Shown here: positions 1-36,247 of the stretch, in pieces
Layout of the letters: each line of letters begins with the position of its first letter
Numbering within the stretch: position 1 is the first letter of the stretch
DNA from: Spirochaetota bacterium
Lineage (GTDB): Bacteria; Spirochaetota; UBA4802; JAFGJZ01
Assembly: GCA_029554345.1 (NCBI GenBank)
Contig: JAKPJF010000144.1
Coordinates: 1-36,247, forward strand
DNA length: 36,247 nt
Reading direction: 5' to 3'
Made by a program: the position numbers and the translations under genes
The notes under the pieces: generated by a model
The model's database searches: none
The model's input: the letters and a program-made list of their open reading frames with translations, nothing else
What the model was told of the DNA's origin: nothing

Positions 1-255
1 ATTTATAACGGAATGCCCAGCAGACAATTTCCGCCTGAACCGGATGGAATTGTCAAAATCGGATTCTGTGCGTATACTGGAAAAATCCCGGGACCTAACT
101 GCAAGGAACTTTCAGGAGATATCAGCGTAAAAGGCGGCGGACCGAAAGAATGGTGTGACGGCAGTCATGGAAAAATGAAATCAATACTCGAGAAATATCT
201 CGAGAAAGAAGGGCTTTCGGGCGGAAACAGACGCTCGGGAGCATTATCAGATTAA
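1..255 (+). CDS. Penicillin-binding protein (class A/1C-like), C-terminal fragment
   Basis: The frame is open from the first base, so this is the 3' end of a gene that starts outside the window; the first ATG at 13 is internal. The roughly 84 visible residues contain a GIVKIGFCAYTGKIPGP stretch followed by a Cys and a second WCDGSH Cys. This resembles the short C-terminal tail after the transpeptidase domain of class A penicillin-binding proteins, where a 'GIV...D..TG..a...C' pattern precedes an ExCxxH ending. No catalytic motif is visible, so the assignment rests on the tail alone. It ends 16 bases before carD and could be co-transcribed with it. Family membership is inferred; a secreted protein of another kind cannot be excluded. 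Confidence 0.6.
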   Translation: MYNGMPSRQFPPEPDGIVKIGFCAYTGKIPGPNCKELSGDISVKGGGPKEWCDGSHGKMKSILEKYLEKEGLSGGNRRSGALSD

Positions 256-271
256 TATCAGGAGAATGTTG

Positions 272-754
272 ATGTATAAACAGGGCGATAAACTGGTTTA
301 CCCTATGCACGGTGTCGGAATAATCGAGGCAATTGAAAAAAAAGAAGTTTTAGGACAAAAACTTGAATTTTACATAATGACCATTGTAAATAACGGCATG
401 AAAGTAATGATTCCTGTTAAAAATGCCGATCAGGTTGGACTTCGTCCGATTATTTCAAAAAATGAAGTTAAGAAAGTTCTTACAATTATTTCTCAAGGCG
501 AAACGGAAAGGGAAGACGACTGGAAACTTCGCTATCAGAACAACATAGATAAAATAAAAAGCGGATCAATCTATGAAGTATCAAAAGTGGCAAGAGATCT
601 TTACCGCCGCGGAAGAGAAAAAGAACTTTCAATTATGGAAAGAAAGCTTTATGAAAATGCTTACAATCTTCTTATTCACGAAATAGCTCTCGCAAAAAGT
701 ATTGATATAGAAGAAGCAGGAAACGTTGTATCAGAAGCATTGAGCCCGAATTGA
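272..754 (+). CDS. carD: CarD/CdnL-type RNA polymerase-binding transcription factor
   Basis: A 160-residue protein opening MYKQGDKLVYPMHGVGII, the signature of the CarD/TRCF RNA-polymerase-interaction domain (about residues 1-60). It is followed by the helical DNA-contacting domain, including a KVARDLYRRGREKELSIMERKLYENA stretch typical of CdnL/CarD. Family members bind the RNAP beta subunit and stabilise open promoter complexes, notably at rRNA promoters. Two in-frame ATGs occur at 266 and 272. The AGGAG at 260-264 sits 7 bases before 272 but only 1 base before 266, so 272 is preferred. The next gene starts 11 bases downstream, so the two are probably one operon. Length and sequence are normal for the family. 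Confidence 0.95.
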   Translation: MYKQGDKLVYPMHGVGIIEAIEKKEVLGQKLEFYIMTIVNNGMKVMIPVKNADQVGLRPIISKNEVKKVLTIISQGETEREDDWKLRYQNNIDKIKSGSIYEVSKVARDLYRRGREKELSIMERKLYENAYNLLIHEIALAKSIDIEEAGNVVSEALSPN

Positions 755-765
755 AAGGAGTTGGA

Positions 766-1764
766 ATGATTAAGTTATACAGATTTCTTTTCGTATTAAT
801 AGGAATGTCTTTCGCGTATTTGTTTTTTTCTGTCTATTCGCCGTTTTATGCGGCAATAGCATCAGGAATAGGCGGTATTATTTCATTAGTATTTCTTATC
901 ATAATTGAATATGTGTCGCATTCTTTTTCAGCCCGTATTCTTTTTTCTTCTTCAGTTGGACTGCTATGCGGATTAATAGCCGGATTGGTAGTGTCTGTTT
1001 CTCTTTCAGCTGTAGAACTTCCTCTTAGCGGCAGAGTTATCGGCATTCTCAGATTTTATATAGTCTATATTTTCGGTTTTGCCTCTATGATTTTTATGGC
1101 TGTTAAGAATGAAGATTTTGCCCTTTTTGACAGAATCATTCCTTCAAAAGAAGGCGGAAGTGACGGAACTATTTCTTATAAAATTCTTGATACTTCTGTT
1201 ATAATTGACGGACGAATAGCTGATATATGCGATACCGGTTTCGTTGAAGGAGTTCTTGTAATTCCAAATTTTGTTTTAAATGAACTTCAGATGATTGCAG
1301 ATTCCGCTGACTCTATTAAAAGGAACAGAGGCCGTAGAGGTCTTGATATTCTTAATAAAATGCAGAAAGATCAGTCAATAAAAGTAAAAATTTCGGATAT
1401 GGATTTTCCGGATATTCCTGAAGTTGACTCTAAACTTGTCAAACTGGCAAAAGTCATGAATGCAAAAGTAGTGACAAATGATTTTAATCTCAATAAAGTT
1501 GCGGAATTTCACGGTGTTCATGTTCTCAACATTAACCTGCTGGCAAATTCTCTCAAACCGGTTGTTCTTCCCGGTGAAGAAATGAAAGTCAGCCTTGTCA
1601 AAGAAGGAAAGGATCAGAATCAGGCTATAGGATACCTTGAAGACGGAACAATGGTTGTAGTTGAGAATGGACGGAAAAAAATGCATTCAGAAGTTGAAGT
1701 AACAGTTACTTCAGTCCTGCAGACGACAGCCGGAAGAATGATTTTTGGACGCATTAAAGATTAA
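766..1764 (+). CDS. yacL: Membrane PIN-TRAM domain protein (YacL family)
   Basis: About 332 residues. The first ~115 contain four hydrophobic segments, followed by a PIN-type nuclease fold from about residue 140 (ILDTSVIIDGRIADI with its acidic residue, later VTNDFNLNKVA). A C-terminal TRAM domain begins around residue 265 (LPGEEMKVSLVKEGKDQNQAIGYLEDGTMVVVENG). This is the layout of Bacillus YacL, a membrane-anchored PIN/TRAM protein thought to act on RNA; its exact substrate is not established. The ATG at 766 has AAAGGAG 5 bases upstream; the TTG at 751 overlaps carD and has no SD. The CarD-YacL neighbourhood recurs in several bacterial phyla. PIN acidic residues appear present, so nuclease activity is plausible. 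Confidence 0.92.
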   Translation: MIKLYRFLFVLIGMSFAYLFFSVYSPFYAAIASGIGGIISLVFLIIIEYVSHSFSARILFSSSVGLLCGLIAGLVVSVSLSAVELPLSGRVIGILRFYIVYIFGFASMIFMAVKNEDFALFDRIIPSKEGGSDGTISYKILDTSVIIDGRIADICDTGFVEGVLVIPNFVLNELQMIADSADSIKRNRGRRGLDILNKMQKDQSIKVKISDMDFPDIPEVDSKLVKLAKVMNAKVVTNDFNLNKVAEFHGVHVLNINLLANSLKPVVLPGEEMKVSLVKEGKDQNQAIGYLEDGTMVVVENGRKKMHSEVEVTVTSVLQTTAGRMIFGRIKD

Positions 1765-2308
1765 ACTTCTTTCAGTATATTCCAGCCCGAGAGAAAATTC
1801 TCTTTCGGGCTATACTCACAAACTTTTAGTTAATAAATATTTTCCAAATATCAAAGCAGATGAAATATTTCTTTCAAAATCACCTATAAGTCCTTGTTCT
1901 GCATGTTCTTTTTGCTCTAAAACTGATCAATGCTCAATCGATGACATTATGAAAGAATATTATAAGCTAATCATGGAAGCTGATGTAATAACCGTTTCAT
2001 TTCCTCTTTATTTTTCTACAGTTCCCGCTCAATTGAAATTATTTATAGACCGGGCTCAGCTTTTCTGGGAAATGAAAAAGCGTAATGAATTTGTAAAAAA
2101 GAAAACCGGTATAATTATCGCTGCAGCCGGAAATAATTATAATGATATGTTTCACTGCGCCGAAAAAACAATGCGACACTTTTTTAAAACGGTTAATGCC
2201 GAGTATAATAAGGAGTATTCTGTTTTTATTTCATCAACAGATGATTATTCATCAGAAGAAAACAAATTACGTGCCGATAAACTTATCAAGAAAACTTCAC
2301 TCGATTGA
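1745..2308 (+). CDS. Flavodoxin-fold NAD(P)H-dependent reductase (iron-sulfur flavoprotein-like)
   Basis: A protein of about 187 residues with an N-terminal FMN-binding pattern SVYSSPRENSLSGY and the family's substrate-side Cys cluster SPCSACSFCSKTDQCSIDD. The middle segment DVITVSFPLYFSTVPAQLKLFIDR is diagnostic of NADPH-dependent FMN reductase/iron-sulfur flavoprotein enzymes. These bind FMN and in some members a [4Fe-4S] cluster near the CxxCxxC..C motif; the electron acceptor is unknown here. The TTG at 1745 lies 20 bases inside the yacL gene and has only a weak GGAAG upstream. Translational coupling to yacL is likely. The 3' end overlaps the convergent GNAT gene by 12 bases. Confidence 0.82.
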   Translation: MDALKIKLLSVYSSPRENSLSGYTHKLLVNKYFPNIKADEIFLSKSPISPCSACSFCSKTDQCSIDDIMKEYYKLIMEADVITVSFPLYFSTVPAQLKLFIDRAQLFWEMKKRNEFVKKKTGIIIAAAGNNYNDMFHCAEKTMRHFFKTVNAEYNKEYSVFISSTDDYSSEENKLRADKLIKKTSLD

Positions 2309-2713
2309 AAAAACATTTATATCGTCTCTTTTTTTCCATCCGGATTTTTTCCAAAAATTATTTCCGGATTCATTGTTTTTAAATACGAATATATGGCATT
2401 TCTCAATTCCTTTTATCTTAAGCGCTTCAATGGATAATGATACCAGTTTCGTGCCGATATTCATTCTCCGGTATTCATTTTCTACGGCAAGATGATAAAT
2501 ATAGCCTCTTCTTCCGTCTGTTCCGCATAAAACAGTTCCTACCAATTTATCTTCATCAAAAGCACCATAGCTGAGTCCATGGTTCAATTTTATAAATGAT
2601 TCAAATTGCTCCAAAGTATCGGCATTTGAGAGACTCATTCCTTCAGTTTTTTTCCAGAGAAAAAATGACGAATCATAATCTGATTTAAGCAATTCTTTAT
2701 ATGTTATTCTCAT
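2297..2713 (-). CDS. GNAT family N-acetyltransferase
   Basis: A 138-residue protein with the GNAT core: GTVLCGTDGRRGYIYHLAVENEYRRMNIGTKLV supplies strands 3-4 and the acetyl-CoA pyrophosphate loop (R/Q-x-x-G-x-G/A variant RRMNIGTKL). FKNNESGNNFWKKSGWKKR is the usual C-terminal motif. The acyl acceptor cannot be told from sequence. The ATG at 2713 has no visible Shine-Dalgarno sequence. A TATAAT on the same strand (2724 to 2719) lies only 5 bases upstream, so a very short leader or leaderless mRNA is possible. It is divergent from the TetR gene, with the TetR palindromes in the shared intergenic region. Confidence 0.88.
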   Translation of the reverse strand: MRITYKELLKSDYDSSFFLWKKTEGMSLSNADTLEQFESFIKLNHGLSYGAFDEDKLVGTVLCGTDGRRGYIYHLAVENEYRRMNIGTKLVSLSIEALKIKGIEKCHIFVFKNNESGNNFWKKSGWKKRDDINVFSIE

Positions 2714-2776
2714 GATAAATTATAATTGCATTTGGCTAAATAAAATTGAAACGTCAATACAAAATGAAAAAAAGCA

Positions 2777-2812
2777 TTGACACGCAACACTTGTTGCGCA
2801 ACATGTGTTGCG
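2777..2812 (+). promoter_or_regulatory. TetR-type operator: two tandem palindromes next to a -35 hexamer
   Basis: TTGACA at 2777-2782 is a consensus -35 box. Immediately downstream lie two abutting 14-bp palindromes of the form GCAACA-NN-TGTTGC (2784-2797 and 2798-2811). Together they build a larger symmetric element with 9-bp outer arms (ACGCAACAC/GTGTTGCGT) and a central palindrome GTTGCGCAAC. They fill the -35/-10 interval of a promoter reading toward the tetR gene. No good -10 hexamer is visible, so the exact promoter is uncertain, but an autoregulatory TetR operator is the natural reading. Confidence 0.75.
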
Positions 2813-2840
2813 TATTGATTGTTGGTGCTAGGGAGAAAAA

Positions 2841-3398
2841 ATGCCGCCAAAGCCCAAATTTTCAAAGGAAGAAATAATACAAACGGCAGTACGAATAGCG
2901 GAGGAAAAAGGATTATCAGCTATAACCGCACGAGAATTAGCAGATAGGCTTTCAGTTTCAAGCCGTCCGTTATATTCTTATTTTGAATCCGTTGATGAAT
3001 TAAAAAATGAAGTTGTAAAGAGAATCATGAAGATATTCACAGATGAGTTGTATAAAAAAAGGCCGGATGCTAATCAATTTCTAAGCATAGGTCTCAATTT
3101 GATTACTTTTGTAAAAAATAATAAGGAATACTATAACATAATAAAGCATGAAGGAGCAAAGTTTGTTGATCTAAAGGAAGTTAATGCTTTTGCAGATCTT
3201 GCCGTTGAAAAAGTTTCACATTCCGCAGAGTACTCAGGATTTTCAAAAATGAAAATCAAGGATACTTATCTTAAAATGGCTATTTTCTCGCATGGATTGG
3301 CGGATTTTGTATTTAACGGGCATATAGACGGCTCAGAAGAATTTGTCCGAAGATTGCTGGAAGAAACCGGAAAAGCAATAATGAAGGATTCTAATTAA
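2841..3398 (+). CDS. TetR/AcrR family transcriptional regulator
   Basis: A 185-residue regulator. Residues ~8-54 form the TetR helix-turn-helix (FSKEEIIQTAVRIAEEKG, then LADRLSVSSRPLYSYFESVDEL); the rest is the all-helical ligand/dimer domain, which is not recognisable by ligand. ATG at 2841 is preceded by AGGGAG 6 bases upstream. Two tandem palindromes in its own promoter suggest autorepression. Likely targets are the divergent GNAT gene and the downstream isochorismatase-fold gene, whose upstream region has a weaker related AACAACTTGTT. A hairpin follows the stop codon, so most transcripts probably end here. Confidence 0.92.
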   Translation: MPPKPKFSKEEIIQTAVRIAEEKGLSAITARELADRLSVSSRPLYSYFESVDELKNEVVKRIMKIFTDELYKKRPDANQFLSIGLNLITFVKNNKEYYNIIKHEGAKFVDLKEVNAFADLAVEKVSHSAEYSGFSKMKIKDTYLKMAIFSHGLADFVFNGHIDGSEEFVRRLLEETGKAIMKDSN

Positions 3399-3456
3399 AG
3401 AGCATTTGATATTGCTTTAAACTATTTAATTGATTATATATCAGATTGCTCTTTTT
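3397..3456 (+). terminator. Intrinsic terminator after tetR
   Basis: AAAGAGCA (3397-3404) pairs with TGCTCTTT (3447-3454). A second inner pairing of GATAT with ATATC extends the stem, and the structure runs into TTTTT. It starts inside the tetR stop codon. Confidence 0.65.
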
Positions 3457-3523
3457 ATTAAAATAAATGAAACAAACAACTTGTTATTGAATCATAATTG
3501 TATCAGTTAAAAGGAGATTTTTA

Positions 3524-4072
3524 ATGAAGACAGCATTGGTTTTAGTAGATATTCAAAAAGACTTTTTCCCGGGCGGAAAAAAAGAATTATTCGGTTCAGA
3601 AGAAGCTTCATCAAATGCATCAAAACTTCTTTCAGCCGCCAGAGAAAAAAACATGAAAGTCATTCATGTTAAACAACTATCAAAAGATTCCGGATTTTCT
3701 TTCTGTCTTCCCGATTCCGCAGGAGCCGAAATACATCCTTCAGTTGCACCGCTTGAAGGAGAAGAAATATTAGTTAAGAATTCTTCAAATGCCTTTAAAG
3801 GAACAGATTTTGATGAAATATTATATTCAAATGATATTTCTAAGCTGATATTTTGCGGAATGATGAGTCATCTGTCAATCGACTCCACCATTAGAGCAGC
3901 AAAAGATTATGGTTATGAATGTGTTCTTGCTTATGATGCTTGCGCCGCCTGTGATCTTAAATTCGGCGAAACCAGTATTCCTGCTTCAGCAGTTAACGCC
4001 TCATTTGCAGCTTCCCTGCATGAAGCCTTCGCTGAAATTTGTGAAACAGAAAAACTTCTAAACACAATTTAA
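3524..4072 (+). CDS. Isochorismatase/nicotinamidase-fold hydrolase, catalytic Cys replaced by Ser
   Basis: A 182-residue cysteine-hydrolase-fold protein. The start ALVLVDIQKDFFPGG supplies the catalytic Asp (D9), VKNSSNAFKGTDF supplies the Lys (K85), and CGMMSHLSIDSTIRAAKDYGY is the nucleophile segment. In nicotinamidases and related amidohydrolases this last segment reads G(M/V)x(T/S)xxCVxxT. Here the Cys position is S118, so the usual thioester-forming nucleophile is absent. In true isochorismatases the Cys is also replaced, so a different reaction is possible; loss of activity is another option. ATG has AAAAGGAG 8 bases upstream. A terminator-like hairpin lies just after the gene. Substrate unknown. 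Confidence 0.85.
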   Translation: MKTALVLVDIQKDFFPGGKKELFGSEEASSNASKLLSAAREKNMKVIHVKQLSKDSGFSFCLPDSAGAEIHPSVAPLEGEEILVKNSSNAFKGTDFDEILYSNDISKLIFCGMMSHLSIDSTIRAAKDYGYECVLAYDACAACDLKFGETSIPASAVNASFAASLHEAFAEICETEKLLNTI

Positions 4073-4082
4073 GCCCCCCACT

Positions 4083-4117
4083 GCTCTTCCCGTCATTTAT
4101 TTCGAGGGAAGAGCTTT
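4083..4117 (+). terminator. Hairpin terminator after the isochorismatase-fold gene
   Basis: GCTCTTCCC (4083-4091) and GGGAAGAGC (4106-4114) form a perfect 9-bp stem with a 14-base loop, followed only by TTT, so termination may be partial. The AT-rich 220 bases from here to the citrate synthase gene contain no further structure that I can support. Confidence 0.65.
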
Positions 4118-4338
4118 AACCCCTAATTACAAAGTAACTGCTAATTCTTCTTTCTTATTTTTTATCATAACCGTGATTCTTTAAGTTTTATGAATCATTT
4201 TAATCATTCTATTATTTCAACATGCAAATTTTGCCTTTTAAACCTTTATTATTGATTTTCTTTTTTATTTATTATATGCTTGTCAAATAGTTCCTTTCAA
4301 TTTTCAGTGACATCAAATATTTCGGAGGTGAAATCACC

Positions 4339-5670
4339 ATGAAAAGAATTGAAGAATGGGCAAACAAACTTATTGCCAGCAAAATCGACCCGGATCTATA
4401 CTCGCGGTATAATGTCAAACGCGGTCTCCGAAATTCCGACGGAAGCGGCGTTCTTGTAGGTTTAACAGGAGTTGGAGATGTTCATGGTTATATAGTCGAC
4501 GAAGGTGAAGCTTCCCCGGTTGAAGGCCGTCTTCGTTATAGAGGAATAGATGTCAAAGATCTTACTGTAGGATTTCAGAATGAAAAACGTTTCGGTTTTG
4601 AAGAAACGGCTTTTTTATTGATGTTTGGTTATCTTCCCGAAAAAGATGAACTCAAAGATTTTTCAGACTCAATCGCTTCTAATAGAGAACTTCCGGAAGG
4701 ATTCAAAGAAAACATGATATTCCGAGCTCCAAGCAAAGACATCATGAACAAAATTGCACGCTCTGTTCTCACATTATATTCATATGATGAAAATCCTGAA
4801 GACCGTTCCATCAAAAATGTTCTCAGACAATGCATAGAACTGATTGCCCGTTTTCCAGCTCTTGTAGCATATGGTTTTCAGGCTAAGCAGCACTACTTTG
4901 AAGGAAGCTCTCTTTATATTCATAATCAGCAGGAAAGTCTATCAACTGCTGAAAACTTCCTGAGCATAGTAAGACCTAACAAAGAGTACTCAAGCACAGA
5001 AGCAGAAATTCTTGATCTTGCTCTTGTTCTTCATGCAGAACACGGAGGAGGAAATAATTCTACTTTTACAGTTCATGTGGTCGCGTCTACAGATACTGAC
5101 ACTTATTCATCAATTGGAGCTGCTGTCGGATCCTTAAAAGGTCCTAAACACGGTGGAGCAAATCACTCTGTATCCATGATGATGCAGGATATAATGACGA
5201 ATGTTAAGGAAGTCTCTAACGAATCCGCATTAAAAGAATACATCAGAAAGATCTTCCGCAAAGAAGCTTTCGATAGAACCGGTTTAATTTACGGAATGGG
5301 TCATGCAGTGTATTCTCTTTCCGATCCGAGAGCAATTCTTCTCAAAGCAAAAGCTAAAGAACTCGCAAAAGAGAAAGGAAGAGAAGAGGAATTTTCACTT
5401 TATGAAGAAGTTGAAAGACTAGGAAAAATAGTATTTGAGGAAGAAAAAGGATCTAAGGTCATCTGTGCAAACATTGATTTTTATTCAGGCTTTGTATATG
5501 ATATGCTAGGCATTCACCCTGATCTTCATACTCCGATTTTTGCTATGGCTCGCATAGCTGGATGGGCTTCGCATTTGATAGAAGAAATTGTAAGCGGCGG
5601 CAGAATTATGAGACCTGCTTATAAATATGTTCTTCCGCCTCAAAAATATGTTCCATTAAATGAAAGATAA
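4339..5670 (+). CDS. gltA: Citrate synthase (citrate/2-methylcitrate synthase family)
   Basis: A 443-residue enzyme condensing oxaloacetate with acetyl-CoA to citrate. Key family segments are in order: EGRLRYRGIDVKDL near residue 75, HAEHGGGNNSTFT around 233-245, GPKHGGANHSV around 268-278 with an active-site His, GMGHAVYSLSDPRA around 319-332 with a second His, and ANIDFYSGFVYDMLGI around 376-391 with the catalytic Asp. The C-terminal AGWASHLIEE is also typical. The form without E. coli's N-terminal extension, opening MKRIEEWANKL, resembles clostridial and spirochaetal enzymes. GGAGGTG lies 8 bases upstream of the ATG. It is monocistronic, ending in a strong terminator. Methylcitrate synthase activity cannot be excluded. 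Confidence 0.95.
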   Translation: MKRIEEWANKLIASKIDPDLYSRYNVKRGLRNSDGSGVLVGLTGVGDVHGYIVDEGEASPVEGRLRYRGIDVKDLTVGFQNEKRFGFEETAFLLMFGYLPEKDELKDFSDSIASNRELPEGFKENMIFRAPSKDIMNKIARSVLTLYSYDENPEDRSIKNVLRQCIELIARFPALVAYGFQAKQHYFEGSSLYIHNQQESLSTAENFLSIVRPNKEYSSTEAEILDLALVLHAEHGGGNNSTFTVHVVASTDTDTYSSIGAAVGSLKGPKHGGANHSVSMMMQDIMTNVKEVSNESALKEYIRKIFRKEAFDRTGLIYGMGHAVYSLSDPRAILLKAKAKELAKEKGREEEFSLYEEVERLGKIVFEEEKGSKVICANIDFYSGFVYDMLGIHPDLHTPIFAMARIAGWASHLIEEIVSGGRIMRPAYKYVLPPQKYVPLNER

Positions 5671-5695
5671 AAAACCGGCTATGCCGGTTTTTTTT
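5671..5695 (+). terminator. Strong intrinsic terminator after gltA
   Basis: AAAACCGGC-TAT-GCCGGTTTTTTTT: a compact GC-rich stem extended by A/T pairs and ending in eight T residues, directly after the gltA stop codon. The A-tract on the 5' side makes it potentially bidirectional. Confidence 0.9.
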
Positions 5696-5754
5696 ATCCA
5701 TTAATATTATTGACACTCTTTAAATTGTTTTTATGTTTTTAGAGAGGTGAAGAA

Positions 5755-6360
5755 ATGAAAAAATATATATTAGCCTTTATAATGCTCGGAATGATGCTTA
5801 ATCTTTCAGCTGAGGATAAATCCGTTGTTGACGGTAAAATTGGAACATCTCACGCCAAAGATCCCGGAAGATTCGGTCTTCAGCTTAACTTTTCTTATTA
5901 TTTAGAACTAGATCCATTTTTTGCTCTCGGAATCGATCCGTCTTTTTACTGGATACGCTGGAGACAAAGACTGGACGGAATTACTACCGAATCAGGAATA
6001 GACGGATCGAAAGTTAAAGATACCGATGCTTATATGTTTCCTATTTTGGGAAGCGCTCAGATAAGACTGTTTAACCTAAAAGAAAAACTACACGGAGTTA
6101 TGCCTTATTTCAACATTGGTCTTGGATATTCTCCAATGCTTCTGACTTATGAAAATTCTTCCGGCAAAAGCAAAGCAGATTTTTTCGGCGGCTTTACATG
6201 GCAGCTTGCAATAGGCGCTTCTTTTTCTCCTGCAAAAGAATCGAAAATACAATTTCTTGCTGAAACAGGCTACCGCTCTGCAAAACTAAAAAATTCTGAT
6301 GATATAGAAATAGATATGTCAGGCTTCATTTTCAATGCAGGGATACGTTATCCATTCTGA
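5755..6360 (+). CDS. Outer-membrane beta-barrel protein
   Basis: A 201-residue protein with a signal peptide (MKKYILAFIMLGMMLNLSA, cleavage near ED) and alternating hydrophobic/polar strands throughout, such as FGLQLNFSYYLELDPFFALGIDPSFYWIRW and GFIFNAGIRYPF. It ends in Phe preceded by aromatic and Pro residues, as expected of a barrel protein recognised by BamA. Eight strands would fit the length. No specific function is recognisable. AGAGGTGA precedes the ATG by 5 bases, and TTGACA at 5710-5715 may be part of its promoter. The stop codon abuts the convergent purT stop with no spacer. Confidence 0.75.
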   Translation: MKKYILAFIMLGMMLNLSAEDKSVVDGKIGTSHAKDPGRFGLQLNFSYYLELDPFFALGIDPSFYWIRWRQRLDGITTESGIDGSKVKDTDAYMFPILGSAQIRLFNLKEKLHGVMPYFNIGLGYSPMLLTYENSSGKSKADFFGGFTWQLAIGASFSPAKESKIQFLAETGYRSAKLKNSDDIEIDMSGFIFNAGIRYPF

Positions 6361-7542
6361 TTACAGAATGATTTTTACCGAATCTCTGACTTTTCTCGCC
6401 TTTTCCCGCGCTTGCTCTATCGAATCTCCGAGCGCAAGCGCAACTCCCATTCTTCTGTGTCCGTTAACCTCAGGTTTTCCGAATAATTTCAAAGAAGTAT
6501 CGGGAAAAGACAATGCCGAATCAATATTTTCAAATGACACATTTTTTGAATCACCGTAAACCAATAACGCAGCCGATGCGGCAGGTCCGTATTGTCGTAT
6601 ATTAGGGATTGGCAAACCTAATACAGCCCGAAGATGAAGCTCAAACTCTGACATGTTTTGAGAAATCATTGTAACCATTCCTGTATCATGAGGACGAGGA
6701 GACACCTCGCTGAAATAAACATCATTTCCTTTAATAAATAATTCTACTCCGAAAATTCCAAAACCCCCGATTTCATCAGTTATGGCTCTAGCAATAGTTT
6801 TTGATTTTTCAAAAAGCTCTTTGTCCATCGGCTGAGGCTGCCATGATTCACGGTAATCGCCTTCAGACTGAACATGCCCAATTGGATCGAGAAATGAAGT
6901 TCCGTCTTTATGGCGGACTGTTAAAAGAGTTATTTCATAATCAAAATTAACAAACGCTTCAACGATTACCTTGCCGGCGCCGGATCGGCTTCCGGATTGA
7001 GAATAATCCCAGGCTTTTTGCATATCGTCTTCAGTCTTAATTACACTTTGACCTTTTCCTGATGAACTCATTATGGGCTTAACAACACATGGGATACCTA
7101 TTTCTTTAACTGAGCTTTTAAAATCGGAATAATTATCAGCAAAACGATAAGGAGAAGTTTTAAGATTAAGTTTTTCTGCGGCAAGACATCTAATCCCTTC
7201 TCTATTCATAGTCAGCTTTGCGGCATTCGCATTTGGAATAACGCGAAAACCTTCTTTCTCAAGTTCAACAAGTGCATCTGTGGCAATTGCTTCAATTTCC
7301 GGTACAATAAAATCAGGTTTTATTTCATAAACTGTTTCTTTAAGGGCTTTTTCATCAAGCATATTGAAAACTCTGAAATCATTTGCAATTTGCATCGCAG
7401 GAGCTTTTTCGTATCTGTCGCAGGCTATCACATAAATTCCAAGACGCATGGCTTCAATTACAACTTCTTTACCGAGTTCCCCTGAACCCAGAAGAAGCAT
7501 TTTTGTTGAACTTTTTCCAAAAGGCGAACCCAATCGAACCAT
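6361..7542 (-). CDS. purT: Formate-dependent phosphoribosylglycinamide formyltransferase (PurT)
   Basis: A 393-residue ATP-grasp enzyme. PurT makes formyl-GAR from GAR, ATP and free formate, bypassing the folate-dependent PurN. The N-terminus [39 protein letters not shown] is the PreATP-grasp domain. The [18 protein letters not shown] loop and [17 protein letters not shown] are the ATP-grasp nucleotide and metal-binding segments. The longer reading frame opens at 7575, but GGAGG lies 6 bases before the ATG at 7542. That start also aligns with the E. coli PurT N-terminus. The formate requirement fits the anaerobic profile of the window; no formate-producing enzyme is present here. Confidence 0.95.
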
Positions 7543-7646
7543 AAATCCTCCGTCTTTAATCAAATCCAAATTCATTTCAGAGAACTGTCAAGAAATCAAT
7601 ACCGAAATAAACTAAAATCTGCCGATAATTTAGAGAAGGTATTTTT

Positions 7647-8882
7647 ATGGAAATTTCGTTTGATAAAGTAAAAGAGCAGATTGAAAAAGAAACTGCTTTT
7701 CTAGTTGAACACAAGGCAGCTTATCCGCCTAAAATTTCCTTCGAAAAAGGAGGAACGATTGTATCATTTTCCGTTCCTTCTTTAAGTGAATCAAAGATTT
7801 TATCAGTTATAAGTCTTATGAAAACTCATCTTGAGAATATAAGAATTCATTCTTTTGGTGATGGCTATTATGCTTTTCAGGCAATGAACAAAAACATGTT
7901 CACTACAGAAAACATGCTGGATAATTATAAAATTGAAATTTCAGGTCTTTCCGCTTTCAAGATTGAAGTAAATAGAAAAGGAAATTTGTCGCAAGAAGAA
8001 ATAAATCTAACAATTGAAATATACCGCTTATTTTTCGCTTCTGCTCTTGATGCAGATCCTTCAGTTCTTCTCAGCAGACTTGGAGCTTCAGTATATAAAG
8101 ACAATCAGGAAATCGGATGGAATTACATTGCAGGTTATGAAGAAGTTAAAAAAACCATTCGTGAATCAATTATTATGCCTCTTAAAAATCCCGATGTATA
8201 TGACTCTATTTCAAAATTAACGCGCCGAACATTTGAGTCAAACAGACCAAAGGCTATACTTTTCGAAGGTCCTCCGGGAGTCGGAAAAACAACTATAGCC
8301 CGAGTCATAGCAGGAGATGTCAGAATTCCTCTGGTCTATCTTCCGGTTGAATCAATAATGTCAAAATGGTACGGACAAAGTTCTCAGAACCTTTCCAAAA
8401 TATTTGATTTATGCGAAGAGCTTGGCAGCTGTATTCTTTTTCTTGATGAAATAGACTCTCTAGCCGGAAGCCGCGATCAGAATATGTTTGAAGCAACCAG
8501 ACGGATTTTATCAGTGCTTTTAAGAAAACTAGACGGAATTGAATCAGCATCAAACACAATCACGATCGGAGCAACAAACCGAAAACACGATCTTGACTCA
8601 GCACTAATCAGCAGATTTGATCAATCTGTTTATTTCCCTCTTCCGAATTCAAAGGAACGTTCAGCAATTTTTGCTAATTATGCAGTTCATTTGAATGAAG
8701 AAGAACTGCATCTGCTGGGAGATAAAAGCGAAGGACTTTCAGGCAGAAATATTAAAGATGTTTGTGAACATGCAGAAAGAAGATGGGCGAGAAAACTAAT
8801 TATTAAAAATGAAGAGATTTCACCGCCCCCGGTAGAATATTACAAGCATGCAGTAAACATGAGAAATGCTTCTGATGAATAA
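7647..8882 (+). CDS. AAA+ ATPase with unidentified N-terminal domain
   Basis: A 411-residue protein. The C-terminal half is a classical AAA module like those of katanin/spastin/FtsH: Walker A GPPGVGKTT at ~207-215, a pore-loop-like MSKWYGQSS around 239-247, Walker B ILFLDEID at ~262-268, sensor-1 GATNR near 307, SRFD near 321, and a sensor-2-like LSGRNIKDVCEHAERR helix. Residues 1-150 match nothing I recognise; they could recruit substrate. There is no transmembrane segment and no protease domain, so an unfoldase or remodelling role is inferred. It is a single gene on this strand, with AGAAGG upstream of the ATG, converging on the lipoprotein gene with no spacer. Confidence 0.82.
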   Translation: MEISFDKVKEQIEKETAFLVEHKAAYPPKISFEKGGTIVSFSVPSLSESKILSVISLMKTHLENIRIHSFGDGYYAFQAMNKNMFTTENMLDNYKIEISGLSAFKIEVNRKGNLSQEEINLTIEIYRLFFASALDADPSVLLSRLGASVYKDNQEIGWNYIAGYEEVKKTIRESIIMPLKNPDVYDSISKLTRRTFESNRPKAILFEGPPGVGKTTIARVIAGDVRIPLVYLPVESIMSKWYGQSSQNLSKIFDLCEELGSCILFLDEIDSLAGSRDQNMFEATRRILSVLLRKLDGIESASNTITIGATNRKHDLDSALISRFDQSVYFPLPNSKERSAIFANYAVHLNEEELHLLGDKSEGLSGRNIKDVCEHAERRWARKLIIKNEEISPPPVEYYKHAVNMRNASDE

Positions 8883-9962
8883 TTATTTTCTGATAATTTG
8901 TTTAACTTCCATACGTACACTTACAGGCAAAGGGTACTCTTCGACATAGCCGCTTCTTAATACAAACTGAATTTCTCCTTTTACCGGAAGAGCTTTTTTA
9001 AGATGTAATTTAAACTCATTCTCTTCAATCGGCTGAGTCATGGGATGCAATGCTATATTTTTTTCAATTCCTGCAATTCCTATTTTTAAAAAATCAGCTC
9101 CCGCAGTCATTAAATGTGACGGAGTTTCTTTCTCTGTTGCAATAATTATCCATGTGCCATATGAAGACAGCTGTTCTTTTACTGCCTTCATAGAAGATTC
9201 CCTGAAAGATTCAGTAAGCGCATCTTCTCTTGAATAGAAATTTCTAACGACAAAATTGGCAATTCCTCCGATCTCCATTCCAGAGGGAGTAAGACCGTCT
9301 CTTTTAGTTCTAATTTCTTCATCCGACCAGCGGATCCAATCAGCCAATTCTTTTACAGCATCTTCTCTCTTTGTCTGAACCATATTTGATTCAAAAACAG
9401 CCTTCTCTATCAATTTACCTTCTTCACTTTCTCTGTCGAAGTAATAAACTTTTGATACAACATCAGATTTAAGTTTTTCTTTGTCTTCCGCACTTAACGG
9501 CTTTGACAAATGTCCCTTTCTGACAATTCTTCTCTTTTCAAGAAGAATTGATTTTTTGCCTTCAACTTTCCCCTGAGTAAAAACTATTTCCGCTATAACA
9601 TCATCAAAATTATTTTTTGCTACAGTTGTAATCTTTGCATGCAATCCGTACTTTTCAGAAGCAATTTTTACCGCCTCGCAAAAAGCACCTAGCGAAATAA
9701 TCAGCTCCCTGTTTCCCGGATCAACAGCTCCAAGAGCTCTATTCTTATCCCATCCTATAATCCATTTATCTTCAGATATTATTCTTACTGTCCACGGTTG
9801 GGTATTGTGACCGCTCGGAGAAAGAGAAGCAAGAGATAATATCTTATCTGAAACACTGCCTTCTGCACTGTCTTTAAAATCCCCTCTTGTCAGGCCTCCG
9901 CATGAACATAGAAGTAAAACCATCATCAAAATACTTGAAAATACCGCTTTATTTGTCTTCAT
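8883..9962 (-). CDS. Lipoprotein with Acg-like nitroreductase fold
   Basis: A 359-residue protein starting with a lipoprotein signal: a hydrophobic stretch ending LLLCSCGG, whose lipobox-like LCSC gives an acylated Cys. Next comes LASLSPSGHNTQPWTVRI, the 'S.HN.QPW' flavin-binding signature of nitroreductase-like proteins of the Acg type. This is unusual, as most nitroreductases are cytoplasmic. ATG at 9962 is preferred over the ATG at 9974 because GAGGA lies 5 bases before the former and overlaps the latter. The gene is flanked upstream by the AIR-synthase-like gene on the same strand, 77 bases away. FMN binding and any redox substrate are inferences. Confidence 0.72.
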   Translation of the reverse strand: MKTNKAVFSSILMMVLLLCSCGGLTRGDFKDSAEGSVSDKILSLASLSPSGHNTQPWTVRIISEDKWIIGWDKNRALGAVDPGNRELIISLGAFCEAVKIASEKYGLHAKITTVAKNNFDDVIAEIVFTQGKVEGKKSILLEKRRIVRKGHLSKPLSAEDKEKLKSDVVSKVYYFDRESEEGKLIEKAVFESNMVQTKREDAVKELADWIRWSDEEIRTKRDGLTPSGMEIGGIANFVVRNFYSREDALTESFRESSMKAVKEQLSSYGTWIIIATEKETPSHLMTAGADFLKIGIAGIEKNIALHPMTQPIEENEFKLHLKKALPVKGEIQFVLRSGYVEEYPLPVSVRMEVKQIIRK

Positions 9963-10039
9963 ATCATTCCTCATTTATAATTAAATGAATTTCAACTTTT
10001 CAGTCAATAACGAAAATGATTATATAAATGCAGGTTTCA

Positions 10040-11068
10040 TCATTCACCAAAAAAGAGTTTCCAGAAAGGATCTTCTTCAGGACAAATAAGTTCAGTATCA
10101 AGTTTTCTTTGTCTGACAGTATTTTTTTTGATTGATGAATCAAACCTTCCCAATATCCAGCTTTCTATACCATTTGCTTTCAGTAATTCCATGACTTTTT
10201 TTTCTTTACCCGGTTTTACTGCGGCGAGAAGAGTCCCTTCACTGATGGCTTCCCATGGATTAAAATTAAGCTCTTTTGAAATCGAATAAATATCATCAGG
10301 AATATCTACTCTGTCAAAATCTGCAAAAACCGGAATACCTGAAGAACGGTACATTTCCCAAAGTCCTCCTATTACACCTCCTTCAGTCGCATCATGCATC
10401 GCATTGACTTCACCTGTTTCAAAAGCCAGAAGTGCATCTTTCACGACAGTTATCTCATTTGATCGTCCGATAAGATTTTTTATATTTTCATCTGATATTC
10501 TTCCTTTTAGTTTAGCCTGTTTTAATATCGCAAGGAGTGCGGAAGCTTCAATGGATGGTCCTTTTGTCATAAGAATGCTGTCTCCGTCTCTTGCTCCGCC
10601 GGGAGAAATCCATTTATCCGAATCTGCAAAACCCCATACACTTACACCTCCGACAGTAGGAACTGTTACTGCTCCATACCATCCTGTATGCCCGCCTACG
10701 ATTGTTATTCCGAGTTCTTCAGCTGTTTTTGAAATTGATTTAATTATTGTTTTCGTATCCTCTTCAGAAAACGATGGAGGAAGAAGAAGAGTGTATGTCA
10801 TAAACTGAGGTTTGATTCCGGTAACGGCTACGTCGCTTGCCCCTATGTGAACAGTAAACCAGCCGAACGTTTCAAGAGGAAGACCTGGCGCCGGAAATAT
10901 CGGGTCTTCGGCTATGGCCATTACCCTTCCGTCAGAAAGTTTTAAAACGGCAGCATCAAGACCTGCTCCAGGACCTACGATAACATCATTCGAACATTTA
11001 CCGAAGGAATTTCCGATAAGATTTTCCATTTTATCAGGTGACAGTTTTCCAATTCGATTTTTATTCAT
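10040..11068 (-). CDS. AIR synthase-like / ThiL-like ATP-binding protein in a TPP-riboswitch operon
   Basis: About 342 residues of the PurM/ThiL/HypE superfamily. GPGAGLDAAVLKL carries the Mg-ATP Asp in the position of the ThiL GDDAAV motif. GWFTVHIGASDVAVTGIKP matches the dimer/active-site segment, GGHTGWYGAVTVPTVGG is the glycine-rich loop, and MHDATEGGVIGGLWEM is the C-terminal domain motif. HypE proteins end in a conserved Cys that receives the carbamoyl group; this one ends FWKLFFGE with no Cys, so it is not HypE. The TPP riboswitch upstream of its operon partner suggests a thiamine role such as phosphorylation of thiamine or TMP, which is an inference. ATG 11068 overlaps the upstream gene by 8 bases; the alternative TTG at 11086 lacks an SD. 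Confidence 0.7.
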   Translation of the reverse strand: MNKNRIGKLSPDKMENLIGNSFGKCSNDVIVGPGAGLDAAVLKLSDGRVMAIAEDPIFPAPGLPLETFGWFTVHIGASDVAVTGIKPQFMTYTLLLPPSFSEEDTKTIIKSISKTAEELGITIVGGHTGWYGAVTVPTVGGVSVWGFADSDKWISPGGARDGDSILMTKGPSIEASALLAILKQAKLKGRISDENIKNLIGRSNEITVVKDALLAFETGEVNAMHDATEGGVIGGLWEMYRSSGIPVFADFDRVDIPDDIYSISKELNFNPWEAISEGTLLAAVKPGKEKKVMELLKANGIESWILGRFDSSIKKNTVRQRKLDTELICPEEDPFWKLFFGE

Positions 11069-11369
11069 GGCTGATATGGTCTCCAAGAATTTTTCTTACA
11101 TCGTTAACTTTTCCTTCAAGCCTTCCTTCAGCTCCTTTTCTATCATCAATGGTTATATGAGTTAAAACTCTAGGTGCCTCTTTTAATATTTCATTGTGGC
11201 ATTTCATTATTACAGAAAGAACTTCTTCCTGTTTTCCTTCGACTGTAGTCTGCATAGCTCCTAGTTTATAAGGAAGCCCGGATTTATCGATGATAGAAAC
11301 TGCTTTGGCAACCAGTTCCTTTAATTCTTCGCCCTCACCGATTGGAATGACAGAAAATGATGCTAACAT
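11061..11369 (-). CDS. MTH1187-family thiamine-binding protein (DUF77)
   Basis: A 102-residue protein starting MLASFSVIPIGEGEELKELVAKAVSIIDKSGLPYKLGAMQTTVEG, the hallmark of the MTH1187/YkoF-like family. These proteins adopt a ferredoxin-like fold, and relatives bind thiamine or its HMP moiety. The gene lies directly behind a TPP aptamer and terminator, which supports the thiamine link strongly. The ATG follows six T residues of the terminator, and its GGAG Shine-Dalgarno is inside the terminator's 3' arm. The downstream AIR-synthase-like gene overlaps by 8 bases, so the two are co-translated. A carrier or sensor role is likely; no catalytic residues are known in the family. Confidence 0.88.
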   Translation of the reverse strand: MLASFSVIPIGEGEELKELVAKAVSIIDKSGLPYKLGAMQTTVEGKQEEVLSVIMKCHNEILKEAPRVLTHITIDDRKGAEGRLEGKVNDVRKILGDHISHE

Positions 11370-11401
11370 AAAAAACTCCGCCGTAAATATTTCCGGCGGA
11401 G
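11370..11401 (-). terminator. Riboswitch expression platform: terminator that also covers the start SD
   Basis: On the minus strand CTCCGCCG (11401 to 11394) pairs perfectly with CGGCGGAG (11383 to 11376) and is followed by six T residues (11375 to 11370) and then the ATG at 11369. The 3' arm contains the GGAG that would serve as the ribosome-binding site. The same hairpin can therefore terminate transcription and mask translation initiation. Confidence 0.88.
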
Positions 11402-11420
11402 ATGAATGAACAATCGTAAT

Positions 11421-11495
11421 GACCGTCTCCCTTCGGCAGAATTACCTGCAGCAGGTTCATCGGGTATAATCTCAGACTTTCGCCACCCCGTCGGA
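11421..11495 (-). promoter_or_regulatory. TPP riboswitch (THI element)
   Basis: Read on the minus strand, the conserved THI-box blocks occur in order: GACGGGGTGGC, CTGAGATTATACCCGATGAACCTG, CAGG-TAATTCTGCCG and AAGGGA. These are the pyrimidine-sensor helix (CTGAGA), the ACCC..TGAACCTG core and the pyrophosphate-sensor side (TAAT.C.GCG-AGGGA equivalent). It lies in the leader of the thiamine-binding/AIR-synthase-like pair, just upstream of the terminator at 11370-11401. By family knowledge TPP binding turns such genes off. Confidence 0.95.
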
Positions 11496-11521
11496 TGATA
11501 TCTTTCTTTCTGAAAAGATAA

Positions 11522-11545
11522 ATGAAGTCAAGCGAAAAGCTTCAT
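11522..11545 (-). terminator. Possible weak terminator after the alpha/beta hydrolase gene
   Basis: On the minus strand ATGAAG and CTTCAT form a 6-bp stem, with an alternative GAAGC/GCTT-C register, followed by TTATCTTTT. It would separate the hydrolase transcript from the riboswitch operon. The stem is AT-rich and this is a tentative call. Confidence 0.35.
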
Positions 11546-11550
11546 AAAAA

Positions 11551-12480
11551 TCATGAGTTGATAAAAGAAAAAATATCCTTCTTCCATCTAGCAGGATTAC
11601 TTAAAAAAATGGTTTCGTGTTCTGCATCATCATATTCCAAGAGTATTTTTTTTGAAGGAATATTTTCATAGATGAGTTTCATTTCATCCTGACCAACCCT
11701 GTTGTCGAGTTTTCCATGAAGAAGCAAAACTTTTGATTTCATGTTAACAGCATAATCAGACGGATTGTGAGAAAAACCCCAGAACCCGTGCTGAACACCT
11801 CCCCAGAAAACAATCATACCGGCAATAGGAAACTGAGGAACACCAAGAAGATTAAATCTATTGCACACAGTTCGATAAAGTGTACTGAATGGGCATTCAA
11901 GAATCACAGAGGAAGGAGATATTGAGTAATCACTGACTGCCTTCATAATTGCAGCTGCACCCATCGAAAAACCGAAAAGAATGATGTTTTTCTCTTTCTT
12001 AGCAACATAATCATAACATCTTTTTACCTGTTCTGATTCATCATAACCAATAGTAGTTTTATCGCCTTCAGATCCGCCTGCTCCCATAAAATCAACCAAC
12101 AAAAATGAAAAACCTTCAGAAGCAAAAGCTTCAGCTCGATCAAGCATATTTGATTTCTTTCCGCCGTATCCGTGAAAAATAATAACTGTTCCTTTAGACT
12201 TCTTATGATTGAACTCCCAACATTCAATTTTAGGATTATTTCCAATAATTATTGTTTTATAATCATAAGAAGGAAACTTATTATTTTTAGTCCTCGGTTT
12301 CTTCATTCCAAAAACAAGTGTCTGAAGTTTATCTTTCATACTTAACGAAGCAATATCAAGAGGAACATCTTTTTCTTCACCCTCATAATGGGTGAAACCA
12401 TATGACTGCATAAATGCAATCACATTCATAAATAAAAAAACAATGAAGATAATAATCAGCATTTTTCTTAATCTTTTCAT
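11551..12480 (-). CDS. Membrane-anchored alpha/beta hydrolase (serine aminopeptidase-like)
   Basis: A 309-residue protein. Residues ~6-25 are a hydrophobic anchor (LIIIFIVFLFMNVIAFM), and the rest is an alpha/beta hydrolase. TVIIFHGYGGKKSNMLDRAEAFASEG contains the oxyanion-hole HG, LFGFSMGAAAIM is the nucleophile elbow GxSxG, KVLLLHGKLDNRV carries the acid loop (HGxxD), and EYDDAEHETIF supplies the catalytic His. The triad appears complete. The family includes lipases and peptidases, so substrate is open. ATG 12480 is chosen because GGAG stands 6 bases upstream. A 10-bp inverted repeat lies about 20 bases upstream of the start, and the preceding gene is separated by a strong terminator. Confidence 0.85.
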   Translation of the reverse strand: MKRLRKMLIIIFIVFLFMNVIAFMQSYGFTHYEGEEKDVPLDIASLSMKDKLQTLVFGMKKPRTKNNKFPSYDYKTIIIGNNPKIECWEFNHKKSKGTVIIFHGYGGKKSNMLDRAEAFASEGFSFLLVDFMGAGGSEGDKTTIGYDESEQVKRCYDYVAKKEKNIILFGFSMGAAAIMKAVSDYSISPSSVILECPFSTLYRTVCNRFNLLGVPQFPIAGMIVFWGGVQHGFWGFSHNPSDYAVNMKSKVLLLHGKLDNRVGQDEMKLIYENIPSKKILLEYDDAEHETIFLSNPARWKKDIFSFINS

Positions 12481-12499
12481 TTTACTCTCCACAACAGAC

Positions 12500-12523
12500 A
12501 ATTAATTCTTTTCAGAATTAATT
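12500..12523. repeat. Inverted repeat upstream of the hydrolase gene
   Basis: AATTAATTCT and AGAATTAATT form perfect 10-bp arms around a 4-base TTTC centre. It sits just upstream of the SD of the hydrolase gene, so it could be an operator or a 5' leader hairpin. No regulator is identified. Confidence 0.5.
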
Positions 12524-12536
12524 AGGTCAACATAAT

Positions 12537-12569
12537 AAAAAAACCGAAGATGGTATCTTCGGTTTTTTT
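12537..12569. terminator. Strong bidirectional intrinsic terminator
   Basis: AAAAAAACCGAAGAT (12537-12551), GGT loop, ATCTTCGG and seven T residues (to 12569). The mirrored A and T tracts make it functional in both directions. It ends the minus-strand gene for the small secreted protein. Confidence 0.9.
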
Positions 12570-12591
12570 ATTTAACATCTGATTTTATAAA

Positions 12592-12876
12592 TCAGTTAAT
12601 TTTAATACATCCGTTTTTAATTTCAATATTGGCTCCGTCTTTTACTGTAACGTTTCCGCATGATGTTTCGATAACGCATGTATTATCTCCTCCCTGTATA
12701 GTTACAGTAGAAGTTCTGCTGCTGCCGAATTCAACAGTCTTAGAAGATCCGGAAATCTTCACTTTCATAACATGTGTGTTTGAATCCTTATTGTAGTATC
12801 TGATTGTTACCGCTGCATCAAGAAAAGCGGCCGAAAACAATAGAGCTGAACACAATAAAATGATTTTTTTCTTCAT
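12592..12876 (-). CDS. Small secreted protein of unknown function
   Basis: A 94-residue protein with a clear signal peptide (KKKIILLCSALLFSAAFLDA, cleavage near AAV). The mature part is a predicted all-beta, ~70-residue domain rich in Thr/Ser/Val, with alternating patterns such as VKISGSSKTVEF and NVTVKDGANIEIKNGCIKIN. Three Cys remain in the mature region, two of them near each other (CVIETSC), so a disulfide is possible in the periplasm. I do not recognise a family. The ATG has no SD of its own; it overlaps the stop codon of a tiny upstream ORF that has one. A strong terminator follows, so it is a single-gene unit. Confidence 0.7.
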   Translation of the reverse strand: MKKKIILLCSALLFSAAFLDAAVTIRYYNKDSNTHVMKVKISGSSKTVEFGSSRTSTVTIQGGDNTCVIETSCGNVTVKDGANIEIKNGCIKIN

Positions 12877-12902
12877 AGTTTATTTGCGGTTTTTATTTCC
12901 AT
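12873..12902 (-). CDS. Possible 9-codon leader peptide coupled to the small secreted protein
   Basis: AGGAG followed 3 bases later by ATG begins an ORF of nine codons (MEIKTANKL). Its TGA overlaps the ATG of the secreted-protein gene (ATGA). The secreted-protein gene otherwise lacks an SD within 20 bases, so translational coupling through this leader would explain how it is translated. It is too short for any statistical support from codon use. Confidence 0.35.
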   Translation of the reverse strand: MEIKTANKL

Positions 12903-13067
12903 ACTCTCCTTTTTGTATGATAGATTATTTATTAAACATTACGGGAAAAAAAGTCAATTCCAAAATATAACGGAAAATAATCCATAAATACTAAATAAAA
13001 GAATTTTTTATTGTTGAGTAATTACGTAAATATTATTTTGATGATCAATATTTCAGCAAGGTTCACC

Positions 13068-13745
13068 ATGAAAAAATATTGCCGAATGGCTCTTCTCTGT
13101 TTCATTTCAATTTTCATTTTTACAGGCAGTAGTTTTATTTTAAATTATCAGCATCTAAATGATTTATTTGATGATAAAATAAAAGTTTTCTATTTCTTAT
13201 CAGTTTTATTTTTAAATATTCTTTCTATGTTTTTTGTTCCTTTTCAGGGGACTATTTCCGATAAAGGATTAAAAAATATAAACTCCCACAAGTTGTCTTT
13301 ATTCTTACTTCAGTTTTTACCCGTCTCAATTATTATCACTTCGTCTATATTTGAAAAATACAATCAATTTGTTTTATCAAATTCATTTATTCCGGGATTG
13401 ATCGGAAACATTATTTTTTTAATCGGCTTTTTCACAATGAACTATTCCGCATATATCCTTGGCAAACAATTTAATGTAAACGTGACTATAATCAAAGATC
13501 ATCAACTGATTATAAAAGGTCCTTACTCTTTAATACGTCATCCGCGTTACCTAGGAATACTATTGACTTTTACAGGAATACCTCTCATTTTTAACACTTA
13601 TCTGCCGCTTATTTTCTCTATTTTGATTCTAATTGTTTTATTGTGGAGAATACGTGATGAGGAAATTCTTTTGGAGCAGACGTTTAAAGAACAATGGATA
13701 TTATATAAAAATAATTCAAAAAAGTTAATTCCGTTCATTTGGTGA
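13068..13745 (+). CDS. Isoprenylcysteine carboxyl methyltransferase-like (ICMT/PEMT) membrane protein
   Basis: About 225 residues with at least five hydrophobic segments. The C-terminal third has the ICMT/phospholipid methyltransferase signature: IIKGPYSLIRHPRYLGILLTFTG, where the RHPxY motif and nearby residues bind S-adenosylmethionine. RIRDEEILLEQTFKEQWILYKN follows, with the conserved E-E-x-x-L and W/Y residues near the active site. In bacteria such proteins methylate unknown lipids or small molecules. The frame is open from a TTG at 13011; ATG 13068 is preferred for AAGG 7 bases upstream, but 13041 is possible. The next gene starts 15 bases beyond the stop. Confidence 0.8.
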   Translation: MKKYCRMALLCFISIFIFTGSSFILNYQHLNDLFDDKIKVFYFLSVLFLNILSMFFVPFQGTISDKGLKNINSHKLSLFLLQFLPVSIIITSSIFEKYNQFVLSNSFIPGLIGNIIFLIGFFTMNYSAYILGKQFNVNVTIIKDHQLIIKGPYSLIRHPRYLGILLTFTGIPLIFNTYLPLIFSILILIVLLWRIRDEEILLEQTFKEQWILYKNNSKKLIPFIW

Positions 13746-13759
13746 TAAAGGGGGTATAT

Positions 13760-14260
13760 ATGATAAGACGATGCAGTGATAAAGATTTCAATGATATTTA
13801 CGAAATAATCAACGATGCAGCTTCCGCCTATAAAGGAATTATTCCGGAAGACAGATGGCATGAACCATATATGAGCGAATCAGAACTTCGTGATCAGATT
13901 TCTAACGGAGTTGATTTTTCATGCTATACTTCTGATAATAAGATTATAGGTGTAATGGGGATTCAGGATAAAGGAGAAGTTCAGCTTATCCGCCACGCGT
14001 ATGTCCGGACATCTAAACGCAATATGGGCATCGGCGGATTTCTTCTGAAACATCTGATATCTTCTTCTGAAAAGCCTGTGCTCATAGGAACGTGGAAGGA
14101 TGCGGTTTGGGCAATAGGTTTCTATCAGAAAAACGGATTTTCTCTTGTTGATGACAGAAGGAAGAATCTTCTTCTTAAGAAATTCTGGGGTGTACCTGAA
14201 AGACAAATAGAAACTTCAGTCGTTCTCACCGATGGAAAATTCGATCTGAGCTTATTATGA
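13760..14260 (+). CDS. GNAT family N-acetyltransferase
   Basis: A 166-residue acetyltransferase. MIRRCSDKDFNDIYEIINDAA is the usual GNAT beta1-alpha1 start. VQLIRHAYVRTSKRNMGIGGFLLKHLI carries the acetyl-CoA loop (R-N-M-G-I-G), and FYQKNGFSLVDDRR is the closing motif. The acceptor is unknown. AAGGGGGT lies 5 bases before ATG 13760, so the longer reading from 13739 is rejected. The stop codon overlaps the start of the WYL regulator (ATGA), so the pair is translationally coupled. The regulator may control the enzyme's own transcript. Confidence 0.88.
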   Translation: MIRRCSDKDFNDIYEIINDAASAYKGIIPEDRWHEPYMSESELRDQISNGVDFSCYTSDNKIIGVMGIQDKGEVQLIRHAYVRTSKRNMGIGGFLLKHLISSSEKPVLIGTWKDAVWAIGFYQKNGFSLVDDRRKNLLLKKFWGVPERQIETSVVLTDGKFDLSLL

Positions 14261-15174
14261 AGCTTGACCGTCTTTTATCTATTGTTGTAATTTTACTGAA
14301 TAAAGACAGAGTCAGCGCAAAAGAACTCGCATCAAGATTCGAAGTAACCACAAGAACTATTTATCGTGATATCGATTCAATAAACATGGCCGGCATTCCC
14401 ATAATTTCATATCCCGGAAATGATGGAGGTTTCGGAATAATGGAAAACTTCCGGCTTGAGCGCCACCTATTCACGGAAGACGACATCATCGAAGTTCTTT
14501 CAGCATTGAAAGGAATATCCGGAATCATTCAAAGCGAAAGAATCAGAAGTGCAGCCGATAAATTCAGTAACATGATAGAAAGCAAAAGAAAACCTGATTT
14601 TGACGATGATGGAATCATAATAGACATTAATCCCTGGGGTTCAGAATTAAGTATAGATATTGATTTCCGAAGTATTTACTCAGCTATACTTTCTAAAAAA
14701 CGAATATCGTTCAGTTATACAGATTATAATGGAAATTGTTCATCCAGAACAGTTGAGCCGATTAGTCTGGTTTTCAAAGCTTATTCATGGTATCTATATT
14801 CATATTGTACCGATAAGAATGATTATAGAATTTTCCGTCTTTCCAGAATTTCCGGAATAAAAGTATCAGACGAATGCTTCTGCCGAAAACAAAAAAAATA
14901 TCAGTCAGATTATATAATTAAACCGGATACTGATATTACGATAAGTTTCAAAAATTCTTTTGAAACTCAGATCGCTGAATTTTTCTCACAAAGCCGGATC
15001 AAGCAGTCCTCCGAATTTTCTGAAGTCACATTTAAAGCACAAAACGAAGAATGGCTTTATAAAATTTTACTCAGCATGGGAAAAGACATAGAAATAGTTT
15101 CTCCGAAATCAGTTAGAGAAGGTTTCAAAAATTACTTAAAAGATATATTCTATAAATATTCTTCTACTTTGTGA
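14257..15174 (+). CDS. WYL-domain HTH transcriptional regulator (YafY-like)
   Basis: A 305-residue regulator. Residues 1-60 form an HTH_11 winged helix (SIVVILLNKDRVSAKELASRFEVTTRTIYRDIDSINMAGIPI). A WYL domain lies around 130-205 (KKRISFSYTDYNGNCSSRTVEPISLVFKAYSWYLYSYC) with the SWYLY sequence that names the family, followed by a WCX-type C-terminal extension. Such proteins sense ligands, in some cases nucleotides, through the WYL domain. The gene overlaps GNAT by 4 bases and its 3' end overlaps the convergent hydrogenase-like operon by 11 bases. Confidence 0.92.
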   Translation: MKLDRLLSIVVILLNKDRVSAKELASRFEVTTRTIYRDIDSINMAGIPIISYPGNDGGFGIMENFRLERHLFTEDDIIEVLSALKGISGIIQSERIRSAADKFSNMIESKRKPDFDDDGIIIDINPWGSELSIDIDFRSIYSAILSKKRISFSYTDYNGNCSSRTVEPISLVFKAYSWYLYSYCTDKNDYRIFRLSRISGIKVSDECFCRKQKKYQSDYIIKPDTDITISFKNSFETQIAEFFSQSRIKQSSEFSEVTFKAQNEEWLYKILLSMGKDIEIVSPKSVREGFKNYLKDIFYKYSSTL

Positions 15175-16585
15175 TCACTTCAAGAGCACTGTCGATAAAA
15201 CTCTTAAAAGAAACAGGCATATATATACCTAAAATAATTACTGCTGAAACAAATATAATCTGAGGAATATAATTTCTCAATGGGAAACGCGTCTTGTCAA
15301 TATTCAATGGCGCTTCACCGACACATATTTTAAGAAGACCAAATGCAGCACCGTAAACGACAGCTGCAAGCAACACAAAGAGAAGTATAATAAGACCATA
15401 TGATTCCTTTTGCACAAGCTCCTTAAAAAGAAGAATCTCGCTGACAAACAATAATCCCGGAGGTGAAGCGATGATACAGAAAAAAGAAACAATCCAGATA
15501 ATTGCGGACATCCTGTCTGTTGAAATCAATCCGCTTACATTGAAAATTTCTTTACTGTGATACCTTCTATATATATTTCCGGTGGTTAGAAATAATGAAG
15601 CCTTTGTTAGCGAATGACCAAGAGCATGTATAAGAGCCGCAAATAAAGCGCCTCCCCCGGCATATAAACAAAGTGATAGAATACCCATATTTTCAATAGA
15701 AGAATAAGCAAGTAATCTCTTATAGTTTTTTGTTTTTTGAACAAAAACAGCTGCTGTCAAAACTGAGAGAACTCCCATGACAAGAAGAAGTGTCGATGAA
15801 AAAGAACGTATTCCTGCAAGTTCGGTAATTCTTGTAAGTTTCATTATAGCTAGAAATGCCCCATTCAACAAAGCACCTGAAAGCATTGCAGACACTGGCC
15901 ATACAGCTTCAGAATGGGCATCCGGAAGCCATGAATGAACAGGAGCCAGTCCCATCTTAGTTCCGAATCCTATCAAAGCAAAAGTATATCCGAACTTAAG
16001 CCATGTCTTATTCATCAATGGAGCATTATGATTCATCTCATAGAAAAAAAGATCAACTGAATGAGTTGATGCGGCCGAAAGAAAAATTATCCCTATAAAA
16101 GCAAAGGCTACACCGATTGAGCAAATAAATATATATTTCCAAGCCGCTTCAATCGAAGAATGCTTCTTCTCAAAATAAATAAGCATCGCACCTGAAAGAG
16201 TTGTTGCTTCAATAAAAACCCACATCAAACCAAGATGTTTGCTCATAAGAAGAGCATTAACGGCAAAAACAAAAACAAGAAGATTGAATGTATAAAATGA
16301 AGAGTCCCGCTTATTTCTTTCTTTGAGAGCGTCAATGCTGTGAAAAGAACTCCCAATAAAAAGAAAACCGGTGATGATTAAAAATAATCCGCTTAAATTA
16401 TCAACTGCAAAATACTTTTCAGTTCCGTGATACAGAAAATTAAATTTACTGAAAACAAGAAAGAAAATAATGACCGTTTGAACTATCGACCATACGGGCA
16501 AAACATATACAGAGAAACCCTTATTACGTAAAACAATCGACATTAATGCCAGCAAAAGCGGAAAATAAATAAGTAATTCGTACAT
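15164..16585 (-). CDS. hyfF: Antiporter-like membrane subunit (HyfF/NuoN type) of the Ehr-like complex
   Basis: A 473-residue protein with about 14 predicted membrane helices, of the proton-translocating NuoL/M/N family. LGLMWVFIEATTLSGA carries the conserved TM5 Glu. FGTKMGLAPVHSWLPDAHSEAVWPVSAMLSG carries the TM7 Lys and the His/Pro broken-helix region. KRLLAYSSIENMG and GHSLTKASLFLTTG are further hallmark loops with Lys. These residues form the proton or sodium path in complex I and formate hydrogenlyase. It is the last gene of the six-gene operon; the ATG at 16585 follows the previous stop by one base. The ion (H+ or Na+) cannot be told from sequence. Confidence 0.9.
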   Translation of the reverse strand: MYELLIYFPLLLALMSIVLRNKGFSVYVLPVWSIVQTVIIFFLVFSKFNFLYHGTEKYFAVDNLSGLFLIITGFLFIGSSFHSIDALKERNKRDSSFYTFNLLVFVFAVNALLMSKHLGLMWVFIEATTLSGAMLIYFEKKHSSIEAAWKYIFICSIGVAFAFIGIIFLSAASTHSVDLFFYEMNHNAPLMNKTWLKFGYTFALIGFGTKMGLAPVHSWLPDAHSEAVWPVSAMLSGALLNGAFLAIMKLTRITELAGIRSFSSTLLLVMGVLSVLTAAVFVQKTKNYKRLLAYSSIENMGILSLCLYAGGGALFAALIHALGHSLTKASLFLTTGNIYRRYHSKEIFNVSGLISTDRMSAIIWIVSFFCIIASPPGLLFVSEILLFKELVQKESYGLIILLFVLLAAVVYGAAFGLLKICVGEAPLNIDKTRFPLRNYIPQIIFVSAVIILGIYMPVSFKSFIDSALEVITK

Positions 16586-16586
16586 A

Positions 16587-17222
16587 CTAATCCTTCAATC
16601 TTGAAATATCATCAATATCGTGCTGATCAAAATTTGTTTTAATTCTGTTAATAAAAATACCAGCCAGAAACACACCGATAAAAATATCCATGGATACCCC
16701 TAAATTAACTATAAAAGGCATTTCTTTTGCTGCAGAAAGAGACAGCAGAAATATTCCGTTTTCAAGAATCATGTATCCCATAATATGAGTTATCAATTTC
16801 TTTCTAGTCGCGATTATAAAAAATCCTGTAAGCATTGCAGAAATAGAAATTCCGAAGTAAAGAGGTTCAAGAACGGCATTTGATGAAGCAGAAAGATAAG
16901 CAGTCAAAAAACCGAGAGTTAAAATTGCCGTTACAATAAAAAGTGAAGTGAAACCTGAAAAATATGACTCAACATCGCTTTTTATCTGATTCTTTCTTAT
17001 TGTCTTTAGCAAAAATAAAGGTATCATAATTGATTTAAAAAGAATTGTTTCAACACCTATTATTATAATAGAGGTAAAAGAAATGTCATGGGCGTTTCCT
17101 GCCGCCACCATAAAAAGCAGAATTCCCTGAAGCATGAGCATTTTAATATAAGATTCCAAACGGGCGGTAGTTGAAATGTAAAGGAGACTTACGCCTATTA
17201 AAACAGCGGCTATCGCGCTCAT
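16587..17222 (-). CDS. hyfE: HyfE-like membrane subunit of the Ehr-like complex
   Basis: A 211-residue protein of about seven hydrophobic segments, opening MSAIAAVLIGVSLLYISTTARLESYIKMLMLQG. The HyfE-type N-terminal helix pair and the KLITHIMGYMILENGIFLLSLSAA segment with its buried Glu resemble NuoK plus extra helices. HyfE occurs in hydrogenase-4 and formate hydrogenlyase-2 type complexes rather than in the smaller Hyc form. The start overlaps the end of the HyfC-like gene by 4 bases, and the ORF ends one base before the HyfF-like start, consistent with one mRNA. Assigned mainly from length, topology and position. Confidence 0.85.
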   Translation of the reverse strand: MSAIAAVLIGVSLLYISTTARLESYIKMLMLQGILLFMVAAGNAHDISFTSIIIIGVETILFKSIMIPLFLLKTIRKNQIKSDVESYFSGFTSLFIVTAILTLGFLTAYLSASSNAVLEPLYFGISISAMLTGFFIIATRKKLITHIMGYMILENGIFLLSLSAAKEMPFIVNLGVSMDIFIGVFLAGIFINRIKTNFDQHDIDDISRLKD

Positions 17223-18154
17223 ATTACACCTCTGAAAATTTTTAAAAAGGAAATCGCCATAACGAAAATGGCAACCGAAACCATTGTAAAAACAAAACGC
17301 GGAACATGACTCATCTTCACCCTCGCGAAAACTGATTCAATCACTCCTACAATCAGAGCTGTTCCAGCGATAATTGCAAAGAACAGGAGTATATATCTGT
17401 ATCCTACCGTCTCCTGAGGAATCAATACCGAAGCAATGATTGAACTTATAACACACATCTTAAGGCCGGAAGTATAGTTTATTAGAGCCAGCGACATACC
17501 GGAATTATCAAGAACCATCACCTCATGGATCATTGTCAGCTCAAGATGTGTCTTTGGATCATCAAGCGGAATTCTTGAACCTTCTGAAAGAAGCATAATG
17601 AAAAGAGCGACTATTATCGGCGCACCGGTAATGAAACTCCAACCGGTCGAACCTTGAATGACAAAAAGAATCTGCTGAAATGAAAGAAACCCTGTTGCAT
17701 AAACTATAGTTGTCAATAGCATCATATATGCGGGTTCTACAAACGAAGTAAATGATGCCTCACGTGCTGCTCCCATACCCTCGAAACTGCTTGCTGTATC
17801 CATCGCTCCGGCTATTGAAACAAACTTCGATAGACTCAGAAGATAAGCGAAGAAAATATAATCTCCATCAAAGCTGATTATTGAAATTCCGTAAGGTCCA
17901 GGAACAACCAGAGCGGCAAAAATAACCGCAACGAATGAAGCAACAGGAGCAAAGAAAAATATATAAGTTGTTTTTGAACTTATAACTTCAGTTTTTCTTA
18001 TAAGCTTAACAAAATCATAAAACGGCTGAAAAACCGGAGCTCCTTTTCTGCCGCACCAGATATTTTTTAGCTTATTTATGAGACCGATATAAATGAAAGG
18101 AAAAATGATAATGTAAATTCCAAACACGGCATATTTTAAAATAATTTCTTTCAT
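17219..18154 (-). CDS. hyfC: HyfC/NuoH-like membrane anchor subunit of the Ehr-like complex
   Basis: A 311-residue protein with around eight membrane helices, related to NuoH/HycD. It has the GRKGAPVFQPFYDFVKLIRK cytoplasmic loop shared with NuoH and HycD (quinone or proton-channel entry in complex I). The conserved acidic region RIPLDDPKTHLELTMIHEVMVLDNSG includes the Glu residues of the NuoH family. In group-4 hydrogenases this subunit links the hydrophilic arm to the antiporter-like subunits. It follows the HyfB-like gene after one base and overlaps HyfE by 4 bases. Intactness supports a working ion-coupling module. Confidence 0.92.
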   Translation of the reverse strand: MKEIILKYAVFGIYIIIFPFIYIGLINKLKNIWCGRKGAPVFQPFYDFVKLIRKTEVISSKTTYIFFFAPVASFVAVIFAALVVPGPYGISIISFDGDYIFFAYLLSLSKFVSIAGAMDTASSFEGMGAAREASFTSFVEPAYMMLLTTIVYATGFLSFQQILFVIQGSTGWSFITGAPIIVALFIMLLSEGSRIPLDDPKTHLELTMIHEVMVLDNSGMSLALINYTSGLKMCVISSIIASVLIPQETVGYRYILLFFAIIAGTALIVGVIESVFARVKMSHVPRFVFTMVSVAIFVMAISFLKIFRGVI

Positions 18155-18155
18155 T

Positions 18156-20108
18156 TCAGGCTCCCGCGATAATCCAGATTACTGCAGCTAGTGCAAATAT
18201 TAATCCGTATAGAATATATATCTGAGTGTTTCCTCTCTGAATGTTTGAAAAAACAGAAAGGGCATGCCGGAAGTATTTCATAAGAGGATAATATATTTTA
18301 CTTTCAAAAATATCAAAAAAACGCGCGGCAAAAAAAGCTTCCCGCGGGAATATTCCGGATACAGATGCTTTTTTGTCTTTCTGCTGAATAATTCCTGAAA
18401 TGGATGATGAAAAATTTTCTGAGAAACCGAAACCTGTATATTGAATACGGCTTGAAGGTTTATCATATCCGCATCCCCATGTATCGGAAATTTTTATCTT
18501 ATTTCTTGAAATCAAATATCTAATCAAACACATCAAAAGAATAGCTGAAGAAAGAAGAATCGAAACAAATGAAAGATTTTTAAACAGTTGAGAAATATAT
18601 CCAAAAGAGGCATAAAAATCCATTCCGAAAATATCAAGTAAAGGCCTTGAAACAAGTTTCACAAGAAATTGCGGGAAAATACCGCTTACAAATGAAATCA
18701 GTGATAATGTAATAAGCGGTAAATAAGACGATACGGATTCTTTTTCAAATTTATGCTGGGATCTTTTTTCTCCCAAAAAAATAACACTGAAAGCTTTAGC
18801 AAATGTTATCAAAGCTATCGCTCCGCTCAAAGCAAGAAGAGAAACGGCTAGAACGCTGAATGCGACATTGCCGGCAGATGGATTCTTTACAATCGCTTTT
18901 AGTAATCCAATGTAAATTGAAAATTCTCCTGCGAATCCGGCAAAAAGCGGAATTCCGCAGATTGATAGTGATGCAATTAAAAATGCAGTTCCGGCAACAG
19001 GAGCATATTTCATTACTCCGCCGAGTTTTTCAACATCGCGCGTGCCGGTTATATTCTCAACAACTTCAGCTGAATAAAAAAGAAGCGGTTTAAATATTGA
19101 ATGATTCAGAGCATGTATCAGCGCACCCGCAAAAGAAAAAATACCGGCAGTAGTATATCCGTAATGAAATGAAATTATTCCCGATCCTATTCCTATTCCT
19201 ATTATTCCCATATTCTCTATGCTTGAATAAGCTAAAAGACGCTTTATATCACGTTGAACAAATGCGAAAATTATTCCGTAAAAAGTGGTCGCAAGAGAAA
19301 CTCCCAAGACAGCATAACCGCACCACAATGGAATATCCCCGAACGAAATGAAAGTTCTCATTATTCCGTAAATGCCGAGCTTCATCATAAATCCCGAAAA
19401 AGCAGCGGAAACATGGGCGGGCATTTCAGGATATAGATGAGGAGCCCAGGGATGAAAAGGAACAAATTCAGCCTTAAAAGCAAATCCGCAAAAAAGAAGA
19501 ATAAACATGATTCCTTTAAACTGATGAGGAGCCGATAAAATAAAAGAGGAAGTATCAGCGGATATATACAGAAATGCTCCAAGAAGAAGAAACATTCCTA
19601 TATGCATAGCAGCAAGATAGTTTATTTTAAAAGGAAAATCTTCAATCTGGGAATGATTCAGCATAATCAAAGCAAACGACGAAAGAGTCATTATTTCCCA
19701 AAGAGAAATAAAAATAATGCTGTGCGAAACGGTAACGGCCAAAATCATAGCCGAGTAAAATATGGACAAAAAGAAAAAATCAAACCTGCTTGAATGTTTT
19801 TTTTTCACTGAGTTCGTGAAAGCAGAATATGAATTAAAAATAAATCCGCAGGAAAGGATCAAAATAAAAAATGAAGACAAAGAATCTATTTTAAATATAA
19901 CTTCCTTGAAAGGAAATGAAAAAATAACTGAAATACTTTCTCCCGTTAAAGAAGAAAAAAGAAGATAATTAATTGATGATAAAAGTATTATAAAAGATCC
20001 CGCAATGATCAAAAGGAATGAAACAATTTTTGAAATCTTTTTCGGAAGAATTACCGACAATAATCCGCCTGCCGAAAAAAGAACAACCGATAAAAATATC
20101 TTATTCAT
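18156..20108 (-). CDS. hyfB: Antiporter-like membrane subunit (HyfB/HycC/NuoL type) of the Ehr-like complex
   Basis: A 650-residue membrane protein of the NuoL family. SLWEIMTLSSFALIML carries the TM5 Glu. CGFAFKAEFVPFHPWAPHLYPEMPAHVSAAFSGFMMKLGIYG carries the TM7 Lys, a His-Pro-Trp and the HVSA sequence typical of HycC/HyfB. RLLAYSSIENMG and ALNHSIFKPLLFYSAE lie further on. A long C-terminal extension (residues ~520-650) includes a cytoplasmic segment and a final helix. GGGGA precedes the ATG by ~7 bases, and the start overlaps the small-subunit gene by 8 bases. A second antiporter-like subunit is encoded downstream, so the complex may pump at more than one site. Confidence 0.92.
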   Translation of the reverse strand: MNKIFLSVVLFSAGGLLSVILPKKISKIVSFLLIIAGSFIILLSSINYLLFSSLTGESISVIFSFPFKEVIFKIDSLSSFFILILSCGFIFNSYSAFTNSVKKKHSSRFDFFFLSIFYSAMILAVTVSHSIIFISLWEIMTLSSFALIMLNHSQIEDFPFKINYLAAMHIGMFLLLGAFLYISADTSSFILSAPHQFKGIMFILLFCGFAFKAEFVPFHPWAPHLYPEMPAHVSAAFSGFMMKLGIYGIMRTFISFGDIPLWCGYAVLGVSLATTFYGIIFAFVQRDIKRLLAYSSIENMGIIGIGIGSGIISFHYGYTTAGIFSFAGALIHALNHSIFKPLLFYSAEVVENITGTRDVEKLGGVMKYAPVAGTAFLIASLSICGIPLFAGFAGEFSIYIGLLKAIVKNPSAGNVAFSVLAVSLLALSGAIALITFAKAFSVIFLGEKRSQHKFEKESVSSYLPLITLSLISFVSGIFPQFLVKLVSRPLLDIFGMDFYASFGYISQLFKNLSFVSILLSSAILLMCLIRYLISRNKIKISDTWGCGYDKPSSRIQYTGFGFSENFSSSISGIIQQKDKKASVSGIFPREAFFAARFFDIFESKIYYPLMKYFRHALSVFSNIQRGNTQIYILYGLIFALAAVIWIIAGA

Positions 20109-20862
20109 ACTTTTTCCCCATAAACCTGATTAATGCATTAATAAATGTAAGTGGATGCGGAGGACATCCGGGAATATAAAGATCAACTTTGTGCTTATTA
20201 AAAAAACTTCTGTCTATATCCTTGCTTTCTGCGAATAATCCTCCGCTGATAGCACAAGTTCCCATAGCAATAATAATTTTTGGTTCAGGCACGGCAGAAA
20301 ACGTTTCTTCAAGAGCATAACTCATATTTGCTGAAACCGGACCGGTTATTACCACTCCATCCGCATGACGCGGAGAGGCAGTCACTTCAATTCCGTAACG
20401 GCCCATGTCAAAGTTTACATTTCCGCAGGCATTAAGTTCCATTTCACAGGCATTACACCCTCCTGCCGAAACAGAACGGAGCTTTAATGACCGGCCGAAA
20501 AGTCTTTTTATTTCATTTCTCGCATTAATTGAATTTGAAAAAAAAGATTCAAAATTATCGCCTTTCTTAATTATTAATTTATCTCTTAAGTCTGTTCCGG
20601 TTTTATGTTTATTCGAAAATTTAATTTTACTTTCTTTTTCTGCACACGCTCCGCAAAAATTACACTTACCCAAATCAAGTTCTATTTTATCTGAATCAAT
20701 TGCAGAAAGAGGACATTTGCCGGCAATTTGCGATATATCATCCTTTGATGCAGTTTTATCAATTATTGGAAAACCTCTGAATCTTTCATCAAGAACTGAT
20801 CCGGTTATACTTCTAACATATTGAATTCCGTGACGTTTTCTCGCATAAAGAAAATCAAACAT
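20101..20862 (-). CDS. FeS small subunit (NuoB/HycG-like) fused to one ferredoxin motif, Ehr-like complex
   Basis: A 253-residue protein. The C-terminal half is NuoB/HycG: VSAGGCNACEMELNA (C136, C139), MGTCAISGG (C203) and IPGCPPHP (C233) give all four ligands of the proximal [4Fe-4S] cluster. The N-terminal part has a single ferredoxin-type site, C50-Pro plus CNFCGAC (C67, C70, C73). HyfI/HycG has no such domain; a separate HycB/HycF or HyfH protein usually carries it. The fusion thus condenses two subunits. ATG at 20862 lies 6 bases after the large-subunit stop. Electron transfer toward an adjacent active site is inferred. Confidence 0.9.
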   Translation of the reverse strand: MFDFLYARKRHGIQYVRSITGSVLDERFRGFPIIDKTASKDDISQIAGKCPLSAIDSDKIELDLGKCNFCGACAEKESKIKFSNKHKTGTDLRDKLIIKKGDNFESFFSNSINARNEIKRLFGRSLKLRSVSAGGCNACEMELNACGNVNFDMGRYGIEVTASPRHADGVVITGPVSANMSYALEETFSAVPEPKIIIAMGTCAISGGLFAESKDIDRSFFNKHKVDLYIPGCPPHPLTFINALIRFMGKKYE

Positions 20863-20868
20863 AATTCC

Positions 20869-22323
20869 TCACAAATCGAATCCGCAATATGACAAATTGA
20901 AACTTTTATTACATACGGGGAAATCAGAGATACCGTTATCTCTCACGGCAAGCTCCAATGCGCTCCAATTATTGAATGATGGATCTTTAATCTTATAAAA
21001 CTGCGGAGCTCCATTTGAGTCAGTTATAAGAATGTGCGCTAGTTCTCCTCTCCATGCTTCAACCATTGAAACACAGAAAGAATCAGGCTTAAGAGAAAAA
21101 TGTTTATCGTCTCCGCAACCAGATAAATCATAATCAGATAATAAATTAATGGCTGTTTCAAGAGATTCAACAGCTTCAAGATAACGTAAGTATGCTCTAG
21201 AAAAAAGATCTCCTTTATCAAGAACATGTGTTTTGAATTTTAATTCTTTGTAAAAACCCCAGGGATTATCCGTTCTTACATCGCGTTTAATTCCGCAAGA
21301 TCTTGCAGCCATTCCGACTACATTAAGCTTAATCATTTCATTTATATCAACGACACATGTATCTTCAAGACGCGAAAGAACAATCGGATCTGAGAAAAAA
21401 GCTGAAGAAATTGCATTAATATCTTCAATTACCTTTCTTAGGTTTTTTACGGCTTTGTCAGCCAAGTGTTTTTCAATCGAAAACCTGTTTGAACCAATTC
21501 CTACAAATCCTCTTCCGAATCTGTTTCCGCCAAATGATTGAGAAGTATTTATAACAATAGTTCTTACGGCACCATAAAAATCCGCACCGGAAATATAAGC
21601 TATATCTCCTGCAATTGCCCCTAAGTCACCTATATGAATAGCAGCCCTTTCCAATTCGAGCATCAAGGCTCTTTGCACTTTAGTTTTTTGGTCTATTTCA
21701 AAATCACCGAGAGATTCCAATAAACCTGCATAGGCACTTGCACCTGCAACTGCGCTGTCTCCGCAAACTGATTCGGCAAGAGATCTTTTTGAAAAAATAT
21801 CGCCGTTTAAAAATAGTTGTTCAATTCCCCGTGTTTGATATCCATGCATGATTTCAAGCGAAAGAATATTTTCTCCCGCACAATTAAATCTAAAGTGACC
21901 AGGTTCAATTACTCCAGCATGAACAGGACCTACAGCAACTTCATGTGTTTCTGAACCGTTACATTTAAAAAACGGATAATTTCCGTTGATTTTTCTTACC
22001 GGCTTCAGCCATGGATGACCAACCGGTTTAATTTTATAGTTTTCATAAAGTTCACGTTCAAACAAATGAAACTGTGGAAATTTTGCAGTTAAAGAACAAT
22101 ATTCTGAATCTTTTTTTAGAATTGTTGAAATAATAGAGAGTTTATCGGATTTGTCGTCTGAAAGGACTGTGTATATTTTAACTGAATCTCCTTCAGGTAC
22201 GCCGAAAAAAGCGCATAATCTAAATTGGTCAAAAGGAATGCCGCCGAATTGCTCTATATCATATACCGGAATATCTTTTATATAAACCGGAAAGCAATTC
22301 GCAGATTGAAACGGAATATTCAT
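20869..22323 (-). CDS. Large subunit (NuoC-NuoD/HycE-like) of the Ehr-like complex, degenerate NiFe site
   Basis: A 484-residue fusion of NuoC-like (~1-110, ending FHLFERELYENYKIKPVGHPWLKP) and NuoD/hydrogenase-large-subunit-like parts (GPVHAGVIEPGHFRF to the end). [NiFe] enzymes need a CGxC pair early and a DPCxxC pair at the C-terminus. Here the first is CGDS at C187-S190, and the last residues are YCGFDL with one Cys (C480), so at least two ligands are missing. No C-terminal extension remains for endopeptidase cleavage. This matches the energy-converting hydrogenase-related (Ehr) class, whose substrate is unknown. Two ATGs exist; CGGAG is 6 bases before 22323, so that start is used. It is the first gene of the operon behind a structured leader. 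Confidence 0.9.
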   Translation of the reverse strand: MNIPFQSANCFPVYIKDIPVYDIEQFGGIPFDQFRLCAFFGVPEGDSVKIYTVLSDDKSDKLSIISTILKKDSEYCSLTAKFPQFHLFERELYENYKIKPVGHPWLKPVRKINGNYPFFKCNGSETHEVAVGPVHAGVIEPGHFRFNCAGENILSLEIMHGYQTRGIEQLFLNGDIFSKRSLAESVCGDSAVAGASAYAGLLESLGDFEIDQKTKVQRALMLELERAAIHIGDLGAIAGDIAYISGADFYGAVRTIVINTSQSFGGNRFGRGFVGIGSNRFSIEKHLADKAVKNLRKVIEDINAISSAFFSDPIVLSRLEDTCVVDINEMIKLNVVGMAARSCGIKRDVRTDNPWGFYKELKFKTHVLDKGDLFSRAYLRYLEAVESLETAINLLSDYDLSGCGDDKHFSLKPDSFCVSMVEAWRGELAHILITDSNGAPQFYKIKDPSFNNWSALELAVRDNGISDFPVCNKSFNLSYCGFDL

Positions 22324-22410
22324 CTCCATCTCCGAAGGTCAATTTCAAATAACATTAAGCTTAAGTTAACCGTGGTTTAAACCCGTACCGCATGCAGTCA
22401 ATTTCTTTTT

Positions 22411-22437
22411 AAAAAAAGAATCCGCCTCAAGGGCGGA
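22411..22437 (-). terminator. Intrinsic terminator in the leader of the Ehr-like operon (candidate attenuator)
   Basis: On the minus strand TCCGCC (22437 to 22432), loop CTTGA, then GGCGGA (22426 to 22421), followed by TTCTTTTTTT ending at 22411. No minus-strand gene lies upstream within 1.4 kb, so the terminator cannot simply end a neighbour. It sits between a possible promoter and the first gene. Confidence 0.7.
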
Positions 22438-22528
22438 TAAAATTGTCAAAATTCTTCTCATCTTTTTGAGGCAAAACAGGAGAATTACACTTTAAGGATG
22501 TAATACTTATTGATACAATCCTATAAGA
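22411..22528 (-). promoter_or_regulatory. Candidate regulatory leader RNA of the Ehr-like operon
   Basis: The minus strand carries TTGACA (22551 to 22546) and a possible TCTTAT -10 at 17-bp spacing, giving a leader of roughly 200 nt before the first gene. Inside it AATTCT (22486-22481) can pair with AGAATT (22455-22450), and GCCTCAA (22472-22466) is perfectly complementary to TTGAGGC (22430-22424), which is part of the terminator loop and 3' arm; G-U pairs extend it. These are mutually exclusive with the terminator stem, an attenuation layout. No known riboswitch core is recognised. The 88 bases between the terminator and the gene contain no ORF. Confidence 0.5.
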
Positions 22529-22538
22529 CTATTAAAGT

Positions 22539-22563
22539 AATATATTGTCAAGACAAATATATT
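22539..22563. promoter_or_regulatory. Inverted repeat between the Ehr-like operon and the XRE regulator gene
   Basis: AATATATTGTC (22539-22549), AA, then GACAAATATATT (22552-22563) form nearly perfect palindromic arms (one extra A in the right arm). It overlaps the TTGACA element reading toward the Ehr-like operon and lies about 75 bases upstream of the XRE gene. A dimeric regulator site is plausible, and the adjacent XRE protein is the obvious candidate. Confidence 0.5.
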
Positions 22564-22634
22564 CTTTTAGGCTGTTATTAAGAACTATAATACACTATTA
22601 GAATGTTTACCTTTTATTGAATTTTGCTAATCTA

Positions 22635-22958
22635 ATGCCGGCTGATGTTATGAATATAAAACGAATTTTCGGTGAAAATCTTAAGCATTACAGAAAAAAA
22701 CTCGGACTTACTCAGGAAGAATTGGCTGAAAAAGTCGGAGTCGGAACAGTTCATCTCGGAAATATTGAGACGGGTAAAAAATTTGTTTCAGCCGAGCTGC
22801 TTGAAGCATTATCAACAGAACTAAAAGTTTCGCCTTCAGCTCTTTTTTATTCTCCCGAATCAACTTCTTACGGTGACAATTTTCTCGACAAACTCGACTC
22901 CATTGTAAATGAGCACCATGAAAAATTAAAAAAAGAAATCAGGGACATGGCCAAATAG
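22635..22958 (+). CDS. XRE-family (Cro/C1-type HTH) transcriptional regulator
   Basis: A short regulator of about 107 residues. The HTH_3 domain covers GENLKHYRKKLGLTQEELAEKVGVGTVHLGNIETGKKFVSAELLEALSTELKVSPSALF, the canonical lambda Cro-like fold. A charged, probably helical C-terminal tail (LDKLDSIVNEHHEKLKKEIRDMAK) may mediate dimerisation. The start is unclear: TTG 22617, ATG 22635 and ATG 22650 are in frame and none has a recognisable SD. A TATAAT at 22586-22591 could be its -10. It is divergent from the Ehr-like operon with a shared palindrome and could repress or activate it, but no partner gene is co-transcribed. Confidence 0.85.
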   Translation: MPADVMNIKRIFGENLKHYRKKLGLTQEELAEKVGVGTVHLGNIETGKKFVSAELLEALSTELKVSPSALFYSPESTSYGDNFLDKLDSIVNEHHEKLKKEIRDMAK

Positions 22959-23080
22959 ATCATAAAAATTTCTTCTTCATCAAATAAGATCAAAACGCAG
23001 TATTGATTTCCGCAATGTAAAATTTCTTCTTATTAAGACTAAGCTTTAGTTTTTATTTTGCCGGTTTTTGTGCTTAATTT

Positions 23081-23163
23081 AAGCTGTGATCGGGAGCCGC
23101 TTCAAATGTCTTTACCGATGATGTTCACCTCTTCAGTACAGCTTTGCCCCGAAGCGGCTCTCC
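23081..23163. ncRNA. Candidate structured RNA with interleaved (pseudoknot-type) pairings
   Basis: GAGCCGCTTC (23094-23103) is perfectly complementary to GAAGCGGCTC (23151-23160), with a further GG/CC after a bulge. AAGCTGT (23081-23087) is complementary to ACAGCTT (23138-23144). The order A-B-A'-B' is an H-type pseudoknot topology. ATCGG (23089-23093) and CCGAT (23115-23119) can pair as well. It lies between the convergent XRE and nrdG genes. No long U tract follows on either strand, so it is not a typical terminator. The strand is unresolved, and it does not resemble SRP RNA, tmRNA, 6S or a riboswitch that I know. Confidence 0.4.
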
Positions 23164-23175
23164 TTTGATAAACTA

Positions 23176-23919
23176 TTAGATATTAGCAGATAACGATGCC
23201 ATCTCTCTAACAGCAGGAATTTCTTCGGAAATCCCGCGAATAACAGTATCATCACTAAAGTCGGAAATTTTCTTTTTGATTTCAAGAAGCCTTGAAAAAG
23301 GAAGTGGAGCTATATTCTGAAACACAGGATCCAGTGCAGACTCAGAAACAAATTGCTGCAGATAAAATCTCTTTACCCTGCCGAGTGTTTTTTCAATTTC
23401 GGACAGATCTTCATCAGAACAAAACCCGTCAACACAGGTCATTCTCAATTCGTAATCAACAGACGAATTCTTTATCAAGTTAAATGACTCATTAACTTTA
23501 TCAAAATCCGCATTAACACCAGTAATGACAGGATATTTCGACGGCGATGTCTTAATATCAAGAGCAACATAATCTATGCCCAGATCAAGAGCCGTTTTAA
23601 GTTTTTCCGGATAAAACCCGTTTGTGTCAATCTTAACCAAAAGATCCGACTTTTTGAGCAAAGAAATAAACTCAATTACATCTTTCTGAAAAAGAGGTTC
23701 ACCGCCCGAAAGAACAACCGCATCGACAAGACCTTTCCGTGAAGATAAAAAAGCAAAGATATCCTTTTCGGATATCCCTCTTTTTTCTTCCGTGCTGTTT
23801 ACCAACTCGGAATTATGACAAAACCCGCACCTCAGATTGCATCCGCTTGAAAAAATCACCGTAGAAATCTTTCCGGGATAATCAATCAGAGATGTCTTCT
23901 GAAGACCTCTGATCTTCAT
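23176..23919 (-). CDS. nrdG: Anaerobic ribonucleotide reductase activating protein (radical SAM)
   Basis: A 247-residue radical-SAM glycyl-radical activase of the longer NrdG subtype. SGCNLRCGFCHNSELV supplies the CxxxCxxC cluster ligands C27, C31 and C34, and AVVLSGGEPLFQKD is the SGGEP SAM-binding motif. KIDTNGFYPEKL and DYVALDIKTS are typical later strands. It uses S-adenosylmethionine and a [4Fe-4S] cluster to generate the radical on the NrdD glycine. Its ATG overlaps the TGA of the preceding 50-residue glycyl-radical ORF (ATGA), so stoichiometry may be coupled. It is the third and last gene of the unit; no strong terminator follows, only the structured element at 23081-23163. Confidence 0.92.
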   Translation of the reverse strand: MKIRGLQKTSLIDYPGKISTVIFSSGCNLRCGFCHNSELVNSTEEKRGISEKDIFAFLSSRKGLVDAVVLSGGEPLFQKDVIEFISLLKKSDLLVKIDTNGFYPEKLKTALDLGIDYVALDIKTSPSKYPVITGVNADFDKVNESFNLIKNSSVDYELRMTCVDGFCSDEDLSEIEKTLGRVKRFYLQQFVSESALDPVFQNIAPLPFSRLLEIKKKISDFSDDTVIRGISEEIPAVREMASLSANI

Positions 23920-24068
23920 GCGTAGATTTTTTCTTCGACTTGTTCGGGAAAATACATCAATCTATCAGAAAATTCTTCCTGTTTTCCTCTGTTCCACTGA
24001 TTTACAGGTCTGAAATATCCCACAACCCTTGAATAAACTTCTACCGGAATTCTTTTTTCCTTTTCCAT
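23916..24068 (-). CDS. nrdD: Separate glycyl-radical domain of class III ribonucleotide reductase
   Basis: A 50-residue protein: VEVYSRVVGYFRPVNQWNRGKQEEFSDR. This is the C-terminal NrdD glycyl-radical segment; RVxGY holds the radical glycine, here G17. In E. coli-type NrdD it is the C-terminal end of the catalytic polypeptide. Here it has its own ATG with GGGGGA 4 bases upstream, 67 bases after the nrdD stop codon. The frame is open further back to a TTG at 24122, but no SD supports that start. The ORF ends in an ATGA overlap with nrdG. It presumably docks into the main subunit in trans, like YfiD for pyruvate formate-lyase, which is an inference. Confidence 0.85.
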   Translation of the reverse strand: MEKEKRIPVEVYSRVVGYFRPVNQWNRGKQEEFSDRLMYFPEQVEEKIYA

Positions 24069-24135
24069 GTTTCCCCCGTTTTTTGATAATAGAAACCCAA
24101 TCCCTAAAAGGGTCTGAGACAAATATAGTTCATTT

Positions 24136-26199
24136 TTAAATTGATGCTATTTTTTTTTCCGCATTTTCATCCTGCAGAACAATTCCGAATCTTTCTAAAT
24201 CTTCCTTGCTGTGTTCGTAAGGACAAAATTTATGCGCACCGGGAATATACCCGTGAATTGGACAAATCGAAAATGTCGGAGTCAAAGAGAAATACGGAAG
24301 ATGATAGTTTTCCGCAATCTTTTTTACTAGAGCTTTTGCCATCTGAGGATCCTGAATGTTTTCACCAAGAAAAGCGTGAACAACAGTTCCTCCGGTAAAC
24401 TTAACCTGCAATGCGTCCTGATGGTCAAGAATATCAAAAATATCATCTGTATGATTTACAGGCAGATGAACAGAATTTGTATAATACGGAGCATTGTCTC
24501 CTGATGTAATAATATCAGGAAATTCAGCCTTATCATTCTTTGCGAATCTGTATGAAACCCCTTCAGCCGGAGTAGCTTCAAGATTATAAAGATTTCCGGT
24601 TTCCTGCTGATAAGACATTATTCTTTCTCTCATATAATCAAGAACTTTTACAGCAAAAGCTTTACCTTCTTTTGTTGAAATATCTTTTCCGAAAAGATTA
24701 CATAGAGCTTCATTCATTCCGACAAGCCCGATGGTTGAAAAATGGTTCAGCCAGAACTGCTTATTTCTTTCGAATATATCTCTAAGATAATGTTTCGTAT
24801 ACGGATACAGATTGCTGAGAGTGAAACTCTCAAGAACCTTTCGTTTTATTTCAAGGGACTCTTTCGCCAAATCCATGAGTTCAGCAAGACGCTTGAAAAA
24901 CTTATCTTCATCTTTAGTAAGATACGCAAGACGCGGAAGATTAATTGTTACAACACCTATACTTCCGGTTAACGGATTAGCACCGAAAAGTCCGCCGCCG
25001 CGTGAACGCAATTCACGGTTATCAAGTCTCAGCCTGCAGCACATAGAACGGGCATCTTCAGGCTTCATATCGGAATTAACAAAATTGGCAAAATAAGGAA
25101 TTCCGTATTTCGCAGTCATTTCCCACAGCTTATCAAGCTTCTTATTATTCCAGTCAAAATTTTTACCTATGTTGTAGGTAGGAATAGGAAATGTGAAAAT
25201 TCTGTTCTTTGAGTCGCCTTCAAGAAGACATTCGCAGAAAGCGGCATTGAACATGTCCATTTCTTCCTGGAATTCGCCGTATTTAGTATCAAGATATTTT
25301 CCGCCTACGACTACATAATCATCTTTAATATTTTCAGGAACAATCAAATCAAGAGTCACATTGGTAAACGGAGTCTGAAATCCTACCCTGGTAGGAATAT
25401 TCATATTAAAGAAAAATTCCTGCAAAGACTGTTTAACTTCCTTGTAGGTAAGTTTATCATAACGGATAAAAGGAGCAAGAAACGTGTCGAAATTCGCGAA
25501 TGCCTGAGCTCCTGCTGATTCTCCCTGTAGAGTATAGAAAAAATTCACTATCTGCCCTAGAGCCGTTCTAAAATGCTTAGGTGCCTTTGATTCAATCTTT
25601 CCGACAACTCCTCCGAAACCGGATAGAAGAAGATCTTTTAAATCCCAGCCGACACAATAAGCAGAAAGAAGACCCAAGTCATGAAGATGAACATCGCACG
25701 AATTATGAATGTCTCTTATTTCAGGCGGATAAATTCTTTCAAGCCAGTACTTTGCAGTTAACGCAGAAGCAAGATGATTATTAAGCCCCTGCAGGGAATA
25801 ACTCATATTGCTGTTTTCTTTAACTCTCCAGTCACTGCGGTCGAGGTAATTGTCTATAAGATCAAGCCCCTCATTCATGAGAGTTTTGCTGTCACGGATT
25901 TTTCTATGCTGATCTCTGTAAAGAATATACGCCTTTGCTACCTTAGCGTGACCCTTCTCTATCAGAATTTTTTCAACAAGATCCTGAATATTCTCAACAG
26001 TCGGAACTCTGCCGTCTTTATATATTATCTCAAGAATATCAACAACCGAACGCGTAACACCTTCTGATTTTTCATTGTCTGTTCCGCCTACTGATCTGGC
26101 TGCTTTAAAAACAGCTTCAGAAATCTTTTTCGGATCAAACTCAGCCAACCGGCCGTCGCGTTTTAAAATGAATTTCAGTGATGAACGAAGTTCTGGCAT
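24136..26199 (-). CDS. nrdD: Anaerobic (class III) ribonucleoside-triphosphate reductase, main subunit lacking the glycyl-radical segment
   Basis: A 687-residue protein reducing NTPs to dNTPs without oxygen. Residues ~5-95 are an ATP-cone (LKFILKRDGRLAEFDPKKISEAV) for allosteric control. The barrel contains SMCCRLRLDNREL and GGGLFGANPLTGSIGVVTINLPRL, family-typical active-site segments. The C-terminus has CPIHGYIPGAHKFCPYEH in the place of the zinc-binding CxxC..CxxC; each pair keeps only one Cys, with His residues nearby. It ends right after this region, with no RVxGY motif; that motif is on the next ORF. ATG 26199 is preferred over TTG 26226 (AGG upstream). The 260-base upstream region holds a small TCGC/GCGA hairpin (26256-26268) but no clear regulator box. 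Confidence 0.92.
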   Translation of the reverse strand: MPELRSSLKFILKRDGRLAEFDPKKISEAVFKAARSVGGTDNEKSEGVTRSVVDILEIIYKDGRVPTVENIQDLVEKILIEKGHAKVAKAYILYRDQHRKIRDSKTLMNEGLDLIDNYLDRSDWRVKENSNMSYSLQGLNNHLASALTAKYWLERIYPPEIRDIHNSCDVHLHDLGLLSAYCVGWDLKDLLLSGFGGVVGKIESKAPKHFRTALGQIVNFFYTLQGESAGAQAFANFDTFLAPFIRYDKLTYKEVKQSLQEFFFNMNIPTRVGFQTPFTNVTLDLIVPENIKDDYVVVGGKYLDTKYGEFQEEMDMFNAAFCECLLEGDSKNRIFTFPIPTYNIGKNFDWNNKKLDKLWEMTAKYGIPYFANFVNSDMKPEDARSMCCRLRLDNRELRSRGGGLFGANPLTGSIGVVTINLPRLAYLTKDEDKFFKRLAELMDLAKESLEIKRKVLESFTLSNLYPYTKHYLRDIFERNKQFWLNHFSTIGLVGMNEALCNLFGKDISTKEGKAFAVKVLDYMRERIMSYQQETGNLYNLEATPAEGVSYRFAKNDKAEFPDIITSGDNAPYYTNSVHLPVNHTDDIFDILDHQDALQVKFTGGTVVHAFLGENIQDPQMAKALVKKIAENYHLPYFSLTPTFSICPIHGYIPGAHKFCPYEHSKEDLERFGIVLQDENAEKKIASI

Positions 26200-26462
26200 T
26201 ATCAACCTACTACATTGTATATTCAATATTTAAACGAAAGCAATAGAATCCCGGCTCGCAAAAAGCGATTCTCCAACTTCTCTTTTATAGGGTAATGGAG
26301 AGACTACTTTGCTGATGACGAAAGTCAATAAAAAAATTATGTCTCGTTTTTTATTTTTATCAAGATTTTTTTCTAAATACCGATAAGCTCTAACAGACAT
26401 AGTTTTCTTATTGGAGATGAAATCTGTCAAAGATATTTTAAAAAATTTTTGAGGTGCTTTTT

Positions 26463-26984
26463 ATGAAGAACAAGTTTTTTATGACAATAAATATTTTTCT
26501 ATTTCTATTTGCACTAATTCTTCCGCTCAATTCAAGCTCCGGATACGATAAAGGTGTTGTTGAAAAAATTAAAATCTCCGAAAGCGATCTTCCGGAGGGA
26601 TTCATTTTCGGTAAGATTCCAAATTTCGCAAAATCAACTCTTCTTGCAAATCCATGGAATTTCGACCGCAACGCAATAAACAAACTGACAAGAAACATTT
26701 ACCCTGATGCTGAATCTTCAGCCGTAAAAGATATTCATATTTCAATTATAGCTAAAGAATCTTCTCCTTATAATGATGATATCGTATGCTTTATTATTCT
26801 TTTTAAGGATGACACAAGTTCAAAAAAAGAGATTCTAAAAATTGAAGAATTTTCAAGAAACAATCAGGACAGAGTTCTCACAGTATCAAAGGACAATCTC
26901 TCGGTTATACTGCTTGTTGACGAAGTGAATAACTTTCCGTATATAACTAAAATGGCAAAAGAAATGGAAGACAAGCTTAATTGA
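26463..26984 (+). CDS. Secreted protein of unknown function
   Basis: A 174-residue protein with a signal peptide (NKFFMTINIFLFLFALILPLNSSSG; cleavage likely near SSSG/YDK). The mature part is a mixed alpha/beta domain with no Cys pair and no lipobox; the segment DLPEGFIFGKIPNFAKSTLLANPW recalls a substrate- or partner-binding strand-turn, but I do not recognise a family. The start is ATG 26463, with GAGGTG 7 bases upstream; the reading from 26454 has no SD. It is divergent from nrdD and converges on the metallophosphoesterase gene with one base between stops. Periplasmic localisation is inferred. Confidence 0.7.
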   Translation: MKNKFFMTINIFLFLFALILPLNSSSGYDKGVVEKIKISESDLPEGFIFGKIPNFAKSTLLANPWNFDRNAINKLTRNIYPDAESSAVKDIHISIIAKESSPYNDDIVCFIILFKDDTSSKKEILKIEEFSRNNQDRVLTVSKDNLSVILLVDEVNNFPYITKMAKEMEDKLN

Positions 26985-26985
26985 A

Positions 26986-27921
26986 TTATTTATCATTATC
27001 CCGGAATTCAATAAATTCCGGGCCGCTTCCGTCATAAACAAAAGCTGTTTTCATTTTCTCTCTTATTTCAATCGAACTCATAAACTTATTCTTTCTATGA
27101 TTTCTTGTTTTAATTGTAAGGACGTCACTTCCTGGTGTAAAATAAAAAAACTTTGACTCGGCAAAACTGAGAAAATAATCCTCTCTTATCGCCGCTATGT
27201 TTATAAAATGAGTTCCTCCGAGAGAATTTATCTTTCGGTTCTTCCCCTTAAAAGTTGAAGGAACATGAGTGTGTCCGAATAACCAGTAATCAACACGCTG
27301 CTTTTTCAGAACTTCAGTAAATCTTTCCGAATCTACCACATTACGGTAACTGGGATAATTATATGAAAATCCGGTTCCGCCCAGATGCGAATGTGTTATC
27401 GTGATTATTATATTTGACTGATTTTCTTCAACCAGCTTTTTCCACCAGAAAAAAGCTTTATCTGATATATCCGTACCGGAAGAATTTTTTTCATCAGAAA
27501 GAAGAATAATTAATAGATTGCCGAAGCGAACGGCATAATGCATCGGTTTTTTCGTATACTTAAAATACAATGGAATATTGCGGGCATCATGATTTCCGAT
27601 CATTTCATAAAAGTTTTTTATATTAAGAGGTTCAACCGTTTTATAAAACCATTTCCATTCATCATCATGATTCTGCGAACTTGAAAGCTGAACCATGTCT
27701 CCTGCACACACAGCTGCGTCAACCTGAAGTTTGTTTTTGATTACATCTTCAACCGTTATTTCAAAATCTTCTCTTTCATCGTCATTGCGCGGCTGAATAT
27801 CAGCAAAAGTCCAAAGCACAAACTGCTTTTCTTCTTCGGCAGATATTTTTTCATGAAATGATATAGAAGAGATTTGAAGCAATACTATTAAAACTGCAAA
27901 TCTCTTCTTTATAAAATTCAA
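26986..27921 (-). CDS. Exported calcineurin-like metallophosphoesterase
   Basis: About 311 residues with a hydrophobic N-terminal export signal (KRFAVLIVLLQISSISF) and a calcineurin-type fold. WTFADIQPRNDD (D-x-Q in place of D-x-H), CAGDMVQ (GD), MIGNHDARN (GNHD), ITITHSHLGG and FGHTHVPS (GHxH) are the metal-binding motifs in order. This resembles periplasmic phosphoesterases or phospholipid and nucleotide phosphatases. The reading frame extends back to 28008, but that overlaps the DUF2279 gene by 86 bases. The TTG at 27921 gives a signal-peptide-like start; it lacks an SD, so coupling to the upstream gene is assumed. The start is uncertain. Confidence 0.78.
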   Translation of the reverse strand: MNFIKKRFAVLIVLLQISSISFHEKISAEEEKQFVLWTFADIQPRNDDEREDFEITVEDVIKNKLQVDAAVCAGDMVQLSSSQNHDDEWKWFYKTVEPLNIKNFYEMIGNHDARNIPLYFKYTKKPMHYAVRFGNLLIILLSDEKNSSGTDISDKAFFWWKKLVEENQSNIIITITHSHLGGTGFSYNYPSYRNVVDSERFTEVLKKQRVDYWLFGHTHVPSTFKGKNRKINSLGGTHFINIAAIREDYFLSFAESKFFYFTPGSDVLTIKTRNHRKNKFMSSIEIREKMKTAFVYDGSGPEFIEFRDNDK

Positions 27922-27922
27922 T

Positions 27923-28900
27923 TTATTTAGGCAAGCCAAAGGAATGTCCCGGTCCGGAAGGAATTGAATAATATTTAAACGGAACCTGCGAAAGTCGACA
28001 GGCAACACTTGAATGATCGGAATACATATCTTTCACGACTTCAGAAAAATTTATGGACACACCGGCATAAATTCCCCTGCGTTTATCGTGATCATTTCCT
28101 GCCTTTCTATCATAAGTAGTATAATCTCTTGAGTAAAACCCAAGATCAAGCTGTATGTATCTCATAAAATTAGGTATATCATATCCTATATGCTTAAAAC
28201 CTGCAAGCTTGAAATTCATCATATATATATATCCGCTGTAATCATTAACAAAAGTCAGAGTCCTTTTCAAACCCTTATCTTCATCTCTGAAAGCCTTTGT
28301 CGGGATATATCTAACAGTAACGCCTAGAAAAGAATCCAAAGTCGGAGAGTAATCTAAAAGAGCTCCGAGGGCGATACCTGCATAATCCATAGCTAGATCC
28401 TGAAAACAGAATCCGTACTGTGAAGAAAATCCGTCTCCAACTTCAATAAGAAAACCAACACCCATTGTCATTCCGATTGAGTAAACCCAACGGTCTGAAG
28501 GAGAAGTATCTAAATGGTCATAAAGAGTAAAGAGAAGTCTTTGAGTAACATAATGAGCATAAAAATGACCCCATTTGTCCGCTCCGCCGAAATCCGTTCC
28601 CTGGCCGAACCATCCTTCATCTTTTGAATAAAAATCATGGTTATTTTCCCAGTCCCAAGCCTTGATTCCAAATAGAAGAATTATTGGAGGAGTTGCGCCG
28701 GTTATTATATATTTTCCGTATCTTCTTGCGTTATAGCTAAGATTGAAATATTCGGTTTCAGGGTTATAATATCCCTTTGGAGATTCATCCGAAACAACAA
28801 CAGCAGTACCCGAATTTTCTTCCGGTGCCTGAGCACTCAGGTTATTCAATGTAAGCATTGAAAGACAAATAAGCAAAATAAACTTTTTCATTTTTTTCAT
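27923..28900 (-). CDS. DUF2279 family envelope protein
   Basis: A 325-residue protein with a signal peptide (KKFILLICLSMLTLNNLSAQA) and a DUF2279/YfiM-like domain. The segments DFGGADKWGHFYAHYVTQRLLF and SIGMTMGVGFLIEVGDGFSSQYGFCFQDLAMDYAGIALGAL carry the family's GADKxGH and EVxDGF..GxSxxDxxxNxxG pattern. The C-terminal 120 residues add beta-strand-like stretches ending RGIYAGVSINFSEV, which may form an envelope-facing barrel or sheet. YfiM is a lipoprotein of unknown function; the larger version here lacks a lipobox. It precedes the metallophosphoesterase gene, and the two form a likely operon. An envelope role is inferred. Confidence 0.8.
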   Translation of the reverse strand: MKKMKKFILLICLSMLTLNNLSAQAPEENSGTAVVVSDESPKGYYNPETEYFNLSYNARRYGKYIITGATPPIILLFGIKAWDWENNHDFYSKDEGWFGQGTDFGGADKWGHFYAHYVTQRLLFTLYDHLDTSPSDRWVYSIGMTMGVGFLIEVGDGFSSQYGFCFQDLAMDYAGIALGALLDYSPTLDSFLGVTVRYIPTKAFRDEDKGLKRTLTFVNDYSGYIYMMNFKLAGFKHIGYDIPNFMRYIQLDLGFYSRDYTTYDRKAGNDHDKRRGIYAGVSINFSEVVKDMYSDHSSVACRLSQVPFKYYSIPSGPGHSFGLPK

Positions 28901-28957
28901 CCGTTTAAAATTTCGCGGTCATGCTAACTCGTCGGCTTTTTGTGTCAATAAAGAATG

Positions 28958-30067
28958 TTAAACTTTTATAAGTTCATATTCATTATTCCCGATGCCTATT
29001 TCCACTGCATGTTTGATTCCTGACTTCCAGTTTGTTTTAGGGTAAATATGATTAAATTTATCATTACCTTCAGAGTAACCCGTTTTTTCCAAAACAGAAC
29101 CCGTTGTCATTGCAGAAGAGTTAACCATATCAGCACATGCCGCATCAAGAGCGACCGGATCTTTTGAAGCAGCTATTCCGATATCACGGACTATTGCAAC
29201 ATCATTATGTCCCCAGCAATCGCAATTCGGTGAAACATTCATTATAAAATTTATATGGAAATGCTGTTTGCCTTTTAAAACAGCAAGCGTATATTCAGAG
29301 ATTTTTTCCGTGCAGGTTTCAGCTCCTTCATTCCAGACTACTTGAGCAGAATCGAACATGCACACAGCTACACACTGTCCGCATCCGATGCATAAATCAT
29401 AATTGATTGAAGCTTTTTTAACAGAATCAAAAGCTATTGCTTTCTGTGAACAATTCTTTACACAAACACCGCAGGATACACATTTTTCCTTTTCTATTTT
29501 AGGTTTTGAAGCAGAATGCATTTCCATCTTGCCGCCGCGTGAACCCGAACCCATTCCAAGATTTTTTAATGCTCCGCCGAAACCTGTCATCTCATGTCCC
29601 TTGAAATGATTAAGAGATAAAATAACATCAGAATCGGCTATTGCACTGGCAATCTTTGCGGTTTTGCAGTGCTTTTGATTTATTTCAATTTCTCTGTATT
29701 CAGTTCCTTTTAATCCGTCGGCTATAATTACATTGCAGTTAGTCGCAAGATAATTAAAGCCGTTGGCATGGGCTGTCCAGAGATGATCAACAGCATTCGC
29801 CCTTTTCCCGACATAAAGAGTATTAGCGTCTGTCAGAAAAGGTCTTCCTCCTTTCTCTGCAATGAAATCAACTACAACACGCGCGTAGTTGGGCCGGATA
29901 TATGCAAGGTTTCCCCATTCACCAAAATGAATCTTAATAGCAGTAAATTTATCTTTATAATCAAGATCACCGGCTCCGGCAGAAACAATCAAATGCTTCA
30001 GCTTGTCCGTCAGATTATTGCCCGGTTTGGTATTCAAGTCTGTAAAAAAAACTTTTGATTTTGACAT
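28958..30067 (-). CDS. DUF362 domain protein with two [4Fe-4S] ferredoxin motifs
   Basis: A 369-residue protein. The N-terminal DUF362 domain contains TAIKIHFGEWGNLAYIRP and ILSLNHFKGHEMTGFGGALKNLGMG. Next comes a ferredoxin insert with two complete cluster motifs, CVSCGVCVKNC (C196-C206) and CIGCGQCVAVC (C226-C236). The DUF362 fold continues with NVSPNCDCWGHND and ASKDPVALDAACADM. The family is widespread in anaerobes; it is annotated only as an FeS-binding protein and may pass electrons in maturation or dehydrogenase reactions. It is monocistronic; AGGC lies upstream of the ATG. It lies 31 bases beyond cobO on the same strand, so read-through is possible. Confidence 0.9.
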   Translation of the reverse strand: MSKSKVFFTDLNTKPGNNLTDKLKHLIVSAGAGDLDYKDKFTAIKIHFGEWGNLAYIRPNYARVVVDFIAEKGGRPFLTDANTLYVGKRANAVDHLWTAHANGFNYLATNCNVIIADGLKGTEYREIEINQKHCKTAKIASAIADSDVILSLNHFKGHEMTGFGGALKNLGMGSGSRGGKMEMHSASKPKIEKEKCVSCGVCVKNCSQKAIAFDSVKKASINYDLCIGCGQCVAVCMFDSAQVVWNEGAETCTEKISEYTLAVLKGKQHFHINFIMNVSPNCDCWGHNDVAIVRDIGIAASKDPVALDAACADMVNSSAMTTGSVLEKTGYSEGNDKFNHIYPKTNWKSGIKHAVEIGIGNNEYELIKV

Positions 30068-30098
30068 AAAGCCTCCATTTTCAGAGCAAAAACTTAAA

Positions 30099-30626
30099 TT
30101 AAAACTCTATTCCTTCACGAGGCTCTTCACCTGCAGAATAATAATGTTTTACTTCTTTCATTTCAGTTACAAGATCGCATAATTCGATAAGCAAATCCGG
30201 AGCTTCTCTGCCGGTTAAAACCATATCCATATCAGAAGGTTTGTTCCGGATAATATTTTCAATTTCTTCAAAAGTTATTAAATTGAAAGAAAGCGCATTC
30301 ACAATTTCATCAAGTACAAGCAAATTACATTCATTATTTTCTATAATTGAAAACGCTCTGTCAATTCCCTTTTTAGCGGAAGCTCTATGTTCAATATAAT
30401 TGCTTTTAGCGGGCAGATAAAATTCCTTCTGCCCGTATTGTTCAATAACTATCTTATCATCACAGCATACACAAGCTTTAAGTTCATTGAAACAGCCGTT
30501 TTTCATAAACTGCAGAATCAGTGTTTTTTTTCCGCAGCCCATGGCTCTGAAAGCAAGACCAAGAGCGGCAGTAGTCTTTCCCTTTCCGTTTCCAATATAT
30601 AATTGAACTTTACCCTTCTCCTTCAT
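30099..30626 (-). CDS. cobO: Cob(I)yrinic acid a,c-diamide adenosyltransferase (CobO/CobA type)
   Basis: A 175-residue P-loop protein: KVQLYIGNGKGKTTAALGLAFRAMGCG carries the CobA-type Walker A (G12-T19). LILQFMKNGCFNE follows, and CNLLVLDEIVNALSFNL is the Walker-B-like segment that binds metal. MVLTGREAPDLLIELCDLVTEMKEVKHYY is the hallmark C-terminal motif. It transfers the 5'-deoxyadenosyl group of ATP to cob(I)alamin or a precursor, making adenosylcobalamin. The ATG directly follows the thiM stop codon with zero spacing, so it is cotranscribed with and probably coupled to thiM. No B12 riboswitch or other B12 synthesis gene is in the window, so salvage is likely. Confidence 0.93.
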   Translation of the reverse strand: MKEKGKVQLYIGNGKGKTTAALGLAFRAMGCGKKTLILQFMKNGCFNELKACVCCDDKIVIEQYGQKEFYLPAKSNYIEHRASAKKGIDRAFSIIENNECNLLVLDEIVNALSFNLITFEEIENIIRNKPSDMDMVLTGREAPDLLIELCDLVTEMKEVKHYYSAGEEPREGIEF

Positions 30627-31418
30627 TTATACCCTGCGCGAGATATAATTGAAAGATTTTAGATCTTCTGCTTTTGTTTCATATAACGCATCCATAAAAT
30701 GCGCCTTAAAAATCATCGGAGTATTGCTTTTTCCGGATGCCTTTTCGCCGGCAAGTCCGTAAACACAAAGAGCCTGAGCAGATGCCAGTGCATAATTTTT
30801 TTCAACAGCACAATGAGAAGCGATAACTGAAGCCGACATACATCCCGTTCCGACAATTTTGCCCATCGTTTCATGACCGTTTGATATTTCATAAACATCA
30901 ATTCCGTTTGTTACAATATCCGTCTTTCCTGTGACAACGATTACAGAACCTGTAGATTTAGCAGCAAGAATCGCACTTTCTGAAATACCATCATAATTTC
31001 CTATAGATTCAACTCCCTTCATCTGCGACGATGCTCCCGCAACAAGAGCTATCTCTGCGGCATTTCCTTTTATTACATCAATGCGGAATTCCTTCAAAAG
31101 TTTTTCTACCATATCTCTTCTGAATTTAGTCGCACCGGCTCCTACAGGATCAAGAACAACAGGAATTCCTTTTTTGTTTGCAGCTTTTCCTGATTCAATC
31201 ATTGAATTAATCTGCAGAGAATTCAAAGTTCCTATATTCAGAACTAGAGCATCCGCATAACCTGTCATTTCCGCACATTCTTCAACAGCATCCGCCATAA
31301 CAGGCAATGCTCCGCATGAAATAACAGCCTGCGCGCAGTCATAAACCGTAACATAATTTGTTATATGATGAATCAGCGGTTTTCTTTTTCTAATTTCATC
31401 AATCAATAAAGTTTCCAA
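30627..31418 (-). CDS. thiM: Hydroxyethylthiazole kinase
   Basis: A 263-residue ribokinase-like enzyme phosphorylating 4-methyl-5-(2-hydroxyethyl)thiazole for thiamine salvage. KRKPLIHHITNYVTVYDCAQAVISCGALPVM is the thiazole-binding N-terminus. PVVLDPVGAGATKFRRDM and VIKGNAAEIALVAG are core motifs, and GTGCMSASVIASHCAVEKNYA carries the GTGC anion-hole/catalytic Cys. The start is a TTG with AGAGGT 7 bases upstream. ThiD and ThiE, which would complete salvage, are not in the window, and there is no TPP riboswitch in this leader although one controls another locus at 11.4 kb. cobO follows directly. Confidence 0.95.
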   Translation of the reverse strand: METLLIDEIRKRKPLIHHITNYVTVYDCAQAVISCGALPVMADAVEECAEMTGYADALVLNIGTLNSLQINSMIESGKAANKKGIPVVLDPVGAGATKFRRDMVEKLLKEFRIDVIKGNAAEIALVAGASSQMKGVESIGNYDGISESAILAAKSTGSVIVVTGKTDIVTNGIDVYEISNGHETMGKIVGTGCMSASVIASHCAVEKNYALASAQALCVYGLAGEKASGKSNTPMIFKAHFMDALYETKAEDLKSFNYISRRV

Positions 31419-31581
31419 TTGAACGACCTCTTTATTTTATTTCTTTTGCCGGACTTTATAATTTCACTTTCAGGAAGCAAGTCTTTTTGTTTGCCGGAAA
31501 ATATCTATAATAAAATCCAAGATTTTTTCTCCTCTTTTAAATATTGCTTGAGTTTCGGCAGGCAGATTATAAAGTACATGT

Positions 31582-34500
31582 ATGGCAATAGAAAAAGATT
31601 TTATTCAGGCGATGAAGCTTGAAATCAGCAAAAACTTCACGCTCAACCCATATGAAAGAATAGCTTTTCACAAAATTCTTTCGATTATGAAGTCTGAAAA
31701 CGGAATGAATGTTCTGCTCCGCGACATCCCGAGAAAAGGTGTAATCCGTTCAAGCGCTATTGAAAATCTCAAAGCATTTGACAATCCGCGTGTGACCGAA
31801 ACTTTCATATCTCTTCTTTCAGAAAGCAAACTTTCAGACAAGGATGTCTTTAATATTCTTGAACACATCGAAACTTTCGGATCAGAAAAAGAAGCCTCGG
31901 CTCTCATTTCACTGATTTCTGTAAACAAAACGATTCCGGACAAAGTTTCTTTTGTAGCTAAATCAATTTCAGTCCTCGGCAATATCGACCCCTATGGAAA
32001 TAAAACATCCGACATCATCAAACAGATTGCCGAAAACCAGCAAATAGAAACAGAATCAAGAAAGTCAGCTATAGAAACAACTATAATCAGAGAAATTTCC
32101 TTTTATGAGAATCTTCTAAAAGAAAACAACGATGAACTTAACTCTTCCATATATAAAGCTCTTGCTGTAATATCCGAGCAGGAAATGGCGAAATATGAGA
32201 GCCGCGCAGAAAATGAAATATTTACTGTTCTTCCGGATGAAAATGATAAAGTCCTTCTTGAAATTAGAGTTCTTCTTGGAAAAATGACCACCTCTTTTGA
32301 TGCTTCTTCTTCTCAAACTAAAACTGCATTTATTTTGTCGATGATATCCTGCGGGCATAGAGAATATTTAATCTACACAATGAAAGCCCTGTCTTCCAAT
32401 AATCCGGATCTGATAGATCTGACTCTTTTTGTTATTTTAGCAAATGTCGAAAAAATCAGAACACCGGATGTTTTCCTAAGAAATTTAATTTCACTTTCAT
32501 CAGTAACAGACAGAGACAGCGAACTTATTATTCAAATATTCGAAAAGTTTTTTGAAACACTGAAAAACAACCGTTCATCAAATATGATCCGCAACAAGAT
32601 CAATAATTTCATCATCGTAATGCTTGATAATTTCTTTGAAACATACAGAAAATCTTTTATGATCCCCGAGATAATGGAAAAAGATTATCCCGACAATTTC
32701 AAGAAAATTCGGTCTCTTGTTCTTAACAGATTTAATCCAGAAATTAAGAAAAAAATTCTATTCTTTCTCAATGATGATTCTTATCTTTTGAAAAACCTGA
32801 TCGAAGAAATTTCCGAACAGATTAAGTATATCCCTGAAAATGAAAAAGAAAACCTTTCAGCACTAATCGATGTTCTCTGGGATACCGACCAGAAGGCAAA
32901 ATCAATTTCTGTAACCCGCATTCAGGATATCGATTTTGAAAAGCGCTACCTGAAAAACAGAATAATAAGACTCTGCGAAATTATCGGAAGAATTTCAATT
33001 GAGGATGCATCGTCTTCCCTTGTCAAAATTTTCAATTATATAAAAAAATATCATGATGCAGAAATTTTTGACGCCGCAACTGTTGCCCTTTCCCGTCTTA
33101 ATTATCCGTACATGCTGAGCGAACTCGAAGTGCTGCTGATGAGCGGTGACGAATCCGAAAAAATGAAAGCGGTAGATTTGTTTTCACTTTTTTCAGACCA
33201 GAGGTCGTTAAACATTCTTCTGGATTATCTAAAAGATAATCACAAAACCAACGACGATATGGCTTTAAGGATTCTGAACATTGTTATCAGACGCGACATT
33301 TCGAACAACAAAGCTGCAAGTCAGATAGCAAAGGCAATCGCAGAAACAAACGCTAATCCGGAAATCAGAAAAACAGCCGTTCAGCTTATTGGAAAATGCG
33401 GCTTTGAGCAGGACGTCCTGTATCTAAATGAACTTTTTGTTGAAACAACTGACAACTCAACAAGAGAAGGAATTGTCAGAGCTCTGGATTTTCTTCTCAA
33501 ATCAGTTTCTGCAGAATCCAAAAAATCCGTAACAAGTCTCTTAAAGAAATGCCTTCTGGATTCTTCCATTAAGGTCAGAATGTTCGCCTGTATGGCAATG
33601 CTTCAGGACGGTTCGGCTGATGCATTAAAAACCATCAGAGACATGATGATAATCCGCAACAAGGCGGTGCAGAGAGATATTCTGAACACTCTCGAAAGCT
33701 ATATTTCAGTAGAGCTTGGATTTTTCTTTATTTCCCTTCTCAGAGAAGAATATGCAATATCTCAGGATATTATTCCGCTTCTCAGATATCTTCCGTACGA
33801 AGACAAGAAAGATATCGATCACTTCATAATCAATATCTTCAAAAAGCACGAGGGTTTCGGAGATTCTTCCATCGATCTGTCAAAAGAATACATGAAAGAA
33901 GAAGAATATTTCAAATCGGCAAAAATTGATAATCTGACTCTGATGTTTTTTGATATAATCAACTACGAAGAAATTCTTTCTCAGTCATCAAGTTCGGACA
34001 GTTCTACTGTCGCCAGAGTTATTTTCTCTACAATACTTGATGTAACAAAAGAAAACAGCGGAACTGTTAGCAGAATGACCGGAGGAAAAATCGTTGTATA
34101 TTTCCCGAATCCTCTTTCCGCTGCATCGGCGATGATAGATATAAAGGACAAAATATATTTCTATAATTCCAAAATTCTTCCTGAATATCAGGTTCTTTTT
34201 TCAGTCTATCTTACTCAAACAGACGCATATGTTATTTCTGAAGAAATCACTCTTATTCCTTATCATGAGTCTGAAATTCTTTTAAAGTCTCCTTTTAAAA
34301 AACGTCTATTTGTTAACAGAAACCTTTCTCAGATTCTCAATTATTCTTTCAAATGCGGAATTTTTTCTGAGCTCGCATTTGACCTCAAAGGCAGCAATTT
34401 TTCCGTTTCCGAACTGCAGAATCCTTTAAACTTTACAATGGCCGCCGATGAAATGATTATCCGCCTGAAGGATGAAGAAAAAAAGCGCAAAGAAATCGAA

Positions 34501-34734
34501 CAGCAGCTTGAAGAAGCTATGAGGATTAAGAACGAGCCTAAAACACGCAACATGAGCGCTTATACAAACAAGATGGATGAAATCGGCCGAATAATGAAAA
34601 AGGAAATTCTTGAAGTTAACAAGTACATCAGCAAGCGGTCAACTGACAGAGAACTCATAAAGAATACCGAAAAAATGTTAAACAATATTTATAAAAGATA
34701 CATGCTCGAAGTTTCAAAAACGGTAATGGAATGA
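31582..34734 (+). CDS. HEAT-repeat protein with a degenerate class III nucleotide cyclase-like domain and coiled coil
   Basis: A 1050-residue protein. Residues ~1-770 are helical repeats with HEAT/armadillo character, for instance SSAIENLKAFDNPRVTETFISLLSES and IKVRMFACMAMLQDGSADALKTIRDMM. Residues ~785-930 resemble a class III cyclase homology domain: LTLMFFDIINYEEI includes the first metal Asp (D791). The second metal motif, normally GD, reads TGGK (G834-G835-K836), so catalysis is doubtful. The end (~950-1050) is a charged coiled coil. A regulatory or scaffolding role is inferred. No SD precedes ATG 31582, but TATAAA at 31568-31573 would place transcription start within 2-3 bases of it (possibly leaderless). 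It is the first gene of a three-gene unit with rluA-like and DUF4416 genes. Confidence 0.78.
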   Translation: MAIEKDFIQAMKLEISKNFTLNPYERIAFHKILSIMKSENGMNVLLRDIPRKGVIRSSAIENLKAFDNPRVTETFISLLSESKLSDKDVFNILEHIETFGSEKEASALISLISVNKTIPDKVSFVAKSISVLGNIDPYGNKTSDIIKQIAENQQIETESRKSAIETTIIREISFYENLLKENNDELNSSIYKALAVISEQEMAKYESRAENEIFTVLPDENDKVLLEIRVLLGKMTTSFDASSSQTKTAFILSMISCGHREYLIYTMKALSSNNPDLIDLTLFVILANVEKIRTPDVFLRNLISLSSVTDRDSELIIQIFEKFFETLKNNRSSNMIRNKINNFIIVMLDNFFETYRKSFMIPEIMEKDYPDNFKKIRSLVLNRFNPEIKKKILFFLNDDSYLLKNLIEEISEQIKYIPENEKENLSALIDVLWDTDQKAKSISVTRIQDIDFEKRYLKNRIIRLCEIIGRISIEDASSSLVKIFNYIKKYHDAEIFDAATVALSRLNYPYMLSELEVLLMSGDESEKMKAVDLFSLFSDQRSLNILLDYLKDNHKTNDDMALRILNIVIRRDISNNKAASQIAKAIAETNANPEIRKTAVQLIGKCGFEQDVLYLNELFVETTDNSTREGIVRALDFLLKSVSAESKKSVTSLLKKCLLDSSIKVRMFACMAMLQDGSADALKTIRDMMIIRNKAVQRDILNTLESYISVELGFFFISLLREEYAISQDIIPLLRYLPYEDKKDIDHFIINIFKKHEGFGDSSIDLSKEYMKEEEYFKSAKIDNLTLMFFDIINYEEILSQSSSSDSSTVARVIFSTILDVTKENSGTVSRMTGGKIVVYFPNPLSAASAMIDIKDKIYFYNSKILPEYQVLFSVYLTQTDAYVISEEITLIPYHESEILLKSPFKKRLFVNRNLSQILNYSFKCGIFSELAFDLKGSNFSVSELQNPLNFTMAADEMIIRLKDEEKKRKEIEQQLEEAMRIKNEPKTRNMSAYTNKMDEIGRIMKKEILEVNKYISKRSTDRELIKNTEKMLNNIYKRYMLEVSKTVME

Positions 34735-35669
34735 CCGTTAAAATTAATGAATGTTCATATGATGACAATTATCCTGTCCGCATAGACGCTTATTTATCAG
34801 AAAGATTTTCATATCTGTCGAGATCTTCATGGCAGAAAGAAATCAAATCGGGACGTATTCTTATAAATAATAATCCATGCTTTCTTTCGTCTCTTTTGCT
34901 GAAAAAAGGTGATCTGATAAAATTTACCGCAGAAGAAAAAGAAGAACCGCCTGTAGATTTTTCTCACAAAATACTTTACGAAGATCCTTTCTTTATTGCT
35001 GTTCAAAAAAGCGGAGATATGCCTGTTCATCCCGCCGGAAAATATTTTAAAAATACCCTTCTTTTTATTCTTGAAAATGAATATTCTGCCAAACTTTTCC
35101 CCGCTCACCGCATTGACCGCGAAACATCGGGAATAGTTCTTTTTGCGAAAAACCCTCAAACTGCGGCAAAACTTCAGGAAGAAATATCAAAAGGACAAAA
35201 AACTTATACGGCAATTGTCCGTGGAAAAACTCCGTCTGAATTTGAAAATTCCGCTGCAATTGGAGATTCCGCAGAAAACATGAGCACTGTCAGAAAAAAA
35301 AGATTCGCCGGAAAAGATGGAACAGAAAAGGCATATACTTCTTTTAAAACAGTATTCAGCTTCGGAGATTTCTCTTTTATCAAAGCATTTCCCGAAACCG
35401 GAAGACTTCATCAGATAAGAGTTCATCTTGAAAATTCGGGATTTCCCATAGTAGGGGATAAAATCTATGGCGGAGACGATTCTCTTTTTGTCCGTTTTAT
35501 AAATGAAGGAATGACCCCGGAACTCGAAGAAAAACTTCTTATGAAGCGCTGTGCTCTTCATGCCGCATCAATTGAAATAAAACATCCTGATAACGGAAAA
35601 AATATTAGAATAAACTCTCCTTTGCCGGAGGATTTTATAACTTTCATTAGAGAGAATCGTAATGGCTGA
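34731..35669 (+). CDS. RluA-family RNA pseudouridine synthase with N-terminal S4 domain
   Basis: A 312-residue enzyme isomerising uridine in RNA. An S4-like RNA-binding domain (residues ~10-85, YLSERFSYLSRSSWQKEIKSGRILINNNPC) is followed by the RluA catalytic domain. FPAHRIDRETSGIVLFAKN has the catalytic Asp (D129), with RLHQIRVHLENSGFPIVGDKIYGGDDSL and LHAASIEIKHP farther on. Family members act on 23S rRNA (RluC/RluD type) or tRNA; the target here cannot be assigned. ATGA overlap with the HEAT protein gene and 8-base overlap with DUF4416 indicate a single translationally coupled transcript. Length is normal for the S4-containing type. Confidence 0.93.
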   Translation: MTVKINECSYDDNYPVRIDAYLSERFSYLSRSSWQKEIKSGRILINNNPCFLSSLLLKKGDLIKFTAEEKEEPPVDFSHKILYEDPFFIAVQKSGDMPVHPAGKYFKNTLLFILENEYSAKLFPAHRIDRETSGIVLFAKNPQTAAKLQEEISKGQKTYTAIVRGKTPSEFENSAAIGDSAENMSTVRKKRFAGKDGTEKAYTSFKTVFSFGDFSFIKAFPETGRLHQIRVHLENSGFPIVGDKIYGGDDSLFVRFINEGMTPELEEKLLMKRCALHAASIEIKHPDNGKNIRINSPLPEDFITFIRENRNG

Positions 35670-36183
35670 AATAATATATCCGCCGAAAGCAAAGCTGTTT
35701 TGCGGTTTCATCTATTCGGATGAAGCAATTCTCGATAAAACTATTTCATTACTTTCTGATAGTTACGGGAAAATAATACTGAAATCTGAAAGTTTTCCGT
35801 TTCAGCATACCTGCTATTATGAGTCGATGGGTCAGAATTTAAAAAAAATTCTGTTAGCATTCGATACATTAATTGAAAGAGATCAGATTTCTCTGATAAA
35901 AACTCATTCAAATGAAATTGAGAATTTATTCTTAGATAATGGAAAACGCAGAATAAACATCGATCCGGGATATCTCACTCTCTCGAATGTCTATCTTGCT
36001 TCATGCAAAGAATATTATCACCGCATCTATATAGGAAACGGCATTTATCTTGAAAATGAATACTACTGGTCAAAAAAAGATTACGTGTTTTTCGAGTGGA
36101 CTTATCCGGACTACAAAACCGAAGGTTATGTGAATTTTTTCAAAGAACTGAGAAATATTTATGCGCGGGAGCTGAAAAAATAA
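35662..36183 (+). CDS. DUF4416 family protein
   Basis: A 173-residue protein matching the DUF4416 pattern: PPKAKLFCGFIYSDEAILDKTISLL at the start, then SFPFQHTCYYESMGQNLKK, RRINIDPGYLTLSNVYLAS and a KKDYVFFEWTYPDYKTEGYVNFFKELRNIYARELKK end. No function has been established for the family that I know of; it has no membrane segment and no obvious metal motif. It is translationally coupled to the pseudouridine synthase gene, which hints at an RNA-related role but proves nothing. A terminator follows 3 bases after the stop. Confidence 0.88.
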   Translation: MAEIIYPPKAKLFCGFIYSDEAILDKTISLLSDSYGKIILKSESFPFQHTCYYESMGQNLKKILLAFDTLIERDQISLIKTHSNEIENLFLDNGKRRINIDPGYLTLSNVYLASCKEYYHRIYIGNGIYLENEYYWSKKDYVFFEWTYPDYKTEGYVNFFKELRNIYARELKK

Positions 36184-36186
36184 AAA

Positions 36187-36223
36187 GGGAGGAATCATAA
36201 TCGAATTTCCTCCCGTCTTTTTT
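36187..36223 (+). terminator. Intrinsic terminator after DUF4416
   Basis: GGGAGGAA (36187-36194) pairs with TTCCTCCC (36207-36214) over a 12-base loop and is followed by GTCTTTTTT. It closes the HEAT/RluA/DUF4416 operon. The last 24 bases of the window hold nothing recognisable. Confidence 0.85.
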
Positions 36224-36247
36224 CTTGCGGCTGTAAACCGTTTTCGG

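Follow-up and report, generated by a model that had tools for sequence, protein, structure and literature searches.

Gene content and family membership

The window, by which we mean the whole 36,247-nucleotide stretch of contig JAKPJF010000144.1 from a Spirochaetota bacterium, contains six packed open reading frames at positions 15164-22329, with neighbours separated or overlapping by 1-8 bp; these genes and all features described below lie on the minus strand. All six genes are intact, and their order is large subunit, small subunit, HyfB, HyfC, HyfE and HyfF. The 486-aa large subunit (20869..22329) is NuoC/D-like, has a HycE fold and matches the Pfam families Complex1_49kDa (2e-31) and Complex1_30kDa. 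In the 253-aa small subunit (20101..20862), an N-terminal ferredoxin domain is fused to a NuoB/MbhJ-like domain (Oxidored_q6, 2e-27; PDB 6cfw_J and 7z0s_G). The membrane arm is encoded by a 650-aa HyfB/HycC-like antiporter subunit (18156..20108; FHL subunit 3 match 1e-50), a HyfC/NuoH/MbhM-like subunit with a conserved acidic channel (17219..18154; NADHdh 3e-29, MbhM 1.4e-19), a HyfE-like membrane subunit (16587..17222) and a HyfF/NuoM-like antiporter subunit (15164..16585). Both antiporter subunits match Proton_antipo_M, with E-values of 2e-38 and 1e-45 in the operon, the latter for HyfF. The HyfE Pfam score of 25.9 bits falls below the 26.1 cut-off, but the NCBIfam model NF008556, 'hydrogenase 4 membrane subunit', does match (1.4e-16). 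The reading frames and family matches thus bear out an earlier note, made from the DNA letters alone, that listed six tightly packed genes of these kinds. The large subunit could start at ATG 22329 or at ATG 22323; of the two, the second is preceded by the better ribosome-binding site, GGAG at a distance of 6 nt. We number residues from 22329, so that C187 and S190 of the earlier note, counted from 22323, become C189 and S192, and the Cys near the C terminus is C482.

The combination of antiporter-like (Mrp/NuoLMN) subunits, HyfC, HyfE and the small subunit in one operon, together with a large subunit in which CGDS and LSYCGF replace the CGIC and DPCxxC Cys pairs of NiFe enzymes, identifies the locus as Ehr (energy-converting or Ech hydrogenase-related complex), known from Geobacter sulfurreducens (GSU0739-0745) and from Riflemargulisbacteria and Melainabacteria (PMC7894505, PMC6349859). 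In a large-subunit tree of 66 Ehr and 6 NiFe rows, the window protein falls within a single Ehr clade with support of 100/100, apart from Spirochaete group 4 NiFe large subunits, and this split was repeated in a 130-row tree that also contained Nuo rows. The tree, the motifs and the absence of HypD described below agree with the assignment to Ehr rather than to hydrogenases made in the earlier note. Judged by its sequence, the window encodes a complete Ehr complex, a relative of complex I and group 4 hydrogenases predicted to have neither a NiFe nor a quinone site. Ehr is a widespread family that is common in uncultured bacteria: we found more than 570 related loci across many phyla, and all 110 that were examined carry the motif changes. 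Our literature search found neither a proven Ehr substrate nor activity measurements for any Ehr.

The large-subunit cavity, the iron-sulfur chain and the membrane arm

Alignment of 110 Ehr large subunits changes how the remaining Cys residues are to be read. In the L1 motif, C189-G-D191-S192 (21754..21765; CGIC in NiFe enzymes), Asp191 is invariant (110/110), Cys never occurs at position 2 (0/110), and C189, at position 1, is Cys in only 14/110 sequences that represent three independent gains on the tree, with Ala in most Ehr. The L2 signature, N474-K-S-F-N-L-S480-Y481-C482-G483-F-D485-L followed by the stop codon (20869..20910), has Ser and Gly at both true ligand-Cys positions of DPCxxC (S480 and G483; 110/110 each), and C482 lies outside the ligand pair, at a site where hydrogenases carry Ser or Ala. 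L1 position 1 is therefore the sole Cys among the four NiFe ligand positions of the window protein, where hydrogenases have four. Although both the CGDS and YCGFDL motifs are present as the earlier note described, its view that one Cys is retained per motif does not hold: the tree rules out C189 as a retained ligand, and C482 is not a remnant of the DPCxxC pair. A cavity dithiol formed by C189 and C482 was also considered and dropped, as the two show no association (C482 in 12/14 rows with C189 vs 77/96 others). N474, K475 and Y481 are invariant in 110/110 Ehr and join D191 and S480 as Ehr-specific pocket residues; D485 is likewise invariant.

A further loop, GPVHAGVIEP, contains H137 and E142 (21904..21921; aligned to 6cfw_L and 2fug_4), both conserved in 110/110 Ehr and 14/14 NiFe sequences. 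E142 aligns with E21 of MbhL, the proton-delivery Glu of the hydrogenase. In an ungapped alignment to 2fug_4, I141 and G190 occupy the sites of the complex I quinone residues H38 and Y87 of Nqo4. The cavity thus keeps the proton Glu and has no NiFe, quinone (H38/Y87) or MBS features. An AlphaFold2 model of the large subunit (pLDDT 84) has HycE as its best PDB match (7z0s_E, TM 0.86); pLDDT is low in its L1, L2 and GPVHAG loops, and the content of the cavity is not readable from it.

The small subunit has lost all ligands of ferredoxin cluster I and retains those of cluster II, which is N6b-like (C50, C67, C70 and C73; 20644..20715). Cluster II is kept in all Ehr small subunits except five that are truncated or domain-less, and cluster I in about half. 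All NuoB-type ligands of the N2-type proximal [4Fe-4S] cluster are present (C136, C139, C203 and C233; 20164..20457), as the earlier note stated, with MBH-like CxxC spacing; the segment GCNACE aligns gap-free to MbhJ and is not the shortened three-Cys loop of MBS. The fused ferredoxin domain does not mark a distinct subgroup, as had been suggested, since nearly all Ehr small subunits have it. In the membrane arm, the expected antiporter Glu and Lys residues are in place in HyfB (E138, K212, K243 and K340, along with H336) and HyfF (E126, K210 and K328), and the acidic channel of HyfC is intact (E132, E140, E191, D198, D199, E205 and E211), so that the loss of channel residues named in the earlier note as a reason to abandon an ion pump was not found.

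The N2 positions could be read in 104 Ehr small subunits, of which 32 have lost the N2-type ligands, in at least three lineages and with different replacements (D-x-D-N, N-x-E-D and x-x-x-W). In these N2-less complexes all ion-channel residues and the large-subunit pocket signature are unchanged, and dN/dS of 0.04-0.16 indicates purifying selection. We conclude from these sequences that relatives keep a predicted pump without the terminal N2 cluster, for which our literature search found no prior report in Ehr. Because the 32 retain every pump residue, redox drive via N2 cannot be essential across the family.

Genome context and possible reactions

The genome assembly consists of 214 contigs with 96% completeness, and the absences reported here rest on family searches and are not absolute. 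HypD, the hyp gene for which we searched, is absent from this genome and its three nearest relatives (G000-G003), and control genomes were positive. Neither a second 49-kDa subunit nor the prenyltransferase UbiA was found in the genome. Taken together, these absences argue against both H2 and quinone chemistry. The partner oxidoreductase that the earlier note proposed to look for did not emerge: there is no partner enzyme within 10 kb of the operon, nor in most relatives, no recurrent oxidoreductase among 80 operon-neighbour proteins, and no cytosolic FdhA in the genome. Ferredoxin-linked metabolism is represented by the 2-oxoacid:ferredoxin oxidoreductase family, the [FeFe] hydrogenase family and Rnf genes. 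Ehr as a replacement for Rnf was considered when RnfC seemed absent; however, rnfD-G-E-A end contig C154 and are cut by the contig edge, and Rnf is also present in most Ehr genomes, and the idea was dropped.

With middling confidence, we interpret the complex encoded in the window as an ion pump that is driven by ferredoxin and involves protons. Reduced ferredoxin, the presumed donor, would dock on the fused ferredoxin domain, and electrons would pass through one N6b-like [4Fe-4S] cluster to the N2-type cluster and on to an acceptor, probably of a proton-requiring class, in the cavity between the large subunit and HyfC. Binding or reduction there may shift three interfacial loops, after which HyfC, HyfF and HyfB would export ions, the direction and the ion being likewise presumed. 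Consistent with this are the intact N6b-like and N2 ligands, the conserved translocation residues, E142, the invariant pocket residues, the ferredoxin-linked metabolism, dN/dS of 0.06-0.09 and the closest folds, FHL HycE and MBH; the lack of a nearby partner enzyme and the pump residues of N2-less relatives count against it. For this complex, the pump proposed in the earlier note, powered by a reaction other than that of H2, is still the most probable interpretation; the N2-less relatives show that not all Ehr share its redox part.

The main alternative, which we consider possible but distinctly less probable, is that the Ehr core is not redox-driven but is an ion- or solute-coupled, Mrp-like transporter, with a non-redox ligand in the large-subunit pocket, a ferredoxin-domain cluster that senses or gates, and N2 as a relic. 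The repeated loss of N2 beside an unchanged channel and pocket favours it, as does clade f11, where at 5/5 loci the next gene of the operon belongs to a bicarbonate-transporter family (SulP or Sbt_1). However, the window complex retains every N2 and N6b-like ligand, most Ehr have N2 and these occur throughout the tree, and N2 loss may be a derived functional change in those clades. We speculate, more tentatively still, that the family as a whole is not a redox pump, and that a non-redox pocket reaction runs the complex I-type arm with a dispensable FeS wire; given the SulP or Sbt transporters in its operons, at least one branch, f11, may serve bicarbonate or CO2 supply.

Reduction of polysulfide on the proximal cluster by ferredoxin electrons, as in the Pyrococcus sulfane-sulfur reductase MBS, is improbable. 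MBS likewise lacks a NiFe site, keeps two large-subunit Cys and pumps ions (PMC7684303), but it needs a loop three residues shorter that frees one Fe, whereas the window has a four-Cys, MBH-type CxxC cluster. MBS carries its Cys at position 1 of both L1 and L2 (SLDNCPPDIDR), with C482 of the window protein two residues further on, and it lacks the MbhL E21 Glu found in 110/110 Ehr; the large subunit matches MBS weakly (1.4e-13) compared to MBH (4e-31). A formate dehydrogenase partner, proposed for Riflemargulisbacteria (PMC6349859), is slightly more doubtful. Geobacter Ehr increases on formate (PMC7894505), and immediately upstream of Ehr two relatives (L046 and L048) carry a NuoE/F fusion gene together with one for a molybdopterin enzyme, but such genes are not recurrent beside Ehr across 100 loci. 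The only Molybdopterin family match in the window's genome is weak, lies on another contig and belongs to an exported-type enzyme (TAT-like signal) with a DmsB-like partner, and we rejected this partner for the window complex. Finally, the missing NiFe ligands could point to a dead or decaying hydrogenase, or to a true hydrogenase misread through sequencing error, and a 2026 paper terms Geobacter Ehr non-functional (PMC13194489). An independent genome of the same genus, at 89% identity, has the same motifs, and its dN/dS of 0.06-0.09 argues that the motifs reflect neither error nor decay; the sequencing correction that the earlier note had allowed for is thereby countered. With six intact genes and the same motif changes in all 110 Ehr examined, conservation refutes this explanation, to which we give almost no weight.

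The window adds an intact Ehr in a genome that argues against the usual answers, with HypD, UbiA and cytosolic FdhA not found, and this simple background suits a search for the Ehr reaction. If N2-less complexes still pump, complex I-type coupling needs no terminal cluster, which bears on electron-ion coupling in complex I itself. Comparison of Ehr with and without N2 could test this coupling, and one genome, G009, encodes both types.

Comparison with related complexes

The complex shares homologues of NuoB/C/D/H/K/L/M/N with respiratory complex I, but has I141 and G190 in place of H38 and Y87, no NADH module, and no UbiA in its genome. With group 4 [NiFe] hydrogenases (FHL/Hyf, 7z0s; MBH, 6cfw) it has in common the HycE-like fold, the membrane arm, the N2 ligands and E142; it differs in having Cys at L1 position 1 only, in a genome without HypD. 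MBS (formerly Mbx; 6u8y) is likewise a complex I-like pump that lacks a NiFe site, but forms a distinct sequence group (for example, locus L159 matches 6u8y at 4e-106), and the window differs from it in the four-Cys proximal cluster, the proton Glu and the register of the L2 Cys. Known Ehr usually have the order B-C-E-F-large-small, whereas the window has large-small-B-C-E-F; it lacks the upstream HTH-EIIA gene, with only PtsN-like matches elsewhere in the genome; it has also lost ferredoxin cluster I and the L1 His and regained the Cys at L1 position 1. With known Ehr it shares the six-subunit set, the lack of NiFe ligands, a pair of antiporter-like subunits along with HyfC and HyfE, and the fusion of ferredoxin to the small subunit, and its large-subunit signature is the same as in the collected relatives.

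The Ehr complex and its genome

The six genes of the energy-converting hydrogenase-related (Ehr) operon (15164-22329, minus strand, gaps or overlaps of 1-8 bp) were each identified by family searches, and the complex is an ordinary, intact Ehr with three small peculiarities: gene order, a single ferredoxin cluster and a regained Cys in large-subunit motif L1. Residues are numbered from 22329, so that C189 and S192 are C187 and S190 of the earlier note, whose start at 22323 has the better ribosome site (GGAG six bases upstream). The Ehr identity proposed there is borne out by a careful tree of 72 rows, which separates Ehr from NiFe references with 100/100 support and in which the window genus adjoins the related loci L056/L057 (97/94). 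All four ligands of the proximal cluster N2 are kept in the small subunit, with MBH-type spacing, as are the Glu/Lys/His/Asp ion-path residues of HyfB, HyfF and HyfC. In the ferredoxin domain, one cluster retains its four ligands (C50, C67, C70 and C73), and every ligand of the second is gone. We take the remaining cluster to be of N6b type, nearest N2, by analogy with NuoI. Together with N2, it could carry electrons from ferredoxin to the cavity. The best reading, to which we give an even chance, is a ferredoxin-driven pump with a putative proton-requiring acceptor.

The genome (G000; 3.03 Mb, 214 contigs, 96% complete) encodes a single 49-kDa-type subunit, that of the window. A search of this genome found no HypD, and UbiA was found in neither G000 nor genome G001 (14 of 14 controls positive). 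Family matches to [FeFe] hydrogenase and 2-oxoacid:ferredoxin oxidoreductase are present, as are Rnf genes, cut by a contig end; the only molybdopterin enzyme found is of the exported type. Upstream of the operon, beyond a terminator-like hairpin (22420-22438), lie the anaerobic ribonucleotide reductase NrdD and its activase NrdG (23176-26226), fitting an anaerobic host. A DUF362 protein with a 4Fe-4S dicluster ferredoxin domain is encoded 6.6 kb upstream (28958-30067).

Large-subunit motifs among relatives

The operon recurs in a same-genus genome (89% identity); about 30 same-phylum relatives match at 36-50%. A scan of named species genomes yielded >570 related loci (Melainabacteria, Bacteroidota, Verrucomicrobiota, Planctomycetota, Myxococcota, Thermodesulfobacteriota and others), the nearest in a spirochaete (L073), which makes Spirochaetota the probable source of the window. 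Because the 80 used were chosen as the query's closest matches, Ehr counts are not prevalences.

All 14 NiFe references have CGIC and DPCxxC. In L1, the Ehr large subunits compared (110) all have Asp at position 3 and none has Cys at position 4; position 1 holds Ala (85), Cys (14), Ser (6), Val (3, including L056/L057, sisters of the window genus) or Thr (2). By the tree, C189 must have been gained three times (in the window genus, in Gastranaerophilales and in L091), which makes the lone Cys of L1 a regained residue and not a retained one. C189 accompanies loss of the L1 His: position 196 is Tyr or Gly in 13 of 14 C189 rows and His in 84 of the 96 other Ehr. In L2, Ser and Gly occupy the two ligand positions in all 110; between them sits the YCG Cys (89/110), at a site where bona fide NiFe enzymes mostly have Ser or Ala. 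The earlier suggestion of one Cys retained per motif thus fails for both motifs. Same-phylum relatives L156, L159, L170 and L171 have bacterial large subunits of the sulfane sulfur reductase (MBS) type with one Cys per motif (CVPD, CPPD/CPPE); that of L159 matches 6u8y at 4e-106.

Relatives without N2

The part likely to surprise specialists is that N2 ligands are lost in 32 of the 104 Ehr small subunits whose N2 positions can be read (L038, L046-L048, L054, L061-L065, L089, L095, L096, L099, L101-L103, L110, L115, L116, L118, L121, L126, L128, L131, L133, L134, L138, L143, L147-L149). In place of these ligands, a Bacteroidota clade that includes some Spirochaetes has D-C/A-D-N, clade f11 has N-x-E-D, and certain Verrucomicrobia and Planctomycetes have x-x-x-W. 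Parsimony counts six changes, and in the careful tree at least three are required by well-supported branches alone; f11 rows are long-branched, yet their replacements are unlike those of other lineages. Genome G009 has both kinds (N2-plus L045, N2-less L047). The loss of N2 is not decay: with few exceptions the two kinds share their membrane residues, N2-less pairs have dN/dS of 0.04-0.16, and N2-less complexes keep the large-subunit signature. A search of three f11 genomes turned up no other NuoB-like protein apart from one that fits complex I. No description of N2 loss in Ehr was found in the literature searched; the founding Ehr papers, which we take to be Coppi 2005 and Marreiros 2013, lay outside that search and may contain one. 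These relatives make the question of Ehr's driving reaction testable.

Ehr loci (about 100 compared) mostly have the six genes without companions. The one recurrent extra gene (40 loci), an HTH_17 and PTS EIIA_2 fusion at the head of or inside the operon (e.g. L034:3440-4114), is probably a regulator; it occurs at 35/71 N2-plus versus 3/32 N2-less loci and is absent from the window genome. In f11, a SulP-family or Na+-dependent bicarbonate (Sbt_1) transporter gene directly follows the small subunit at 5/5 loci (L061:6949-8562, L062:2871-4484, L063:7587-8567, L064:11392-14444 and L065:7010-8605). Further SulP genes lie <10 kb from Ehr at L053, L105, L112, L123, L131 and L146. Signal peptidase, AccD and AccA genes follow the window's sister Ehr operon (L056:10007-12862, also L057), the latter two encoding acetyl-CoA carboxylase carboxyltransferase, a bicarbonate-using enzyme. 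Many N2-less Bacteroidota loci (L089, L102, L110, L115, L128, L133 and L134) have an extra HyfB-like antiporter gene (~670 aa) directly upstream.

The Ehr cavity and known pockets

In an ungapped alignment, I141 and G190 take the places of the complex I quinone residues Nqo4 H38 and Y87. MbhL E21 is a proton-delivery Glu, which MBS lacks (PMC7684303); its equivalent, E142, is invariant in Ehr. Also invariant among the 110 Ehr are D191, N474, K475, S480, Y481 and D485, the first five differing from every NiFe reference. The cavity loops have low pLDDT in the predicted large-subunit structure. At the level of sequence, the Ehr pocket is conserved and unlike the three characterised pockets.
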